Assembly: GCF_003439925.1 (NCBI RefSeq)
Contig: NZ_QQRR01000001.1
Location: forward strand, 1,612,001-1,676,000
Source of the DNA: Haloprofundus halophilus
GTDB taxonomy: Archaea > Halobacteriota > Halobacteria > Halobacteriales > Haloferacaceae
Length of the DNA: 64,000 bases
Reading direction: 5' to 3'
A program made the position numbers and the translations under genes. Position 1 is the first letter of the stretch. Each line of letters opens with the position of its first letter. The notes below the pieces were generated by a model that was not told where the DNA came from, did no database searches, and saw only the letters and a list, made by a program, of their open reading frames with translations. Shown piece after piece: positions 1 through 64,000 of the stretch.

Positions 1-1148
1 CGCAGGCGCGAGACGGCCTCCTCGTTGTGGCCGACCGGGAACGTGGGGTCGCCGCCGAAGACGCGTTCGGCGAGGTCGTACTCGCCCTCCTCCAGCGAGA
101 GCGCGTCCGCGAGGTGTTCGCGGGCCGTCTCGACGGCGGTGTCGTACTCGTCGGCGAGTTCGCGCGAGAGGAGGCTGTCGACGCGCGCGCCCTGTTCGAC
201 CAGCGAGAGGAAGTCCTGGCCCTGGATGGTCACGTCCTGCTCGCTGATAGCCCTCCTGAGGTGGTCGTTGGCGGCCGATTCGGCGGTCGAGACGGCCGCG
301 TCGAGGTCGTCGACGGCGGCGGTGAGCCGGTCGAGTTCGTCGTCACCGACGAGTTCGCCGCTCTCGTCGACGCGCGTCAGTGCGTCTCGGAGGTCGGCCG
401 GCGAGCACGCCGGGTCGAGGTCGGCCGTTTCGTGGACCGAGACGGCCGCGAGCAGTCGTTCGCGGTTTGCGGCGAAGAAGGCGAGGAGGCGCTCGGGGAC
501 GATCTCCTCGGGGTGTTCGGCGGCGTCGGGGCGGACGCGCACGTCGCCGTCGACGTCGACGCCCGCGAACGCCTCGTCGAGGGCGACGACCGTCGAGTAC
601 GACCGCGCGAGTTCGGCGAGTCCGTGAGTATCTTCGACGATTTCGACCGACAGTTCCGGGAACGCGGCTTTCGCCTCGGCGTAGCGCTCGGCGTCGACCG
701 TCGCGAGACAGCGCTCGCGGACGCGGAGGTTCGGCGGCGCGCGCAGCGCCTCTACGTCGACGAGGGCGTCGAGGACCGCCGGGTCGGGGTCGCGTTCGAG
801 CGCCGACTCGACGAACGTTCTGACTTCCTCGACTCTGGACTCGGAGGCGGTCGGAAACAGCGTCTCCAGGCGTTTCTCGGCGTACTCGGTGACCGCGCGC
901 TCCTGCAGCAACCCGAGGACGTCGCGGTAGAGTTCGCGGGCGCGGTCGGTCGCCAGAAAGTCGCCGTCGTCGCCGTGGTCGGCTCGAATCGCCGCGCGGG
1001 CGATGGCCGCCGCTCGACCCTCGGTGATACCGGGAGCGCGCGAGAGCGTCGCCACGTCGCCGTCTCTGAGCGCCGACTCGGCGTCGTCGAGTTCGGCGAG
1101 CGAGGCGGCGGTCTTCTCGCCGACTCCCGGGATGGCCTCGAACTCCAT
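1..1148 (-). CDS. MutS family (MutS5-like) DNA mismatch-repair protein, N-terminal part
   Basis: Read on the minus strand from the ATG at 1148, the frame stays open to the window edge (about 382 codons), so the C-terminus is missing. The N-terminus MEFEAIPGVGEKTAASL is a helix-hairpin-helix (GVG hairpin). A second HhH-like segment follows (APGITEGRAAAIARAA), then a long acidic helical region that fits the MutS core/clamp. Haloarchaea carry MutS5-type proteins with an N-terminal HhH fused to a MutS core and ATPase. The Walker motifs would lie outside the window, so the ATPase is not seen and the family call rests on this architecture. The frame continues open upstream of the ATG (see the fragment at 1149-1358). 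Confidence 0.62.
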   Translation of the reverse strand, partial: MEFEAIPGVGEKTAASLAELDDAESALRDGDVATLSRAPGITEGRAAAIARAAIRADHGDDGDFLATDRARELYRDVLGLLQERAVTEYAEKRLETLFPTASESRVEEVRTFVESALERDPDPAVLDALVDVEALRAPPNLRVRERCLATVDAERYAEAKAAFPELSVEIVEDTHGLAELARSYSTVVALDEAFAGVDVDGDVRVRPDAAEHPEEIVPERLLAFFAANRERLLAAVSVHETADLDPACSPADLRDALTRVDESGELVGDDELDRLTAAVDDLDAAVSTAESAANDHLRRAISEQDVTIQGQDFLSLVEQGARVDSLLSRELADEYDTAVETAREHLADALSLEEGEYDLAERVFGGDPTFPVGHNEEAVSRL

Positions 1149-1358
1149 TCGGCCGCGATTACCGCGCCGGGTGATAAAAACGTTCGCGGAGCGACGCGAC
1201 GAGAGCAGGAAGTGGTCGGCGATCTCCGAGAGGTCGTCCGTCTCGAAGTCGTTCTCCTGCCGCGCGTCCCACTCTCCCTCCGTCGTCCCCGAGAACGCGG
1301 GTTCGTGTAGCTCGTCGTCGGTCGTGGCACGCGCGAAACCGGCCCACGTCGAGCGTCT
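1149..1358 (-). pseudogene. Possible gene remnant fused in frame ahead of the MutS5-like gene
   Basis: The reading frame of the MutS-like gene stays open upstream of its ATG for 70 codons, back to a stop at 1359-1361, but contains no ATG, GTG or TTG start. Its translation is acidic and protein-like (segments TWAGFARATTDDELHEPAF, EGEWDARQENDFETDDL and SEIADHFLLS) and ends abruptly before basic, random-looking residues. The style recalls the N-terminal part of haloarchaeal phage-type proteins, but that is from memory only. I read it as the truncated relic of a lost gene. Chance openness in GC-rich DNA, or an unrecognised N-terminal extension of the MutS-like protein, remain possible. Confidence 0.28.
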
Positions 1359-1448
1359 TCAGCGCTGGGTCCGCAGAGGAGATTCGAGATTCGTCGCCGA
1401 CGTGCCGGGGACAACGCGCTTTTGACGCGGCGCGGCCAACGACGGTGC

Positions 1449-2351
1449 ATGGACCTCGAAGGGAAGATAGACGCCGTCGTCGACGACCTCAGAGAGCGCG
1501 ACGGCGTCGTCGTCGCGTTCTCCGGCGGCGTCGATTCGAGCGTCGTCGCCGCGCTCGCCCGGGACGCGCTCGGTGACGACGCGGTCGCCTGCACAGCCAA
1601 GAGCGAGACGCTACCGGCCGAGGAACTCGACGATGCGAAGCGCGTCGCCGAGGAGATCGGCATCCGGCACGAGCTCGTCTCCTTTTCGGAACTCGACAAC
1701 CCCGACTTCGTCGCCAACGACGGCGAGCGGTGTTACCACTGCCGGACGATGCGCCTCGGCAAGATGTACGAGACGGCCCGCGACCTCGGAATCGGCACCG
1801 TCTGCGACGGAACGAACGCCTCCGACCCCGGCGAGGGACACCGACCCGGCCTCCGCGCGGTGAAGGAGTTGGAGGTGTTCTCGCCGCTTCTGGCCCACGA
1901 CATCACGAAGGCGGAGGTCAGAGAGATCGCCGACCGCTACGGGCTTTCGGTCGCGGACAAACCGTCGATGGCCTGCCTCTCCTCGCGGATTCCGACCGGT
2001 CTCGAAGTGACCGAAGAACGGCTGACTCGCGTCGAGAAGGCCGAGCAACTGCTGCGAACGTGGGGGTTCTCGCAGTTCCGCGTCCGCGACCACGACGGCC
2101 TCGCGCGCATCGAAGTCGCCGAAGAAGAGTTGGAGCGGGCGCTCGACGCCGACTTCGTCCGCGCGGCCCGCGACCACCTCTCCGAGGTCGGCTTCGACCA
2201 CGTGACGCTCGACCTCCACGGCTACGCCACCGGGAGCGTCAGTCCGGCGAACGACACGTACGGTAAGAACGACGCGAGAGACGGGGAGGAGAGCGAGCCG
2301 GTCGTCGCCGACGTGTTCGCGCAGGAGTACCCCGTCGGCGAGGACGACTGA
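1449..2351 (+). CDS. larE: ATP-dependent sacrificial sulfur transferase LarE family protein
   Basis: 300 aa from the ATG at 1449; an in-frame ATG/ACG-rich extension upstream looks non-coding. The N-terminus has the PP-loop pyrophosphatase motif SGGVDSS (residues 25-31), which binds and adenylates with ATP. ERCYHCR (Cys95, Cys98) and SMACLSSR (Cys176) follow. In LarE of the nickel-pincer cofactor pathway, Cys176 donates sulfur to the nicotinate-derived precursor. Homologues with three conserved cysteines can instead hold a 4Fe-4S cluster, and the three Cys here fit that type. No larB or larC is nearby, so the substrate is uncertain. The C-terminus (after about residue 275) is a short acidic haloarchaeal tail. 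Confidence 0.85.
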   Translation: MDLEGKIDAVVDDLRERDGVVVAFSGGVDSSVVAALARDALGDDAVACTAKSETLPAEELDDAKRVAEEIGIRHELVSFSELDNPDFVANDGERCYHCRTMRLGKMYETARDLGIGTVCDGTNASDPGEGHRPGLRAVKELEVFSPLLAHDITKAEVREIADRYGLSVADKPSMACLSSRIPTGLEVTEERLTRVEKAEQLLRTWGFSQFRVRDHDGLARIEVAEEELERALDADFVRAARDHLSEVGFDHVTLDLHGYATGSVSPANDTYGKNDARDGEESEPVVADVFAQEYPVGEDD

Positions 2352-2443
2352 CCACAAACGTCGATAGTCGAAGACGGGCGAGCGAGACGCTACGGAGAGA
2401 AAATAGCGAGCAGGCGGCCCTCGGTCAGTGTCAATCGGTCTCG

Positions 2444-2524
2444 GAGCGGTCGGCCGCGCAGCCGCCTCGACTCGCCCCGAGTCAGTCGTCAGCGCATGGG
2501 GGCGACTGGTCCCGTCATCGCTGA
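2444..2524 (+). repeat. Dispersed ~80-bp element, copy 1
   Basis: This stretch between larE and tatC resembles 34028-34111. In one frame it translates to ERSAAQPPRLAP followed by SAHGGDWSRHR and a stop; the second copy gives ERRSGHPPRLAP followed by SAHAGEWSRHPV and a stop. The nucleotide core TGGTCCCGTCATC is identical in both. There is no start codon in the conserved frame of copy 2, so these look like fragments of a dispersed repeat or decayed small ORFs, not intact genes. The rest of the 240-bp gap shows nothing else recognisable. Confidence 0.5.
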
Positions 2525-2591
2525 TAAACGCTCGGAGCGGTCGCTGCCGATGAGGAGTGAGAGACGGCACAGAGACGGAACGAAGCTGACG

Positions 2592-3476
2592 CTAGTTCCC
2601 GGTCCAGCGGAGCAGCGCGAGCGTCCCCTCGAACAGGAATATCATCGTCACGGCGACGATGATGGGTGCCATCCCCGTCGGGTCCGGCGTCGCGATGAAG
2701 GAGATGCCGGCGAACGCCCCCCAGAAGAGGAGACGCTTGTCCTCCATCCAGAGGCGGGTGACGAGGTTCATCATCACCGCGAGCATGATGAACAGCGGAA
2801 TCTGGAACACGACGGACATGTACGCCGTCAGCAGGACGATGAGGTTGAACGTGTCCTTCAGCGCGAAGGCGACCTCGACGGCTCTCGTCGTGTACACCGT
2901 GAAGTAGTCGAAGACGAACGGGAGGACGAGGAAGTGCGAGAACGCCGCGCCGACAACTGCGAGAACGAGGCTCGTCGGGATGGCGGCGAGGTAGTAGCGG
3001 CGTTCGCGAGGGTAGAGTCCGGGCCGCATGAACCGATACGTCTCGTAGACGAAGATGGGGAGGCCGACGATGACGCCGGCGAGACCGGCGACCTTCAGTT
3101 CCGTGAGGATGAGTTCGAGCGGACCGTAGACGTGCGGGCGGTTCGACGCGGGGTCGGGGATGTACGACGCCCACAGGTAGTTGATGAGGTCGGCGCCGAG
3201 CGGGTAGGCGAGGAGCGTCGCGATGCCGCCGAAGAGGAAGACGACGCCGAGGCGGCGCATCATCTCCTCGATGTGCTCCGTGAGCGGCATCTCCTGGTCC
3301 GACGCCGGACCGTCGCCGAACAGGCCGCCGTCGTCGGCCGTTTCGTCGGGCGCGGGGGCGACGACGTCGTCGGATTCGGGTGTCGCGACGTCGGCGTCAG
3401 CCGTCTCTGCCGACTCGACAGTCGAATCCGTGGACACCTCGGAGAAACCGGGCGTCGAGTTCGCTTCCTCGCCCAT
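2592..3476 (-). CDS. tatC: Sec-independent protein translocase subunit TatC (single-domain type)
   Basis: 294 aa. About 95 acidic, low-complexity N-terminal residues precede the TatC domain, which starts near EMPLTEHIEEMMRR, the usual 'L..HL.ELR' entry segment. Six hydrophobic helices follow, with the conserved YETYRFMRPGLYPRERR loop between TM2 and TM3 and FVFDYF after TM3. TatC recognises the twin-arginine signal peptide and, with TatA, exports folded proteins; haloarchaea send most secreted proteins this way. It is divergent from tatCt across a 101-bp promoter region. No tatA gene is in the window. The long acidic N-terminal extension is typical of haloarchaeal TatC and should be cytoplasmic. 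Confidence 0.95.
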   Translation of the reverse strand: MGEEANSTPGFSEVSTDSTVESAETADADVATPESDDVVAPAPDETADDGGLFGDGPASDQEMPLTEHIEEMMRRLGVVFLFGGIATLLAYPLGADLINYLWASYIPDPASNRPHVYGPLELILTELKVAGLAGVIVGLPIFVYETYRFMRPGLYPRERRYYLAAIPTSLVLAVVGAAFSHFLVLPFVFDYFTVYTTRAVEVAFALKDTFNLIVLLTAYMSVVFQIPLFIMLAVMMNLVTRLWMEDKRLLFWGAFAGISFIATPDPTGMAPIIVAVTMIFLFEGTLALLRWTGN

Positions 3477-3577
3477 TCACCTCCACTACGGCGCGGTGGC
3501 GTTATAGGCCTTTTTCATCTGCGCGTCCGCGCGACGGTGAGAAAAGATTGATAACCGCAAGAGGGTTTCCTACACCT
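3477..3577. promoter_or_regulatory. Divergent tatC / tatCt promoter region
   Basis: The 101 bp between the two Tat genes holds one TATA-like element for each direction. On the minus strand TATAAC (3502-3507) lies about 28 nt upstream of the tatC ATG. On the plus strand TTGATAACC (3548-3556) lies about 24-30 nt upstream of the tatCt ATG at 3578. This spacing predicts leaderless or near-leaderless transcripts for both, as is usual in haloarchaea. The elements are seen; their function is inferred. Confidence 0.55.
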
Positions 3578-5773
3578 ATGTCCAGCGCGCTCGACGAGGA
3601 TACCCGCCAGACGCTCGACGCGGGGCGGGAGACGGCCGGCGCGATGTTGCGCTCGGCCCAGAAAGACCTCCAGAAGGTCTTCATCGTCTTTCTTATCGGG
3701 TTTCTCGGGACGTTCTACGCGCTCCAGCTGTGGGTCTGGGAGTTTCTGAAGAACGTCACCGAAGCGCAGATGAACGCGGCGACGGCCGAGAACGTCCGTT
3801 TCATCGCGCAGACGCCGTTCGACGTCATCCTCCTCCAGGGAAAGATAAGCATCGTCGCCGGCATCATCGTCGCGTTACCCATCTTCATCTACTTCTCCCG
3901 CGACGCGCTCAGAGAGCGCGATATGTGGCCGCAGTCGCCGGTGAAGCCGTGGAAAATCGTCGTCATCGGTCTCATGGCGGCGGTACTGTTCTTCGCCGGC
4001 TTGGTGTACGGCTACTCGCTGTTCTTCCCGCTGATGTTCAAGTTCCTGGCGAACAACGCCATCTCCGTCGGCTTCTCGCCGCGGTACTCCATCGTGAAGT
4101 GGGCGCAGTTCATCTTCCTGCTCACGCTCTCGTTCGGCTTCGCCGCGCAGATGCCGCTGGCCATCACGGGACTCTCGTACAGCGGTATCGTCAAGTACGA
4201 GACGTTCCGCGACAAGTGGCGCCACGCCGTCGTCCTCATCTTCGTCTTCGGCGCGTTCTTCTCGCCGCCGGACCCCTTCACCCAGATCATGTGGGCGGTG
4301 CCGCTCCTGGTGCTCTACGGGGCGAGCCTCTACCTCGCGAAGGTCGTCGTCACCGCCAAGCGGGGCAGCCAGCAGATAAACCTCGGGCGGACCGTCCGCA
4401 CCCAGTGGAACGTCGTCCTCGGGTTCATCGCGCTGTTCGCCGGGTCGGTGTACGCCTTCTACGCCTACGGCGGCGTCGGACAGGTGAACCGGGGCCTCGC
4501 GTGGCTCGGCAGCAGTTATCGAGTGGTGCCGGTCGCGAATCAACTCCCGTACGGAGCGGAGACGACCGTTCTCGTCTACTCGGCCGCCGCGGGCGTCGTC
4601 GGCCTGCTGCTCGGCCTGTTCTACGGCATCTACCGCGACATCGAAGCGACCGCCGGTTCGCAGGTCGGCGGGCAGACGGGCGACCCCGCGGCCATCGACC
4701 TCACCGAACTCGACGCGGCGGGCGTCCGCGCCGCACCGCCGGAAGCGTTCGCCGGCCTCACCGAAGAAGAGGCGATGGGCTACGCCGGCGCCGCCATCGA
4801 CGACGGCGACAACGCGAAGGCGCAGGCCATCCTCGACCGCTTCGACGAGGCCGAGGAGAGCCGCGACGACGAGTCGGAGTCCGAGGGTCAAACGAGCGTC
4901 CCCGGCGTCGACGACGACGTCGGCGACAGGGCCTCCAGGGCCAGCGGGACGCTGCTGGAGGGGCTCACCGACGGCGAACGCGACGAGGACGACATCGGCG
5001 GCTACTACAAGGACCTCGCGTTCATCGTCGACAGCCTCCGCTCGCGGTCGTTCGTCCTCATCGGCTGGTTCATGCTCGTCCTCGCCGGAACGTTCGCGTG
5101 GCTGTACAGCGGCGGTATCGGCGACATCTACGAGGGTTTCCTCTCGCAGATGCCCGCCGCGTTCGACATCGAACAGGTGAACGTCATCACGCTGCACCCC
5201 GTCGAGGCGCTCATCTTCGAGGTGAAGTTCTCGACGCTCGTCGCCGTCATCGCCACGCTGCCGCTCCTAGCGTACTTCGCGTGGCCCGCCCTCCGCGAAC
5301 GGAACTTCGTCCGCGGCCACCGCGGCGTCATCTTCGGGTGGGCCGGCGTGCTGCTCGTGGGCCTGCTCGGCGGCCTCTACCTCGGCTACATCTACGTCGC
5401 CCCGGCGGTCATCTCGTATCTGGCCGCCGACGCGCTGGCGGCGAACGTCGTCATCAGCTACCAGATCACGGACTTCTTCTGGCTCATCTTCTTCACCACC
5501 GCCGGCATCGGCATCCTCGCCGACATCCCCGTACTGATGGTGCTTCTCAACACCATCGGCATCTCCTACCGCCGGATGCGCGGGCGCTGGCGGGAGGTCA
5601 CGGTGGCGATTCTCACCATCGCGGCGCTGTTCACCCCCGCGGACGTCATCACGATGTTCATGGTGACGATTCCGCTGATGGTCGCCTACGGCGTCGGCAT
5701 CGGCGTCCTGTTCGTGCTGACGCTCGGCGGGCGGCGCGACCTCGCACCCGCGCCCGGGACGACCGACGCCTGA
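3578..5773 (+). CDS. tatCt: Double-domain TatC translocase component (TatCt type)
   Basis: 731 aa from the ATG at 3578, which follows the promoter element and gives an N-terminus matching haloarchaeal TatCt. Two TatC domains are fused. The first starts near residue 25 (SAQKDLQKVFIVFLIGF) with six TM helices to about 255. Two extra hydrophobic helices follow (about 275-295 and 330-350), then an acidic soluble linker (about 355-470). The second TatC domain runs from YYKDLAFIVDSLRSRS (about 475) to the C-terminus. That gives about 14 TM segments, as known for TatCt of Haloferax (about 720 aa). It probably cooperates with the adjacent single-domain TatC in exporting folded Tat substrates. Confidence 0.93.
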   Translation: MSSALDEDTRQTLDAGRETAGAMLRSAQKDLQKVFIVFLIGFLGTFYALQLWVWEFLKNVTEAQMNAATAENVRFIAQTPFDVILLQGKISIVAGIIVALPIFIYFSRDALRERDMWPQSPVKPWKIVVIGLMAAVLFFAGLVYGYSLFFPLMFKFLANNAISVGFSPRYSIVKWAQFIFLLTLSFGFAAQMPLAITGLSYSGIVKYETFRDKWRHAVVLIFVFGAFFSPPDPFTQIMWAVPLLVLYGASLYLAKVVVTAKRGSQQINLGRTVRTQWNVVLGFIALFAGSVYAFYAYGGVGQVNRGLAWLGSSYRVVPVANQLPYGAETTVLVYSAAAGVVGLLLGLFYGIYRDIEATAGSQVGGQTGDPAAIDLTELDAAGVRAAPPEAFAGLTEEEAMGYAGAAIDDGDNAKAQAILDRFDEAEESRDDESESEGQTSVPGVDDDVGDRASRASGTLLEGLTDGERDEDDIGGYYKDLAFIVDSLRSRSFVLIGWFMLVLAGTFAWLYSGGIGDIYEGFLSQMPAAFDIEQVNVITLHPVEALIFEVKFSTLVAVIATLPLLAYFAWPALRERNFVRGHRGVIFGWAGVLLVGLLGGLYLGYIYVAPAVISYLAADALAANVVISYQITDFFWLIFFTTAGIGILADIPVLMVLLNTIGISYRRMRGRWREVTVAILTIAALFTPADVITMFMVTIPLMVAYGVGIGVLFVLTLGGRRDLAPAPGTTDA

Positions 5774-5892
5774 ACGACCGACGAACTGAGTCGCCGGGGG
5801 TGTCAGGCAAAGATCGCCGCTGCAGCCCGATTTTGTCGTGAATTTCGGCGGGAAACTGTAACACGTAAGTGGCCGCCTTCGATATGGCGGGT

Positions 5893-6147
5893 ATGGCCAA
5901 GATAAGCGTCGAAGTCCCCGACGAGTTGCTCGCGGACCTCGACGAACACGTCGGCGACGACAGGAAGTTCGTCAACCGGAGCGACGCCATCCGGGCGTCG
6001 ATTCGCAAGACGCTGGACCTCCTCGACGAGATAGACGACCGACACGGGCGGTTGGACGACGAAGTCCGCGGAGGCGGCGACGGAAACGACGACACCGACG
6101 GCGGCCGCGGCGACAGCGACGGCGACAGCGAGGACGACCGTGCGTGA
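5893..6147 (+). CDS. Ribbon-helix-helix (CopG/NikR-type N-domain) DNA-binding protein
   Basis: 84 aa from the ATG at 5893 (MAKISVEVPDELL). Residues 1-45 form a ribbon-helix-helix fold: beta strand KISVEVPDELL, helix LADLDEHVGD, loop KFVNRSDAIR and helix ASIRKTLDLLDEI. 'F.NRSDAIR' is the usual dimer and DNA-binding signature. The last 30 residues are Gly/Asp-rich and probably disordered. The 3' end overlaps the next gene (a putative queuosine-precursor transporter, GTG at 6140) by 8 bp, so the two are co-transcribed and the regulator may control its own operon. No metal-binding NikR C-domain is present. Confidence 0.85.
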   Translation: MAKISVEVPDELLADLDEHVGDDRKFVNRSDAIRASIRKTLDLLDEIDDRHGRLDDEVRGGGDGNDDTDGGRGDSDGDSEDDRA

Positions 6148-6847
6148 GTCGCGCTTGGCGACGGGCGAGGTGGCGCTCGTCGGCCTCTTCGTCACGGCGC
6201 TCGTCACCGCGCAACTGACCGCGGCGAAGCTACTCGCGTTCGACCTGCCGCTGTCGCTGCCGGTCGTCGGCGACGGCCTCGCGCTCCCCGGTGCGGCGCT
6301 GGCGTACGCGCTGACGTTCTTCGCCTCCGACTGCTACTCGGAACTCTACGGCAGAGAGGCGGCCCAGCGGATGGTGAACGTCGGTTTCGGGATGAACCTC
6401 GTCGTGCTCGCGTTGGTCGCCGGGACCATCGCCGCGCCCGCGCTCGACCCGACGTTCAGCGAGCAGTTCGCGGCCGTGCTCGCCCCGAGCGCGAACATCG
6501 TCCTCGGCAGCCTTGTCGCCTACCTCGTCAGCCAGAACTGGGACGTACTCGTCTTCCACCGCATCCGTGAGGCGACTGGTGGCGACCACCTGTGGCTCCG
6601 CAACGTCGCGTCGACGGCGACGAGCCAAGCGCTCGACACGGTGTTGTTCGTCACCGTCGGCTTCCTCGTCGCGCCGGCGGTGTTCGGCATCGGGGAGGCG
6701 ACGCCGGTCCCCGTCGTCGTCTCGCTCGTCGTCGGTCAGTACCTCCTGAAACTGCTCATCGCCGTCGCGGACACGCCGTTCGTCTACGCCGTCGTCGGAC
6801 TGCTCCGGCGGTCGGGCGACGACGAGAACCGGCGACCCGCCGCGTAG
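6140..6847 (+). CDS. YhhQ/VUT family queuosine-precursor-type transporter
   Basis: 235 aa with a GTG start at 6140 overlapping the upstream RHH gene. About six or seven hydrophobic helices are visible. The loop FFASDCYSELYGREAAQRMV after TM2-3 is the YhhQ (DUF165/VUT) family hallmark, and YLVSQNWDVLVFHRIRE plus LWLRNVASTATSQALDT are also conserved positions. Bacterial YhhQ imports preQ0/preQ1. Archaea use preQ0 to make archaeosine at tRNA position 15, so preQ0-type uptake is a plausible role, inferred from the family. The C-terminal tail is short, charged and cytoplasmic. Confidence 0.85.
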   Translation: MRESRLATGEVALVGLFVTALVTAQLTAAKLLAFDLPLSLPVVGDGLALPGAALAYALTFFASDCYSELYGREAAQRMVNVGFGMNLVVLALVAGTIAAPALDPTFSEQFAAVLAPSANIVLGSLVAYLVSQNWDVLVFHRIREATGGDHLWLRNVASTATSQALDTVLFVTVGFLVAPAVFGIGEATPVPVVVSLVVGQYLLKLLIAVADTPFVYAVVGLLRRSGDDENRRPAA

Positions 6848-6941
6848 ACGGCGCCGAACGACGGGAGCGAGAGTGTCCGACTACCGAGACACTCCGGCTG
6901 CCGTGAATTGGACTTATCGCTCCCAGTAGCTAACGTGAGTC

Positions 6942-7124
6942 ATGAGTTCCGCGCGTCGTATCCGTCTCACCGAGAGCGACTGGATGGAGGGTGGCATCAA
7001 CTGTCCGAACTGCGACCGGTACCTCCCGTTCGGCGATATCGTCGCCGTCGGTCGATGCGGCGGACGCGTCCGGCCCGACGAGGCGTGTCGGACCGAGTTG
7101 GCGCTCGACGTCGTCGTTCGGTGA
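6942..7124 (+). CDS. Small zinc-finger-like protein (CPNC motif)
   Basis: 60 aa (MSSARRIRLTESDWMEGG...). It has INCPNCDRYLP followed by GRCGG and ACRT, giving four cysteines able to bind zinc. It resembles another small protein in this window (52853-53119), which shares the CPxC pair, a GRC[GD]G turn and a C-terminal hydrophobic strand. Haloarchaea encode many such mini zinc proteins, some affecting swarming, biofilm or gene expression; no specific function can be given. A TATA-like AT-rich site lies just upstream (around 6912). Confidence 0.7.
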   Translation: MSSARRIRLTESDWMEGGINCPNCDRYLPFGDIVAVGRCGGRVRPDEACRTELALDVVVR

Positions 7125-7169
7125 GTCGCGTCTACGCGACCGCCGAAGAGAACGAGACGACGCGCCGCT

Positions 7170-7946
7170 TCAAGCGGCGTCGACGCGCTCGGCGAAGCCG
7201 AACTTCGGTTTGACGTCGGTGACGCGCACGCGGACCGTCTCGCCTTCCTCCGCACCGGAGACGAAGAGCGTAAAGCCCTCGACGCGGCCGATGCCGTCGC
7301 CTTCGTTTCCGGTGTCCGTGATTTCGAGGTCGAGTTCGTCGCCGACGGCGACGGGCGCGGTGATGCGACCCTTGGCGACGAGGTAGAGTTCGGAGGACTG
7401 CTTGCGAGAGGCCTCGGGGCGAACCTCGCGGACGTACTGGAACTCGGGTTCGATGTCGTCTTTGAGGTCCTGGAGGTCCTGGCCGTCGAACACCTTCACG
7501 ACGAGGTCGCCGCCGGCGTCGAGGACGTCCATCGCCACCTCGAACGCCTGCCGGGCGAGGTAGACCGAGCGGGCGTGGTCCAGCGAGTACTCGCCGGTCA
7601 TGTTCGGGGCCATGTCGGAGATGACGACGTCCGCACCGTCCTCGCCGACGAGGTCGAGGAGCGTCTCCTTCGTCTCCTCGTCGGTCATGTCGCCGCGAAT
7701 CGTCTCGACGTTGTCCGCCTCTAACGACTTGATTCGCTGGAGGTCGACGCCGACGACGGTGCCCTCGGGGCCGACTTCCTCGGCGGCGACTTGGAGCCAC
7801 CCGCCGGGAGCGGCGCCCAAGTCGACGACCGACGCGCCTCGGTGGAGGAGGTTCGCCGTCTCGTCGAGCTGCTGGAGTTTGTACGCCGAGCGGGCGCGGT
7901 AGCCCTCCTGCTTGGCCCGGTTGTAGTATTCGTCTTTGCGCGCCAT
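7170..7946 (-). CDS. rrmJ: 23S rRNA (uridine-2'-O-)-methyltransferase RrmJ/FtsJ with TRAM domain
   Basis: 258 aa from the ATG at 7946 (MARKDEYYNRAKQEGYRARS). The start is chosen because YYNRAKQEGYRARSAYKL is the canonical FtsJ N-terminus with the catalytic Lys; longer frames upstream read into the broken amphi-Trp gene. The SAM-binding motif is VVDLGAAPGGWLQ (near residue 40), with DMAPNMTGEYSLDH (catalytic Asp) and VVKVFDGQD (catalytic Lys) downstream. Residues from about 200 form a C-terminal TRAM RNA-binding domain (GDELDLEITDTG and FVSGAEEGETVRVRVTDV), a fusion common in haloarchaea and absent from bacterial RrmJ. It methylates the 2'-OH of a conserved A-loop uridine in 23S rRNA. Confidence 0.93.
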   Translation of the reverse strand: MARKDEYYNRAKQEGYRARSAYKLQQLDETANLLHRGASVVDLGAAPGGWLQVAAEEVGPEGTVVGVDLQRIKSLEADNVETIRGDMTDEETKETLLDLVGEDGADVVISDMAPNMTGEYSLDHARSVYLARQAFEVAMDVLDAGGDLVVKVFDGQDLQDLKDDIEPEFQYVREVRPEASRKQSSELYLVAKGRITAPVAVGDELDLEITDTGNEGDGIGRVEGFTLFVSGAEEGETVRVRVTDVKPKFGFAERVDAA

Positions 7947-8011
7947 TTCCCGGAGATTGCGCGCGAAGCCGAAAAACGCCTTCGTTCGGGGGCGAAGGCG
8001 TTTCTCACCGG

Positions 8012-8187
8012 TCACTCGACGCGGAGTTCGCCGTCCTCGGGGACGTCGTCGGCGTCCCACGCGATGGAGAAGTCGACGCGTTCGCGGGGCTCCCGTCGTC
8101 TCGGCGGTCCAGTTCGTCCGCGAACTCGCGGAGGTACGCAGCGACTTCCGCACGCGACAACTGCCGCGACGTTTCGAGCTCTACCAC
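8012..8187 (-). pseudogene. Frameshifted, shortened amphi-Trp domain gene
   Basis: From a GTG at 8187 the frame reads MVELETSRQLSRAEVAAYL then REFADELDRRDDG, a good amphi-Trp domain N-terminus. It then becomes Ser/Thr/Pro/Arg-rich. Shifting one frame restores a typical C-terminus, ERVDFSIAWDADDVPEDGEL followed by RVE and the TGA at 8012. Complete amphi-Trp proteins have a further beta-strand segment between these halves. Here it is absent, so the gene carries both an internal deletion and a frameshift. It lies just upstream of rrmJ on the same strand. A sequencing error could explain the shift but not the missing middle. Confidence 0.6.
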
Positions 8188-8354
8188 AGTTCACAGAACG
8201 CACAGCAGAGGGACTGGCAGTTCGACTGTTTGCGTACGCAGGCGTGACGCGGAGGTTCCGGCGGACGCGAGCGGCGTTTCGGAGAGCCGCGTGAACGGTG
8301 AAAACCACCCGACTCGTCGGGGCCTCATGCGCGCACGCGCACGCACTAAACCAC

Positions 8355-8371
8355 GGGTATTTTTAATACCC
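8355..8371 (+). promoter_or_regulatory. pcn promoter: TATA box inside a perfect inverted repeat
   Basis: GGGTATTTTTAATACCC contains the TATA-like core (TATTTTTAATA, about 8358-8368) roughly 25-30 nt upstream of the pcn ATG at 8391, predicting a leaderless mRNA. GGGTAT (8355-8360) and ATACCC (8366-8371) are perfect inverted arms around a 5-nt centre, which would suit a dimeric repressor competing with TBP. The palindrome is visible; any operator role is inference. Confidence 0.6.
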
Positions 8372-8390
8372 CTCTCGTAGGTCGCCACAT

Positions 8391-9134
8391 ATGTTCCAGG
8401 CCATCGTGAGCGCGTCGACGCTCCGGGACGCGCTCGATTCGGTGAGCGTGTTGGTCGACGAGTGTAAGATTCGACTCAACGAGGACGAACTCGCAATTCG
8501 AGCCGTCGACCCCGCGAACGTGGGGATGGTCGACCTCTCGCTCGACGCCGCGGCGTTCGAGTCCTACGAAGCAGACGGCGGCGTCATCGGCGTCAACCTC
8601 TCGCGACTGGAGGATATCGCGGGGATGGCGAACACCGGCGACCTCGTCCACCTCGAACTCGACGAGGAGACGCGAAAGCTTCACATCCAGATAGAGGGCC
8701 TCTCCTACACGCTCGCGCTCATCGACCCCGACTCCATCCGGCAGGAGCCGGACATCCCGGACCTCGACCTCCCGGCGACCATCGTCGTCGAAGGCACCCA
8801 CCTCGACCGCGGTATCAAAGCCGCCGACATGGTGTCTGACCACATCGGTCTCCGCGTCGACGAGGACGCCGAGACGTTCCACATCGAAGCCGAGGGCGAC
8901 ACCGACGACGTCGACCTCGAACTCGGCCGCGACGACCTCATCGACCTCGTCGCCGGTCCCGCCGACTCGCTGTTCAGCCTCGACTACCTCAAGGACATGA
9001 ACAAGGCGATTCCCTCCGACGCCGAGGTCACCGTCGAACTCGGCGAGGAGTTCCCCGTCAAACTTCACTACGAGTTCGGCGAGGGAATGGGCCACGTGAC
9101 GTACATGCTGGCCCCGCGCATCCAGAGCGACTGA
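8391..9134 (+). CDS. pcn: DNA polymerase sliding clamp (PCNA)
   Basis: 247 aa, the standard archaeal PCNA length, with two PCNA folds joined by an interdomain linker. Visible landmarks are [19 protein letters not shown], the DNA-facing basic helix region, [20 protein letters not shown] (interdomain connector that receives PIP-box peptides) and the C-terminal [10 protein letters not shown]. It forms a homotrimeric ring that tethers polymerases, FEN1 and ligase to DNA. It stands alone between a broken gene and a convergent transporter gene, but priL (12242) and hjc (15267) are close. The promoter is at 8355-8371. Confidence 0.98.
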
Positions 9135-9188
9135 GTCGCTGCCGCCGTTCTCTCCTTTCGTCTGCGGTTCTCGTAGGTATCTCACCGG

Positions 9189-10595
9189 TCACGGTCGGCT
9201 GCCCTCGTCACCGCCGTCGGTCTCGCCCAGCGCCCCGTCCCTCTCGTCGATGTCGACCGGTGCGCGGAGATTCGCCCGAGCGATGCCGACGAGGATGACC
9301 AGAATCGGCAGCAAGAGCAGCGCGCCCGCGACGAACGGCGACCAGTAGGTGAACACGTACAGCGCCGCCATCGCGGGCGGGCCGACGGTTCGGCCCAAAC
9401 TACCGGCACCTTGCGTGACGCCGAAGGCGCTACCTTGTGTCTCGGCGCTCGTCGCCTTCGAGACGAGTGTCGTCAGCGCGACGTTCAACAGGCTGTTGCC
9501 GAGCGACAGCAGCGCGAGGACGACGAGCAGCGCCAGGAGCGCGGGCGTGAGATACGCCGGGGCGTCGACGGTCGGAACCGAAAACAGCGCCCCGAGCTGC
9601 GGCGAGAACGGAATCGCCGCGAGCGCGACGAGCAGAACCACCGCCCCGGCGACGGCGAGGGACGAGTCGCGGTAGCGCCGCGAGAGACGCCCGACGAGGA
9701 GCCCCTGATTGAACACGCCCAACACGCCGATGTAGGTGAGAAGCAGCGCCGTCTGCGTCTCACGGTAGCCGTAGACGTCGGCCGCGAAGGGGATGAACAT
9801 CACCTGGACCCCCGAGAACGCGACGGAGACGAGAAAGAAGGAGACGACGAGGCCCCCGAGGTCGGGGTCGTCGAGCGCGTCGGCGAACTGCGAGACGAGC
9901 GTCGTCCGCGGAGCGGTGCCGCGCGTCCGCGCCGGTTCTTCGAGGAACAGCGCCGCGAATCCGAGACTGAGGAGGCTGAGTCCGGCGGCGGCGAAACTCG
10001 GCAGCGAGAACGGCGTCGCGGGGACGAACGCCGGAAACACGTCGCGGGCGACGGCGACGACGGCGTCGCTGGCGAACAGCCCCCCGATGGCGGGGCCGAA
10101 GACGAACCCGAGCGCGAACGACGCGCCGACGAGCCCCAGCGCCTCGGCGCGTCTGTCGGCGGGCGTGATGTCGGCGACGTACGCCTGCGCGGCGGCGATG
10201 TTGCCGCCCATCGCCCCGGCGAGCATCCGCGAGACGAACAGCACGGCGACGCCGGCCGTGAGGCCGAAGGCGGCCGAGAACTCCGCGGCGAGACCGAAGA
10301 TGGTCCACGCGACGGCGCTTCCGGCGAGCGAGAGCATGATGACCGGACGCCGGCCCCGTCGGTCGGAGAGACGACCGAGAAACGGCGCGAAGCCGAACTG
10401 CAGCAGCGAGTAGGAGGCGGCGAGCAGGCCGATGAACACGTCGCTGACGCCGAAGCTCCGGACGTAGAAGGGGAGGATGGGGATGACGACCCCGAAGCCG
10501 AGGAGGTCGACGAAGACGACGGCGACGACGATGGCGAGCGCCCGTCGCGGGTTCCGCACGGCGTCTGTCGCCGTCGCTGCGCGAGGCGTACTCAT
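9189..10595 (-). CDS. MFS transporter, DHA1 (TetA/Bcr-like) type
   Basis: 468 aa with about 12 hydrophobic helices. Motif A between TM2 and TM3 is clear (FLGRLSDRRGRRPVIMLSLA), and a TM4 stretch RMLAGAMGGNIAAAQAYVAD is typical of DHA1 drug:proton antiporters. A second-half motif A-like segment is LVGRLSRRYRD. The C-terminal 25 residues are acidic and soluble. The family exports drugs and metabolites by proton or sodium antiport; the substrate cannot be read from the sequence. It is convergent with pcn and not obviously in an operon. Confidence 0.88.
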   Translation of the reverse strand: MSTPRAATATDAVRNPRRALAIVVAVVFVDLLGFGVVIPILPFYVRSFGVSDVFIGLLAASYSLLQFGFAPFLGRLSDRRGRRPVIMLSLAGSAVAWTIFGLAAEFSAAFGLTAGVAVLFVSRMLAGAMGGNIAAAQAYVADITPADRRAEALGLVGASFALGFVFGPAIGGLFASDAVVAVARDVFPAFVPATPFSLPSFAAAGLSLLSLGFAALFLEEPARTRGTAPRTTLVSQFADALDDPDLGGLVVSFFLVSVAFSGVQVMFIPFAADVYGYRETQTALLLTYIGVLGVFNQGLLVGRLSRRYRDSSLAVAGAVVLLVALAAIPFSPQLGALFSVPTVDAPAYLTPALLALLVVLALLSLGNSLLNVALTTLVSKATSAETQGSAFGVTQGAGSLGRTVGPPAMAALYVFTYWSPFVAGALLLLPILVILVGIARANLRAPVDIDERDGALGETDGGDEGSRP

Positions 10596-10685
10596 TTGGA
10601 GAGAGGAGGCGGTCTGCGGGCCTAACTCTATCGCGGCCGCGTGGTCGTGAGGAGGAGAAGGCGAGGGAGTGGCGGCGGGTATGAC

Positions 10686-11273
10686 TCAGTTGTGCCGGTC
10701 GATGACGCGCTTTGCGGCTTGGGCCTTCTCCTTCCAGCCGTAGCCCGCCTCGTAGACGTGGCGCTTGCTCTCGACGAGCTGTTCGGGCGAGGCCTCCTCG
10801 AAGCCGCCGCGGGCCCACGTGCCGCTGTCGCGGAGCCACGCGACGACGTTCTCCTTCGTCTCGGCCCACGAGAGCCCGACCATCTCGTACCAGGCGACCA
10901 TGGCGAAGACGGCGTTGTCGTGGCAGCCGGGGTAGCTCCCTCTTCTGTAGAGGGTTCTCATCGGCTCCCGGGTCGGCTCGGAGACCATCTCCTTGTACTC
11001 GGCGGCGGTGAGCAGTTCGAGGCGGCCGTCGTCCTCCTGCAGCCGCTCGTCGTACTTCAGACGGTCGAGCGCGGCGACGTGCAGCGGTCCCCACTCGCCG
11101 TGGACGGCGTCGGGGAGGCTCTCCTCGTGTTTCGGGCCGGCCGAGAGCAGCGAGACGATGTCGGTGTACGCTTTCTCCACCTCGGGCCACGCGGTGCCCT
11201 CGAAGCGGCAGTCGGCGTCGTGCAGGCTGTTGGTGGTGAGACAGCCCGGACAGGGGTAGTCGAAGCGTGGCAC
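10686..11273 (-). CDS. Conserved-looking haloarchaeal protein with N-terminal CPGC motif, unknown function
   Basis: 195 aa (MPRFDYPCPGCLTTNSLHDADC...). Cys8, Cys11 and Cys22 near the N-terminus suggest a zinc-binding element, and a further Cys lies in RRGSYPGCHDNAVFAMVA. Trp is frequent (about seven residues) in helical segments such as MVAWYEMVGLSWAETKEN and VAWLRDSGTWARGG. The codon use is normal for the window and the protein is soluble. I do not recognise the family. The '..GCHDNAVF..L..W' pattern faintly recalls primase C-terminal helical domains, but this is too weak to use. Confidence 0.8.
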   Translation of the reverse strand: MPRFDYPCPGCLTTNSLHDADCRFEGTAWPEVEKAYTDIVSLLSAGPKHEESLPDAVHGEWGPLHVAALDRLKYDERLQEDDGRLELLTAAEYKEMVSEPTREPMRTLYRRGSYPGCHDNAVFAMVAWYEMVGLSWAETKENVVAWLRDSGTWARGGFEEASPEQLVESKRHVYEAGYGWKEKAQAAKRVIDRHN

Positions 11274-11370
11274 GGTCTGGAGGTGGTTTTCGTCGAGTCG
11301 TCTTAGGTTTCGCGGTTGTGGGTTTTGGCGGAGGGACTGCGAGGCGGGGCGGAGTCGAATCTCGTGGGGT

Positions 11371-11536
11371 CGAACGAAATCGGTGGGTCGAGCGAAATCA
11401 GAGAACCGGGCGAAATTCGAGAATCAAGCGAAAACCCGGGAGTCGGGCGAAATCCGGGAACCGAGCGAAATCCGAGAGCCGAGCGAAATCCGAGAGCCGA
11501 GCGAAATCTGAGAGCCGAGCGAAATCCGGGAGTCGA
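11371..11536 (+). repeat. Tandem repeat, 18-bp unit, about nine copies
   Basis: The unit consensus is CGAGCGAAATCCGAGAGC. The invariant core GCGAAA recurs at 11392, 11410, 11428, 11447, 11465, 11483, 11501 and 11519: spacing 18 throughout, with one 19-nt step between the third and fourth of these. A more diverged unit precedes at 11371. The inner copies (11465-11520) are nearly identical, the outer ones are diverged. This is a minisatellite-like array in non-coding DNA. Confidence 0.85.
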
Positions 11537-11689
11537 ATCCGACTGCCGGGCACACCGAGACACCTCACCCTCCCCAACCGACTCGCTCACTCCGTTCGCT
11601 CGCCCCTCGCACGAGGAGGCGCGTTCACGCAGGAACGCCCCGGCGCGCGCCGGAGCGCCGTCTCGTCGGCGCGAGAGATGCGCGAGGGA

Positions 11690-11713
11690 GCCGCCCGCGT
11701 TCGTGCGGGCGGC
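11690..11713. other. Strong GC hairpin
   Basis: GCCGCCCGC (11690-11698) and GCGGGCGGC (11705-11713) are perfect inverted arms around the loop GTTCGT. The hairpin sits in non-coding DNA downstream of the 18-bp array. No U-tract follows directly, so it is not a simple terminator. It may be part of a structured transcript or a chance GC structure. Confidence 0.4.
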
Positions 11714-11976
11714 GAGGGTGGGGAGGGCCGAGGCGAGTGGTGGCGGTGCGGTCTCTCGGTGTGTCGGCAGCAGAAGCCATCCATCGGTCGTCTGACCCGA
11801 ACCGTGCACTCGGCCTTCTGAACCGGACCTCGCTCTCGACCTTTTTGTGGGGCGTCCCGAAATCGCCCCTCACGGCCTGGAGTCCGTAACAATCGACTCC
11901 GAACTACCGCAATCGTTGATGCGGAATTATCAGTAACGTGATGTTTTTCCGTGTCGACGCTTCAGAGACAGTCGCT

Positions 11977-12120
11977 ATGAGAGGTCAGCACACCGGCCGA
12001 AACTACCTGGGCATGGAACTCGACGGATGGCCGGCGACCGAACTGCTGGACGACGAACTGCTCGAACGCGGATATCTCGCCGACGGCGGCCGACGGTCCG
12101 ACGCTGGTCTCTCGGAGTAA
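11977..12120 (+). CDS. Small hypothetical protein
   Basis: 47 aa from the ATG at 11977 (MRGQHTGRNYLGMELDGWPA...), too short to classify. Third codon positions are GC-rich like neighbouring genes and the peptide is mildly acidic (LLDDELLERGYLADGG), which supports coding. A TATA-like stretch (GAATTATCAG) lies about 45-55 nt upstream. I recognise no family; it ends 121 bp before priL on the same strand. Confidence 0.4.
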   Translation: MRGQHTGRNYLGMELDGWPATELLDDELLERGYLADGGRRSDAGLSE

Positions 12121-12207
12121 CTTCCGACTGGTTTTCGCCGGAGCCGACGTTTCGGCCGCGAATCACCGCCCTGCCGAACCGAACTTACGAACCGCCACCA
12201 ACCGCCG

Positions 12208-12214
12208 TATTTAT
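12208..12214 (+). promoter_or_regulatory. priL TATA box
   Basis: TATTTAT lies 28-34 nt upstream of the priL ATG at 12242, in a locally AT-rich pocket, consistent with a leaderless transcript starting at or next to the ATG. Confidence 0.5.
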
Positions 12215-12241
12215 CCATACCCACCGGAAACCGTACGCTCC

Positions 12242-13330
12242 ATGAACGCGCGCCACGCCCGCTACCCGTTCTTCGCGGCCGCGAGAGAGGCCGTCGGCCA
12301 GTCGGACGTGGCGCTCGGCGAACTCGTCACGACCGACGACCCCGCCGTTTCTCGTGCGCTGGAACGCGTCGAGCGCGCGCTGATGGCCGGCACCGTCGAG
12401 AGCGAGACCCCCGGCGAGTGGTCCGCCCGCGACGAACTGCTCTCCTACCCCGTCGCGCGCATCCTCGTCTCGCTCATCGACGCGCCCGCCGCGGTTCGCA
12501 AGTACGCCCAGGCCGAGGCGGCGACGGCGTACGACCGGTTCACCGACGACTTCGAGACGAGCGACGACGGCCTCAAAAGCACGGGAGCGAGAACTGTCGA
12601 ACTCGACGACTTCCTCACGGAGTTCGAGTTGACCGACGCCGTGCGACCCGAAGGCGACGCGCAGGCGACCGGACCGACTCGCAAGGACGACGGTTACCGC
12701 GTCGCGCTCGGCACATATCTCACCCTCTCCGAGCCCGGTTGGGGCGAGAGCTGGCGACTGGTCAACCGCGAGGTCGCGGACGGCGAGGTGCGGATCACCC
12801 GCGAGGAGCTGTACGAACTGCTCCGCGAGGCGGTCCGCCGACGAGTGGCCGAGGGGCTCCCGTTCGTCGTCGGCGACGACGCCGTCGCCGAGGCGCTGGA
12901 CGCCGAAGTCGACTCGCTCCGCGGCCTGTTGGCCGACCGGAAACCCGTCGGGCGCATCGACACCGTCGTCCCCGAACTGTTCCCGCCCTGCATGAAACAC
13001 CTCCTCGAACGAACCCGCCGTGGAGCCGAGTTAGCCCCCCACTCGCGGTTCGCGCTCACCGCCTTCCTCACGGGCATCGGGATGGACACCGACGAAATCG
13101 TCGCCGTCTACCGCGAGTCGGCGCTCGACGAGGAGGAGATACGGTACCAGACCGAGTACCTGCGCGACGAGGCGGGCACGCAGTACGCTCCGCCGTCGTG
13201 TGCGACCATGGTCGCCTACGGCGACTGCGTGAACAAGGACGAGCGCTGCGAGACCATCACGCACCCGCTGGCGTACTACGCCAGAGCGCTCGACGACGAG
13301 GGCGAACGCGGCGCGAACGCCGCCGACTGA
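12242..13330 (+). CDS. priL: DNA primase large subunit PriL
   Basis: 362 aa. The C-terminal half is the PriL iron-sulfur domain: PPCMKH (Cys250), SCATMVAYGDC (Cys320, Cys329) and KDERC (Cys336) supply the four ligands for the 4Fe-4S cluster needed for primer initiation. The N-terminal half is helical and shows haloarchaeal acidity. PriL pairs with the catalytic subunit PriS to make RNA primers; priS is not in the window. pcn and hjc nearby give a replication/recombination setting. Confidence 0.95.
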   Translation: MNARHARYPFFAAAREAVGQSDVALGELVTTDDPAVSRALERVERALMAGTVESETPGEWSARDELLSYPVARILVSLIDAPAAVRKYAQAEAATAYDRFTDDFETSDDGLKSTGARTVELDDFLTEFELTDAVRPEGDAQATGPTRKDDGYRVALGTYLTLSEPGWGESWRLVNREVADGEVRITREELYELLREAVRRRVAEGLPFVVGDDAVAEALDAEVDSLRGLLADRKPVGRIDTVVPELFPPCMKHLLERTRRGAELAPHSRFALTAFLTGIGMDTDEIVAVYRESALDEEEIRYQTEYLRDEAGTQYAPPSCATMVAYGDCVNKDERCETITHPLAYYARALDDEGERGANAAD

Positions 13331-13372
13331 ACCCTCTCGGTCGAGAGGGGGAACGGGAGCGGGAGCCGGCGC

Positions 13373-13570
13373 TCACCGCGAGAGAAAGACGCCGACGATA
13401 GCCATCAGCACGACGAACAGCGCGATGCTGGCGACGAGCGCGAGCCCACCGGTTGGGCCGAGGTTCGACCCGCCGTACGACGTCCCAATGTAGACGGTGG
13501 CGGCGATGAAGAGGCTGACAGCGACAACGGAGACGACGATTTCACGCAGCGTCTCCCCATCGAGTTCCAT
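13373..13570 (-). CDS. Small two-helix membrane protein
   Basis: 65 aa (MELDGETLREIVVSVVAVSLF...). A short acidic N-terminus is followed by TM1 (IVVSVVAVSLFIAATVYIGTS), a Gly-rich loop and TM2 (LALVASIALFVVLMAIVGVF). It is convergent with priL, with a 42-bp gap. The function is unknown; haloarchaea have many such two-helix proteins. Confidence 0.7.
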   Translation of the reverse strand: MELDGETLREIVVSVVAVSLFIAATVYIGTSYGGSNLGPTGGLALVASIALFVVLMAIVGVFLSR

Positions 13571-13837
13571 AGCACCGGCTTCCCGCGAACGGAGTAAAAC
13601 ATCTTCGATGCCGCGTTGTCGGAGCGGACGGACGTCGCCGGATTCTCGCTCGGCTCACCGGTCGTCGGCAGCCCCGAGACACGTCCAAATACCGATACAT
13701 ATCTTGTCCTTAGGTTGCGGAATTTAAGAACCCCATTTTGCCGAATTTGCGCGTTTCGAACACCCGAGCCGAAGGTTTAGGTGTCTTCGGACCCTCTCTA
13801 TTGATACGGGGAGTGCCGCCCACGCCCCGGTGAAATT

Positions 13838-14539
13838 ATGACGCACTCACGAAACGCATCCGCGTCATCCGCGACCCGGAAGACCACGCTGCCGGCCGAC
13901 GGTTACGAGGGCCGATCGCTTCGCGCCCGCGCAGACCCAATGGCCGTCCGACCGCTCAGAGACCGCCGCTACGTCGTCGAGACCGACAGCGGGACGTACG
14001 TCGTCGACCTCGAAGACCGCTCGTGTACCTGCCCCGACTACGCCATCCGCGGCGCGCGCTGCAAGCACCTGCGCCGCGTCGCCATCGAGGTGAACGAGCG
14101 ACGCCAACCCGCGCCGACCGAGCGACGCTCCGTCTGCGCGGTCTGCGGCCGCGTCGTGTTCGTCCCGTTCGAGGCGACCGGTCCGCAGCTCTGCACCGAC
14201 CACGACTTCGAGAGCGGCGAGTTCGTCCGCGACCGCGAGAGCGGGTCGGCGCTCGTCGTCACCAACGTCGTCCACCGCCGCGCCGACGACGTCGTCGTCG
14301 AGGACGGCACCGGCCGCACCGTCGCCGACTACGAGACCAACGCGGAGTACGGCGACCACGAACCGGTCGTCGAGGCGGTCTACCTCGGCTCGGTCCGCGC
14401 CGTCGACGGCGAACTGACGTTCGACCGCGCACGGCGCTACAGTTTCCCGGCGTCGCGCCTCCGCCACGTCGACCGTGAACGCGGCGAGCGACCGCGACCC
14501 GACGGGTTCCAGTCGCAGTTGCCGCTGGCGGAAGCGTAG
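13838..14539 (+). CDS. SWIM zinc-finger domain protein
   Basis: 233 aa. The SWIM signature CxC-xn-CxH is visible: RSCTCPDYAIRGARCKHLRR (about residues 66-85), preceded by the strand pair RRYVVETDSGTYVVDLEDR. A second metal site is CAVCGRVVFVP with LCTDH downstream. The C-terminal 90 residues are an acidic beta-rich region. SWIM domains bind DNA or protein in recombination and chromatin factors; the partner here is unknown. The upstream region (13700-13790) is AT-rich with a TATA-like GAATTTAAG. The ATG at 13838 gives a Ser/Thr-rich leader of about 25 residues, so a later start (such as the Met in ADPMAVRPL) is possible. Confidence 0.85.
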   Translation: MTHSRNASASSATRKTTLPADGYEGRSLRARADPMAVRPLRDRRYVVETDSGTYVVDLEDRSCTCPDYAIRGARCKHLRRVAIEVNERRQPAPTERRSVCAVCGRVVFVPFEATGPQLCTDHDFESGEFVRDRESGSALVVTNVVHRRADDVVVEDGTGRTVADYETNAEYGDHEPVVEAVYLGSVRAVDGELTFDRARRYSFPASRLRHVDRERGERPRPDGFQSQLPLAEA

Positions 14540-14654
14540 CTGCGTTTACAGCGCGACTTCCGTATTCAGTCGTCCCTGACCGAACAGAACCACGGGTGTT
14601 CCCCCACTCGTCGAAATAGTCGAGTCCAGCGAGACACTGGCGGTACCTGCTCCG

Positions 14655-15080
14655 TCAGCGGTCGCACGAGTTGCGATCGAGCGCCGTCGGGCAGCCACTC
14701 GCCTCGTAGAACGACACCGGTCCGTATCCCAGACCGACCCCGTCGATTCCGATTTTCTTGCAAACCCGTCCGTTCTCGTCCCACGTGATGGTGTGCCACG
14801 TCTCGTCCTCCGGAAGACGGACGGCCATCCGATAGGACCGCGCCGACCGTGGCCAGTCGCACGGCAGATGAATCTGTTCGCCCGGTCGTAAGTTGACCGT
14901 CGAGCGAAAAACCGTCTCGCCGTTCGCATCCAGCCGAAGGTCTACGCTGACCGACTCCGACCGTCGATTGCTGACTCGGACGTCGTAGAGACGAGTGCGG
15001 AGGAGCAGCGAGCCCAAACCGAGTAGTCCGGCGCTACCGATGACGCCGCCCGCTTTGAGAACGGTTCGTCGCTTGGGCAT
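14655..15080 (-). CDS. Putative exported protein with twin-arginine-like signal
   Basis: 141 aa. The N-terminus MPKRRTVLKAGGVIGSAGLL has a twin-arginine pair and a hydrophobic stretch with no obvious lipobox, followed by LRTRLYDVRVSNRR. The mature part is a beta-rich domain (VSVDLRLDANGETVFRS) with four or five Cys in the C-terminal third that could form disulfides. The remaining gap to the SWIM gene (14540-14654) shows nothing. No family is recognised. Confidence 0.72.
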   Translation of the reverse strand: MPKRRTVLKAGGVIGSAGLLGLGSLLLRTRLYDVRVSNRRSESVSVDLRLDANGETVFRSTVNLRPGEQIHLPCDWPRSARSYRMAVRLPEDETWHTITWDENGRVCKKIGIDGVGLGYGPVSFYEASGCPTALDRNSCDR

Positions 15081-15266
15081 ACGGAGATAATACAGTAATC
15101 TACCGCTGAATCAGATAACGATTGTGACTTGTCGAAACGGTTTCGTTTCGCCGACGGTTGAGAGAAAGGTGCGCCGAGAGAACTCGTCGTGCTGTCGAGC
15201 CGAAAGCGACAGCGACGAGGGAGAGAGAACGAGAAGAGAACCCCGATTGCGTCGAGCAACCCCGAA

Positions 15267-15692
15267 TCAGGACTCCACGTCGCCGAGCGTCGTCTTCGCC
15301 GACTCGCCGACGAACTCCGCAAAGTCCTCGCCGTCGGCCAGCGCCGTCTCCTTCTTCACCCGGTAGTTGCCGCCGTCGGTGACGTAGAGGTCGCCGGGGT
15401 GAAAGAAGTACCAGTCCTCGCGGTCGAAGCGGACGGCGATGCGGGCTTTCGCGCCGAAGTTCCGCGCGAAGAAGATGAGCGCCTCGACCTCTTCGCCGGT
15501 GAGATAGATGGGGTCGCTCGCGCTCGACTTCGCCTCGATAGCGTAGAACCGGTCGCCGTTACCGGCGAGCACGTCGGGGAGTTCGCGGGTCGTCGCACCG
15601 CCGCTGGCGGGCGCGCGCATCACCGCGAACCCCGCCTCGTCGAGTTTGTTGACGAGTTCGCGTTCGCGACGGTCACCTTTCGCGTTGGACAT
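15267..15692 (-). CDS. hjc: Holliday junction resolvase Hjc
   Basis: 141 aa, the normal Hjc length. The restriction-endonuclease-like core has the catalytic pattern [17 protein letters not shown] (catalytic Glu), [20 protein letters not shown] (Asp, and the E-x-K pair) and a helix that follows with the [19 protein letters not shown] patch. Hjc cuts four-way DNA junctions symmetrically during recombination and restart of stalled forks. The following small membrane-protein gene (15725) is on the same strand upstream. Confidence 0.95.
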
Positions 15693-15724
15693 ACTGTGTT
15701 CTGTGTGTAATCCACCTAAAAAGG

Positions 15725-15910
15725 CTACGTCCGTCGCGTCAGGTCGGCGACGGGGTCGGCGTCGTCGCCGAGGACCGCGCCGACGACGGCGAAGGCGACG
15801 CCGAGGGCGAACCAGGCGATGGCGAGAACCGAGACGCCGAGGGCGACGTTCGCGAGACTGGCGAGCATGAAGAGTGCGATCGGTAAGGTGAACTCCTCGT
15901 CGACGTTCAT
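15725..15910 (-). CDS. Small membrane protein
   Basis: 61 aa ([20 protein letters not shown]...). It has two hydrophobic helices separated by a short turn ([18 protein letters not shown] and [19 protein letters not shown]) and an acidic tail ending DLTRRT. It lies 32 bp upstream of hjc on the same strand and may be co-transcribed. Function unknown. Confidence 0.65.
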
Positions 15911-15982
15911 GTCCGGGCGTTCCCGAGTACTCCTATAGGCCTTCTGTCTGGAGACCGTGTTCCGAACTGAAGGGTCAGAGTG

Positions 15983-17566
15983 ATGGTGGCAGCGTCACAG
16001 CGGTACGATATGTCCGAGGGTACGAACGGGGCCGGCCGGACGGAGGCGTGGCAGTTCGAGGCGATGTTCGACGACCCGACCTCGTTCATCGGCGTGTTGA
16101 CGCCGGACGGGCGACTCCGTCGGGTCAACGAGACGGCGCTGTCGTTCGGCGGAGTCGACACGGCGGCCGTAACCGACGTGCCGTTCTGGGAGACGCCGTG
16201 GTGGGCGCACGACGAGGAGCAGGCGTCGGAGCTGAAGACGTCCGTCGAGCGGGCCGCGGACGGCGAGTTCGTTCGGTTCGAGGCGACGAACGTCGGCGAC
16301 GACGGCGAGCGGGTACACCTCGACGTCTCGCTGCAACCGGTTCGAGACGACGCCGACGAGGTGGTCTCGGTGGTCGTACAGGGCAGAGATATCACCGACC
16401 GCGTCCACGCTCAACGGGCGCTGGAAGAGCGACAGGCGACGATAGAGACGCTTCACGACGTGGCGAGCGACCTCGAAGCCAGCGACACCCAGGCGGCGGT
16501 GTACGAGCGGACGGTGACCGCCGCCGAGGAGGTACTGGAGTTCGAGCGGTGCTCCGTCGGCGTCCTCGAGGACGGCCTCATCGTCCCGCAGGTACAGTCG
16601 TCCGAGTCGATGGGCGACGACACGCGCCCGCGGCGTCCCGGCGAGGGACTGGTCGGGAAGACGCTCCGAACGGGCGAGTCGTATCTGGTCCGCGACGTCG
16701 CGTCCCACGCGGACGCCGACCCGACGAAGGAGTCGTTTCGCTCGGGCATGAGCATCCCCTTCGGCGACGGCGCGGTGTTCCAAGCCGTCGCGACTGAACC
16801 GGACTCGTTCGACGAGTCGGACCTCGAACTGGCGGAGTTGCTGCTCTCGCACGCCTCCGAGGCGCTCGCGCGTATCGAGACGGAGGCGACGCTCCGCCGG
16901 CAGAACGAGCGCCTCGACGAGTTCGCCTCCGTCGTCGCACACGACCTCAGAAACCCGCTGAACGTCGTCGCCGGCAACGTCGAACTCGTCCGGAAGACGG
17001 GCGACGTGGACCGGTTGGACGCCGCTACGCGGGCCATCCAGCGGATGGAGAGCCTGCTCTCGGGGCTGTTGGAGCTCGCGCGAGCCGGGAAAGTCGTCGG
17101 CGAGACCAGGCCGGTGTCGCTGTCGGAGGTCGCCGAGGCGGCGTGGTTCGGCGTCGACGCGCCCGAGACGACGCTGTCGATAGAGACGGACCTCACCGTC
17201 GCAGCCGACGAGTCGCGCCTCAGACAGGTGCTGGAGAATCTGTTTCGGAACGCTGTAGAACACGGTTCTACGGGCAGTCAGGCGGAGCCTGACGACGCTG
17301 TCGAACACGGGAACTCCGCGGTGACGATAACGGTCGGCCGACTCGACGACCGACCGGGGTTTTTCGTCGCCGACGACGGCCCCGGAATCCCCCCGGAGAG
17401 TCGCGATTCGGTCCTCGAACGCGGCTTCTCGACGACCGATGGGGGCACCGGCTTCGGCCTCTCCATCGTCTCGACCATCGCCGAAGCCCACGGCTGGACG
17501 GTCACCGTGACGGAGAGCGAAACCGGCGGCGCGCGGTTCGAGTTTTCGGGCGTCCTCGCGGCGTGA
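15983..17566 (+). CDS. PAS-GAF sensor histidine kinase
   Basis: 527 aa from the ATG at 15983; an alternative ATG at 16010 (MSEGTNGAG) is equally plausible. Order: PAS domain (about 20-135), a linker helix, GAF domain (about 150-300), HisKA with the H-box VVAHDLRNPLNVVAGN (phospho-acceptor His at about residue 320), then HATPase_c with the N-box NLFRNAVEH, G1 DDGPGIPPES and G2 GTGFGLSIV. There is no TM segment, so it is a soluble cytoplasmic sensor, like many haloarchaeal kinases. No response regulator is adjacent; the target is unknown. It converges with ahcY with a 19-bp gap. Confidence 0.92.
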   Translation: MVAASQRYDMSEGTNGAGRTEAWQFEAMFDDPTSFIGVLTPDGRLRRVNETALSFGGVDTAAVTDVPFWETPWWAHDEEQASELKTSVERAADGEFVRFEATNVGDDGERVHLDVSLQPVRDDADEVVSVVVQGRDITDRVHAQRALEERQATIETLHDVASDLEASDTQAAVYERTVTAAEEVLEFERCSVGVLEDGLIVPQVQSSESMGDDTRPRRPGEGLVGKTLRTGESYLVRDVASHADADPTKESFRSGMSIPFGDGAVFQAVATEPDSFDESDLELAELLLSHASEALARIETEATLRRQNERLDEFASVVAHDLRNPLNVVAGNVELVRKTGDVDRLDAATRAIQRMESLLSGLLELARAGKVVGETRPVSLSEVAEAAWFGVDAPETTLSIETDLTVAADESRLRQVLENLFRNAVEHGSTGSQAEPDDAVEHGNSAVTITVGRLDDRPGFFVADDGPGIPPESRDSVLERGFSTTDGGTGFGLSIVSTIAEAHGWTVTVTESETGGARFEFSGVLAA

Positions 17567-17585
17567 AAAGCGACGTTCGGCGGTG

Positions 17586-18872
17586 TTACGTCCCGTGCTG
17601 CCAGCTGCCCATGTACTCGCGCTGCTCGTCGGTGAGCGCGTCGTGGTCGACGCCTTCAGCGTCGAGCTTTATCTCGGCGACGCGGCGGTCCAGTTCGTCG
17701 GGCACGTCGTGGACGCCCGCTTCGTACTGGTCGCCGTTGTCGACGAGTTCGCGGACGCAGACGGCCTGCACGCCGAAGCTCTGGTCCATCACCTCGACGG
17801 GGTGACCGAGCGCGATGGGCGCGGCGAGGTTGACGAGGCGGCCCTCGGCGATGACGTTGAGCCGGCGGCCGTCTTCCATCTCGAACGCCTCGACGCCGTC
17901 GCGGGCTTCGTAGCGGTCGACCGCGAGGTCGTCGAGGTCGTCTAAGTTCACTTCGATGTCGAAGTGACCGGCGTTGGCCAGCAACACGCCGTCTTTCATC
18001 TCCTCGAAGTGCTCGCGCGTCACGACGTCGCGGTTGCCCGTCGTCGTGAGGACGACGTCGGCTTTTTTCGCTGCTTCGGCCATCGGCAGCACCTCGTACC
18101 CCTCCATGTGCGCTTCGAGCGCGCGACGGGGTTCGACTTCGGTGACGATGACGTTCGCGTTCTGGCCGGCGGCCTTCTTGGCGACGCCCTTCCCGCAGTA
18201 GCCGTAGCCGGCGACGACGACGTTCTTGCTCGCCCACGAGAGGTTCGTCGTCATGGCGATGGTGGCCAGAGAGGACTCGCCGGTGCCGTGGACGTTGTCG
18301 AAGAGGCGCTTCATCGGCGTGTCGTTGACCGCGAAGATGGGGTAGTCGAGCGCGCCGTCTTCGTCCATCGCGCGCAGGCGGTGGACACCCGTCGTCGTCT
18401 CCTCGCAGCCGCCGATAATCGTCTCCACGAGTTCGGGGTACTCCTCGTGGACGACTTTCACCATGTCCATCCCGTCGTCGACGGTGACGGTTGGTTCGTG
18501 GGAGACGACCGAGTGGATGGCCGCGTAGTAGTCCTCGTCGCCGACGCCGCGGACGGCGTAGGAGGTGATGTTCTCGTGGGCGTCGAGCGCCGCGCTCACG
18601 TCGTCGTGCGTCGAAAGCGGGTTGCAGCCGGTGATGGCGACTTCCGCGCCGCCGTCGGCCAGCAGTTCGACGAGGTTCGCCGTCTTCGCCTCGACGTGCA
18701 TCGCCATCCCGATGGTCTGGCCCGCGAAGGGTCTCTCGGCCTCGTACTCCTCGCGCAGGGCGGTGAGAATCGGCATGTGCTGCAGCGCCCAGTCCATCTT
18801 GCGGCGGCCCTCCGCGCGGGCGGCCTCGACGTCGTCGAGGTGCTCGCTCACGGGAGCGTAGCTCGTGCTCAT
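17586..18872 (-). CDS. ahcY: Adenosylhomocysteinase (SAH hydrolase)
   Basis: 428 aa from the ATG at 18872 (MSTSYAPVSEHLDDVEAARA). It hydrolyses S-adenosylhomocysteine to adenosine and homocysteine, relieving product inhibition of methyltransferases. NAD-binding segments are VVVAGYGYCGKGVAKKA, and substrate-site segments are ITGCNPLSTHDDVSAAL and NDTPMKRLFDNVHGTGESS. The C-terminal SWQHGT is short of the usual KPDHYRY tail, as in archaeal enzymes. A DadD-type deaminase that can act on SAH and related adenosyl compounds lies 1.4 kb upstream on the same strand. Confidence 0.97.
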   Translation of the reverse strand: MSTSYAPVSEHLDDVEAARAEGRRKMDWALQHMPILTALREEYEAERPFAGQTIGMAMHVEAKTANLVELLADGGAEVAITGCNPLSTHDDVSAALDAHENITSYAVRGVGDEDYYAAIHSVVSHEPTVTVDDGMDMVKVVHEEYPELVETIIGGCEETTTGVHRLRAMDEDGALDYPIFAVNDTPMKRLFDNVHGTGESSLATIAMTTNLSWASKNVVVAGYGYCGKGVAKKAAGQNANVIVTEVEPRRALEAHMEGYEVLPMAEAAKKADVVLTTTGNRDVVTREHFEEMKDGVLLANAGHFDIEVNLDDLDDLAVDRYEARDGVEAFEMEDGRRLNVIAEGRLVNLAAPIALGHPVEVMDQSFGVQAVCVRELVDNGDQYEAGVHDVPDELDRRVAEIKLDAEGVDHDALTDEQREYMGSWQHGT

Positions 18873-19005
18873 GGCCGGGACTTTGCTCACCGCGCCCAAA
18901 ACGATACCGAAGGCGGCGGCCGTCCGAACCGACCGCCGACCGGTCGACGGCTGGCTGCTCGAAGGAGGTTCGAAGAGGAGAGCCGGTTCGACGCGTCGGA
19001 AGGGG

Positions 19006-20079
19006 TTAGGCGGCCGCGGTTTCGTCGTCGGAGACGGTCGGTCCCGTCACCGCGGGGCCGTTGTCGATGGCGGGCGAGTCGCCGCCGTTTCCGTTTCCGT
19101 TGCCGTTCCCGTTTCCGCGAGCGCCGTCGGTTCCGTTACCGGACGCCTCGTCGGTTTCCGTAGCGTCGCCGTCGGTTCCGTCGTCGGAAGCGTTCTTGCC
19201 GTCGGCGTTACCCGGACGGTCGTCGCCTTCGCCCGCGCCGTGACCGCTGCCGTTACCGGGGTTCGACTGGTTCCCGCGGTCGGCGTTCGGTCCCTTGTCG
19301 GACGGCGGGCCGGCGTGGTCGGGCCGGTTCTCCTCACCCTGGCCGGGGTTGTTCCCGCGGACGAACTCGGAGACGATCTGTCCGATACCGCCTTCGCGGT
19401 CCTCGTTACCGAGGACGCTCTGGACGAACGAGGAGACGCGCTGACCGAACGCCGTCGGTTCCTCGTCGGCGACGGTGAGCGTCGTCGTCGTGTTCACCGA
19501 CTCGTTGTCGGCCGTCGCGGTGACGGTCACCGAGACGTTCTCCTCGGGTTCGGGCAGCGAGACGCTGCCGTTCTCGCCGGTCGTGTAGTTGCCGACGCCC
19601 GAGTAGTTGGAGTCGTTGCCGTTTTCGGCCACCTCGACCGTCGCGTTCGGTACGGCGGTGCCGTTTTCGGTCACGTCGACCGTCGCCTCACCGTCGTCTC
19701 CCTGCGAGACCGACACCGAGAGTCCCTCTCCGGTCGAGGGCGTGAGTTCGACAGACTCGGTCGCGTTGAACGAATCGCTGGTGACGTTCAGCGTCACGTT
19801 CACGGCCGACTCGGGTGCCGGGAGGACGGTGGTTCCGTTCTCGTCGGTCGTGTAGTTGCCGATGCCCGTGTAGTTGCCGTCGGCGGTCACGTTGACCGTC
19901 GCGTTCTGTACCTCGGAGGCGTTCTGCGTCACGGTGACTGTCGCTTCGCCGGTGTCGTCGCTCTGGTCGACGTCCACGTCGAGCGGCGCGTCCGCTGCGA
20001 GCGCGCCCGCGACACCCGGTGCGAGCGCCGTGCAGAGGAGTACTAACACGAACGTGAGAGTAACTTTTCTTGAACTCAT
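19006..20079 (-). CDS. Secreted protein with two Ig-like repeats, N-glycosylation-rich
   Basis: 357 aa from the ATG at 20079 (MSSRKVTLTFVLVLLCTALA), chosen because it begins a clean Sec signal peptide; an in-frame ATG at 20094 is possible. After the signal (cleavage near AGALAAD) there are two homologous Ig-like modules of about 60 residues, each containing NATV and 'GIGNYTTDENG' or 'GVGNYTTGENG'. These are carboxypeptidase-regulatory or invasin-like folds. A helical segment (FGQRVSSFVQSVLGNE) and a long Gly/Asn/Asp tail with GN repeats follow. Many N-x-S/T sequons suit archaeal N-glycosylation. No C-terminal anchor is visible. It is a surface or secreted protein of unknown role. Confidence 0.8.
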   Translation of the reverse strand: MSSRKVTLTFVLVLLCTALAPGVAGALAADAPLDVDVDQSDDTGEATVTVTQNASEVQNATVNVTADGNYTGIGNYTTDENGTTVLPAPESAVNVTLNVTSDSFNATESVELTPSTGEGLSVSVSQGDDGEATVDVTENGTAVPNATVEVAENGNDSNYSGVGNYTTGENGSVSLPEPEENVSVTVTATADNESVNTTTTLTVADEEPTAFGQRVSSFVQSVLGNEDREGGIGQIVSEFVRGNNPGQGEENRPDHAGPPSDKGPNADRGNQSNPGNGSGHGAGEGDDRPGNADGKNASDDGTDGDATETDEASGNGTDGARGNGNGNGNGNGGDSPAIDNGPAVTGPTVSDDETAAA

Positions 20080-20226
20080 CAACTTTCCCGACATCCAGGG
20101 AGTAGATAAAGGGGGGCTGCCGTTCATCCGGTTCGGTTCGTTGAAAACGGACGAGAACCGTTTATAACCGTTCAAACTACTTTCTAAATCGTTTATCTTT
20201 CCTCTCTAATTGACTATCACGAACGA

Positions 20227-21516
20227 TTACGTGGCGCGGGCGAGCGCCTCTCGGGCGTGGTCGGTCGCCCGCCGCATCACCGATTCGGCGTCGAGCGTCA
20301 GCAGTTCGCGGTCCCGCATCAGTACCTCGCCGTCGCAGACGGTGTGTCGGACGTCCGACCCGCGAACCGCGTACGCGAGGTGGCTCACGTGGTCGTGCGC
20401 GGGCGTGAGGTGCGGCGCGTCGAAGTCGACGACGACGACGTCGGCGTTCGCGCCCGCTTCGAGGCGACCGGAGTCGAATCCCAGGGCGTCCGCCCCGCCG
20501 CGCGTCGCCAGTTCGACGACCGTCTCGGCGGCGACGGCGCTCGCGTCCTCGGCGGCGAGTTTGCCGACCATCGCCGCGTCGCGCATCTCGTCGAACAGGT
20601 CGAGGTCGTTGTTCGACGCCGCGCCGTCGGTGCCGAGGCCGACGGAGACGCCCGCGTCGAGCATCCGCTGGACGGGTGCGATGCCCGAGGCGAGTTTCAT
20701 GTTCGAGGCCGGGCAGTGAACCACGCTCGTTCCGCGCTCCGCGAGCAGTGCTATCTCCGTGTCGTCGACGTGGACGCCGTGTGCCACGAAGTCCGAGTCG
20801 CCGAGCATCCCGAGACCGGCGGCGTACTCCAGGGGACGTTCACCGCGTTCGTCGACGATGGGGTCGACTTCTTCGGTCGTTTCGTTCCCGTGATAGTGGA
20901 CGGGAACGCCGAGCTCGCGGGCGCGGGAGACCGACTCGCGGAGTTCGCCTTCGCTCACCGTCGTGAGGCTGTGCGGCATGTACGCCGTCGAGATTCGCCC
21001 GTCGGCCGCGCCGTCGAACTCGGCGGCCACGTCGAGACTTTCGTCGATGTCGGCCCGCGCCGCCTCGTCGTCCTTGCCGACGGTGACGACGCCGTGACCG
21101 AGGCGGGCGCGGAGCCCCGCCTCTTCGACGACGTCGGCGATTTCGGGGACGTGGAAGTACATGTCCGCGAAGCCGGTCGTCCCCGAGCGAATCATCTCGA
21201 CCATCGCCAGTTCCGCGCCGACGCGGACGTCCTCGGGGGTGAGCGCGCCCTCGACCGGCCAGATATCCTCCCGAAGCCACGTCTCGAGCGGTTTGTCGTC
21301 GGCGACGCCGCGGAGCAGCGTCATCGGGACGTGCGTGTGCGCGTTGACGAGACCGGGCATCACGAGCCCGCCCTCGGCGTCGAGCGTCTCGTCTCCCGTC
21401 TCTGTGTCGCCGACGGCGAGAATCTCGCCCGAATCGGCGTCGACCAGCACGTCGCCGTCGTCGACCGACAGGTCCGGCAAGAGAATCTCGCCGCCGGTGA
21501 TCTGGAGCGTCGTCAT
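20227..21516 (-). CDS. dadD: Amidohydrolase: 5'-deoxyadenosine / MTA / SAH deaminase (DadD/MtaD family)
   Basis: 429 aa from the ATG at 21516 (MTTLQITGGEILLPDLSVDD). A TRZ/ATZ-type metal-dependent amidohydrolase: PGLVNAHTHVPM gives the first two metal His, VPVHYHGNETTEEV and DFVAHGVHVDD the next ones, VVHCPASNMKL and VGLGTDGAASNNDLD the metal Asp. The family deaminates the adenine of 5'-deoxyadenosine, MTA, SAH and adenosine. In archaea it clears radical-SAM and methylation by-products. Being close to ahcY supports a SAH/adenosine role. The 130-bp upstream of the secreted-protein start (20095-20226) is AT-rich and holds the promoter of that gene. Confidence 0.88.
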   Translation of the reverse strand: MTTLQITGGEILLPDLSVDDGDVLVDADSGEILAVGDTETGDETLDAEGGLVMPGLVNAHTHVPMTLLRGVADDKPLETWLREDIWPVEGALTPEDVRVGAELAMVEMIRSGTTGFADMYFHVPEIADVVEEAGLRARLGHGVVTVGKDDEAARADIDESLDVAAEFDGAADGRISTAYMPHSLTTVSEGELRESVSRARELGVPVHYHGNETTEEVDPIVDERGERPLEYAAGLGMLGDSDFVAHGVHVDDTEIALLAERGTSVVHCPASNMKLASGIAPVQRMLDAGVSVGLGTDGAASNNDLDLFDEMRDAAMVGKLAAEDASAVAAETVVELATRGGADALGFDSGRLEAGANADVVVVDFDAPHLTPAHDHVSHLAYAVRGSDVRHTVCDGEVLMRDRELLTLDAESVMRRATDHAREALARAT

Positions 21517-21639
21517 GACGCACCGTACAGACGAGACGACCAAAGGCGGTCCGGTTCCGAGGGAAGAATCGCTCGTGTCGATGCCGAAAGAAAATGTCTG
21601 CGGGATACACTTATCATACGAGATGATTGATATCCCGGT

Positions 21640-22026
21640 ATGGCTGTCACAGCCTCCCCGCTCCGACAACTCGTCGTCGGCGACGAGGACGCCGTCGAGT
21701 GGCTCGCCCTCATCCCCCTCCTCTTCACCGTCGAGTGTATGGGCGTCGTCGTCTGTCGGATGCTCGGCCTGTTCCCGCTGGTGGTCGTTCCCGGTGCGCT
21801 GGTCACGCTCGCGTTGATGGTCGTCCCCTCGGCTTTGAGCGCGACCAACGGCGGCGGCCTCTTCGGGAGCGTCGTACTCGGCCTCGCGCCCGTCTCCGGC
21901 CTGCAACTGGCGCTGAGCGGCGAAGCACCGCTCGGCGTCGACGTGGCGACGATGGCGAGCGTCGGCGTCGTCGCCGGCGTCGGCCTCGGCGCGGCCGGAT
22001 TCGCCGTCGGTCTGGCGATGCGGTAG
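21640..22026 (+). CDS. Four-helix membrane protein, unknown
   Basis: 128 aa ([20 protein letters not shown]...). After a 20-residue amphipathic start there are four predicted helices ([55 protein letters not shown] and [20 protein letters not shown]). The gene is 65 bp upstream of hisG and may share its transcript, but no functional link is evident. An AT-rich promoter-like stretch (21605-21635) precedes it. Confidence 0.75.
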
Positions 22027-22091
22027 AGAAGCGACCGGGCCGAAGCGCAGAGAGGGAAAGACAGTTCTCCCGCGCCCGCGAGCATCACGGT

Positions 22092-22994
22092 ATGCGAATC
22101 GCCGTGCCCAACAAGGGCCGCCTGCACGACCCGTCGATGGAACTTCTCGAACGCGCCGGACTCCACGTCGAGAACGGCGCGGCCCGGAAACTGTACGCCG
22201 AGACGGTCGACCCCGACGTCACCGTCCTGTTCGTCCGCGCCGCCGACATCCCCGGCTACGTCCGCGACGGCGCGGCCGACATGGGAATCACCGGCCTCGA
22301 CCAGGTCCGGGAGTCGGGTCACGAACTGACCGAACTGCTCGACCTGGGCTTCGGGAAGTGCCGCCTCGTGCTCGCCGCCCCCGAGGACGGCGAGATTCAC
22401 ACTGTCAGCGACATCGAGGGCAGGACCGTCGCCACCGAGTTCCCGCACATCACGCGCACGTTCTTCGAGGAGCGCGGCGTCGACGCCGACGTGGTCGAGG
22501 TGACGGGCGCGACGGAACTCACCCCGCACGTCGAGATGGCCGACGCCATCGTCGACATCACGAGCACGGGGACGACGCTCCGGGTCAACCGTCTCGCCGT
22601 CGTCGAGGAGGTGCTGTCGAGTTCGGTTCGGCTGTTCGCCCGACCCGACGCGGCCGACGACGAGAAGGTCCAGCAGGTGACGACGGCGTTCGAGTCGGTG
22701 CTGGCCGCCGACGGCAAGCGTTACCTGATGATGAACGCGCCGAAGTCGAAACTCGACGACGTGCGCGAGGTCATCCCCGGGATGGGCGGACCGACGGTGA
22801 TGGACATCGCCGGCGGGCCGCAGAGCGACTCGGACGCGAACGGTGGAACCGCGAGCGGAACGGAGGACGACGACGCCACCGTCGCGGTCCACGTCGTCGT
22901 CGACGAGCGCGAGGTGTTCGAGACCATCGGCAACCTCCGCGAAGTCGGCGCGTCAGACATCCTCGTCACCGAAATCGAACGGCTGGTCGAGTAG
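22092..22994 (+). CDS. hisG: ATP phosphoribosyltransferase HisG (long form)
   Basis: 300 aa from the ATG at 22092 ([20 protein letters not shown]). It catalyses the first step of histidine synthesis, ATP + PRPP to phosphoribosyl-ATP. Substrate-site segments are [24 protein letters not shown] and the PRPP loop [15 protein letters not shown]. The last 75 residues ([20 protein letters not shown]) are the PII-like regulatory domain of the hexameric, His-inhibited long form, so HisZ is not needed. A Ser/Asp/Gly-rich insert precedes that domain. There is no His-codon leader in the 65-bp upstream gap. Confidence 0.96.
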
Positions 22995-23033
22995 CACGGC
23001 GTCGAAAGTCGCTCGACGCCGCCGAGACGGCGT

Positions 23034-23993
23034 TCATCGCCGCCGCAGGTCCGGTTCGGTGAGGCCGTGGTAGAGCACCACTCGCCCGTAGCGTTTCTTC
23101 GCCCACGCCGCGACGAGCAGACAGCCGACAGAGAGCGCGGAGACGCCGAGCAACCCCGCGTCGGGACCGAACGCGCCGCCGGTGTACAGTTCGGGACCGT
23201 GCCGATTCAACACCAGAAGCGACGCCGAGGGGTCGACGCCGCCGACGGGGAGGCCGAACACCGGTCCCTGAAACAGGTTCCAGGAGGCGTGAAAGCCGAC
23301 CGGGAGCGCGATTTCGCCGGTGAGCACGTACGCGAACGCGAGGAGGACGCCCGCGAACGCGACGCCGAGCGTGCTGACGACCGTCGCGTTGGGGTTTGTG
23401 ACGTGTAGCAGCGCGAAGACGGCCGCCGAGACCACGATCGCGCCGCCGACGGCCCGGTCGGCGTCGAAGTCGGCGTGACCGAACAACCCCTCGGCGAGGT
23501 TCGTGACGACGTAGCCGCGAAACAGCAGTTCCTCGTGGAAGCCGACGAAGACGACGAACCCGACGGACAGCAGCAGTTGCGGGAGCAGCGACGGGAGCGG
23601 CGCGCTGAACACCGCCTCGACGCTCACCCACCCGGCGCCGTACTCGACGAGAAAGACGAGCGTCATCAGCGCCGTCCCGAGGCCGAAACCGACGCCGAGG
23701 TCGATCCACCAGTCTCGGTCGACGTGGAGGCCGAAGTCCGCGAAGTAGCGTCGGTCGAGAAACGTCCCGCTGAACGAGACGGCCGCGATAGTCGCCGTTC
23801 CGAGGAGCACGAGCGGCGCGAACTCAGAGAGCAGCGCGACGCTCCCACCGACGACCGCCTCGCCCTCCCCGTTCGGTGCGGTGAACGCGACCAGGACGAA
23901 CCACCCGGTGAGCGTCAGCGCCGCGATGAGCAGGGTCGTCGCCGCGATGCGCCACGGCGCGCGCAGACGGCGTTCGTCGAGGTTCCACAGCAT
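23034..23993 (-). CDS. CPBP family intramembrane (CAAX-type) metalloprotease
   Basis: 319 aa from the ATG at 23993 (MLWNLDERRLRAPWRIAATT); a GTG 21 nt upstream is also possible. About eight TM helices. Family motifs are EELLFRGYV (EExxxR), FALLHVTNPN (FxxxH) and a final HASWN (HxxxN), the glutamic/metal site of Abi/CPBP proteases. In eukaryotes Rce1 trims prenylated CAAX proteins; archaeal substrates are unknown. It is convergent with hisG. The 239-bp region upstream (23994-24232) shows no gene. Confidence 0.88.
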   Translation of the reverse strand: MLWNLDERRLRAPWRIAATTLLIAALTLTGWFVLVAFTAPNGEGEAVVGGSVALLSEFAPLVLLGTATIAAVSFSGTFLDRRYFADFGLHVDRDWWIDLGVGFGLGTALMTLVFLVEYGAGWVSVEAVFSAPLPSLLPQLLLSVGFVVFVGFHEELLFRGYVVTNLAEGLFGHADFDADRAVGGAIVVSAAVFALLHVTNPNATVVSTLGVAFAGVLLAFAYVLTGEIALPVGFHASWNLFQGPVFGLPVGGVDPSASLLVLNRHGPELYTGGAFGPDAGLLGVSALSVGCLLVAAWAKKRYGRVVLYHGLTEPDLRRR

Positions 23994-24232
23994 CTCCGGG
24001 ACGAGACTGTTCACCGGACGCTCACCCGCCCGGAACCGAGCGACGACCCGAACAGACCCGCCGCGCGCGACCCGAGTCGCCCGAACGGGCACGGTGTCGG
24101 ATGACGAAAGACGTCCATGTCGTTCTTGTACTCACGAACGTCCTACTTGTATCTATCCGTCGTCAGAGAGGCGGGGGGTAGACGGCGACGAATCCGCCGG
24201 AGGTCCAGCGAACGTCGCGCGACGGACGGCGG

Positions 24233-24604
24233 TTAGCCGGGCGCGCTCTGCCAGAGCGCGAGCAGGCTAAAGACGAGCGCGCCGAGGATGATGCTGACGA
24301 CGACGTGGATGACGACGATGTACGCGGTCAACCGCCACGACCGGCCGTAGAGGTACTTCACCGCCGCGGCGTCGAGCGCGAGCGCCACCGGCAGCGCCAG
24401 CGCCGCCGAGACGTCGAACGCCGTCGAGAGAACCGCGACACCGGCCGGGAGCGGACCGACGCCGAACGCGTTTCGAACGGCGACGTCGCCGAGGACGTTG
24501 CGGGCGGCGATGTGGGCCGTCGCGGAGAGAAACAGTGCGAAGAGGCCGGCGGTGCCGGCGATGGCGACCGGGCTCCCGAGCGTCGTCTGCAGCGGAACGA
24601 CCAT
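24233..24604 (-). CDS. Four-helix membrane protein, unknown
   Basis: 123 aa (MVVPLQTTLGSPVAIAGTAG...). Four hydrophobic helices with charged turns (HIAARNVLGDVAVRN and KYLYGRSWRLTA). Soluble ends are short. It is transcribed alone on the minus strand, divergent from the gene at 24721. No family recognised; the codon use is typical of the window. Confidence 0.75.
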   Translation of the reverse strand: MVVPLQTTLGSPVAIAGTAGLFALFLSATAHIAARNVLGDVAVRNAFGVGPLPAGVAVLSTAFDVSAALALPVALALDAAAVKYLYGRSWRLTAYIVVIHVVVSIILGALVFSLLALWQSAPG

Positions 24605-24720
24605 GGTCGGGTTTCGAGGGCCGACCGTATGGTGTTTTCCGAACGCGACGGACGACGTGCGCGACGGTGGCGGGGCGAAACGACCGCCCCGACTTTGTTA
24701 CCCGGTGCCGAACGCTCTGT

Positions 24721-25263
24721 ATGCCGACCGAGAGCGATCCGAACGTCGAAACGGACGGTGGCGACGCAGACGGTGAACCGAGCGACGGCGACGTCGACGG
24801 GAAATCAGACGACGGCGACGACGATAACGAATCAGACGACGGCGACGTGAGGAGTAATCGACGCGACAGAGAGGGCGGTTACGAACCGAGGTCGGATCCG
24901 TCGGCAGCCGAACCGACGGAGCCGAGCCCGTCCGAGCCGAACCCGCCGGAGAACCTCCCGACGGCGGTCGTGGAGATGCTCCGACGGCTCTCGGCGCACG
25001 ACCTTCGAGAGGCCGTGCTGTACGGTCAAGAGCTGCTACAACTCCGGCAGCGGACGGGCCCGCGCATCGAGCCACGGGTCGGCGAGGAGTTCGTCCGCGT
25101 CGAGGACCGCGACGGTTACACGCTCGTCGTCAAGCGCGAACCGTGCGGCGAGGGTTGCGAAAACTGTCCGCACGGGCCGTACGGCTATCACGTCACCGAA
25201 GAGAAACTACCGAGCGGCGAGCGCCGAACGCGGTGGACGCTCATCGGTCGCGTCGAAGGATAA
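24721..25263 (+). CDS. Acidic protein with Cys-rich C-terminal motif, unknown
   Basis: 180 aa from the ATG at 24721. The first 85 residues are disordered, with repeated Asp/Gly/Ser blocks (SDDGDDDNESDDGDV). Residues 85-120 form a helix (VVEMLRRLSAHDLREAVLYG). The C-terminal domain is beta-rich with EPCGEGCENCPHGPYGYHV, three closely spaced Cys plus His that could bind zinc or an Fe-S cluster. It converges with tbp with no gap (25263/25264). No family recognised. Confidence 0.75.
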   Translation: MPTESDPNVETDGGDADGEPSDGDVDGKSDDGDDDNESDDGDVRSNRRDREGGYEPRSDPSAAEPTEPSPSEPNPPENLPTAVVEMLRRLSAHDLREAVLYGQELLQLRQRTGPRIEPRVGEEFVRVEDRDGYTLVVKREPCGEGCENCPHGPYGYHVTEEKLPSGERRTRWTLIGRVEG

Positions 25264-25824
25264 TCAGTCGAGGAGACCGAGTTCGGAGAGTCGGCTGACG
25301 ATCTTGTCGACGGCGTGTTCGGCGTCGACGGGCTGTTTTCCGCCCGTGATGACGAGTTTGCCGGAACCGAAGAGGAGCGCGACGACTTTCGGTTCGTCGA
25401 GACGGTAGACGAGGCCGGGGAACTGCTCGGGTTCGTACTCGATGTTCTCGAGACCGAGGCCGATGGCGATAGCGTTGAGATTGAGATTGCGGCCGAGGTC
25501 CGCGCTCGTGACGATGTTCTGGACGGTGATTTCGGGGTCCTCGTCGACCGGAATCTGGAGGTCGCGGAGCTTGTCGAAGACGATTCCGAGACTCTCGTGA
25601 ACGTCGTCGGTCGACTTCGCGCCCGTGCAGACGATTTTCCCGGACCGGAAGATGAGCGCGGCCGACTTCGGGTTCTGCGTGCGGTAGACGAGACCGGGGA
25701 ACTGCTCGGGGTCGTAATCGGCACCTTCGAGGTCCATCGCGACGCTCTGAAGGTCGAGTTCCTGTCCGATTCCGGTGGAGGCGACCACGTTCTCTATGTT
25801 TATCGTGTCCTTGGGGTCACTCAT
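25264..25824 (-). CDS. tbp: TATA-box binding protein (TBP)
   Basis: 186 aa made of two direct repeats of about 90 residues (INIENVVASTGIGQELDL and ITVQNIVTSADLGRNLNL; QFPGLVYRTQNPKSAALIF and QFPGLVYRLDEPKVVALLF). Each half gives one side of the saddle that bends promoter DNA and recruits TFB and RNA polymerase. The acidic surface and short C-terminal tail are haloarchaeal. Haloarchaea often have several TBPs; which paralogue this is cannot be fixed from the window, though it looks like the main (TbpE-type) copy. Confidence 0.97.
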   Translation of the reverse strand: MSDPKDTINIENVVASTGIGQELDLQSVAMDLEGADYDPEQFPGLVYRTQNPKSAALIFRSGKIVCTGAKSTDDVHESLGIVFDKLRDLQIPVDEDPEITVQNIVTSADLGRNLNLNAIAIGLGLENIEYEPEQFPGLVYRLDEPKVVALLFGSGKLVITGGKQPVDAEHAVDKIVSRLSELGLLD

Positions 25825-25860
25825 GGAACGGTTTAAGTATCGTATTTAAGGTTTAAAAAG
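25825..25860 (-). promoter_or_regulatory. tbp promoter
   Basis: The 36 bp upstream of the tbp ATG are very AT-rich for this genome. The minus strand has TTTTAAAC (25852-25859) about 28 nt upstream of the ATG, a good TATA box for a leaderless mRNA. A further TTAAATA (25843-25849) and a TTAAAC next to the gene give three TTAA-containing boxes in 30 bp, which could allow TBP autoregulation. This is inference. Confidence 0.5.
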
Positions 25861-25992
25861 GTTGGTGCAGGGGTTGATAGGTTCGATTCTAGTGAACGCG
25901 ACCGATTTTGCGGCGCTCGGTGGGTCGCACCCGAGAAGTCGCCCGTTCGAACCGTTCGACACGCTCATACGTCGCCCCCGACAGATTCGACC

Positions 25993-26967
25993 GTGTACTG
26001 TCTGGAACTCGCCGGCGAGGACGACGCGTTCGCGGCCTACGAGGCCCGCGCGGCCGCCGGAGAACCGGAACTGGCCGCCCCCGGCGTCGCTCTCGCGCGG
26101 ACGCTCGACGTTGCGCGCGCGAGAACGCTCGCGTACACCCACCGCGCCAGCGACCTGGTCGGCCATACCGACGCCAGCGTCGAGAGCGCTCGCGTCCTCC
26201 TCGAAGCGGCGTCGCTGTCGCGGGAGGGAACCGTCGCCGTCCGCGCCCGAGACGTTCGCGGCGAGAGCGGCGTCTCGACCGGCGACGCCGAGCGCGAACT
26301 CGGCGGCGTCCTCGTCGACCGCGGCTACTCGGTCGATTTGGACGACCCCGACAACGTCCTCCGCGTGGTTTTCGCGGACGAGCGCTGCTTCGTCGGTTGG
26401 CAGGTCGTCGAGAGCGTCCGCGACTACGGGAGCAGAAAGCCGACCGACCGACCGTTCTTCCAACCGGGGAGCATGGCGCCGCTCGACGCCCGCGCGTTCG
26501 CCAACATCGCCGGAGCGAAGCCGGGTGCCCGGATGTTGGACCCGATGTGCGGCACCGGCGGCACGCTCATCGAAGCGGGACTCGTCGGCGCGACGCCCGT
26601 CGGCGTCGACGCGCAGGCGAAGATGGCCGCCGGTGCGCGAAAAAATCTCGACGCCTACGTCGACGGCGACGCCCACGTCGTCCGCGGCGACGCCACCGCC
26701 CTCCCTTTCTGCGACGACGCCGTCGACGGCGTCGTCTTCGACGCGCCGTACGGCCGTCAGTCGAAAATCGCGCGGCACTCGCTCCGAGACCTCGTTTCGG
26801 GGGCGCTCGACGAAGCGTACCGCGTCGCGCCGCGGGGCGTCCTCGTCGCCGACCGCTCGTGGCGCGAGGAAGCGGAGAGCGCCGGGTGGACGGTCGACGA
26901 GACGTTCGAACGGCGGGTGCACCGCTCGCTCGTCAGGCACGTTCACGTGTTGCGGAGCGACGATTGA
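25993..26967 (+). CDS. tRNA (guanine10-N2)-dimethyltransferase (TrmG10, THUMP domain)
   Basis: 324 aa with a GTG start at 25993. The N-terminal half is a degenerate THUMP/ferredoxin-like tRNA-binding domain; the C-terminal half is a class I SAM methyltransferase with MLDPMCGTGGTLIEAGLVGA (motif I) and VVFDAPYGRQSK in place of the usual DPPYGR catalytic motif. FFQPGSMAPLDARAFANIAG precedes it, as in the archaeal Trm11/TrmG10 group. It would methylate G10 of tRNA. Divergent from tbp. DAPY instead of DPPY is a small deviation, but many N2-guanine enzymes tolerate changes there. Confidence 0.88.
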   Translation: MYCLELAGEDDAFAAYEARAAAGEPELAAPGVALARTLDVARARTLAYTHRASDLVGHTDASVESARVLLEAASLSREGTVAVRARDVRGESGVSTGDAERELGGVLVDRGYSVDLDDPDNVLRVVFADERCFVGWQVVESVRDYGSRKPTDRPFFQPGSMAPLDARAFANIAGAKPGARMLDPMCGTGGTLIEAGLVGATPVGVDAQAKMAAGARKNLDAYVDGDAHVVRGDATALPFCDDAVDGVVFDAPYGRQSKIARHSLRDLVSGALDEAYRVAPRGVLVADRSWREEAESAGWTVDETFERRVHRSLVRHVHVLRSDD

Positions 26968-27070
26968 GGCGGAACGACGATTAGGGCGGAGCGACCGACT
27001 TCGGCGACGAACGATGTTCTGAGTAGAGGAACACGTCTCTCCGTTCGCAGAACGCGGGTGCGGGATTTCG

Positions 27071-27703
27071 TCAGGACTGTCGCGCTACGACCGTCTCGCC
27101 CGCACGGACGCGCTGGCCCTTCTCGACGCAGAGGTCCGTCGCGTCGAACCGCTCGGGGAGCAACACGTCGGCGCGACTGCCGAAGGCGATGTGACCGACT
27201 CGTTGCCCGCGTTCGAGCGTCGTTCCCTCTTCGACGTAGGGGTGGATGCGCCGGGCGAACGCGCCGGCGATGAGCGATATCTCGAACTCGCCGCAGTCGA
27301 CGTCGACGCGTTCGTTTCGCTCCGAATCCTTCGAGAACGCCGGTCTGTGCGCGCCGGGTCGGTGCGTCACCGACTCGACGTCGGCGTCGGCGGGCGCGCG
27401 GTTGACGTGGACGTCGGTGACGTTCATGAACACGCCGACGCGGACGCGGTCGCCCTCGCGTCGGACGACCGAGACGCGGCCGTCGGCCGGCGAGACGAAC
27501 CCCGACTCGGGGGCGGTGCGGTCGGGGTCGCGGAAGAACCAGAGGACGAACAGCGCGACCGCGACGCAGAGAAGCCCCACCGGGGGGACGAGCACCGAGA
27601 GCGGGACGGCCAGAAGCGCCGGCGGGAGCGCGTAGCGCCGCGCCGACGGGGCGAACTGCCGCGGGACCGCCGCCGCGACGCGGCGGGGTGAGAGCGGGGC
27701 CAT
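27071..27703 (-). CDS. asd: Phosphatidylserine decarboxylase, archaeal short form
   Basis: 210 aa. TM segments near residues 25-60 (LPPALLAVPLSVLVPPVGLL), then FFRDPDRTAPESGFVSPADGRV and GVFMNVTDVHVNRAPADADV (family motifs). The self-cleavage site is IAFGSRADVLLP, whose Ser becomes the pyruvoyl group. It decarboxylates archaetidylserine to archaetidylethanolamine in archaea. Its ATG at 27703 directly abuts the stop of rfcC, so both are one transcript. The 100-bp gap to the TrmG10 gene shows nothing. Confidence 0.93.
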   Translation of the reverse strand: MAPLSPRRVAAAVPRQFAPSARRYALPPALLAVPLSVLVPPVGLLCVAVALFVLWFFRDPDRTAPESGFVSPADGRVSVVRREGDRVRVGVFMNVTDVHVNRAPADADVESVTHRPGAHRPAFSKDSERNERVDVDCGEFEISLIAGAFARRIHPYVEEGTTLERGQRVGHIAFGSRADVLLPERFDATDLCVEKGQRVRAGETVVARQS

Positions 27704-28714
27704 CTACGCGGCCCCACCCGCGGGCGACCACTCGGTCAGCAGGTGACAGACGTGGATTCGGTCGTCCGTTCCCGTCGCCAGGTCGAGGTCGACCTGCCCC
27801 GCGAGTCGGTGGAGGCGCGCGAGGTCGTCGCCGCTGTAGTCGGTCCGAGCGACGCGGAGCAGTTCGCCGAGCAGCTCTTGGCCGCTGTATCCCTCGTCGA
27901 GGAGGTCGTCGACGGCTTTGCGGGCGGCTTTGAACTCCCCCGCCCTCGCCTCGGCGAGGACGTCGCGGAGCGCCTCGTCGTCGCCGACGTCGCCGAGCGT
28001 CTCGAACGCCGCGTTCATCGTCAGTCCGTCGGCGGCGGCGGCGGTCGCCTGCGCGCTGAGAATCGCCTTTCGGAGGTTGCCGCCGGCGAATCCGGCGACG
28101 TACTCCAGACCGTCTTCGTCGTAGTCGACCTCCTCGGCGTCGACGATGCCTCGGAGGACTTCGACGGTCTCGTCGGTCGTCGGTGCGCGAACCGGCACCG
28201 GGAAACAGCGCGAGCGAATCGGCGGGATGAGTTTCGTCGGCTGCCGCGTCGTGATAACGAACTGCGTCGTCCGGTGGTGCTGCTCCATCACGCGGCGCAA
28301 CGCCTGCTGGAAGTCCTCGCGGATGGCCTCGGCGTTGTCGAGGACGATGGTCTTGTACTCGCCGGAGACGGGCGCGTAGCTCGCCGACTCCTTGAGCACG
28401 CGGTTTATCATGTCGCGTTTGGCCATCCGGCTGCGACCGGCGAGAAACGACTCGAAGCGAGGGTCTTCCCGGAGTTCCTTCTTCGTCCGGCCGAAGAAGT
28501 CGGCGACGTTAATCTCGACGAGGTCGTTGTCGACGTCCTCGTGCGTCTCGCGGGCGAGCGCTCGGACCGCCGCCGTCTTTCCCACACCCGGCGGCCCCTG
28601 AACGACGAGGTTCATCGGTTCGTCGACGGTGCGAGCGAGTCGCTCTCGCACAGCCGCCTGCGGGAGGTCGGCGAGGTCCGGTGCGTGCGCATCGGTCCAC
28701 AGGGGGGCGTCCAT
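27704..28714 (-). CDS. rfcC: Replication factor C small subunit-like AAA+ protein (RfcC type)
   Basis: 336 aa from the ATG at 28714 (MDAPLWTDAHAPDLADLPQA); upstream in-frame ATGs read into another gene. AAA+ motifs: Walker A GPPGVGKTAA, a Walker B-like IVLDNAEAI in place of DEAD, sensor 1 TTRQPTKLI, and the SRC arginine-finger motif IPPIRSRC. Clamp loaders open PCNA onto primed DNA. The changed Walker B suggests a weakly or non-hydrolysing subunit, as in the third small RFC subunit of haloarchaea. Downstream is asd with no gap. Confidence 0.88.
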   Translation of the reverse strand: MDAPLWTDAHAPDLADLPQAAVRERLARTVDEPMNLVVQGPPGVGKTAAVRALARETHEDVDNDLVEINVADFFGRTKKELREDPRFESFLAGRSRMAKRDMINRVLKESASYAPVSGEYKTIVLDNAEAIREDFQQALRRVMEQHHRTTQFVITTRQPTKLIPPIRSRCFPVPVRAPTTDETVEVLRGIVDAEEVDYDEDGLEYVAGFAGGNLRKAILSAQATAAAADGLTMNAAFETLGDVGDDEALRDVLAEARAGEFKAARKAVDDLLDEGYSGQELLGELLRVARTDYSGDDLARLHRLAGQVDLDLATGTDDRIHVCHLLTEWSPAGGAA

Positions 28715-28790
28715 TGGCTCGGTATTGTCGGCAACGACGTAAGAATCGGTCGGTTCGACGCACCTCTCGCGGTCGTTCGACTCGTTCGAC

Positions 28791-29624
28791 CTACCCGCCG
28801 ACCGACGACCAGCTATCCGAACTCGACGCGATGAGAGCCGCCTCGGTCGTCGTCTCGTTCGTCCGACCGGTCTCGTTCGTACTCGAGCCGTTCTCGCCCG
28901 TATCGGACTTTCCGGACGCATCGGAACCGCGGTCCGTCGGCTCGTCGTCCTCGGCGTCGACGTCGACGATTTCGACTTCTTCGCCCGTCCCGGACTGATC
29001 GATGACGGGTTTGAGGATGTACTTCCCGCTCTTTCCCGCCTCGAAGACGGAAACGTCGAAGACGAAGTCGACCGCTTCGCCGTTTCCGAGCGTGAACCCC
29101 TTGTGAAGTTGCAGTTTGTCACTCGGCAGTTTTACGCGCACTTCCTCTCCGTTTTCGAGGGTGCCGTTCACCGACGAGACGTAGATGAAGACACTCCCGT
29201 AACTTCCGCCGGAGACGTTCAGTTCCCCGAGCGACGTCGAGTTAGCGCCCTGAAGTCGCGTGAGGTCGACAGTTCGTTCGTCGACGTCGAACTCGCGCCA
29301 CCCTTCCTCGGGTGCCGAGTCGTCGGCTTCGGTCGCCGTCCCGTTCGCCGTTCCGTTCGCCGTCTCGGTGGCGTTCGTCTCGTCGCGGGTCGTCGGCTTC
29401 AGTCCGACTTTCGTGATCGTGACGTTGAGGTGTGCGAAGTCGCCGATAGCGTTGCGCTCGTCGCTCACGTAGAAGCGGACGGTTCCATCGCTCCCGTCGA
29501 CGTGGTCGGTCTGCGTATCGACCGACGCGTCGGTCGAGGGGCCGTCCTCTGAAATCCCGCCAGTGCATCCGGCCAGCACCACCAAGAGCGCCGTCAGCAC
29601 GCTGACGGCTGTCGTCTGGTTCAT
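28791..29624 (-). CDS. DUF4382-type lipoprotein
   Basis: 277 aa from the ATG at 29624 (MNQTTAVSVLTALLVVLAGC), which begins a signal ending in the lipobox LAGC. The Cys is followed by an acidic Gly/Ser/Thr tether. The domain (about 45-210) has the DUF4382 pattern: VRFYVSDERNAIGDFAHLNV, WREFDVDERTVDLTRLQG, VFIYVSSVNGTLENG and FDVSVFEAGKSGKYILKPVI. Haloarchaea keep many such cell-surface lipoproteins of unknown role. The C-terminal 60 residues are low-complexity and N-glycosylation-rich. Its promoter region (29630-29680) is AT-rich. Confidence 0.82.
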   Translation of the reverse strand: MNQTTAVSVLTALLVVLAGCTGGISEDGPSTDASVDTQTDHVDGSDGTVRFYVSDERNAIGDFAHLNVTITKVGLKPTTRDETNATETANGTANGTATEADDSAPEEGWREFDVDERTVDLTRLQGANSTSLGELNVSGGSYGSVFIYVSSVNGTLENGEEVRVKLPSDKLQLHKGFTLGNGEAVDFVFDVSVFEAGKSGKYILKPVIDQSGTGEEVEIVDVDAEDDEPTDRGSDASGKSDTGENGSSTNETGRTNETTTEAALIASSSDSWSSVGG

Positions 29625-29867
29625 GTACTCTGTCCAATTCGAACGTTCCCTAAAGTAATACAGTGTTCGTTCGGATAGTTTTCTGTGCGTGAACAGTTTG
29701 GAGCGTCGACCTCGGAGTCGCCACAGTCGGCGCAGTCGGTGCAGTCGGGGGGTTTTGACCTCGTTTCTGCAGTTCGAACGCGTCTGTGAGAGACGGACCG
29801 TCGTACCCGGCACCGACTCGACGGCGTATCCGACACGGGTTTAGCCCGTGCCCGTCTCACAGCGTGT

Positions 29868-30797
29868 ATGTCGATGCGCGTGACCTTCTTAGGAACCAGC
29901 GGGGCCGTTCCGACGACGCAGCGGGCCCCCAGCGCCGTCCTCCTCAACCGGGAGGGCGAGCGCCTGCTTTTCGACTGCGGCGAGGGAACTCAGCGGCAGA
30001 TGATGCGCTTCGGAACCGGCTTCGGCGTCTCCCACCTGTTCGTCACACACCTGCACGGCGACCACATCCTCGGCATCCCCGGCCTGATACAGTCGTGGGA
30101 CTTCAACGGCCGCGAGGAGGCGCTGGCCATCCACGCACCCCGCGGGTCGAGAGAACACATCGAGCACCTCGTCCACGCGGGCGGCTACCGGCCGAGTTAC
30201 CCCGTTCGAGTCCACCAGGTGAGCGCCGGGGCGACGGCGCTGGAAGCGGAGGAGTACGAGGTTCGGACGTTCGAGACCAACCATCGGACGCGCTCGCAGG
30301 GTTACGCGCTCGTCGAGGACGACCGACCCGGGCGGTTCGACCGCGAGCGGGCCGAGTCGCTGGGCGTCCCCGTCGGGCCGAAGTTCGGCAGGCTCCACGA
30401 GGGCGAGTCGGTCGAACTCGACGACGGCCGGGTCGTCGACCCCGAGGAAGTGGTCGGCGAACCGCGACCGGGGCGAACGTTCGTCTACACGGGTGACACC
30501 CGCCCGGTACAGGCGACCGTCGACGTCGCCGAGAACGCGGACCTGCTGATTCACGACGCGACGTTCGCCTCCGACAACGCCGGACGCGCCCGCCAGACGG
30601 CGCACTCGACGGCGAGGGAGGCGGCCGACGTCGCGCAGCGCGCGGGCGCGAAGCGTCTCGCGCTGACGCACATCTCCTCGCGCTACGCGGGCGACGCCTC
30701 GCAGTTGGCCGAGGAAGCCGCGGAAGCGTTCGACGGCGAGTCGTTCGTCGCCGAGGACGGCCAACGGGTCGAGATTCCGTACCCGGACGCCGAGTAG
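29868..30797 (+). CDS. rnz: Ribonuclease Z
   Basis: 309 aa of the short (tRNase ZS) form. The beta-lactamase-fold metal motif is LFVTHLHGDHILGIPGLIQS (HxHxDH), with FDCGEGTQRQMMRFG, HRTRSQGYALVE (exosite-adjacent), YTGDTRPVQ, LIHDATFASD and LTHISSRYAGD completing the di-zinc site. It removes the 3' trailer from tRNA precursors, making the end where CCA is added; most archaeal tRNA genes lack CCA, as does the tRNA-Arg in this window. It is followed 75 bp later by a DUF460 gene. Confidence 0.97.
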   Translation: MSMRVTFLGTSGAVPTTQRAPSAVLLNREGERLLFDCGEGTQRQMMRFGTGFGVSHLFVTHLHGDHILGIPGLIQSWDFNGREEALAIHAPRGSREHIEHLVHAGGYRPSYPVRVHQVSAGATALEAEEYEVRTFETNHRTRSQGYALVEDDRPGRFDRERAESLGVPVGPKFGRLHEGESVELDDGRVVDPEEVVGEPRPGRTFVYTGDTRPVQATVDVAENADLLIHDATFASDNAGRARQTAHSTAREAADVAQRAGAKRLALTHISSRYAGDASQLAEEAAEAFDGESFVAEDGQRVEIPYPDAE

Positions 30798-30872
30798 AAT
30801 CCGCCGGTCCCCGAAAGCCGCCCGTCGGTTCCGGCGTGGGGTATTTACTCACTGACCACTTATTCCGTCAGC

Positions 30873-32846
30873 GTGAACGCTCGGACGCGTGCGCTCGACT
30901 CCGTCGTCTTCGGCGTCGACATCCAGAGCGGTGACGTTCGCGGAGACGCGCCCTCCTACGCGCTCGTCGCCCTCGACGGCGACGAGGTGGAACGCGACGT
31001 GGTCTCGCTTCGGAAGCTGAGACGACTGGTCGAAGCGCGAGAACCGGCGATGATAGCGACCGACAACATGTACGAACTCGCCGCCGACAAGGACGCGCTC
31101 GTCCACTTTCTGCGGTGGCTCCCCGAGGGGACGAAACTCGTCCAGGTGACCGGCGCGGAGCGCCCCGAACCGCTGTCGCGGGTCGCCTCCCGCCACGGCG
31201 TCCCCTACGGCAAGAAGCCGATGAAGGAGGCGGAGGCCGCCGCGCGCCTCGCGCTCGGCAACGTCGGCTACGAGGTGAGCGCCTTCACCAACACGACGAC
31301 GGTGAAGGTTTCGCGCGGTCGCTCGACCGGTAAAGGCGGATGGAGCCAGGACCGGTACACGCGGCGCATCCACGGCAACGTCAGGCGTCGCGCCCGCGAG
31401 ATAGAGTCCGAACTCGACGAAGCCGGACTGGAGTACGAACGAGACGCGACCGAGAAGTACGGCGGCTTCTCGAACGCCGTCTTCACGGTCGAAGCGCGTC
31501 CCAAGGACATCCCCGTCTCGGCGAACCGCTCCGGCGACGTACGGGTCGAAATCGAGCGCGAGCGACGCGACGGCGTCGAGTTCGAACCGCTCGTGAAACG
31601 GCGCGACCGCGTCATCGTCGGCATCGACCCCGGCACGACCACCGCCGTCGCCGTCGCGGACCTCGACGGCAACGTCCTCGACGTCTACTCGTCGCGAACC
31701 GACGACACCGCGGACGTCGTCGAGTGGCTCATCGAGCGCGGGCGGCCGACCATCGTCGCCGCCGACGTGCAGCCGATGCCCGAGACCGTCGAGAAGTTCC
31801 GCCGGAGTTTCGAGGCCGTCGGCTGGGCCCCGCCGAGAGACCTCCCGGTCGACGAGAAACTGCACCGGACTCGGAACGTCGACTACGACAACGACCACGA
31901 GCGCGACGCGCTGGCGGCGGCGCTGTTCGCGTACGACGACCACGAGGACCAGTTCGCGCGCATCACGCGGAAGGTGCCGCCGAACGTCGACCGCAGCGAG
32001 GTCATCGCGCGCGTTCTCGCCGAGGAGGAGCCCGTCGAAGCCGTGCTTCGGGAGCTCGACCCCAACGTCGAGGACGACGACGAGGACCAGTCGACGCACG
32101 AACCGCGCGAACTCACCGAGGAGGAAAAACGCATCAAGCGACTCGAACGGCGGGTCGAGCGCCTCGAAGAACACGCGGACGACCTGAAGGCCCGTCTGGA
32201 GACGAAAGACGAGACTATCGCGGAGTACGAGCGCGAACTCTCCGACGCCCGACGGAAGGAACGCCGCGAGGCTCGCGAGCGGCGCGAGGTCAACCGCTTG
32301 GAGCGCGAGAACGAGCGACTGGAGCGCGAACGCGACCAGGCCGAGGAGAGCGCCGAGGAGCTACAGCGCAAACTCGACCGCCTGAAGACGCTGTGGAAGC
32401 TCGACCACTCGAACTTCTCGGACGTGGCGGGCGACCGCGACCTCGTCGCGGTGAAGGTCGTCGAGCAGTTCACGCACGACGCCATCGAAGCGGCTCAAGA
32501 ACAGTTCGGTCTGGCGTCAGGGGACGTGGTGTACCTCCGCGACGCCAGCGGTGCGGGTCGACGCACCGCCGAACTGCTCGCGGAGACCGAACCGCGGGTG
32601 GTCCTCCGCGACGGCGGCCTCTCGGACGTCGCCGACGAGCTGCTGTTCGAGGCCGAGATTCCAGTCGGTCCCGCCGACGACGTGTCGATGCAGGAGGTCG
32701 ACGAACTCGCCGTCGCCCGCGAGAGCGACGTAGAGGAGGTCATCGACGACTGGAGAGAGCGCGCCGAGGAGCGTCGCCGCGACCAGAACTCGGCGATGGT
32801 CGACCAGATCATCTCCGAGCACCGCGCCGAGAACCGCGGTCGATAG
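30873..32846 (+). CDS. DUF460 protein (RNase H-like fold with coiled coil)
   Basis: 657 aa with a GTG start at 30873. Two RNase H-like parts (FGVDIQSGDVRGDAPSYALV near the N-terminus, and VIVGIDPGTTTAVAVADLDG at about 250-270, both with the DxxxG strand pattern of RuvC/Hjc-like nucleases). A charged coiled coil (about 415-505, Glu/Arg heptads) and a C-terminal alpha/beta domain follow. DUF460 is an archaeal family with unproven nuclease or ATP-dependent roles. Downstream genes are on the same strand, but with a separate promoter gap of 86 bp. Confidence 0.85.
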   Translation: MNARTRALDSVVFGVDIQSGDVRGDAPSYALVALDGDEVERDVVSLRKLRRLVEAREPAMIATDNMYELAADKDALVHFLRWLPEGTKLVQVTGAERPEPLSRVASRHGVPYGKKPMKEAEAAARLALGNVGYEVSAFTNTTTVKVSRGRSTGKGGWSQDRYTRRIHGNVRRRAREIESELDEAGLEYERDATEKYGGFSNAVFTVEARPKDIPVSANRSGDVRVEIERERRDGVEFEPLVKRRDRVIVGIDPGTTTAVAVADLDGNVLDVYSSRTDDTADVVEWLIERGRPTIVAADVQPMPETVEKFRRSFEAVGWAPPRDLPVDEKLHRTRNVDYDNDHERDALAAALFAYDDHEDQFARITRKVPPNVDRSEVIARVLAEEEPVEAVLRELDPNVEDDDEDQSTHEPRELTEEEKRIKRLERRVERLEEHADDLKARLETKDETIAEYERELSDARRKERREARERREVNRLERENERLERERDQAEESAEELQRKLDRLKTLWKLDHSNFSDVAGDRDLVAVKVVEQFTHDAIEAAQEQFGLASGDVVYLRDASGAGRRTAELLAETEPRVVLRDGGLSDVADELLFEAEIPVGPADDVSMQEVDELAVARESDVEEVIDDWRERAEERRRDQNSAMVDQIISEHRAENRGR

Positions 32847-32932
32847 ACGGGCGGACGGCCCCGGTCCGGCCGTCCGTTCGGCTCCGGAGACCCGGCCCAA
32901 GACCCATTCGTCCTCGCGTTGAGAGACACGGT

Positions 32933-33961
32933 ATGTCTTCGCGCGAGGTCAGCGGTGCCAGCGTTCGTCTCGTTTTCGCGGGCGTGTTAGTGACCGCGCT
33001 GGGTATCGTCGCTGCGCTTATCCTCCTGCCGTTTCTCACGTATCTGCTCGCCGCGGCGCTGCTCGCGTTCGTGCTCTACCCGCTTCAGCAGCGGCTCGCA
33101 GCCCGGGTCGGGACGCGGCTCTCTGCCGCCGCGCTGGTGGCGCTGTCGGTTCTCTGCGTGGTCCTCCCGCTCGGACTGCTGGTGTACCGACTCGCCAGCG
33201 GCGGCAGCGTCGTTCCGGGAGAGCTCGAAGAGCTCCCCCGGCTGCCGGTGATCGAGTCGCTCATAGAGCGGTCGGTGGGCGTCGAGATGTCGATTCGTTC
33301 GCAGCTGAACACCGCTCTCGGACAGGTTTCGTCGATGCTCGCCGAACAGAGCTCCGGCATCGTCGGCGCGGGAGTGCACGCGACGTTCGGCGTGCTCCTG
33401 TTCGTGTTCGTGCTCTACTATCTGCTGAAGGACGGTCACCGACTGGTCGCGTGGCTCCTGTACGTCACGCCGCTCCCCGAGGCGGTGCAGGACGAACTCG
33501 TCGCGCAGACGAACGCGATGACGTGGGCCGTGCTCGAGGGACACGTCCTCGTCGCCGTCGTCCAGGGTATCGTCGCGGGTGCCGGTCTCTTCGTCGCCGG
33601 CATCCCGAACGCGGGGTTCTGGACGTTGGTGATGATGGTGGTCGCGCTCATCCCGGTTCTCGGCGTCGGCGTCGTCGTCGGTCCGGCGGTGCTGTATCTC
33701 GTCGTCGTCGATAGACTCCTCGCCGCCGTGCTGCTGGCTGCGTACGGCGTGACCATCGTCGCGCTCATCGACGACTACCTGCGGGCGTACCTCATAAATC
33801 GAGGGTCGGCACTCAACTCGGCGGTCATCCTCGTCGGCGTTCTGGGTGGCGTGTACCTCCTCGGTCCGATGGGGCTGTTCTACGGACCGATTCTGCTCGG
33901 TCTGTTCAAGGCGACCATCGAGGTGTTCGACGACTACTACGAGGTGCTGGAGCGTCCCTGA
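32933..33961 (+). CDS. AI-2E family (PerM/TqsA-like) membrane permease
   Basis: 342 aa from the ATG at 32933 (MSSREVSGASVRLVFAGVLV). Architecture of the AI-2 exporter superfamily: TM1-2, TM3, a periplasm-facing hydrophilic stretch (about 85-150), TM4 (FGVLLFVFVLYYLLKDGHR, a family hallmark), then VAVVQGIVAGAGLFVAGIPN (helix loop) and VVALIPVLGVGVVVGPAVLY (TM6), DDYLRAYLINRGSALNSAVI and PMGLFYGPILLGLFKATIE. It exports small molecules or ions by family; the archaeal substrate is unknown. Confidence 0.88.
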   Translation: MSSREVSGASVRLVFAGVLVTALGIVAALILLPFLTYLLAAALLAFVLYPLQQRLAARVGTRLSAAALVALSVLCVVLPLGLLVYRLASGGSVVPGELEELPRLPVIESLIERSVGVEMSIRSQLNTALGQVSSMLAEQSSGIVGAGVHATFGVLLFVFVLYYLLKDGHRLVAWLLYVTPLPEAVQDELVAQTNAMTWAVLEGHVLVAVVQGIVAGAGLFVAGIPNAGFWTLVMMVVALIPVLGVGVVVGPAVLYLVVVDRLLAAVLLAAYGVTIVALIDDYLRAYLINRGSALNSAVILVGVLGGVYLLGPMGLFYGPILLGLFKATIEVFDDYYEVLERP

Positions 33962-34027
33962 CGCCCCCGATGCGTCGCTCCGAGGGCACCGTCACCGGTG
34001 GGCTGACAGCCGGAACTCGCAGTCGCG

Positions 34028-34111
34028 GAGCGGCGTTCCGGACACCCGCCTCGACTCGCTCCGCGGCGATGCTCAGCGCACGCCGGGGAGTGGTCCCGTC
34101 ATCCGGTTTGA
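34028..34111 (+). repeat. Dispersed ~80-bp element, copy 2
   Basis: Second copy of the element at 2444-2524. In the conserved frame it reads ERRSGHPPRLAP ... SAHAGEWSRHPV and a TGA at 34109-34111; the same frame has a stop upstream and no start codon. The shared core TGGTCCCGTCATC is identical in both copies. In the remaining gap before tyrS I see only a 52-codon open frame (ATG at 33970) that overlaps this element in another phase and is probably chance. Confidence 0.5.
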
Positions 34112-34173
34112 ACCCTCGGACGCCCTGACACACTTCCAGAAGTCATATCCCACACCCCACGCTCGGTACGAGT

Positions 34174-35169
34174 ATGGACGCCTACGAGCGAATCACCCGG
34201 AACGCCTCCGAGGTGGTCACCGAGGACGAGGTACGCACGCTAGCTGAATCACCCGAGGGCAAGCGGGCGTACGTCGGCTACGAGCCGTCGGGCGTCCTCC
34301 ACATCGGTCACATGCTGACGGCGACGAAGCTCATCGACCTGCAGGAGGCGGGCTTCGAGGTCACCGTGCTTCTGGCCGACGTCCACGCCTACCTCAACGA
34401 CAAGGGGACGTTCGAGGAGATACGCGAGACCGCAGAGCGGATGAGAGAGCAGTTCGTCGCCTACGGCCTCGACGAGTCGAAGACGGAGTTCGTGCTCGGC
34501 TCCGAGTTCCAGTTCGACCGCGAGTACATCCTCGACCTCCACGCGCTCGAACTGAACACCTCGATGTCGCGCGCCGAGCGGGCGATGGCCGAGATCAAGA
34601 GCGGCGAGGCGGTGAAAGTCTCGCAGGCGGTGTACCCGCTGATGCAGGCGCTCGACATCGTCTACCTCGACGTCGACCTCGCCATCGGCGGGATGGAACA
34701 GCGGAAGGTCCACATGCTCGCCCGCGACACGCTGCCGAGCATCGGTGAGGAGTCACCGACCTGCCTGCACACGCCGCTCATCGCCGACCTCGGCTCCGGC
34801 GTCGGGAAGATGTCCTCCTCGAAAGGCGTCACCATCTCGATGGAGGACTCGACCGAGGAGATCGAAGAGAAGGTCAACGGCGCGTACTGCCCGCCGACGG
34901 CCGACCCCGACCCCGACGAGGAGGGCAACGACCGCGAGAACCCCGTCCTCCAGATCTTCGAGTACCACGTCTTCCCGCGCTTCGAGACGGTGGTCGTCGA
35001 ACGCCCCGAGAAGTACGGCGGTAACCTCGAATACGACGACTACGAGTCGCTGGCGGCGGACCTCGAATCCGGCGAGTTGCATCCGGCGGACGCCAAAGGC
35101 GCGCTGGCGGCGTACCTCGACGAACTCGTCGCGCCGGGTCGCGAGAAGATTCGGCAGGCGAAGCAGTAG
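34174..35169 (+). CDS. tyrS: Tyrosyl-tRNA synthetase
   Basis: 331 aa, archaeal/eukaryotic-type length. Class I signatures: YEPSGVLHIGHMLTATKLID (HIGH) and VGKMSSSKGVTISMED (KMSKS). The Tyr pocket region YPLMQALDIVYLDVDLAIGG is clear, and IEEKVNGAYCPPTA is the anticodon-side helical part. It charges tRNA-Tyr. It has its own promoter region downstream of the permease and no leader peptide with Tyr codons. Confidence 0.97.
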   Translation: MDAYERITRNASEVVTEDEVRTLAESPEGKRAYVGYEPSGVLHIGHMLTATKLIDLQEAGFEVTVLLADVHAYLNDKGTFEEIRETAERMREQFVAYGLDESKTEFVLGSEFQFDREYILDLHALELNTSMSRAERAMAEIKSGEAVKVSQAVYPLMQALDIVYLDVDLAIGGMEQRKVHMLARDTLPSIGEESPTCLHTPLIADLGSGVGKMSSSKGVTISMEDSTEEIEEKVNGAYCPPTADPDPDEEGNDRENPVLQIFEYHVFPRFETVVVERPEKYGGNLEYDDYESLAADLESGELHPADAKGALAAYLDELVAPGREKIRQAKQ

Positions 35170-35200
35170 CGGTCGCCCGGTTCGAGAGTGGAGCGCCCGC

Positions 35201-35380
35201 TCAGGCGAAGCCGAACGCCTGCATCGTACTTTTGACGATTCCCTGCGCGACGAGACCGACGCCCGCCAGCACGAGCGCGAGGCCGGCGGCGACGATGGGT
35301 GCCTGATAGGCGACGATACCGATTCCCGCGAGCAGCAGAACGACGCCGAGAACGCCGGACGTACCGAGCTTGTCGAGCAT
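35201..35380 (-). CDS. Small two-helix membrane protein
   Basis: 59 aa from the ATG at 35380 (MLDKLGTSGVLGVVLLLAGI). Two hydrophobic helices (VLGVVLLLAGIGIVAYQ and AAGLALVLAGVGLVAQGI) are linked by APIV, ending STMQAFGFA. It lies in the gap between tyrS and eif1A on the opposite strand, so it is convergent with tyrS (31 bp) and divergent from eif1A. Small size and typical codon use suggest a real gene. Function unknown. Confidence 0.7.
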   Translation of the reverse strand: MLDKLGTSGVLGVVLLLAGIGIVAYQAPIVAAGLALVLAGVGLVAQGIVKSTMQAFGFA

Positions 35381-35498
35381 ACCCGATACTCCTCGCGTCT
35401 GTCCGGTAAAACCACCGGTCGCGTCGCGGGAGAGGTCGTTCTGTCGCCCGTTCGGCTTTCAACGGCGGTTTTAACAATTACGACGACGAACGGCCCTT

Positions 35499-35783
35499 AT
35501 GAGCGAGAACGAAGGGCGCAACAACCTTCGAATGCCGAACGACGACGAGGAGTTCGCGGTCGTGACGAACATGCTCGGCGCAAACCGCGTGAAGGTTCGC
35601 TGCGCGGACGGCACGGAACGGACCGCTCGCATTCCCGGCCGGATGCAGAAACGCATCTGGATACGCGAAGACGACGTCGTCCTCGTCGAACCGTGGGACT
35701 GGCAGGACGAGAAAGCCGACGTGACCTGGCGCTACAAGAAGCAGGAGGCCGAGCAGTTGCGCGAAGAAGGGCACATCCAGTAG
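35499..35783 (+). CDS. eif1A: Translation initiation factor aIF1A
   Basis: 94 aa. The OB-fold S1-like domain ([40 protein letters not shown] and [15 protein letters not shown]) is the aIF1A/eIF1A signature. It binds the A site of the small subunit and helps start-codon selection. With rio1 it begins a ribosome-biogenesis/initiation set on the plus strand. A TATA-like stretch (GTTTTAACAATTA, about 35468-35480) lies about 20-30 nt upstream, so the mRNA is probably leaderless. Confidence 0.97.
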
Positions 35784-35894
35784 CCAGTCGTAGTTCGATG
35801 CGGTTCGGGGTCTACGGACCGAAGCGACGACGTGGAACGACCGCTGGTCCGCACCTGTGAGTCTTTTAACGCCGGCGCTCGTAGCCCTTCACGA

Positions 35895-36752
35895 ATGACT
35901 GACGAGTTCGGCCTGATAGCGCCCGACGCCGCCGACGGCTTCGGAGACGAGTGGGAGGAGATAGACGTCTCCGACACGGAGGCCGACCGTATCGCACGCC
36001 GCCGGGACCGCGAGTTCAGCCAGTTCAGAAAGCGCATCAAGGACGCCGACCAGTTCAAAGTCGAGCAGTCGGTGTTCGACGACGCCACGTTCGCGGCCAT
36101 CTACAAACTGGTTCAGGACGGCTACATCGAAGCGTTCGGCGGCCCCATCTCGACCGGCAAGGAAGCGAACGTCTACGAGGCGCTCGGAGCCGACGACACC
36201 GACGTCGCGGTGAAGATATACCGGATAAGCGCCTCGAACTTCCAACAGATGCGCGAGTACCTCGAAGGCGACCCGCGCTTCGAGGGCATCGGCAACGACA
36301 AGGGAAAGATCGTGCTCGCGTGGGTCAGAAAGGAGTTCGCCAACCTCGAACGCGCCCAGAAGGCGGGCGTCCGCGTGCCGACGCCCATCGCCGTCGAGCG
36401 CAACGTGCTCGTGATGGAACTCGTCGGCCTCGTCGAGGAGCGCGCGCGCCGCCTCGCGGAGGTGAACGTCGAAAACCCGCAGACGGCGTACGAAGTCGTC
36501 CGCGAGTACATGCGACGCCTCCACGGCGCCGGGTTGGTCCACGGCGACCTCTCGGAGTACAACATGATAATCCACGAGGGCGAGCTCGTCATCATCGACC
36601 TCGGGCAGGCCGTGACGGTTCACCACCCCAACGCCGCCGAGTTCCTCGACCGCGACTGCGAGAACGTCGCGAACTTCTTCTCCCGACAGGGTCTCGACGT
36701 GACCGGCGAGGAACTGCGCGAGTACGTCACCGAGGTCGAACCGGAGCCGTAG
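35895..36752 (+). CDS. rio1: Serine/threonine protein kinase Rio1
   Basis: 285 aa from the ATG at 35895 (MTDEFGLIAPDAADGFGDEW); longer frames upstream are unlikely. RIO fold: GPISTGKEANVYEALG (flexible P-loop-like strand), VKIYRISASNFQQMREYLEG, EFANLERAQKAGVRVPTPI, LVHGDLSEYNMIIHEG (catalytic HGD) and VIIDLGQAVTVHHPNA (metal Asp). Rio1 acts as an ATPase/kinase in small ribosomal subunit maturation. In other haloarchaea eif1A-rio1-KH (dim2-like) genes are usually consecutive; here trpS and a transporter gene lie between rio1 and the KH gene. Confidence 0.95.
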   Translation: MTDEFGLIAPDAADGFGDEWEEIDVSDTEADRIARRRDREFSQFRKRIKDADQFKVEQSVFDDATFAAIYKLVQDGYIEAFGGPISTGKEANVYEALGADDTDVAVKIYRISASNFQQMREYLEGDPRFEGIGNDKGKIVLAWVRKEFANLERAQKAGVRVPTPIAVERNVLVMELVGLVEERARRLAEVNVENPQTAYEVVREYMRRLHGAGLVHGDLSEYNMIIHEGELVIIDLGQAVTVHHPNAAEFLDRDCENVANFFSRQGLDVTGEELREYVTEVEPEP

Positions 36753-36910
36753 CCGGTCGTCGGCCGCAGAGACAACTCTCACGACGATGCAACCTGCGGT
36801 ATGGGCAACAGGTGTCGACACTCCGACGTATGCAATCCATCGCGGACGCCGGGACGCTGAGCATCTGAGCGTACTCGTCGACACGCTTTTTCCCTCTCCC
36901 CATCTACTCG
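36753..36910. other. Gap between rio1 and the trpS leader ORF
   Basis: About 160 bp with no gene. The only promoter-like feature is CGCTTTTTCCC (36885-36894) with a T5 run (36887-36891) about 20-27 nt upstream of the leader ATG at 36911, a weak but plausible TATA/BRE position for a leaderless leader-peptide transcript. An open 71-codon frame from 36787 overlaps this region, but its composition is not protein-like. Confidence 0.5.
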
Positions 36911-36994
36911 ATGACGATGAACGCCGCTCCCTGGCGCTGGTGGTCGCCCGCCTCGGGAGCGGACAGTCCCGCCGTCGTCGTCGCCGCGGCGTAA
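36911..36994 (+). CDS. Trp-rich leader peptide ORF upstream of trpS
   Basis: A 27-codon ORF (ATG at 36911; in-frame ATG also at 36917; TAA at 36992-36994) reads MTMNAAPWRWW then SPASGADSPAVVVAAA. Trp codons are at positions 8, 10 and 11, i.e. TGG CGC TGG TGG, three Trp within four codons; Trp is the rarest residue in haloarchaeal proteins. It ends 84 nt before the trpS ATG. A CGCCCGC (36945-36951), right after the Trp codons, is complementary to GCGGGCG (37010-37016), just past the stop. The sequence is what a Trp-sensing leader peptide would look like; regulation itself is inferred. Confidence 0.75.
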   Translation: MTMNAAPWRWWSPASGADSPAVVVAAA

Positions 36995-37078
36995 CCCGGT
37001 GACCCCGACGCGGGCGCTCACTCCGTTCTTCTCGCTCGCACCGCGTTCGACTACCACGACGAACTAATCCACCAGCAG
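36945..37078 (+). promoter_or_regulatory. Candidate attenuator / translational control region of trpS
   Basis: From the end of the Trp codons to the trpS start. CGCCCGC (36945-36951) can pair with GCGGGCG (37010-37016) to form a 7-bp stem over the leader's stop. GTTCG and CGAAC around 37044-37064 offer a second small stem nearer the trpS start. A pyrimidine run with Ts (TCCGTTCTTCTC, 37022-37033) follows the first stem. A ribosome stalled at the Trp codons would cover the first arm and change the fold. Seen: complementarity and order. Inferred: that it regulates. Confidence 0.4.
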
Positions 37079-38233
37079 ATGCCCGATTTCACCGTCACAC
37101 CGTACAGCGTCGAGGGCGAGGTCGACTACGACCGCCTCCTCGACCAGTTCGGCGCAGACCGACTGACAGACGAACAGTTATCGACCTTCCCGCAGCCGCC
37201 GCACCCCCTGCTCCGCCGCGGCGTGTTCTACGCCGGCCGCGACGTAGACCGGTTCACGAGCGCCGCCAGTCGCGGCGAGACCGTCTCGGTCGTGACCGGC
37301 CGAGGACCGTCGGGGCCGATGCATCTCGGCCACGTCCTCCCCTTCTACTTCGCGAAGTGGCTGCAGGCGGAGACGGGCGCGTACGTCTACGTCCCGCTCT
37401 CCGACGACGAGAAGTACTTCTCGAAGGACCTCTCCTTCGAGGAGATTCACGACCACACGCGCGAGAATCTCCGCGACCTCGTCGCGGTCGGGTTCGACCC
37501 CGAGCGGACGCGCTTCGTCGTCGACACCGCCGACGCCGACGTACTCTACCCGCTCGCCGCCGAGTTCGCCAAGGAGATCACGCCCGCGACGGTCGACGCG
37601 ACCTACGGCGACCCGCCGAACGTCGGACTGGGGTTCTATCCGGCGATGCAGGCGACGCATCTCCTGTTGCCCCAACTGCTCCGCGGCCGTCACCCGACGC
37701 TCGTCCCCATCGCCGTCGACCAGGACCCGCACATCCGCGTCTGCCGCGACATCGCCGGAAAACAGCGCTACGACGTGGGGAAGCCGGGCGCACTACTCTC
37801 GAAGTTCCTCCCCCGACTGGGCGGCGGCGGCGGTAAGATGAGCAGTTCGGGCGACGACCCGAGCATCTACCTCACCGACGACCGCGAGACCGTTCGAGAG
37901 AAGGTGTCGAAATACGCCTTTTCGGGCGGTCGGTCGGACATCGACGAACACCGAGAGAAGGGCGGCGACCCGGAGGTCGACGTGGCGTACCAACTGCTGT
38001 TCTCGTTCTTCGAGTCGGACGACGAGACCGTCGAACGACTCGCGCGCGAGTACCGCACCGGGGAGTTGCTGAGCGGGGAGATGAAGCGGTACGCCGCCGA
38101 CCGAATCGCCGACTTTCTGGAGGCGCACCAGTCGCGGCGGCCCGAAGGCGGGATTCGAGAGTCCGTCGAACCGTACCGTCTGACCGAGGACGAACGAGCG
38201 AAGGTGCGGCCGGACGTGTTCGGCGGAGTGTAG
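37079..38233 (+). CDS. trpS: Tryptophanyl-tRNA synthetase
   Basis: 384 aa. HIGH-type motif GRGPSGPMHLGHVLPFYFAK, KMSKS motif GGGKMSSSGDDPS and the archaeal/eukaryotic-type TrpRS core (PLSDDEKYFSKDLSFEEIH, GFYPAMQATHLLLPQ, VDQDPHIRVCRDIAGK). It charges tRNA-Trp. It sits directly downstream of the Trp-rich leader ORF, and a drug/metabolite exporter-type gene follows after 101 bp. Haloarchaea can carry two TrpRS genes; whether this is the only copy cannot be seen here. Confidence 0.96.
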   Translation: MPDFTVTPYSVEGEVDYDRLLDQFGADRLTDEQLSTFPQPPHPLLRRGVFYAGRDVDRFTSAASRGETVSVVTGRGPSGPMHLGHVLPFYFAKWLQAETGAYVYVPLSDDEKYFSKDLSFEEIHDHTRENLRDLVAVGFDPERTRFVVDTADADVLYPLAAEFAKEITPATVDATYGDPPNVGLGFYPAMQATHLLLPQLLRGRHPTLVPIAVDQDPHIRVCRDIAGKQRYDVGKPGALLSKFLPRLGGGGGKMSSSGDDPSIYLTDDRETVREKVSKYAFSGGRSDIDEHREKGGDPEVDVAYQLLFSFFESDDETVERLAREYRTGELLSGEMKRYAADRIADFLEAHQSRRPEGGIRESVEPYRLTEDERAKVRPDVFGGV

Positions 38234-38334
38234 GCGTCCGAATCGGGTCGCTTCCGCGAGAGAAGTCGCTCGGTCGCCGGATAGTCCGCGAAACCGCCGC
38301 AGAAGGTTAATTCGACTGACGGCGTACCGACGCT

Positions 38335-39261
38335 ATGAACCGCGCGCGGACGGTCGGGTTGTTTCTCCTCCTGCCGCTGCTGTTCGGGGCGGCGTTCCCA
38401 GCTATCAAAGCCGGACTCGACTACGTCCCGCCGCTGCTTTTCGCCGCGGGGCGCTACCTGCTGTCGGCGCTCCTGCTTCTCGGCTTCGCCGCCGCGACGA
38501 GCGACGCGTGGCTGCCGCGGACGCGAGACGACTGGGTAGCCGTCTTCGGCGCGGGCGTCTTCTTCATCGGCGGTACCGGTCTCCTGTACCTCGGCCAGCA
38601 GTACACCACGAGCGGCGTCGCCGCCATCATCTACAGTCTCATCCCGATTCTGACGCCGCTCATCGCGTGGGGGCTGCTACCGCACGAGAGCTTCTCACGG
38701 CGGTACGTTCTGGGGCTGTTCGTTGGGTTCGTCGGCGTCGCGCTGGTGATTCAGCCCGACCCGTCGAACCTGTTCGGCGAGTCGGTCCTCGGCGAGGGAC
38801 TCGTCCTGTTGGCGGCGACGAGCGTGACGCTCGGCAGCGTACTCATCCGCCGCTACCAGCCGACGATGTCCGTCGTCGCGCTCACCGGCTGGGCGATGGT
38901 TCCCGGCGCGTTGCTACAGCTGGCGTTCAGCGCCGCCATCGGCGAGTCGCTCGCGGCGGTTCGCCCGACGGCGACGGCCATCTTGCTCCTGCTCTACCTC
39001 GCGGTGGTCGCCAGCGGCGTCGGCTTCGCCGTCTACTTCTACCTCCTGGAGACCATCGGGCCGCTGGAAGTGAACCTCATCTCGTATCTCATCCCCGTCG
39101 TCGCCGTCACCATCGGGTGGTTCTTCCTCGACGAAGCCATCACGACGCTCACGCTCGTCGGGTTCGGCGTCATCGTCGTCGGGTTCGCGCTCCTGCGCGG
39201 CGAGGACCTCGCGCCGATACTGCGTCGGCGACTCCGGAACCGGAGACGTCCGGCCGCGTGA
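38335..39261 (+). CDS. DMT superfamily (EamA) transporter
   Basis: 308 aa with ten hydrophobic helices in two EamA halves (first: VGLFLLLPLLFGAAFPAIKA..., second: LVLLAATSVTLGSVLIRRYQ ...). GGTGLLYLGQQYTTSGVAAI and NLISYLIPVVAVTIGWFFLD are typical family segments. EamA members export metabolites, including amino acids and their precursors, in bacteria. It follows trpS (101-bp gap) on the same strand, which makes an amino-acid-related substrate a reasonable guess only. Confidence 0.88.
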   Translation: MNRARTVGLFLLLPLLFGAAFPAIKAGLDYVPPLLFAAGRYLLSALLLLGFAAATSDAWLPRTRDDWVAVFGAGVFFIGGTGLLYLGQQYTTSGVAAIIYSLIPILTPLIAWGLLPHESFSRRYVLGLFVGFVGVALVIQPDPSNLFGESVLGEGLVLLAATSVTLGSVLIRRYQPTMSVVALTGWAMVPGALLQLAFSAAIGESLAAVRPTATAILLLLYLAVVASGVGFAVYFYLLETIGPLEVNLISYLIPVVAVTIGWFFLDEAITTLTLVGFGVIVVGFALLRGEDLAPILRRRLRNRRRPAA

Positions 39262-39332
39262 GTGACGGTATCGAGAACCGAGGGGGCGGCGCTGAGGGAA
39301 ATCTTAAACGGCTCCGACGGGTAGCACGCATC

Positions 39333-39872
39333 ATGCAACACGTGAAGGTACCGCAGGACCGCATCGGTGTTCTCATCGGTGACGGCGGCGAGACCATGCG
39401 CGAGATCGAGAGTCAGGCGGAGGTCCGCCTCGACATCGATTCCGAGTCCGGGTCGGTCGCCATCGACTCGGTCGGCGACCCCGTCACGGGTCTCGTTGCG
39501 CCGGATATCGTCCAGGCCATCGGTCGCGGATTCTCCCCCGAGGCCGCGCTGTCGCTTCTGAACGACGAGATGCGGATGTTCGACCTCATCGACCTCGACG
39601 AGCAGACGCGAAACAAGAACGACCTCCAGCGCCAGAAAGGTCGACTCATCGGCGAGAACGGCCGAACGCGCGAACTGATGGAGGAACTCAGCGGCGCGGA
39701 CGTCGTCATCTACGGCTCGACGCTCGGCATCATCGGCCAACCCGAGGAGGTCGAGGCGGTCCGCCGCGCGGCCGGGATGCTGCTCGACGGCGCACCCCAC
39801 GGCGCGGTGTACTCGTTCCTCGAACGCAAACACAACGAACTCACCCGCGGATTCGACGTCTCCTCGGACTGA
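39333..39872 (+). CDS. KH-domain RNA-binding protein (archaeal Dim2/Pno1-like)
   Basis: 179 aa from the ATG at 39333 (MQHVKVPQDRIGVLIGDGGE). Two KH-like domains: GVLIGDGGETMREIESQAEV (GxxG loop) and GRLIGENGRTRELMEELSGA (second GxxG). The partner eukaryotic Pno1/Dim2 is an 18S rRNA maturation factor working with Rio1 and Nob1. Archaeal homologues usually sit next to rio1 and eif1A; here trpS and a transporter come between. It is 71 bp downstream of the EamA gene, with a TATA-like AT-rich piece (AAATCTTAAACG) at about 39299-39310. Confidence 0.92.
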   Translation: MQHVKVPQDRIGVLIGDGGETMREIESQAEVRLDIDSESGSVAIDSVGDPVTGLVAPDIVQAIGRGFSPEAALSLLNDEMRMFDLIDLDEQTRNKNDLQRQKGRLIGENGRTRELMEELSGADVVIYGSTLGIIGQPEEVEAVRRAAGMLLDGAPHGAVYSFLERKHNELTRGFDVSSD

Positions 39873-39983
39873 GCGCGACGCCTCCGAACCGTTGTCGACT
39901 ACTTATACCCACAGCGAGCGGACGTTCGATTTCGCTGTCAAAGCCACACCGTGTGCCGTTTTGGCATAGCATCGTTCGATAGG

Positions 39984-39991
39984 TTTTTATA
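39984..39991 (+). promoter_or_regulatory. Thermosome promoter TATA box
   Basis: TTTTTATA, preceded by a purine-rich BRE-like CGATAGG, lies 27-34 nt upstream of the ATG at 40018. It is one of the best TATA boxes in the window, as expected for an abundant, heat-inducible chaperonin. An AT-rich GAATCACAAACAAT follows up to the start. Confidence 0.65.
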
Positions 39992-40017
39992 GAATCACAA
40001 ACAATCCCGGAGTGATT

Positions 40018-41694
40018 ATGTCTCAGCGACGCCGGATGGGCAATCAGCCCATGATCGTACTCTCGGAGGACAGTCAGCGAACGTCCGGAAAGGACGCGCA
40101 GTCGATGAACATCACCGCGGGCAAAGCCGTCGCGGAGTCGGTCCGCACGACACTCGGCCCGAAGGGGATGGACAAGATGCTCGTCGACTCCTCGGGCGGC
40201 GTCGTCGTCACGAACGACGGCGTGACCATCCTCAAGGAGATGGACATCGACCACCCCGCGGCGAACATGATCGTCGAAGTCTCCGAGACGCAGGAGGACG
40301 AGGTCGGCGACGGTACCACGTCCGCCGTCGTCGTCGCCGGTGAACTCCTCGACCAGGCCGAGGAGCTTCTCGACTCCGACGTCCACGCGACCACCGTCGC
40401 GCAGGGCTACCGGCAGGCCGCCGAGAAGGCGAAGGAGATCCTGAACGAGCAGGCAATCGACGTCTCCGAGGACGACCGCGAGACGCTCGTCAAAATCGCC
40501 GCGACGGCGATGACGGGTAAGGGCGCAGAGAGCGCCAAAGACCAGCTCGCCGAACTCGTCGTCGACGCCGTGCTCGCCGTCGCCGACGAGGACGACATCG
40601 ACACCGAGAACGTCAGCGTCGAGAAGGTCGTCGGCGGCGCAATCGACAACTCCGAGCTCGTCGAGGGCGTCATCGTCGACAAGGAACGCGTCAACGACAA
40701 CATGCCGTACGCGGTCGAAGACGCCAACGTGGCGCTGTTCGACGGCGCGCTCGAAGTGAAGGAGACCGAGATCGACGCCGAGGTCAACGTCACCGACCCC
40801 GACCAGCTCCAGCAGTTCCTCGACCAGGAAGAGAAACAGCTGCGCGAGATGGTCGACAAGCTCGTCGACGTCGGCGCCGACGTCGTGTTCGTCGGCGACG
40901 GCATCGACGACATGGCCCAGCATTACCTCGCCAAAGAGGGCATTCTGGCGGTGCGCCGCGCCAAGAGCGGCGACCTCAAGCGCCTCGCCCGCGCGACGGG
41001 CGGCCGCGTCGTCTCCAACGTCGACGACATCGAGGAGGACGACCTCGGCTTCGCCGGCTCCGTCGCCCAGAAGGACGTCGGCGGCGACGAGCGCATCTTC
41101 GTCGAGGACGTCGAAGAGGCCAAGTCCGTGACGCTCATCCTCCGCGGCGGCACCGAACACGTCGTCGACGAGGTCGAGCGCGCTATCGACGACTCCCTCG
41201 GCGTCGTCCGCACGACGCTCGAAGACGGGAAAGTGCTGCCCGGCGGCGGCGCTCCCGAGACGGAGCTCGCGCTCCAGCTCCGCGACTTCGCCGACTCCGT
41301 CGGCGGCCGCGAGCAGCTCGCCATCGAGGCGTTCGCCGACGCGCTGGAGGTCATCCCGCGCACGCTCGCCGAGAACGCGGGTCTCGACTCCATCGACTCG
41401 CTGGTCGACCTGCGCTCCCGGCACGACGGCGGCGAGTTCGGTGCGGGTCTCGACGCCTACACCGGCGACGTCATCGACATGAACGAGGAGGGCGTCGTCG
41501 AACCCCTCCGCGTCAAGACGCAGGCCATCGAGTCCGCCACCGAGGCGGCCGTGATGATCCTCCGCATCGACGACGTCATCGCGGCGGGCGACCTCCGCGC
41601 CTCGACCGACGACGGCGGCGACGACGAGATGCCGCCGGGCGGCGGTGGCATGGGCGGCATGGGCGGTATGGGCGGCATGGGCGGCGCGATGTGA
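40018..41694 (+). CDS. Thermosome (group II chaperonin) subunit
   Basis: 558 aa from the ATG at 40018; a GTG two codons upstream is in frame but less likely. Chaperonin ATPase motifs: [47 protein letters not shown] and the Asp-containing [12 protein letters not shown]. The apical domain is central (150-400); [20 protein letters not shown] and VLPGGGAPE are the late conserved segments. The C-terminus is the typical GGM-rich tail ([12 protein letters not shown]). It forms the stacked-ring protein-folding machine. A strong hairpin follows 3 nt after the stop. Confidence 0.97.
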
Positions 41695-41696
41695 AG

Positions 41697-41716
41697 ATCG
41701 GGCAACGCCCGATTTT
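41697..41716 (+). terminator. Hairpin followed by T run after the thermosome gene
   Basis: ATCGGGC (41697-41703) and GCCCGAT (41707-41713) form a perfect 7-bp stem with an AAC loop, and the right arm runs into TTTT. This looks like a hairpin/U-tract terminator starting 3 nt after the stop. Archaeal RNA polymerase mainly responds to U-tracts, so the hairpin may help stability or processing instead. Confidence 0.55.
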
Positions 41717-41723
41717 CAGTGGC

Positions 41724-41742
41724 AGTCGAACGTAGTTCGACT
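41724..41742. other. Second perfect hairpin downstream of the thermosome gene
   Basis: AGTCGAAC (41724-41731) and GTTCGACT (41735-41742) form an 8-bp perfect stem with a GTA loop. It lies 7 nt past the first hairpin's tail. A near-duplicate of the gene's end, GATGTGAAGCTCGG (41748-41761), follows, matching GATGTGAAGATCGG at 41689-41702 with one mismatch. The remaining 41762-42020 gap shows no gene I can support. Confidence 0.5.
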
Positions 41743-42020
41743 CAGTCGATGTGAAGCTCGGCTAATTCACAGCCGCGACCCACCGCAACCGCTTCGAACC
41801 GTCTCTCGACCGTCGGCCCGTTCGCCGATTCCGCATTTTTCGCGTCGACCGCGCTTCCGAGTGGCGACGCCGTTTCTCGACCGACCGCGTCGCCCTCGGC
41901 GTCTCGGCGGCACCGGCGTCCGAGTCGACAGCCGCCGCTCCCGCCGGTGCGACCGTCGCTTCCAAATACAAGCCCAACCGACAACTCGCTCATCTCCCAA
42001 CACGCAGACAGGTGAGAGCC

Positions 42021-42629
42021 ATGTCGGAGAATCGTCGGACGTTCGTTCGAGGTATCGCGACGACAGTTCTCGCAGCGGGAGTCGCAGGCTGTGCCGATAT
42101 GGGCGGAGAGGCCGGCGGCGACGGAGGCGACGAAGCCCAGGAGGGAGAGAACGGAACCGATGGTGCCGCGGACGCCGGCAACGAGACGGAGGCAGCCGAG
42201 ACGGAGGAGACCGGCGAAACAGAAGGGACCGCCGGCAACGAGACTGCCGACGACGAGACCGCCGGGAACGAAACGGTCGACAACGAGACGACCGGCAACG
42301 AGAGCGACGTGGAGGGGACGGTCGGCGAGCAGTCACAGCAGGACCTCGAAATCGACCGACACAGCTACTTCCAGCGCGACGGGGAGAGCGGCGTGGAGGG
42401 AGTGATACGGAACACCGGCGACACGACGTACGAACTCGTTACCGTCCACGTCGCCCCTCGCGCGGACGAGAGCGACGACAGCGCCAGAGAGTACCCCGAA
42501 CAGCAGGAGGAGTACCGCGATACGCTCGCCCCGGACGCGACGTGGGAGTTCGAGGTCGTCTTCGATGCGCCCGAGGGACGGAGTCCCGACAGCTACGTCG
42601 TCTGGGTGACCGGTCGAGAGGACGCCTAA
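42021..42629 (+). CDS. Tat-exported lipoprotein with FxLYD-like domain
   Basis: 202 aa from the ATG at 42021 (MSENRRTFVRGIATTVLAAG). A twin-arginine signal (NRRTFVRG) runs into the lipobox VAGC with the Cys as the lipidation site. A long Gly/Glu/Asn/Thr-rich acidic tether with NET repeats follows (about 30-110). The C-terminal domain (about 115-200; VEGVIRNTGDTTYELVTVHV, APDATWEFEVVFDAPEGRSP) fits the FxLYD beta-sandwich. It is a surface-anchored protein, exported by the Tat system seen at 2.6-5.8 kb. Role unknown. Confidence 0.82.
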   Translation: MSENRRTFVRGIATTVLAAGVAGCADMGGEAGGDGGDEAQEGENGTDGAADAGNETEAAETEETGETEGTAGNETADDETAGNETVDNETTGNESDVEGTVGEQSQQDLEIDRHSYFQRDGESGVEGVIRNTGDTTYELVTVHVAPRADESDDSAREYPEQQEEYRDTLAPDATWEFEVVFDAPEGRSPDSYVVWVTGREDA

Positions 42630-42749
42630 CCGGGCTTTCGATGGACCGCGTCGCCGACTCTGATCGCCGGAGGCGACTCTCGCTCCGCGGTGAGAGACAG
42701 CCACGAACGACAAAAGTCACATCCCGACCGTCGTGGTACGGTGTCGCGC

Positions 42750-42959
42750 ATGACCGCAATCAAAATAGTGAAAGTGCTCGGCACCTCGGAGGAATCGTGG
42801 CAAGACGCCGCCGAGGAGGCGTTCCGAGAGGCGAACAAGACCATCGACGACATCAGCGGCATCGAGGTCGAAGACTGGACCGCAAAAGTCGAGAACGACG
42901 AAATCGTCGAGTACCACACGACGGTGGAGGTCGCGTTCCCGGTACACGGCCAAGAGTAG
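42750..42959 (+). CDS. Dodecin (flavin-storage protein)
   Basis: 69 aa from the ATG at 42750 (MTAIKIVKVLGTSEESWQDA). The dodecin fold: strand, a helix (EEAFREANKTIDDISGIEV), then EDWTAKVENDEIVEYHTTVE with the flavin-stacking Trp in a GIEVEDW context, ending VAFPVHGQE. Twelve subunits form a hollow sphere that binds riboflavin or lumichrome in pairs; first described in Halobacterium. The sequence differs from the classic Halobacterium protein (WAEV) but keeps a Trp in the strand. Confidence 0.9.
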   Translation: MTAIKIVKVLGTSEESWQDAAEEAFREANKTIDDISGIEVEDWTAKVENDEIVEYHTTVEVAFPVHGQE

Positions 42960-43357
42960 TAACGGGTAGCCGAGAAGAGATGAGAGTCTCGTGAGCAGGG
43001 TGAGGCGGAGAAGCCGTCTCGCTTGCCTGTAGGCGACCCACGAGTCGCCCGCAGACGAAGCGAGCGAGCACGATGGGAGTCACGCGAGCGAAGCGAGCGA
43101 GCACGATGGGAGTCACGCGAGCGTAGCGAACGAGACTACATCGTGCGAGCGAGGGTGAACGAAGTGAACCCGAGCGAGCACGATGGGATTTGAACCACCG
43201 GAACTTCGCTTCGCTCGTTCCGTAATTCAAATCCCCCGTGAGTCTGTTCCGACACGTCTCGCTGCGCTCGGCGGTCTCTACGAGTACGATGGGAGTCACG
43301 CGAGCGTAGCGAGTGTGACTACATCGTGCGAGCGAGGACGAACGAAGTGAGTCCGAG
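42960..43357. repeat. Repeat cluster flanking tRNA-Arg
   Basis: No gene is supported in these 400 bp. Two 94-nt copies (43103-43196 and 43286-43379) share most positions; each contains GAGCACGATGGGATTTGAAC, the 3' end of the tRNA-Arg below, in reverse. A shorter 30-bp unit (GAGCGAGCACGATGGGAGT plus CACGCGAGCG) also repeats at 43062 and 43094. Between the copies lies 89 bp that includes GGAAC...GTTCC arms. The sequence is built of GCGAGCG-type simple motifs common in haloarchaeal repeats. Confidence 0.8.
43103..43196 (-). repeat. Truncated copy of the tRNA-Arg 3' end plus flank
   Basis: The end of this copy (43177-43196) reads, on the minus strand, as the T-arm and 3' acceptor half of tRNA-Arg (GTTCAAATCCCATCGTGCTC), but the rest of a tRNA is missing upstream. 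It is a partial tRNA duplicate 182-183 bp from the intact gene. Direct repeats of a tRNA 3' end are the classic scar of integration by tyrosine-recombinase elements; here no integrase or cargo is present, so a tandem duplication is equally possible. Confidence 0.6.
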
Positions 43358-43432
43358 CGAGCACGATGGGATTTGAACCCACGACCGTCGGATTAGAAGT
43401 CCGACGCTCTATCCAGACTGAGCTACGTGCCC
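43358..43432 (-). tRNA. tRNA-Arg (anticodon UCU)
   Basis: Minus-strand sequence begins GGGCACGTAGCTCAGTCTGG. The cloverleaf is complete: acceptor GGGCACG/CGTGCTC (one G-U at 2-71), D arm GCTC...GAGC, anticodon arm TCGGA-CTTCTAA-TCCGA with anticodon UCU (reads AGA), T arm GTGGG-TTCAAAT-CCCAT, discriminator G. CCA is not encoded, as is usual in archaea. 75 nt, no intron visible. The 3' half is repeated 183 bp away. Confidence 0.95.
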
Positions 43433-43508
43433 TCGACTACGACGATTCGGTCCGACCAAAAAGCGATTGTGGTTCATCGCACCGCGCGAACAGCCGTGAG
43501 AGCGTGTG

Positions 43509-43886
43509 TCACCCGTCGAAGCGGTACAGCGACGTGACGTACGGAAGCCGATTGAACATCCAGTACGCGACCGGCAGACCGACGATGGTGACGGCCAAGA
43601 AGGCGGCGACGTTCGCCCAGAACCAACTCAGCCACCAGCCGACGACCACGAAGTACACCGCGCGGACGAGAAGCGAGCGCTGGCCGCGCGCCGCCTCCGG
43701 TTGGGTGCGCGAGCGGGGTTCTTTCAGGCTCAACACGGTGGGGACGAGGTTCGTGAGTTTGATGCCCAGCGGCAGGAGGACGACCGTCGCCGTCAGAAAC
43801 CACGCGAGGTTGACCACGAGCGGCGTCGCCCACCAGCCGACGAGCACGAACCACAGCGCACGGACGAGAAGCGAACGGTCACTCAT
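43509..43886 (-). CDS. YccF-domain membrane protein
   Basis: 125 aa from the ATG at 43886 (MSDRSLLVRALWFVLVGWWA). Two homologous halves, each with 'SLLVRA.[WY]F[V]LVGWW' followed by hydrophobic helices and GIKL or GLPVAYWMFNRLP. The YccF domain (inner-membrane, DUF307) is such a duplicated two-helix unit. Function unknown. It runs toward the tRNA (77-bp gap), with the ATG-facing end 89 bp from the divergent UPF0200 gene. Confidence 0.85.
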   Translation of the reverse strand: MSDRSLLVRALWFVLVGWWATPLVVNLAWFLTATVVLLPLGIKLTNLVPTVLSLKEPRSRTQPEAARGQRSLLVRAVYFVVVGWWLSWFWANVAAFLAVTIVGLPVAYWMFNRLPYVTSLYRFDG

Positions 43887-43975
43887 ACGTGAACGAAGGC
43901 GCTGCCCGAGGAAAAGCGTGCTGGCGTCCGCGAGAACAGCAAGCCTAAGTCCGCCCTGCAAGTATCGAGAGACGA

Positions 43976-44557
43976 ATGAGAGTCATCGGTACCGTCGGCC
44001 TGCCCGGCAGCGGGAAAGGCGAGGCCGCGAACGTCGCACGCGAGACTGGAATTCCAGTCGTCACGATGGGCGACGTCATCCGCACCGAGTGCCGCGCCCG
44101 CGGCCTCGACCCCGCCGAGCACCACGGCGAGATCGCCAAAGCGCTCCGCGAGGAGAACGGCCCCGACGCCGTCGCCGCGCGGTCGCTGCCGCTCGTCCGA
44201 GACCGACTGGAGAACCACGACGCCGTCCTCGTCGACGGCATCCGCTCGGGCGTCGAAGTCGACCGGTTCGAGGAGGCGTTCGGCGACGACTTCTACCTCG
44301 TGAGCATCGAAGCGCCGTTCGAGGTGCGCGCCGAGCGTCTCTCCGAGCGCGGCCGCGACCTCGGGGAGGACGACGGCGGCGAAGGGCTTCGCACCCGCGA
44401 CGAACGCGAACTCGGCTTCGGGATGGGCGAGGCGATGGAACGCGCCGACGTGCGCATCGAGAACACCGACACGCTGGAGGCGTTCCGCGAGCGGATACAG
44501 GCGGTCGTCCGCGGTGAGACCTCGGAAGCGAGCGCCGAAGGAGAACGAACGCGATGA
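43976..44557 (+). CDS. UPF0200 family P-loop nucleotide kinase-like protein
   Basis: 193 aa (MRVIGTVGLPGSGKGEAANV). Adenylate-kinase-like fold: P-loop GLPGSGKGE, TMGDVIRTECRARGLDP (nucleoside-binding helix), VDGIRSGVEVDRFEEAFG (Walker-B-like), a lid-like arginine stretch and IENTDTLEAFRER. The UPF0200 family is archaeal and of unproven substrate. It overlaps the next gene by 4 nt (ATGA at 44554-44557). In several archaea UPF0200 and UPF0201 domains are one fused protein, which supports a joint role. Confidence 0.87.
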   Translation: MRVIGTVGLPGSGKGEAANVARETGIPVVTMGDVIRTECRARGLDPAEHHGEIAKALREENGPDAVAARSLPLVRDRLENHDAVLVDGIRSGVEVDRFEEAFGDDFYLVSIEAPFEVRAERLSERGRDLGEDDGGEGLRTRDERELGFGMGEAMERADVRIENTDTLEAFRERIQAVVRGETSEASAEGERTR

Positions 44558-44961
44558 TATACAGTATCGACGTCCGCATCGAAGCGCCCGTTCGGCCGAC
44601 CGAGGTGACGGACCGCGTCGCCGACGCCATCACGAACCTCTTTCCGAACGCGGAGCTCGAACACGAGTCCGGCCGGCTCGTCGCCGAGACGCACTCGCTC
44701 GACGAGTTCTCGGACCTCCTGCACGAACAGGAGATTCTCGACACCGCCCGCCGCGAGTTCGCGAAGCGGGGCGACGAGTCGGGCTTCTCGTTCGCGCTGA
44801 AGAAACAGGCGGCGCTGAAAGGCGTCGTCAACTTCGCCGTCGGTAACCCCGACGAACTCGGCGACATCGAGGTCCACGTCACCGTTCGCGACCCGAGCGT
44901 CGACGAGTTCGTCGACCACGTCGCACCGCCGACGAGAGACGGTCGCCCCCTCACCGACTGA
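44554..44961 (+). CDS. UPF0201 family protein (RNA-binding-like)
   Basis: 135 aa starting inside the previous stop (ATGA). The fold is an alpha-beta ferredoxin-like domain resembling ribosomal protein L5 (MIYSIDVRIEAPVRPTEVTD, LFPNAELEHESGRLVAETHS, SFALKKQAALKGVVNFAVGN, IEVHVTVRDPSVDEFVDHV). UPF0201 is an archaeal family with an RNA-binding-type structure. It overlaps the following HPP gene by one nt, so three genes form an operon. Confidence 0.87.
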   Translation: MIYSIDVRIEAPVRPTEVTDRVADAITNLFPNAELEHESGRLVAETHSLDEFSDLLHEQEILDTARREFAKRGDESGFSFALKKQAALKGVVNFAVGNPDELGDIEVHVTVRDPSVDEFVDHVAPPTRDGRPLTD

Positions 44962-45557
44962 TGGCTTGGCGGCGGGACAAACCTGGACCGGCGAGCGTCC
45001 ACGCGGCGGCGCTGATGACCGTTCTCGGGCTGACCGCGCTCGTCACCGGACGGGCGTTTCTCTTCCCGAGTCTCGGACCCTCGGCGTACGTGCTGGCAAC
45101 CGGCATCGGTGACGAGGACAGCGCCCCGACGCGGGTCGTCGGCGGTCACTTCATCGGCGTCGTCGCCGGGATGCTCACGTATCACCTGTTGGCCGACGGC
45201 CTCGTCGCCACCCAACCGCTCGACCCGTTCTCGATGGCCGGCGTCCGGTTGATGGCCAGCGCCACCGTCGCGGTGGGGTTGACGACGGCGGTGATGCTCG
45301 CTACCGACCTCCGACATCCGCCGGCGTGCGCGACGACGCTCATCGTCGGCCTCGGGCTGTTGACGAGCGTCGAGGAGGCGGTTATCATCATGGTCGCCAT
45401 CGTGCTGCTGATGGTCGTCCAGCGGGGGTTGCTGGCCATCCGCCGTGCGACGGGACCGTTGACCGTCCCGTCGGACGAACACACGCCGGAAGCGTCGAAA
45501 TCGAAGGGCGACCGCAACGTCGCCGACGAGAGTCGCGCCGGCGGAGAGAACGACTGA
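44961..45557 (+). CDS. HPP family membrane protein
   Basis: 198 aa. The HPP motif is DLRHPPACATTLIVGLG, with FPSLGPSAYVLATGIG upstream (the GPSA motif) and four or five TM helices. In plants and cyanobacteria HPP proteins mediate nitrite transport into plastids or cells; archaeal role unknown. The start ATG overlaps the stop of UPF0201. The C-terminal 40 residues are hydrophilic and probably cytoplasmic. Confidence 0.86.
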   Translation: MAWRRDKPGPASVHAAALMTVLGLTALVTGRAFLFPSLGPSAYVLATGIGDEDSAPTRVVGGHFIGVVAGMLTYHLLADGLVATQPLDPFSMAGVRLMASATVAVGLTTAVMLATDLRHPPACATTLIVGLGLLTSVEEAVIIMVAIVLLMVVQRGLLAIRRATGPLTVPSDEHTPEASKSKGDRNVADESRAGGEND

Positions 45558-45663
45558 ACCGGTGGTCGGTCGACCGTTCGGCGCGTGATTCGCTGGCAAA
45601 CAGTTATTACTCGAACCGCGTATCGTCTTCGAAGAGTCGTATTCTGTCGGCTCTGAAAGAACT

Positions 45664-46326
45664 ATGGATTTGGACAACTTCCTCGAAACGCACGGACCGA
45701 AGGAGGGCGGCGACGTCTTCCAGCGCGAGAACTCGAAGATGCTCGACGTCTCGCTGGACGGGAGCGTCATGGCGAAGGCGGGAGCGATGGTCGGCTACAC
45801 CGGCGATATCTCCTTCGAGCGGAAGTCCGGCGGCGGACTGACGGGCATGCTGAAAAAGAAGGCGACCGGCGAGGGGACCGTGCTGATGCAGGCGACGGGG
45901 TCGGGTCACCTCTACCTCGCCGACCAGGGAAAGGAGGTCCAGATTCTCGAACTGGACGCCGACGACGAGATAAGCGTCAACGGCAACGACGTGCTGGCGT
46001 TCGAGGAGAGCGTCACGTGGGACATCAAGATGATGAACAGCATCGCCGGTACGTCGACGGGCGGCCTGTTCAACGTCTACCTGAAGGGGCCGGGTCACGT
46101 CGCCATCACGACCCACGGCGAACCGCTCGTGCTGCCGACGCCCGTCAGCACCGACCCCAACGCCACCGTCGCCTGGAGCAGCAACGTCTCGCCGAGCACG
46201 AAGCGGGACCTGAACATCAAGAGCTTCCTCGGGCGCTCCTCGGGGGAGACGTTCCAACTGCAGTTCGCCGGCGAGGGCGGCTTCGTCGTCGTTCAACCGT
46301 ACGAGGAGCAGTCGCCACAGGAGTGA
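45664..46326 (+). CDS. AIM24 family protein (TIGR00266-like)
   Basis: 220 aa, beta-rich. AIM24/TIGR00266 features: FQRENSKMLDVSLDGSVMAK, AGAMVGYTGDISFERKSGGG, GEGTVLMQATGSGHLYLADQ, WDIKMMNSIAGTSTGGLFNV and FLGRSSGETFQLQFAGEGGF. The fold is a tryptophan-RNA-attenuation-protein-like double-beta repeat; biochemical role unknown (yeast AIM24 affects mitochondrial cristae). It has its own upstream AT-containing region and is separate from the HPP operon. Confidence 0.9.
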   Translation: MDLDNFLETHGPKEGGDVFQRENSKMLDVSLDGSVMAKAGAMVGYTGDISFERKSGGGLTGMLKKKATGEGTVLMQATGSGHLYLADQGKEVQILELDADDEISVNGNDVLAFEESVTWDIKMMNSIAGTSTGGLFNVYLKGPGHVAITTHGEPLVLPTPVSTDPNATVAWSSNVSPSTKRDLNIKSFLGRSSGETFQLQFAGEGGFVVVQPYEEQSPQE

Positions 46327-46393
46327 GTCGGACGCTATCGGTCGCCATCGGTCGCGGCCCAAATCCCGGCCCCAACCCCGACCCCGACCTCGT

Positions 46394-47455
46394 TCAGGGG
46401 ACGAGCAACACCGCGACGGCAACGCCGATGAAGACGACTTTCAGCGCGGTGTTGACGGCGACGACTTTCGAGCCGAAACTCGCCCCCCAGATGCCGTACT
46501 GGAAGGGAATCGAGCGCTTGAACGTCGAGACGGCGAAGGAGACGATGCCGCCGAGAAGCATCGTTGCCACCGCCTGTCGCGGCGTGAACACGCCCCCGAT
46601 CTGCGGCGCGATGGTTACCGCGCCCGTCGTCGTGTCGAACGCGAAGACGGCGATGACGGGCACCGCCGCGCCCGGAAGACCGACGAGCGTCGCCAGAGGG
46701 TCGGCCACGCTCGTCAACGCCTGTAGCGAGTTCGTCTCTACGAGCAGCGTAACGAGCGCGTAGACGACGGCGAGACGCGGGACGATGCGGCGGAGTTTCT
46801 TCCACGTGCTCGTCGCCGCTCCGCGGAGTTTCTCGGGCGTCGACCGCGCCTCGCGGTCCGGCGCGTCGATTTCGTCGGGCAGCGCCTCGGAGTTCACGTT
46901 TCGTCCCGACAGCAGCAGCGCGCCCGCCAGAATCCCGACGAGCGTGATGCCGAGCGCGATGGCCGCTCGCGCGCCGACGTACATGAGTCCGACGCGAAGC
47001 CCGAGGATGGGAATCAGCACCGGCGCGTAGAACGTGAAGATGTGCTGGACGAAGCCGAAGAACGTGTTGATGGTGACGGCGACGAGCGTCGCGCGGTCGT
47101 CCAACATCCCCGAGTCGCGGAACTCAGCGAGCATCCCGTACCCCGCCGTCGTCGACGCGGTGGTCGTCAGAATCGCCGTGCCGACTTCCCGCGGGAGGTT
47201 CGCGGGCCTCGTCAGCGGATACGCCAAGACGGTGATGTAGCGCACCGCGCCGAAGGCGACGGCGACGTTGGCGAGGAAGACGCCGACGCCGATGGCGACG
47301 GCGATGGTCGCGACGCGGGAGGCGACCTCGGCGAGAAACGACGGGTCGAGCGCCTGTACGACGGACTGCACGGTCTTCGGTCGGTACCGGGCGGCCAAAT
47401 GGGCGTCGGTCGGCGACGGAGGGGAGTCGCGCTCAGCAGGGAACGACGTCGTCAC
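46394..47455 (-). CDS. GATE (nucleoside-recognition) domain membrane protein
   Basis: 353 aa with about eight TM helices in two halves. GATE/nucleoside-recognition-like segments: PREVGTAILTTTASTTAGYG, FFGFVQHIFTFYAPVLIPIL, VAVFAFDTTTGAVTIAPQIG and FAVSTFKRSIPFQYGIWG. Related to SpmA/YjiH-type gating proteins. It overlaps the stop of the lipoprotein gene by 23 nt, so the two form a minus-strand operon. Substrate unknown. Confidence 0.82.
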   Translation of the reverse strand: MTTSFPAERDSPPSPTDAHLAARYRPKTVQSVVQALDPSFLAEVASRVATIAVAIGVGVFLANVAVAFGAVRYITVLAYPLTRPANLPREVGTAILTTTASTTAGYGMLAEFRDSGMLDDRATLVAVTINTFFGFVQHIFTFYAPVLIPILGLRVGLMYVGARAAIALGITLVGILAGALLLSGRNVNSEALPDEIDAPDREARSTPEKLRGAATSTWKKLRRIVPRLAVVYALVTLLVETNSLQALTSVADPLATLVGLPGAAVPVIAVFAFDTTTGAVTIAPQIGGVFTPRQAVATMLLGGIVSFAVSTFKRSIPFQYGIWGASFGSKVVAVNTALKVVFIGVAVAVLLVP

Positions 47456-47936
47456 CGTCGTCGCGTCGAACGTCGTCGTTCGCGACGACGTAGCGCGCGT
47501 TCGTCGCCCCGTCGGCCTCCTCGACGACTGTCTCGTTGCCGCTCTCTCGCTCTGCGGAGTACCAGTACGGATGCGTCACTTCGACGTGAACGCCGTCGGC
47601 GGTTCGGTCGGTCACGGTCGCCTCCTCGTCGGTGACCGTCGGCGTCGCCCCCCACCCCGTCAGGCAGGACGCCCCTTCGAGTCGCTCCGTGATGTACGCC
47701 TCCTCGGCTTCGAGCGCGCGTTCTTTCGCCTCCTCGTCGGGAACGGCGGACGAGGGTATCGCGGTCGGTTCGGGCGTCGGTGAATCGGTGGACGCCGAGT
47801 CGTTTCCGGTCGAGTCGGCGGGGTCGGCGGGGTCGGCGGGGTCGGCCGGTCCGGACTGGACACAGCCAGCGATTCCGACGCCGAGCGCGACGCCGCAGAG
47901 TCTGAGGGCCTCCCGTCGACTGGAGGGCAGAGACAT
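47433..47936 (-). CDS. Lipoprotein with Pro-Ala-Asp repeat
   Basis: 167 aa from the ATG at 47936 (MSLPSSRREALRLCGVALGV). A twin-arginine-like RRE start leads into the lipobox GIAGC (Cys at about 25). A short ADPADPADPAD repeat and a Ser/Thr/Pro tether precede a small domain with three Cys (EGASCLTGWGATPTVTDEE and C-terminal VVPC). Its 3' end overlaps the start of the GATE-domain gene. Function unknown; exported and anchored at the cell surface. Confidence 0.78.
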   Translation of the reverse strand: MSLPSSRREALRLCGVALGVGIAGCVQSGPADPADPADPADSTGNDSASTDSPTPEPTAIPSSAVPDEEAKERALEAEEAYITERLEGASCLTGWGATPTVTDEEATVTDRTADGVHVEVTHPYWYSAERESGNETVVEEADGATNARYVVANDDVRRDDGDDVVPC

Positions 47937-47983
47937 GACCGCCAAGTTGTAGGTGGCGGCTAAATGCTTTGTGCGGGAGTGAC

Positions 47984-48139
47984 TCAGCCCCGGTACGCGT
48001 GCAGGGCGACCAAGAAAACCAAGAGCAGTGGTACGAGTGGAACCGCGACTTCGAACGGGACCAGAAGCAACGTCAGCGAGGCCATCACGACGAATTCGAG
48101 GACGACGAGAACGCTGATGACTTCGGAGGGGTTCGCCAT
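47984..48139 (-). CDS. Small two-helix membrane protein
   Basis: 51 aa from the ATG at 48139 (MANPSEVISVLVVLEFVVMA). Nearly all of it is hydrophobic: ISVLVVLEFVVMASLTLLLV and FEVAVPLVPLLLVFLVALHA, ending YRG. It is upstream of the lipoprotein gene on the same strand (47-bp gap). The rest of the gap to 48309 shows nothing. Function unknown. Confidence 0.6.
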   Translation of the reverse strand: MANPSEVISVLVVLEFVVMASLTLLLVPFEVAVPLVPLLLVFLVALHAYRG

Positions 48140-48309
48140 CGCCGTGCGATTTCTGTCTCGACGTGATAACTCCCGGGGTGAGTCGGGGTCGGACAGCACA
48201 CCCGCACACTCGCACATCCACCGGCACATACCGACGACCGGCTTACACTAACGACCGACGCGTACTGACGACTGATGCACGCTACGACAGAAACGCGCTA
48301 AGGACCGAT

Positions 48310-48870
48310 TCACACCAACACGAGAACGACGCCGAACAGCACGAGCACCCCGAGCACGTCGCAGGTGTTCGTCACCACCGGGATGACCACGTCGTCGGGG
48401 TCGAGTTCGAGGCGGTAAGCGGCGTACGTCGCGACCAGCGTGACCACGATGGCGAGCACCGCGAGCACGGCCCCGCTGGCGGTGGCGACGAGAACGACGG
48501 TCGAGAAATCCAGTGCCGCACCGCCGACGAGCGTCTGAATCGCCCACGCGCCCGCGCCGACGAGCGGAAACAGCGTCAGCGAGAGCCCGATGGTAGCGAC
48601 GGCGTTGCCCAACAGCAGTTCGTCGTCCGGGGCGAAGTCGAGCAGACCGAGGTGGAACGCCGTCGAGAGACGCGCGGCGAGGATGCTCCCCAGATTACCC
48701 GCCATCCCGATGGTGACGGGCACGAGCACGAGAAGCGACGGGTACCGCAGCAGCGTCGACTCGAACGTGTCCAGCACGAGGCCGCTGGCGAGTTCGACCG
48801 CCGTCAACACGAGGAGGACGGGGAGCATCGTCCGCATGATTCGGCGGACGGTCCACTGCGTGTCGGGCAC
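48310..48870 (-). CDS. MgtE-type cation transporter, membrane domain (second half)
   Basis: 186 aa, five TM helices. MgtE membrane-domain motifs: VPVTIGMAGNLGSILAARLS and VIPVVTNTCDVLGVLVLFGV (the Asp-containing pore helix of MgtE, 'P..T..D..G'). It starts directly after the stop of the preceding paralogous half (48871). The CBS and N-domain gating parts of bacterial MgtE are absent. Mg2+ or another divalent cation is the expected substrate. Confidence 0.88.
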   Translation of the reverse strand: MPDTQWTVRRIMRTMLPVLLVLTAVELASGLVLDTFESTLLRYPSLLVLVPVTIGMAGNLGSILAARLSTAFHLGLLDFAPDDELLLGNAVATIGLSLTLFPLVGAGAWAIQTLVGGAALDFSTVVLVATASGAVLAVLAIVVTLVATYAAYRLELDPDDVVIPVVTNTCDVLGVLVLFGVVLVLV

Positions 48871-49449
48871 TCAGCCACCCCCCAGCGCGAGCACGACGCG
48901 GGCGGCGAACAGCATCGTCGCGATGCCGACCACGTCGCCGGTAGTGGTGACGACGGGGCCGGCGAGCGTGTCGGGGTTCATCCCCCGTCGATAGCCGTAG
49001 AAGACGACGCTCAGTACCGCGACGGTCAGCAACAGTCCGGAGATGACGCCCGCGATAGCGGCGATGCCGACGAGCGTCCAGAGCGTCGCCACGGGTCGGC
49101 CGAGAGAGACCAACACGGCGTAGGCGAGGACGGCCGCGAAGACGCTGACGAGAATCCCGTTGGCGAGTGCGGCGACGATAGCGTTGCGGATACGCCGGTC
49201 CGAGAACGTGAAGTACGGTTCGACGAGACCCTGGTGGAGGCCGGAGGCGAGGCGAGCGCCGAGCGACCCGTAGACGTTCCCGCGGGTCGCCAGAAGCGCC
49301 GGGACGAGGACGATGAGTCCGGCGACCCGTTCGAGTTCCGCCTCCATCCCGCCGAGGACGACGCCCGCGAAGAGACCGCCGACGGCGCTCAACAGCAGCA
49401 CCGGTAGCGCCTCGCGGTACGCTTCGACGGCGACGTCGCGGACGGACAT
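48871..49449 (-). CDS. MgtE-type cation transporter, membrane domain (first half)
   Basis: 192 aa from the ATG at 49449 (MSVRDVAVEAYREALPVLLL). Five TM helices with the same motifs as its neighbour: LVPALLATRGNVYGSLGARL and LAGPVVTTTGDVVGIATMLF. The two genes are adjacent with no gap, and each carries one MgtE-like domain, so they probably make a hetero- or pseudo-dimeric channel. Confidence 0.88.
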   Translation of the reverse strand: MSVRDVAVEAYREALPVLLLSAVGGLFAGVVLGGMEAELERVAGLIVLVPALLATRGNVYGSLGARLASGLHQGLVEPYFTFSDRRIRNAIVAALANGILVSVFAAVLAYAVLVSLGRPVATLWTLVGIAAIAGVISGLLLTVAVLSVVFYGYRRGMNPDTLAGPVVTTTGDVVGIATMLFAARVVLALGGG

Positions 49450-49574
49450 ACGACCACAGACGCGCGGCGGCGGTAAAAATCGGGTGCGAGAGTGTACGGA
49501 ACAACTGTGTGTCACGGTGACACTGAAAAAGGCGCCGGGGTGTCACGGCTCGCAACGGTGCGCGTCGACCGATA

Positions 49575-50792
49575 TCACGCCGCGGCTCGGCTATCGGCGT
49601 CGTCGCCGACGAAGACGAGCGCACCCGTCAGCGCCGCCGCGGCGGCCATCGAGACGGCGAGCACCGAGAAGGCCACGCGGAAGTCGGCGACGTCCGAGAG
49701 TATCCCGACGGCCGCCGGCGCGAGCGCTCCCGCCACCATCAGTAAGGTCCGAACCGCGCCGAGGCCGCCGCCGGCGACGCTGTCGGGGATGACCGAGACG
49801 AGGTACGCCCCCCGAACGGGGCGAAAGCCGTGCGAACCGAGGCCGAGCGCGACGACGATGATACCCAGGACGGGAACGGTCGCCTCGCCGACGGCGACGA
49901 GCGAGACGAGCGCGAGCGACGCGAGGCCGAGGGTGAAACCGACGATGGGGAGTTTACCGACCCGGTCGCTGGCCTCGCCGGTGACGAGCTGAACGAGGCT
50001 GACGACGAACAGCACGCTGTAGATACTGTTGGCCGTGACCGTCGAGAGTCCGGCGCTCTGTTCGAGATACAGCGGAAGAAACGAGACGACGCCGTTGTAC
50101 GCGAAGGAGAAACAGACCGTGACGAGCACGAAGACGAAGAACCGGGGACGGCGAAACAGCGCGGCGTACTCGCGGACGCCCGCGCCCCGGTCGGCGGCGA
50201 CGTTGCGACTGTCGGGGACGCGCTTCGGAACGCGGAGCGCGAACGCGCCGGCGAGGGCGACGCCGACGCCGCCGCCGAGCAGGAACACCGCGTGCCAGTC
50301 GGTGTACGCGCCGGTGCTCAGCGCCACGACGGCGGCGGGAGCGGCGACGCCGCCGAACGCGCCGAGCGTGTCGAGAGCGCCGAGCGCTCGTCCCGTCTGC
50401 GCGGGGTACACCTGCGAGAGCAGGCGGACCGCGACGGTCTTGTGCACCCCCGTACCGAGGCCGACGAGCAGCATCGCGACGACGACGAGCGCGAACGGAA
50501 CCGACGGGACGAGCGCGAGCGCCCCGACGGCGGTGACGACGGCGCCGGCGGTGATGACGGTCACCGCGCCGACGCGGTCGGCGAGCGCACCCGAGGGGAA
50601 CTGCATCACCGCGTAGACGAGCATCAACGCCGTGTACGCGGTGCCGACGACGGCGTTGGAGACGCCGTACTCCGCCTGGAACGTGCCGAAAAGCGGCGGG
50701 AACGCGTACCGAACGAACTTGGCGAGAAACCAGAGAAGCGCCGTCAGGACGAGCGCGTCGAAGCGGGCGAGCGAACGCAGACGGCGATACAT
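49575..50792 (-). CDS. MFS transporter
   Basis: 405 aa, 12 TM helices. Motif A segments: FPSGALADRVGAVTVITAGA in the first half and VTGEASDRVGKLPIVGFTL in the second. RLLSQVYPAQTGRALGALDT is typical of sugar/phosphate- or nitrate-type MFS members, but substrate cannot be assigned. A promoter gap of 113 bp separates it from the divergent gene at 50906. Confidence 0.85.
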   Translation of the reverse strand: MYRRLRSLARFDALVLTALLWFLAKFVRYAFPPLFGTFQAEYGVSNAVVGTAYTALMLVYAVMQFPSGALADRVGAVTVITAGAVVTAVGALALVPSVPFALVVVAMLLVGLGTGVHKTVAVRLLSQVYPAQTGRALGALDTLGAFGGVAAPAAVVALSTGAYTDWHAVFLLGGGVGVALAGAFALRVPKRVPDSRNVAADRGAGVREYAALFRRPRFFVFVLVTVCFSFAYNGVVSFLPLYLEQSAGLSTVTANSIYSVLFVVSLVQLVTGEASDRVGKLPIVGFTLGLASLALVSLVAVGEATVPVLGIIVVALGLGSHGFRPVRGAYLVSVIPDSVAGGGLGAVRTLLMVAGALAPAAVGILSDVADFRVAFSVLAVSMAAAAALTGALVFVGDDADSRAAA

Positions 50793-50876
50793 TCAGGTGG
50801 GGGTTGTCGGCGAGCGGCAAAAGGAAACTGAAACCGGCGGTTCGCGAAGCGAACGCCCGAGACGAGGGAAAAATGA

Positions 50877-50883
50877 TTATATA
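50877..50883 (+). promoter_or_regulatory. TATA box for the gene at 50906
   Basis: TTATATA lies 23-29 nt upstream of the ATG at 50906 in an AT-rich pocket (GATTATATAGC), predicting a leaderless transcript. Confidence 0.5.
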
Positions 50884-50905
50884 GCTACTAGTTATCGACA
50901 CAGAT

Positions 50906-51298
50906 ATGGACAGAGCATCGGTCGCACTCGGCGGCGCGCTCAGCGCCGTCACCTCCGTCGTCGCCGTCGTCCTGTACGGGCCGCAGGCCGCCGCTCCGTG
51001 GGGAGTCCTCGCTGGGGCGGTCGTCGCGCTCCGCGCCCGCGACGCCACCGACGGCCTCTTCGACGGGGCGCTCGCCGGCCTCGTCGGCGCGGTCGGCGGC
51101 GTGCTCGCGGTGGTCGGCTTCTACGCGCTCGACGTGTACTTCCACGTCGGAGACGCCGAAGTCGCCGGCAGCGTCGGCGCGTACTTCTCGGTCCCGAGCG
51201 TGGTGATGTTGGTGCCGTCGTTCGCCCTCGGCGGGATGCTCGCCGGCGCGCTCGGCGTCGTTCTCAGAGACCGAGTCGAGACGAGGGTCGGCGCGTGA
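50906..51298 (+). CDS. Haloarchaeal membrane protein, DUF5518-like
   Basis: 130 aa with four helices and Gly-rich turns (LGGALSAVTSVVAVVLYG, GALAGLVGAVGGVLAVVGFY, ALGGMLAGALGVVLRD). DUF5518-type proteins have this '.G...G...GAxxGxxGA' pattern. Function unknown. It converges with srp54 (21-bp gap). Confidence 0.7.
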   Translation: MDRASVALGGALSAVTSVVAVVLYGPQAAAPWGVLAGAVVALRARDATDGLFDGALAGLVGAVGGVLAVVGFYALDVYFHVGDAEVAGSVGAYFSVPSVVMLVPSFALGGMLAGALGVVLRDRVETRVGA

Positions 51299-51319
51299 AA
51301 ACCGTTCGCCGACTGACGC

Positions 51320-52705
51320 TCAGAACGGGCCGAAACCGCCCATGCCGCCACCGCCGCCGCCCTGTTTCTCCATCTTCTTCATCATCCGCTGCATGTCGCC
51401 GTCTCCCATCCCCTGGAACTGCTTGAGCGTCTGCTCCATCATCTTGTGCTGTTCGAGCAGTTCGCGCACGGTCTCTTCGTCTCTTCCGCTGCCGCGAGAG
51501 ATGCGGCGAACCTGACTCGCACCGACGCTTCGGGGGTTCTCCATCTCGGCCTCGGTCATCGAGTCCATGATTATCTCGAAGCTCCGCATCCGGTTCTGCG
51601 TGACGTCCATCGCGTCGTCGGGCAGTTGGTCCATGAGTCCGCCGCCGAGCCCCGGAATCATGTCCATTATCTGGTCGAGCGGTCCCATCTTGTTCATCGC
51701 CTCCATCTGCTTCTGCATGTCCTTGAGCGTGAACGACCCCTTCATGATGTCCTCGGGGTCCCAGTCCTCGTCCTCGGCCTGGGTTTCGGACATCGCGCGC
51801 TCGACGCGCTCTGAGAGCTGTTTGAGGTCGCCCATCCCCAGCAGCCGCGAGATGAAGCCGTTCGGCTCGAAGCGCTCGATGTCCTGCACCGTCTCGCCCG
51901 TCCCGAGGAAGGCGATGGAGGAGTCCGTCTCGTTGACGGCGGTCAGCGCGCCCCCGCCTTTCGCCGTCCCGTCGAGCTTCGTGATGACGACGCCGTCGAT
52001 GCCGATGGCCTCCTCGAACTGCCGGGCCTGCTCCTTCGCGCCCTGACCGATGGCCGCGTCGAACACGAGGAGACTGAGGTCGGGGGCGACGAGGTCCTCT
52101 ATCTCCTCGATTTCGGCGATGAGTTCGTTTTCGAGGCCGTGGCGACCCGCGGTGTCGACGATGTGGACGTCGGCGTCCTCGGTCGCCTCCAGGCCCTCGC
52201 GGGCGATGGCGACGGGGTCGGACTCGTCGGGGTCGCCGTAGAACTCGACCTCCGCGCGCTCGCACATCTGCTTGGCCTGGTCGTACGCGCCGGGGCGGAA
52301 CGTGTCAGTCTGGATGACCGCCGGGCGCAGCCCCTTCTTCGAGAACCACCACGCCATCTTCGCGGCGGAGGTGGTCTTCCCCGACCCCTGGAGGCCGGCG
52401 AGGAGGATGGTCTGCGGTTCGAGCGGAATCTCGGTGGACTCGCCGACGATGGCGACCATCTCCTCGTAGACGATCTTGAGGACGTGGTCGCGCGCGGACG
52501 TTCCTCCGGGCGGTTCCTCCTCCAGCGCGCGGGTCTTGATGCTGTCCGACAGCTCCATCACGAGCGAGACGTCGACGTCGGCCTGGAGGAGCGAACGCTG
52601 AATCTCCTTGACGACCGCCTCCACGTCCTCCTCGCTGAGGCGGGTCTTCCCTTGCAGCGTCTCCAACGTGCCGCGAAGGGAGCTACCGAGGTTGTCGAGT
52701 ACCAT
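51320..52705 (-). CDS. srp54: Signal recognition particle 54-kDa protein (SRP54)
   Basis: 461 aa from the ATG at 52705 ([20 protein letters not shown]). Order: helical N domain, GTPase G domain with G1 [24 protein letters not shown]3 [10 protein letters not shown]4 [10 protein letters not shown]; then the methionine-rich M domain (about 320-461) that binds SRP RNA and signal peptides, ending in a Gly/Met tail (GGGGGGMGG). It works with FtsY, encoded 0.5 kb upstream. SRP RNA is not in this window. Confidence 0.97.
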
Positions 52706-52852
52706 TTGCCAAGAGTACGCCACCGAACCGGTAAAGGCTTTATTCGTCGCGCCGCGGCGACCCGTCGGTGTCAGGTCTGGCGAACTCGACGGAACGTTCA
52801 CCAGAACCGACTCGAACCGAGATTTATCCCCGCGGGCGACGCCCTCTCCCCT

Positions 52853-53119
52853 ATGACGAACGACGCAGGCGACGACCAGTCGCCCGGCGGCGACAGCACG
52901 ACCGGGTGGGAAGAGGCCGGCCGAATGGAACTGAACCCGGACGCGTTCCTCGAAGACGACGAGGGCTACGCCATCGAGTGCCCGGAGTGCGGGTCGCAGA
53001 CGCCGCTCATGCGAGTCGTCGAGACGGGTCGATGCGACGGCTATCGAGGAGACACCGTTCAGTGTAGCGCGTTGCTGCGCGTCGAACTCGCCTGGAAGTC
53101 GGAGGGCGAACCGGAGTAG
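52853..53119 (+). CDS. Small zinc-ribbon-like protein (CPEC motif)
   Basis: 88 aa from the ATG at 52853. The N-terminal 40 residues are acidic; the core has [26 protein letters not shown] and [13 protein letters not shown], i.e. CPxC plus two Cys, able to hold zinc. It resembles the 60-aa protein at 6942-7124 (same GRC and end strand). It is transcribed between srp54 and ftsY but on the opposite strand. Function unknown. Confidence 0.7.
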
Positions 53120-53168
53120 CCGTCGCTCACCGTAGGAGTCGAAAGCGCGGATAGAGGCGGGAAGCGAG

Positions 53169-54545
53169 CTATTCCTCGTCTTCGAGGAGGCTCGCGACGA
53201 GTTCCTCGGGGACGAACCGCTCGATGTCGTCGTACTCCTGGCCCGTGCCGAGGAAGAGAATCGGCTTGCCGGTGACGTAGGCGATGGAGATGGCCGCGCC
53301 GCCCGAGGAGTCGGCGTCGGCCTTCGTCAGAATCGCGCCGTCTATCTCGGCGGTCTCGTCGAACTTCTTCGCCCGCTGGACGGCGTCCTGACCGGCGACC
53401 GCCTCGTCGACGAACAGCGTCATGTCCGGGCCGACGACGCGGTCTATCTTCTCCAACTGCGCCATCAGGTCGTTGGAGGTGTGGAGCCGACCGGCGGTGT
53501 CGCCGAGGACGACGTCAATGTCGTGGGCCTCGGCGTACTCGACGGCGTCGTAGATGACCGCCGCCGGGTCGCCGCCCTGCTCGTGGGAGATGAGCTTCCG
53601 GTCGAGGTTCTCGGCGTGCTTGCGAATCTGTTCGTTCGCGCCCGCGCGGTAGGTGTCGCCGTTGGCGAGCACCGTCGAGTAGCCCTGCTTCTCGAAGTAC
53701 TCCGAGAGTTTGGCGATGCTCGTCGTCTTCCCGACGCCGTTGACGCCGGTGAAGATGATGGTGACGGGCTTGTCGGCGTCGGCGATGCGCTGGTCGAAGT
53801 CGAACTGACCGACACTGATGACGTCGAGCAGCGCGTCGTGCAGCGCCTCCTCGACGAGTTGCGCGGTCGTCTGCACCTGCTTGCGCGTGGTGCCGAGCAT
53901 CTTCTCGCGGATAGTGTCGAGCATCTGCTCGGCGACGCCCATCTCCACGTCGCTCTGCAGCAACGCCATCTCCAACTCCCACAGCGGCTGTTCGAGGTCC
54001 TCCTCCTCGATGATGATACGGCCGGTGGCGAACGCCGCGGCTCGTTTCAGTCGACCGGGCCCCGACTGCTCTTCCTCGCCGTCGTCGACGGACTCGTCGG
54101 GGACCGGTTCGGGAGGCGTCTCCGCGGGAGACTCGGCGACCGCTTCGGCGGCGTCCGTCCCGGTGGTGTCGGCGTCTTCGGCGACGGCCTGTGCCGACGG
54201 TGCGCTCTCGTCCGGTTCGGCCGTCCCGGTCGCTTCGGCGACGGTGTCGGCGTCGGCTCCGTGGGCCGACGTCCGCGCCGGCTCCGTCGTCTCCGTTGCG
54301 CCGTTCTCGACTGCGCCGCTCGTCTCGGTGCCGTCGACGGACTCCACGCTCGCGTCGACCGATTCAGCCGTCTCCGCGGCGGCCGCGCCGGTCGCGTCCG
54401 TCTCCGCTGCGTCGGCCTCCGCTACGCTTTCGGCCTCCTCCACGCCTTCGGCTTCCTCTACGTCTTCGGCCTCGGCTTTCTCCTCGGCGGTCTCCTCAAC
54501 GTCTTTGCGGAAGCTGTCGAGCTTCTTCTTGAGTCCGTCGAACAT
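53169..54545 (-). CDS. ftsY: Signal recognition particle receptor FtsY
   Basis: 458 aa. The first 150 residues are a very acidic, Ala/Glu-repeat linker after an N-terminal [17 protein letters not shown] membrane-targeting-like helix. The NG domain follows: helical N part ([20 protein letters not shown]), G1 [29 protein letters not shown]3 [14 protein letters not shown]4 [14 protein letters not shown] and closing [15 protein letters not shown]. It docks ribosome-SRP complexes at the membrane. The gene is preceded by prefoldin alpha on the same strand (15-bp gap). Confidence 0.97.
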
Positions 54546-54560
54546 GAGGGGTCTCGTGAG

Positions 54561-55031
54561 TTACTCGTCGTCGCCTTCCTCCTGCTGCATCTGCTGCATC
54601 TGCTGCATCTGCTGCTGCTGGAGGCGCTGCTGGAGTTCCTGTGCTTGCTGTTCGATCTCCTCGCTCTCGTCTTCGAGGTCGCGGATTTCGCCTTCGACGC
54701 CCGCGATACGCTCGTCGACGGCGTCCTGCTTGCTGCGGAGCGCCTCGATGGCGCCGTCTCGTTCCTGCTCGGCCGCGTAGTTGCCGCCGAGACTGACGAC
54801 GACTTCGTCGATGTCCTGGACTTCCGCGCGGACGTACGCGCCGCCGCCGAGCGGTACCTGGACCGTCGAACCGGTTTCGAGCGTCTCCAGCGCCTCGATG
54901 GCCTCGTCCATCTCGGTTTTCTCCTGTTCGAGGTCGGAGACGTCGGCTTCCAGTTCCTCTATCTCCTCGTCGATGGCCTGCAGTTCCTGCGAGAGCTGCT
55001 GAAGTTGCTGCTGTCCGCCACCGCCCATCAT
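54561..55031 (-). CDS. pfdA: Prefoldin alpha subunit
   Basis: 156 aa. Two coiled-coil helices bracket a beta hairpin (TVQVPLGGGAYVRAEVQDID, VSLGGNYAAEQ), the prefoldin-alpha signature; the C-terminal 25 residues are Gln/Met-rich (QQMQQMQQMQQEE). Prefoldin passes unfolded proteins to the thermosome (also in this window). The ATG at 55031 overlaps the stop of LX (ATGA). Confidence 0.94.
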   Translation of the reverse strand: MMGGGGQQQLQQLSQELQAIDEEIEELEADVSDLEQEKTEMDEAIEALETLETGSTVQVPLGGGAYVRAEVQDIDEVVVSLGGNYAAEQERDGAIEALRSKQDAVDERIAGVEGEIRDLEDESEEIEQQAQELQQRLQQQQMQQMQQMQQEEGDDE

Positions 55032-55204
55032 TGTGCGGTCACCTCGTCGAGTTCGACCTGCATGCGCTTGAGACCGTGTTCGCTGCCGAACCGCGAGAGC
55101 GTGTACTCGCGGGCGACGTTCTCGTTCTCGGCTTCGATTTCCTTGGTAAACGTCCGATAGCCGTCGCGGCTTCGGAATCGGCCGCGTACAGTAAACTGGC
55201 TCAT
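55028..55204 (-). CDS. 50S ribosomal protein eL20/LX (L18Ae)
   Basis: 58 aa from the ATG at 55204 (MSQFTVRGRFRSRDGYRTFT), ending LKRMQVELDEVTAQ. The N-terminal FTVRGRF and the central KEIEAENENVAREYTLSRFG match the LX family, an archaeal 50S protein homologous to eukaryotic L18a. Longer in-frame extensions upstream do not look like protein. It overlaps pfdA by 4 nt, so both are co-transcribed. Confidence 0.92.
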   Translation of the reverse strand: MSQFTVRGRFRSRDGYRTFTKEIEAENENVAREYTLSRFGSEHGLKRMQVELDEVTAQ

Positions 55205-55301
55205 GGGAAAGCGTGGGGTAGCGAGCGGGAAGTATCTTCCTACTCGGGGAGTCGAGCGGAGCGCTCGAAGCGGCAGACGCGGCCCCGAAAAGTCGACGAG
55301 T

Positions 55302-55967
55302 TCAGTCGATGTAGCCGAGCGTCTCCTCGATGCGTCCGAGTTCCGGGCCGGTCGTCTCCTCGCCGACGACGTAGCTCTCGTCGTTGGCGACGAGTCCGGA
55401 GCCGACCAACGGCGCGCCGTAGTTGACGGTGCCGATGTCGGCGTAAACGTCGAGGTGCTCTTCGAGCGCCTCCAGTTCCGGTTCCCGGGATTTCGGGTGA
55501 CAGAGGACGCCGGTGTTGTTGGCGACCGCCGCGGTGCCGACGGTCCGGACGTCGCCGAGGTCGCCGCGTTCGACCGGCACGTCGAGCGCTTCCTCGACGG
55601 CCGCGACGGCCTCGTCGTCGAGGTCGGGGTGGACCCACGCGCCGTAGTCGTTGGCGAGGACGACGTTACCGGCGGCGTTGATACGTCCCGGCAGCGGAAC
55701 GACCGGGAGACCGACCGCGTCGGCGATTCGCTCGCGTTCGCGGTCGGTCGCGCGACCGGAGACGAGAACGCCGTTCTCGTTGCCCATCGCCAGCGCGCCG
55801 ACGGTGCCCGACCCGCCGACCGTGGTCGGCACTGCGGGGACGCCGAACTCGTCGGCCAGAGACGAGACGAGTTCGTCGTCCGCGTCCGGACGGACGAGCA
55901 GGCAGTCGTTCGTCGCACGCGCGAAGACGCCGACGTACGGCGACCCGGCGAAGGAGGCGCGAAGCAC
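55302..55967 (-). CDS. tif6: Translation initiation factor aIF6
   Basis: 221 aa with a GTG start at 55967. The fivefold alpha-beta pentein pattern is visible: [80 protein letters not shown] and [20 protein letters not shown]. aIF6 keeps 50S from joining 30S until maturation is done. It is 3 bp after eL31 in the same operon. Confidence 0.96.
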
Positions 55968-55970
55968 CGT

Positions 55971-56249
55971 TTACTCGGCTGGTTCGGCCTCGACGATGGC
56001 CTCGCCGTCCTCGTCGAACCGCGCGGCGCGGACGCGAATCTTGCGCGGCGGGTTCTGGCGACCCTCCGCCCAGACGGCCTCGTTCAGCGACGGTTCGAGG
56101 CGGACGGCGTCCTCGTCGACGTTGAAGTTCTTCGCGAGGTGCTGGCGGATGAGGCTCATCGCGCGGTCGGCACGCTTCTGAACGGCGACTTTCTTCACGC
56201 CGCGGAGCGGAACGGTGACGACACGTTCTTCGAAGTCACTTGCGCTCAT
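55971..56249 (-). CDS. rpl31e: 50S ribosomal protein eL31
   Basis: 92 aa ([20 protein letters not shown]...). VVTVPLRGVKKVAVQKRADR, HLAKNFNVDEDAVRLEPSLN and GRQNPPRKIRVRAARFDEDG are the eL31 pattern. It overlaps the eL39 stop by one nt at 56249. It lies near the polypeptide exit tunnel in the ribosome, fitting a cluster with SRP and prefoldin. Confidence 0.97.
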   Translation of the reverse strand: MSASDFEERVVTVPLRGVKKVAVQKRADRAMSLIRQHLAKNFNVDEDAVRLEPSLNEAVWAEGRQNPPRKIRVRAARFDEDGEAIVEAEPAE

Positions 56250-56401
56250 TATTCGTCAGTGTCGCTTCGCCGCCAGTTGCGGCGCTTGGGGTTTCGCGTG
56301 ACTTGCATGTCCGTCTTCAGCATGACCCACGTGGGGACGCGGCTGTTCTGGCGCTCCAGTTTCGCCAGCCGCTTCTTCTTGGCCTTCGATTTTTTACTCA
56401 T
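56249..56401 (-). CDS. rpl39e: 50S ribosomal protein eL39
   Basis: 50 aa from the ATG at 56401 ([20 protein letters not shown]), Lys/Arg-rich, ending [31 protein letters not shown] is the eL39 core. It lines the exit tunnel. First gene of the minus-strand operon eL39-eL31-aIF6-LX-prefoldin alpha-FtsY. The TATA-like ATTTTATG (minus strand, 56427-56434) sits about 27-33 nt upstream, so the mRNA is leaderless. Confidence 0.96.
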
Positions 56402-56730
56402 AGTAGCAGTGGGTTCCGTTGCGCGGCATAAAATCTTGTTCCTTCGCGTCGCGTCCGCGTCACTGAATCGCACGTGTCCGCTCGTGACAGCCGGTGACGA
56501 CGTTCCGCCCGCGATTGTCCGTCTCGGTATCCGGCTTTCGAGACGGCACCTCCCGAGTGCGCTCGAACCAACCGGACGATAGAACGTCGGTCGGTTCGGG
56601 CGACGACCCGCAGCGTACACGGTGTTCAGCGGCCGGTTGGTCTGCTCTACCACCTTATATTCTTGTCATTAAATTCTAATTATTTAATTGCTCGACAGTT
56701 ATAAGTTAATAGAGCTAATACATCTATCCT
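56402..56730. other. Divergent promoter gap between eL39 and a HalOD1 gene
   Basis: About 330 bp with no supportable gene; the 134-codon minus-strand extension of eL39 is chance. The left edge carries the eL39 TATA element (56427-56434). The right part (56650-56725) is unusually AT-rich (ATTAAATTCTAATTATTTAATTG, TTATAAGTTAATAG) and should hold the promoter of the gene at 56731, with TATAAG (56700-56705) about 26-31 nt upstream of its ATG. Confidence 0.5.
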
Positions 56731-57021
56731 ATGGTTCCGCCGACACACTACTACCGCCGGTCCGACGAGACGAGTCTCTGCGTGGACATCGCCCGAGCCG
56801 TCGGAAAGCTGTTCGACGTAGATCCGGGGGAACTACCGCCGCTGGCGGACTCGTTCGACGTCGAAGCCGCCGAGGCCGTTCTCGAGAGCGAAAGCGAGAC
56901 TGTCGTCGTCTTCACGTATCTGGGTCAGTGCATCACGATCACCAGCGATAGGATGATAACCATCGAATCGCCCGGCGGCGGAGTCGGGTACGGGCGCGTG
57001 ACGAACGGGCACGACGCCTGA
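56731..57021 (+). CDS. HalOD1 output-domain protein
   Basis: 96 aa. The HalOD1 domain pattern is clear: YYRRSDETSLCVDIARAVGK, LFDVDPGELPPLADSFDVEA and VVVFTYLGQCITITSDRMIT. HalOD1 is a small haloarchaeal domain seen as an output module of two-component systems or alone. Its DNA or protein partner is unknown. Strong AT-rich upstream region suggests its own promoter. Confidence 0.88.
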   Translation: MVPPTHYYRRSDETSLCVDIARAVGKLFDVDPGELPPLADSFDVEAAEAVLESESETVVVFTYLGQCITITSDRMITIESPGGGVGYGRVTNGHDA

Positions 57022-57097
57022 GTCGCGGTCGCTGACGCGGTCGAAGGGAGGTGGCTGTCGACACCAGCTACATGTGACTCGCGGCCGTACCCGCCGT

Positions 57098-57352
57098 ATG
57101 TCGCGAAACTTCCGCGGCGAGGACAGAGGAAAACGCGTCGTCGACCACGAAGGCAACGAGGTCGGCACTATCGAACTCGTCGACGACAACGACGAGTACG
57201 CGAACGTCGAGCGCGGGGGCAGCATCACCGAGGGAATCATGGAGATGCTCGGGTGGGAGTCCGACGGCGACAGCAGACTCCACCGCGAGCACGTCATGGA
57301 GATGAACGACGAGGAGGTGCGCCTGAAAGAGCCGCAGGAACGACGCGAGTAG
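57098..57352 (+). CDS. PRC-barrel-like small protein
   Basis: 84 aa from the ATG at 57098 (MSRNFRGEDRGKRVVDHEGN). GKRVVDHEGNEVGTIELVDD is the strand pair of a PRC-barrel; the rest (LGWESDGDSRLHREHVMEMN, DEEVRLKE) fits haloarchaeal PRC-like proteins. PRC domains bind partners in photosynthetic centres or RNA processing (RimM); the role here is unknown. It converges with thpR (25-bp gap). Confidence 0.78.
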   Translation: MSRNFRGEDRGKRVVDHEGNEVGTIELVDDNDEYANVERGGSITEGIMEMLGWESDGDSRLHREHVMEMNDEEVRLKEPQERRE

Positions 57353-57377
57353 GAGCGGGGCCGATACGACGCCGCAC

Positions 57378-57932
57378 TCAGAGCGCGAACTGCCTCACCG
57401 TCGAGTACTCCGGGCCGTCGGGGCCGAGAACGCTCTGCTTCAGTCGAAGCTGCTCGACCCGGAACGTCCCGACGGTGGGTTCCGTCCCGCGAACGACTCG
57501 TCGAACCACGTCTTTTCCCCGGGAGTCGTCCATCCGCGCCAGCGTCACGTGCGGCGTGAACTCGCGGGACTCCGGCTCGAACCCGATGGCGGTCGTCTCC
57601 CGTTCGACGGCTTCGGCGAGTCGCGTCGTCCGCTCGCCGCCCGCTTCGAGGCCGAGCCAGACGACGGTAATGTAGTCGAGCGACGGGAAGACGCCCAACC
57701 CCCCGACCGTCGCCTCGAACGGGTCGACATCCGCGGCGTCGACGGCCGATTCGAGCGCTTCCCCGACTTCCTCGACCCGGTTCTCGTCGGTTTCGCCGAG
57801 AAACTTCAGCGTGAGATGCGCCCGCGTCGGGTCGACGAAACGCAACCCCTCGGCGTCACGGAGGTCGTCTTGGACGGCGGCGACGGCGTCGGCGAGCGAA
57901 CGCGGCAGGTCGATGCTGACGAACAGTCGCAT
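57378..57932 (-). CDS. thpR: RNA 2',3'-cyclic phosphodiesterase ThpR (2H family)
   Basis: 184 aa (MRLFVSIDLPRSLADAVAAV). Two catalytic HxTL motifs: RAHLTLKFLGE (near residue 40) and TPHVTLARMD (near 127), the 2H phosphoesterase signature of the LigT/ThpR family. It opens 2',3'-cyclic phosphates to 2'-phosphates. Alone on the minus strand; the 238-bp gap upstream (57933-58170) shows nothing recognisable. Confidence 0.93.
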   Translation of the reverse strand: MRLFVSIDLPRSLADAVAAVQDDLRDAEGLRFVDPTRAHLTLKFLGETDENRVEEVGEALESAVDAADVDPFEATVGGLGVFPSLDYITVVWLGLEAGGERTTRLAEAVERETTAIGFEPESREFTPHVTLARMDDSRGKDVVRRVVRGTEPTVGTFRVEQLRLKQSVLGPDGPEYSTVRQFAL

Positions 57933-58170
57933 GTGCGAGTGTCCGACGAGGAGCGCGTTAAGCGTCGGGGGCGGGCGCAGACGGTGAGCGGCGTCTCGGC
58001 CGTCGGTAACCGGGGGTGAAAGTGAACGAGCCTGTCGATGGACGGACGCTACGGCGTCTGAACCGCCCGTAGTTAGCGCCGCTGTTCACTCCCGATTCGG
58101 GGCGACAGTGGATTTACCCGGATGCGACCCCAAGCGAGCGTGTAGCGGTTCTCCGACCGCACCCATCGCG

Positions 58171-59115
58171 ATGACCAGATACGGCTACGCGGCGATGAAC
58201 ACGACTCTCCGCGAGGAGGGCATCAGAGCGAATCGCGGGATGCGACAGGCGACGTTCGAGGAGCGCGGCCTCCAGTACGCCGGGGAGTTGGCGGAACGGA
58301 ACTGTCGAGACCTACGTCGAATCGTCGAGTGGAATCTCGACCGCGACATCCGGTTCTACCGAATCACCTCGGACCTCCTGCCGTGGTACAGTCGGTACGA
58401 AATCGACGACCTGCCGAATGCGGCGGCCGTACTCGGAGAGCTCGAAGCGGTCGGCGCGCTCGCCGCCGATAACGACCTCCGCCTGTCGTTTCACCCGAGT
58501 CACTTCGTCAAGCTGGCGAGTCCCGACGAATCGGTCGTCGAAAACGCCGTCGTCGACCTCGAAAACCACGGTTCGCTCATGGACGCGATGGGGCTGTCGC
58601 GGACGACGTACAACGCCATCAACGTCCACATCGGGGCGCACTACGGCGACAAGGAGGCGACCGGTCGTCGGTTCTGCGAGAACGTCGACCGCCTCTCGGA
58701 GTCGGTCCGGACCAGACTGACCGTCGAAAACGACGACAGAGAGTCGCTCTGGGGCGTCTCCGAGCTGGTCGACGCCGTCGCCGACGAGGCCGGAATTCCG
58801 GTGACGTACGACGAACTCCACCACCAGTTCACAGACCGCGGACTGACGCGACGGGAGGCGGCGCGGTTAGCCGCCGGCACGTGGGAGACGACGCCCATCG
58901 CGCACTACAGCGAGTCGAGGCGGCTGTACGAGACCGATTCGACGAGTCGCCCGCAGAACCACAGCGACTACGTCCGAGGTCCGATTCGGACGTACGGGAC
59001 GGGTGCAGACGTGATGATAGAGGCGAAGATGAAGGAGCGAGCGGTTCTGAACTACCGACGACGGGTCGCCGAGGAGGCCCGAAGTCGAGCGAGAGACGAC
59101 GGCCGCGGGACGTAG
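58171..59115 (+). CDS. uvsE: UV damage endonuclease UvsE/UVDE
   Basis: 314 aa from the ATG at 58171 (MTRYGYAAMNTTLREEGIRA). TIM-barrel pattern of UVDE: RYGYAAMN, IRFYRITSDLLPWYSRYEID, LRLSFHPSHFVKLASPDESV, NAINVHIGAHYGDKEATGRR, LTVENDDRESLWGV and GIPVTYDELHHQF, supplying the metal-binding His, Glu and Asp. The C-terminus (HSDYVRGP, DVMIEAKMKERAVLNYRR) contains the family's catalytic-site Lys region. It nicks DNA 5' of pyrimidine dimers, an alternative to UvrABC; useful in sunlit brine. Confidence 0.95.
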   Translation: MTRYGYAAMNTTLREEGIRANRGMRQATFEERGLQYAGELAERNCRDLRRIVEWNLDRDIRFYRITSDLLPWYSRYEIDDLPNAAAVLGELEAVGALAADNDLRLSFHPSHFVKLASPDESVVENAVVDLENHGSLMDAMGLSRTTYNAINVHIGAHYGDKEATGRRFCENVDRLSESVRTRLTVENDDRESLWGVSELVDAVADEAGIPVTYDELHHQFTDRGLTRREAARLAAGTWETTPIAHYSESRRLYETDSTSRPQNHSDYVRGPIRTYGTGADVMIEAKMKERAVLNYRRRVAEEARSRARDDGRGT

Positions 59116-59147
59116 CGCTTATCCAGCGCCGTCGCCAAAGCCGGGTT

Positions 59148-59888
59148 ATGACCGACGACGGCGACCGAGAGCATCGCTACTCCGAGGGCCAGGGGTTCGA
59201 CGATGCTTACGACGACTTCACGCTCGACCCACCGGAGCTGAAAGTCGACCCCTCGAAGGTCGACCCCGTCGACTCCCGCGTGTTGGCCGACATCCTCGAC
59301 CGACGGAACGTCGACCGCGACGACGTCGACGTGACGAGTCTGATGGAAGTGGGCCTCTCGTACATGCAGATCAACCGCTTCGAGGAGGCGACCGAGACGT
59401 TCGCCCGCGCGGCGCAGTTCGCCGAGGAGGAGAGCCTCGAAGCCCAGGAGGCGTGGGTGAACAAAGGCGTCGCCCACGCGGAGCTCGAGGAGTTCGACGA
59501 AGCCATCGGCGCGTATCGGGAGGCGCTTCGCGCCAACGAACGCTCGGAACACGCCGCCACCGCCGAGACGAATCTGGCGTACGCGCTCTGGGAGTTCGGC
59601 GAAGTCGAGGAGGCGCTCGAACACGCCGAGCGCGCCGTCGAAATCGACCCGCGCTTCCCGCAGGCGTGGTACAACCGCGGTTTCTTCCTCTCGGAGCGCG
59701 GCCTCCACGAGGAGGCCGTCAACGCCTACGACAACGCGCTCCGACTCGGCATGCGCAACGCCGACATCTTAGAGGAGAAAGCGAGGGCGCTCGAAGAACT
59801 CGGCGAGTTAGAGGAAGCCGAAGAGGTGCAGGCGGAGGCGGACGAACTCCGCGAGCAGGCCGAGCAGGAGATGGTCGAGGAGTTCTGA
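59148..59888 (+). CDS. Tetratricopeptide-repeat protein
   Basis: 246 aa from the ATG at 59148 (MTDDGDREHRYSEGQGFDDA). Four or five TPR units (about 75-230): GLSYMQINRFEEATETFARA, WVNKGVAHAELEEFDEAIGA, NLAYALWEFGEVEEALEHAE, WYNRGFFLSERGLHEEAVNA and ILEEKARALEELGELEEAEE. The N-terminal 70 residues are acidic. TPRs mediate protein contacts; partners unknown. Its stop TGA (59886-59888) directly abuts the DUF424 ATG, so they are co-transcribed. Confidence 0.92.
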   Translation: MTDDGDREHRYSEGQGFDDAYDDFTLDPPELKVDPSKVDPVDSRVLADILDRRNVDRDDVDVTSLMEVGLSYMQINRFEEATETFARAAQFAEEESLEAQEAWVNKGVAHAELEEFDEAIGAYREALRANERSEHAATAETNLAYALWEFGEVEEALEHAERAVEIDPRFPQAWYNRGFFLSERGLHEEAVNAYDNALRLGMRNADILEEKARALEELGELEEAEEVQAEADELREQAEQEMVEEF

Positions 59889-60191
59889 ATGCTGGTTCGT
59901 GAACGCCAGACGCCGGAAGGACTGCTCGTCTCCGTCTGCGACCCCGACTGTATCGGCGAGACGTACGAGAACGGCACGGTTTCGCTGACCGTCACCGAGG
60001 AGTTCTACGGCGGCGACGACGCCGAGGAGACCGACGCCGAGGGCGTCGTCGACAGTCTCACCCGCGCGACGGTGGCGAACATCGTCGGCGAGGAAGCCGT
60101 CGGCGTCGCCGTCGACGCCGGGCTCATCGACGAGGAGACTGTGTTAGACGTCGGCGAGACGCGACACGCGCAGTTGCTCTGGATGCGGTAG
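59889..60191 (+). CDS. DUF424 protein
   Basis: 100 aa (MLVRERQTPEGLLVSVCDPD...). The DUF424 pattern: LLVSVCDPDCIGETYENGTV, LTVTEEFYGG and a C-terminal VDAGLIDEETVLDVGETRHA. An archaeal family of about 100 residues, possibly linked to translation by genome neighbourhood in other archaea; function unproven. It starts immediately after the TPR stop. Confidence 0.88.
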   Translation: MLVRERQTPEGLLVSVCDPDCIGETYENGTVSLTVTEEFYGGDDAEETDAEGVVDSLTRATVANIVGEEAVGVAVDAGLIDEETVLDVGETRHAQLLWMR

Positions 60192-60221
60192 CTGGGGACG
60201 GTCGCCGACCGCGCGGCTCGG

Positions 60222-60623
60222 TTACGTCGGGCTCGGCGTCCGAACCTGCGAGAGGTACGCCGCGAGGTCCGTCGTCGTCACGATACCGATGAGGTCGTCG
60301 CCGTCGACGACCGGCAGGTGGTGAAAGCCGTGTTCGATCATACTGTCGGCGACGTCGCGGATGGGCGTCTGTGCGCTCGTCGTGATGGGGTCGGGCGACA
60401 TGTACGCCGACACCGGCGTCTCGTCTTTCGGTCGTCGCTCGGCGACGATCTGGACGAAGTCGGTGGAGGTGAGGATGCCTTCGAGGCGGTTCTCCTCGTC
60501 GACGACGAGCACCGAGCCGATGTCGTTGTCCATCATCGTCTTGGCCGCCTCCTCGACGAGCGTGTCGGGCGCGACCGTGTGCAGCGACGTGGACATCAGC
60601 TGAGCGACGAAGATATCGTCCAT
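60222..60623 (-). CDS. CBS-domain pair protein
   Basis: 133 aa with two CBS domains: first VAQLMSTSLHTVAPDTLVEE through RLEGILTSTDFVQIVAERRP, second VSAYMSPDPITTSAQTPIRD through DLIGIVTTTDLAAYLSQVR. Paired CBS (Bateman) modules bind adenosyl nucleotides and sense energy charge. No fused effector domain, so it probably regulates a partner. Convergent with DUF424. Confidence 0.92.
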   Translation of the reverse strand: MDDIFVAQLMSTSLHTVAPDTLVEEAAKTMMDNDIGSVLVVDEENRLEGILTSTDFVQIVAERRPKDETPVSAYMSPDPITTSAQTPIRDVADSMIEHGFHHLPVVDGDDLIGIVTTTDLAAYLSQVRTPSPT

Positions 60624-60801
60624 GATTTTTCATCGAGTGTGCCGGTGATAAGAGTTGTCGTGGCGGAAGCGCCCGACCGCCAGCACGTCGACCGAGTCGC
60701 CGCGGCGGGGCCGCGGTACCGGGTCCGAACGTAACGTCGAACGGTTACGCCTCCCCGTCAGACCGAAGGGATGTTAGTGCTCGGTCCCCTGCAGTTCGAC
60801 A

Positions 60802-62079
60802 ATGAGCACGCAGGAGTCGTACCCCATCGACGTCGACGCCATCCGCGAGGAGTTCCCTATCCTCCAGCGGAACGTCGGCGGCGACGTGACCGTACCCGGC
60901 CCGGACGAGGGTGACGACACGCCGTTAGTCTACCTCGACAACGGCGCGACGAGTCAGAAACCCGACCGGGTCGTCGACGCCATCGCCGACTACTACCGCA
61001 CCTACAACTCGAACGTCCACCGCGGCATCCACCACCTCAGCCAGGAAGCGTCGGTGGCGTACGAGGAGGCGCACGACCGCGTCGCGGAGTTCGTCGGTGC
61101 GGAGGGCCGCGAGGAGATCGTCTTCACGAAGAACACCACCGAAGCCGAGAACCTCGTCGCCTACGCGTGGGGACTGAACGAACTCGGCCCGGAGGACAGC
61201 GTCGTCCTCACGCAGATGGAACACCACGCCTCGCTCGTCACGTGGCAGCAGATCGGTAAGAAGACCGGCGCCGACGTCCGCTTCATCCGCGTCGACGACG
61301 AGGGCCGCCTCGACATGGACCACGCGCGCGAACTCGTCGACGACTCGACGGAGATGGTGAGCGTCGTCCACGTCTCGAACACCCTCGGGACCGTCAACCC
61401 GGTCTCTGAACTCGCCGACCTGGCCCACGACCACGGCGCGTACGTCTTCGTCGACGGCGCGCAGTCGGTGCCGAACCGCCCGGTCGACGTGCAGGCTATC
61501 GACGCCGACTTCTTCGCCTTCTCGGGGCACAAGATGTGCGGCCCGACCGGCATCGGCGTCCTCTACGGCAAGGAGGAGATTCTCGAGGAGATGGAGCCGT
61601 ACCTGTACGGCGGCGACATGATTCGACGCGTCAGCTACGACGACGCGACGTGGGAGGACCTCCCGTGGAAGTTCGAGGCGGGGACGCCGCCCATCGCCCA
61701 GGGAGTCGGCCTGCACGCCGCCATCGACTACCTCGACGACATCGGGATGGAGAACATCCGGGCCCACGAGGAGCAGCTCGTCGAGTACGCCTACGACGAA
61801 CTGACCGCGTTCGACGACGTCGAAATCTACGGCCCGCCGGGCGACGACCGCGGCGGCCTCGTCGCGTTCAACCTCGACGGCGTCCACGCCCACGACCTCT
61901 CCAGCATCGTCAACGACTACGGCGTCGCCATCCGCGCGGGCGACCACTGTACGCAACCGCTGCACCAGACGCTCGGCATCGCGGCCTCGGCGCGCGCGTC
62001 GTTCTACCTGTACAACACGCGCGACGAAATCGACGTGCTCGTCGACGCGGTGGACGAAGCGCGGCAGCTGTTCGGATAA
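60802..62079 (+). CDS. sufS: Cysteine desulfurase SufS
   Basis: 425 aa, group II (SufS/CsdA) type. PLP lysine is K244 in FFAFSGHKMCGPTGIGVLYG; the persulfide Cys is C383 in RAGDHCTQPLHQTLGIAASA. Other markers: YLDNGATSQKPDRVVDAIAD, YNSNVHRGIHHLSQEASVAY, HHASLVTWQQIGKKTGADVR. It takes sulfur from cysteine for Fe-S cluster building. sufU lies 1.3 kb downstream on the same strand with thrC between. Confidence 0.96.
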   Translation: MSTQESYPIDVDAIREEFPILQRNVGGDVTVPGPDEGDDTPLVYLDNGATSQKPDRVVDAIADYYRTYNSNVHRGIHHLSQEASVAYEEAHDRVAEFVGAEGREEIVFTKNTTEAENLVAYAWGLNELGPEDSVVLTQMEHHASLVTWQQIGKKTGADVRFIRVDDEGRLDMDHARELVDDSTEMVSVVHVSNTLGTVNPVSELADLAHDHGAYVFVDGAQSVPNRPVDVQAIDADFFAFSGHKMCGPTGIGVLYGKEEILEEMEPYLYGGDMIRRVSYDDATWEDLPWKFEAGTPPIAQGVGLHAAIDYLDDIGMENIRAHEEQLVEYAYDELTAFDDVEIYGPPGDDRGGLVAFNLDGVHAHDLSSIVNDYGVAIRAGDHCTQPLHQTLGIAASARASFYLYNTRDEIDVLVDAVDEARQLFG

Positions 62080-62138
62080 CTCGTCCTCCTTTTCCGCCGA
62101 CGCGTCGTTTATCCCACCTCGCCCGACACCCACAACTC

Positions 62139-63320
62139 ATGACCGAGCGCACCTGCTACGCCTGCGGCGCGACGGCCGCCGCCCCCGCGACGCGCTGCGA
62201 CTGCGGCGAACCGCTGTGGCTCGACACCGGCCCTCTCGACTTCGACTGGAGCGCCGTCGCCGACGAACCGGGGATGTGGCGCTACGCCGAGTTGCTCCCC
62301 TTCGAATCGCCCGGCGGCGTCGCCGACGCGGCCGGTGGGACACCACTACTTCGACTCCCCCGACTCGACGAGTTCGCCGGCGTGCGCCTCCACCTGAAAG
62401 ACGAGGGGTCGAACCCGACGGGGAGTTTCAAAGACCGAGGAAGCGCGTTGGGCGTCGCCGCCGCGCTCGAATCGGGTGCCGATACCGTCGGAACCGTCTC
62501 GCACGGCAACATGGCGATGAGCACCGCCGCCAACGCCGCGAGCGCGGGCCTCGACTGCGTCGTGCTCGTCCCCGACGACATCCCCGAGTCGCGCATCGAC
62601 CTCATCTCGCAGTACGGGCCGACGCTCCTCCGCGTGGTAGGCGACTACGCCGACCTCTACGACCGGTCGCTCGAACTCGGTGCGGAACTCGGGATTCCGT
62701 TTCTGAACTCCGACGTGCCGCTGCGCGTCGAGGGACAGAAGACGACGGCGCTGGAGATTTGCGAGGCGTTCGCGCCCGAGGTGCCGGACGCCATCGTCCT
62801 CCCGGTGAGCAGCGGCGGCCACGCCAGCGGCGTCTGGAAAGCGCTTCGAGAACTGGAGGCGGCGGGTGTCGTCAACCGCGTTCCTCGCTTGTACTTCGCA
62901 CAAGCCGCCGCGTGCGCACCTATCGCCGACGCGTTCGCCGCGGGTGACGAGTCGGTTTCGCCCGTCGAGGGCGGCGATACCGTCGCCTACTCCATCGCCA
63001 ACCGCGACCCCCCGAGCGGGACGCGCGCGCTCACGGCAGCGAGAGAAACCGACGGGGCCGTCGTCGCGGTTTCGGACGACGAGATACGCGCCGCGCGAGG
63101 GGCGATAGCCGAATCCGGGGGGCTGAGCGTCGAATCCGCGTCGGCGACGTCGCTCGCGGCGATTCGGCGACTCGCGGCCGACGGCGAACTCGACGCCAAG
63201 GACGACGTCGTCGCGGTGGCGACGGGGAGAGGCATCTCGGAGTCGCCGCCCGCCTCGGAGGAGGCGAGCGTCGGTCGGGTCGGCATCGGCGAACTCGGCG
63301 AGAGACTCGCGTCCCGCTGA
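62139..63320 (+). CDS. thrC: Threonine synthase
   Basis: 393 aa from the ATG at 62139 (MTERTCYACGATAAAPATRC). An N-terminal zinc-ribbon-like segment (CYACG, CDCGE) precedes the fold-II PLP core: PLP lysine K98 in NPTGSFKDRGSALGVAAAL, the phosphate loop VLPVSSGGHASGVWKALREL and substrate segments TVGTVSHGNMAMSTAANAAS. Converts O-phosphohomoserine to threonine. Close homologues in this fold (e.g. cysteate or cysteine synthase-like) exist, so substrate is inferred by best-known haloarchaeal annotation. Confidence 0.87.
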   Translation: MTERTCYACGATAAAPATRCDCGEPLWLDTGPLDFDWSAVADEPGMWRYAELLPFESPGGVADAAGGTPLLRLPRLDEFAGVRLHLKDEGSNPTGSFKDRGSALGVAAALESGADTVGTVSHGNMAMSTAANAASAGLDCVVLVPDDIPESRIDLISQYGPTLLRVVGDYADLYDRSLELGAELGIPFLNSDVPLRVEGQKTTALEICEAFAPEVPDAIVLPVSSGGHASGVWKALRELEAAGVVNRVPRLYFAQAAACAPIADAFAAGDESVSPVEGGDTVAYSIANRDPPSGTRALTAARETDGAVVAVSDDEIRAARGAIAESGGLSVESASATSLAAIRRLAADGELDAKDDVVAVATGRGISESPPASEEASVGRVGIGELGERLASR

Positions 63321-63388
63321 GTCGCCGGAGACGCCCTGCGAGCGCCCCGGAACCCTTTTGCGTCGCACTGGCCTATCCAGAGGTAACT

Positions 63389-63811
63389 ATGGGTATGGGC
63401 TCGGACATGTACCGGCAGCAGATTCTCGACCACTACAAGAACCCGCGCAACTACGGCGAGATGGAGAATCCGACGTTCTCGCACGTGGGCGAGAACCCCT
63501 CCTGCGGCGACACCATCAAGGTCGACGTGCGCCTCGAAGACGACGGCGAGACCATCGAGTACGTCTCCTTCACCGGCGACGGCTGCGCCATCTCGCAGGC
63601 CAGCGCGAGTCTGCTCTCGGAGAAGTTGCAGGGAACGACGCTCGACGAACTCGAAGCGATGGACACCGACGACGTGACCGAGATGCTCGGCGTCGACATC
63701 AGTCCGATGCGGATCAAATGCGCAGTGCTCGCGCGACAGGTCGCTCAGGACGGCGCGAAGCTCCACGAAGGCGAACTCGACGACCTCGACCGAACCGTCA
63801 CCGAGGAGTGA
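63389..63811 (+). CDS. sufU: Fe-S cluster scaffold SufU/IscU family
   Basis: 140 aa. Scaffold cysteines Cys39 (GENPSCGDTIKVDV), Cys66 (GDGCAISQASASLL) and Cys111 (IKCAVLARQ) with the conserved Asp after the first Cys are in place; the N-terminal YRQQILDHYKNPRNYGEMEN is the family's docking segment. Whether it is a scaffold or a SufS-activating sulfur acceptor (SufU type) cannot be told from sequence alone. It pairs with sufS upstream. Confidence 0.93.
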   Translation: MGMGSDMYRQQILDHYKNPRNYGEMENPTFSHVGENPSCGDTIKVDVRLEDDGETIEYVSFTGDGCAISQASASLLSEKLQGTTLDELEAMDTDDVTEMLGVDISPMRIKCAVLARQVAQDGAKLHEGELDDLDRTVTEE

Positions 63812-63935
63812 GTCGAGAGGCGGTAGCGAACTCGGTTCCCGCAGATCGCCGTCAGAGCGGTTCTTCTTCCGTTTCCGTCCCTCGGGCTGAGACGACGATG
63901 CAAAGGGCTACGCTATCGCATCGCGTATCAGTATC

Positions 63936-64000
63936 ATGTCACAGCACCCCACACAGACGTACGAGTGCGACAACTGCGGCCACCGCGCGCGAACGAACGC
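63936..64000 (+). CDS. Small zinc-ribbon protein, partial (window edge)
   Basis: Starts MSQHPTQTYECDNCGHRART at the ATG at 63936 and runs off the window. YECDNCGHR is the first half of a zinc ribbon, as in small haloarchaeal rubrerythrin-like or zinc-finger proteins of about 45-60 aa. The upstream region (63900-63935) has CGTATCAGTATC, a weak TATA-like site. Confidence 0.55.
   Translation, partial: MSQHPTQTYECDNCGHRARTN

Follow-up and report, generated by a model that had tools for sequence, protein, structure and literature searches.

We propose that the auxiliary tryptophanyl-tRNA synthetase (TrpRS) gene trpS2 of Haloprofundus halophilus is controlled by a ribosome-mediated attenuator in its leader, with termination as the output, and we assign to this reading a probability of about 0.7. 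The leader lies in the window, i.e. the whole 64,000-nucleotide stretch of DNA that was analyzed (Table 1). Transcription would begin at or adjoining the ATG of a 25-codon, probably leaderless upstream open reading frame (uORF). With ample charged tRNA-Trp, the ribosome would pass the Trp codons of this uORF, hairpins P1 and P2 would form, and segment C would stay exposed as a terminator or termination-factor site, switching trpS2 off. With charged tRNA-Trp scarce, the ribosome would stall on the Trp codons, covering arm 1 of P1 and reaching with its 3' edge almost to arm 2; the freed arm 2 would then pair with segment C, so that P2 grows into a single long hairpin in which the tract is hidden, switching trpS2 on.

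Table 1. Features of the trpS2 leader and gene, in window coordinates.
Feature	Position	Strand	Evidence
Core promoter of the leader: BRE-like element 36880-36883, T-rich TATA position 36887-36891, TA 36905-36906	36880..36906	+	Position-specific base composition, 77 leaders aligned on the uORF start
Leader uORF MNAAPWRWWSPASGADSPAVVVAAA*, probably leaderless	36917..36994	+	Conserved in 77 loci; frame-preserving indels between arm 1 and the Trp codons
Arm 1 of hairpin P1 (CCGCTCCC)	36924..36931	+	Pairs with 36955-36962; covariation
Trp codons TGG-CGC-TGG-TGG (candidate sensor)	36932..36943	+	At least two Trp codons in 75/77 leaders
Arm 2 of hairpin P1 (GGGAGCGG); alternative partner of segment C	36955..36962	+	Covariation; arm-2 allele changes on the tree
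Hairpin P2, GC-rich, AGT...GCT, 54 nt; uORF stop codon (36992-36994) in the loop	36965..37018	+	Length constancy, consensus energy, double changes
Segment C, pyrimidine/U-rich tract directly 3' of P2	37019..37034	+	Conserved GCTC[AC]CT start; duplex and stall-folding tests with controls
trpS2, auxiliary tryptophanyl-tRNA synthetase, 384 aa	37079..38233	+	NCBIfam NF008927, Pfam PF00579, solved TrpRS relatives

The uORF, its promoter and the gene behind it

The product of trpS2 scores above the family cutoff of NF008927, matches PF00579 and has solved TrpRS structures among its relatives. Since the same genome also encodes a second, longer TrpRS (~34% identical to the trpS2 product), the gene behind the leader is, judged from sequence, an auxiliary archaeal-type TrpRS beside a housekeeping TrpRS. 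The upstream region of the longer TrpRS of this genome holds no such leader. Downstream of trpS2, on the same strand, lies a gene that reads as an EamA/DMT-like transporter (38335-39261, +).

A preliminary description of this DNA had pointed to a 27-codon ORF at 36911-36994 (MTMNAAPWRWWSPASGADSPAVVVAAA*) with Trp at codons 8, 10 and 11, ending 84 nt before the trpS start at 37079, and to a T-rich promoter-like site upstream of it. Both are present as described, the latter as TTTTT within promoter elements that are conserved in 77 leaders. When these leaders are aligned, the BRE, TATA and -11 elements fall at -37..-34, -31..-26 and -12/-11 relative to the position of ATG 36917. Such spacing is what one would expect if a haloarchaeal transcript started with the ATG itself; the uORF is therefore probably leaderless, its transcript is predicted to start at or adjoining ATG 36917, and this codon is the likely start; the originally chosen 36911 is possible, and probably lies 6 nt too far upstream. 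Read from 36917, the uORF (MNAAPWRWW...) has Trp at codons 6, 8 and 9. Among the 77 loci, the start codon is ATG in 66 and GTG in 11.

The Trp codons were expected to be conserved in related haloarchaea, and they are: 75 of 77 leaders before a TrpRS gene carry at least two of them in frame. In these leaders TGG stays while the codon in between varies (CGC, CGT, CAG, CAC, TCA, TGC and others), and some leaders contain in-frame duplications such as WQWRW and WRWRW. Kept in this way, the Trp cluster lies far beyond chance. As the uORF calls favored frames containing Trp, we also used the distance from arm 1 to the first Trp codon, which is independent of the choice of ATG. In 68 of 76 leaders it amounts to 8, 11, 14, 17, 20, 23 or 29 nt, all 2 mod 3 over a 21-nt range; among the exceptions, most come from leaders whose arm 1 itself overlaps a Trp codon, and a few reflect wrongly chosen arms. 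Together with the promoter spacing, this preserved frame is an indirect sign that the uORF may be translated.

Hairpins P1 and P2 and the predicted switch

P1 encloses the Trp codons, with arm 1 upstream of them. The top three covarying column pairs of the entire leader fall in this hairpin, 95.9% of its cells are paired, and it shows 64 double changes, a level reached in none of 500 shuffles; sliding one side by a single column drops the pairing below 50%. On the trpS2 protein tree, arm 2 must have changed its allele at least eight times. RNAalifold missed P1 on the MAFFT alignment owing to gaps in the loop, and the structure was supplied by hand. The comparative data hence make the candidate Trp-codon sensor and P1 well supported.

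The stem originally suggested, 36945-36951 x 37010-37016, does consist of complementary sequences (CGCCCGC and GCGGGCG), yet it is paired in 50.0% of cells across 76 leaders, at the same chance level as shuffles (50.3%) and slid controls. It is replaced by P1, around the Trp codons, which is where the anticipated conservation with compensatory changes was found. As such, the idea of a Trp-leader attenuator of trpS withstood the comparative tests through its conserved Trp codons, the frame-preserving indels upstream of them and a covarying stem, while the choice of the stem and, probably, of the start codon did not. Three further points had escaped the preliminary description: the auxiliary nature of this trpS paralogue, the probable lack of a 5' leader in front of the uORF, and the likely role of P2 with the pyrimidine tract as the output.

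Nearly all leaders have a P2 of 53-55 nt. The consensus energy of P2 is -27.2 kcal/mol, and in an alignment itself fitted to that structure, 16 of the 20 pairs in the model show double changes. Its loop motif CNTMA, held between G-C pairs, is kept even where it is not the stop codon. Within segment C, 37022-37030 is able to form 9 bp with 36955-36963, including three G-U pairs, and this pairing extends P2.

We folded the leaders with their 5' part blocked, as by a ribosome with the first Trp codon in its A site. Under this stall, arm 2 is predicted to leave P1 (pairing falls from 0.82 to 0.00) for segment C (a rise from 0.05 to 0.72), a shift predicted in 73 of 74 leaders, with the 3' edge of the modelled ribosome a median of 5 nt short of arm 2. 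The high switch score is partly a base-composition effect: shuffled C gives 0.55 and C from other leaders 0.68, versus 0.72 for the cognate segment. Only 4 of 5000 permutations, uncorrected for phylogeny, gave arm 2-segment C duplexes at least as good as the cognate ones. Altogether, the folding models make the arm 2-segment C helix likely and the structural switch of arm 2 a prediction.

Distribution among haloarchaea

We compared 79 loci obtained by protein similarity and 17 from whole genomes. The leader is conserved across about eight haloarchaeal families, and nearly all haloarchaeal trpS2 genes among these loci have an upstream ORF bearing WRW or a close variant, e.g. MQSAPCGWRWRVRGADSFAAAA in Halobacterium salinarum DSM 3754 (L097:2815-2883). 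In the non-haloarchaeal relatives (L102-L109), no such upstream Trp ORF was found. Plasmid-borne trpS2 copies (L009, L057, L054) have a degenerate leader with a single Trp (VSTSRETDERRWR*) and intact P1 arms.

A covariance model built from 76 leaders and searched against 391 genomes of the class detects the element in 159 of them, in 49 of 86 genera. The same 391 genomes contain trpS2 in 135 cases, and a narrower model (arm 2, P2 and C) places the element 37-256 nt upstream of 128 of these 135 genes. On 80 genomes that were negative in, or outside, the first search, the narrow model gave only five matches, all five in genomes that carry trpS2. Before other synthetase genes, no copies turned up with the P2/C model. 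Taken together, sequence comparison supports the uORF, its Trp codons, P1, P2, the placement of the promoter and the association with the gene. In some trpS2 genes without a leader (G290, G397, G240, L064), a promoter-like AT-rich site lies ~25-32 nt before the gene's own start. The weak matches L111 and L112, elsewhere in the genome that contains the window, look like chance matches within coding sequence.

A further 31 elements precede the housekeeping trpS1 (25), a broken trpS2 (1), GNAT acetyltransferase genes (4) and an ABC exporter gene (1). The 25 before trpS1 occur in genomes where trpS2 was not found, and every one of their leaders has at least one Trp codon, most of them two or more and some a single one. 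Haloarchaea without trpS2 that have the leader before the housekeeping long TrpRS include L164-L183, L186, L188, L208, L226 and L227. Since one genus (g46) carries the leader on trpS2 in some genomes and on trpS1 in others, the leader has changed gene. The broken trpS2 is cut off after ~60 codons behind an intact leader (L184:218-700), and its genome (G243) has an intact trpS2 with leader elsewhere.

The P1/P2/C scaffold with covarying arms also stands directly before the RimJ/RimL-like GNAT acetyltransferase genes (L213:1501-1648(+), L214:1501-1657(-), L207:1501-1654(+) and L187:3297-3450(-)). Because the leader peptides there have 0, 0, 0 and 1 Trp (the one Trp in L187), the Trp cluster goes with trpS. 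Before the ABC exporter gene (MSTSENPLVKLLREYARPEAANFGLG...; scaffold at L185:3489-3646(-)), the leader reads MMSATGLGPVLWHGSTVADSALA, with one Trp.

Output, rival readings and known systems

The intergenic termination sites of Haloferax volcanii consist of T stretches with a C at the end, and in vivo a hairpin brought 59% of transcripts to termination (PMC7237163). Termination in Methanococcus involves the binding of aCPSF1 to U-tracts (PMC8716108). RNA polymerase and ribosomes co-purify in Haloferax, from which coupling was argued, and transcription and translation interact in haloarchaea (PMC8576121). Segment C is composed of 33% T and 43% C, compared with 13% T just downstream. Because of this T-rich segment, together with the findings on terminators, U-tracts and co-purification, we favor termination and regard a translational output as its main rival; a GC-rich P2 with a T-rich tract behind it would suit termination. 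We infer that the ribosome stalls in vivo, that the output is termination and that its sign is the one given above.

Under that main rival, the same Trp-codon stalling would be sensed, and the structures would govern initiation or reinitiation at trpS2, or cleavage and hence mRNA stability. The spacing from P2 to the trpS2 start is indeed fairly constant (median 57 nt with corrected start codons), and after P2 there is no long U run, the runs in segment C being mostly 2-3 long. None of 75 leaders shows a Shine-Dalgarno sequence before trpS2, which likewise suits this possibility. Against it, P2 and segment C stop well upstream of the start codon, whose surroundings are less structured (mean unpaired probability 0.51 vs 0.34), and the T enrichment of segment C over its flank speaks for the favored termination. 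We consider a translational or stability output unlikely, though still with an appreciable share of the probability.

Far less probable is that the ORF is incidental and the leader a riboswitch or T-box-like element, with TGG as the binding site for tRNA-Trp or tryptophan. TGG-NNN-TGG and P2 are conserved at the nucleotide level, and UGG could pair with the anticodon or the CCA end of tRNA-Trp. This reading is at odds with the indels upstream of TGG coming in threes, the in-frame duplication of the Trp codons and a start codon at the promoter-defined start. Moreover, a search of Rfam 15 at E values up to 10 gave no T-box or riboswitch match, only one unrelated chance hit, and Rfam holds no family for the leader.

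Slighter still is the chance that the leader peptide is a functional small protein acting in trans, as reported for the regulatory effects of peTrpL of Sinorhizobium (PMC7298713). A peptide is encoded in nearly all loci, often with RADS and an alanine-rich end, but RADS follows from the RNA arm and the tail is not conserved: in Halorussus a different frame runs through arm 2, and the uORFs of L010, L009 and L054 stop upstream of it. The frame is hence not fixed downstream of the Trp codons, where the conserved part is the RNA, not the peptide tail. A chance ORF, conceivable given the many spurious ORFs of GC-rich genomes and the chance nature of the originally suggested stem, is refuted by the comparative data (about eight families, covariation, gene association) and is the least probable reading of all.

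Ribosome-mediated attenuation is a bacterial paradigm that depends on the coupling of transcription and translation, and the trpS2 leader looks like an archaeal version of the bacterial ribosome-stalling Trp attenuators. We found no archaeal precedent in the open-access literature, where absence is no proof of novelty. If our favored reading is true, a Trp-codon switch in 159 of 391 haloarchaeal genomes would be a functional readout of archaeal coupling; it would also put leaderless translation to a new use and open archaeal termination to genetics. More tentatively, at somewhat below even odds, the scaffold may define a family of ribosome-sensing leaders of the haloarchaea's own: a leaderless uORF in a hairpin, with a freed arm that extends a second hairpin over a U-rich terminator tract. 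Its Trp versions, before trpS2 and trpS1, would read tRNA-Trp charging, other leader peptides before acetyltransferase and exporter genes would perhaps sense ribosome inhibitors, and the family would be the first ribosome-mediated attenuation known in Archaea.

Archaeal termination by U-tracts and aCPSF1 shares with this leader the U- or T-rich tract, here a candidate terminator, including a hairpin that terminates in vivo in Haloferax, but is not described there as a regulated, ribosome-controlled terminator (PMC8716108, PMC7237163). The enterobacterial trpL leader likewise has clustered Trp codons; its first arm lies under the stalled ribosome and its second arm, once freed, finds another partner, as proposed for the haloarchaeal leader. 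In trpL, however, the freed arm dismantles a terminator hairpin, whereas the haloarchaeal arm would extend the next hairpin and cover the tract behind it; trpL also precedes a biosynthetic operon, the haloarchaeal leader a synthetase gene. T-box leaders of Firmicutes and Actinobacteria put a synthetase gene under the control of tRNA charging, as proposed here, yet the haloarchaeal leader is without a T-box match and keeps its ORF in frame.

Vecchione and Sello reportedly studied the regulated auxiliary TrpRS of Streptomyces. Candidate attenuators precede trpS in this genus, e.g. trpS2 of S. avermitilis (PMC1262725). Compared by description, these bacterial attenuators are classical and have an intrinsic terminator, whereas the haloarchaeal uORF is probably leaderless and P2 would be kept in both states. 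In both cases a leader peptide with Trp codons precedes a TrpRS gene, together with alternative RNA structures that in haloarchaea are predicted, and the parallel extends to the gene itself, since in Streptomyces too it is a second TrpRS copy that has the candidate Trp leader.
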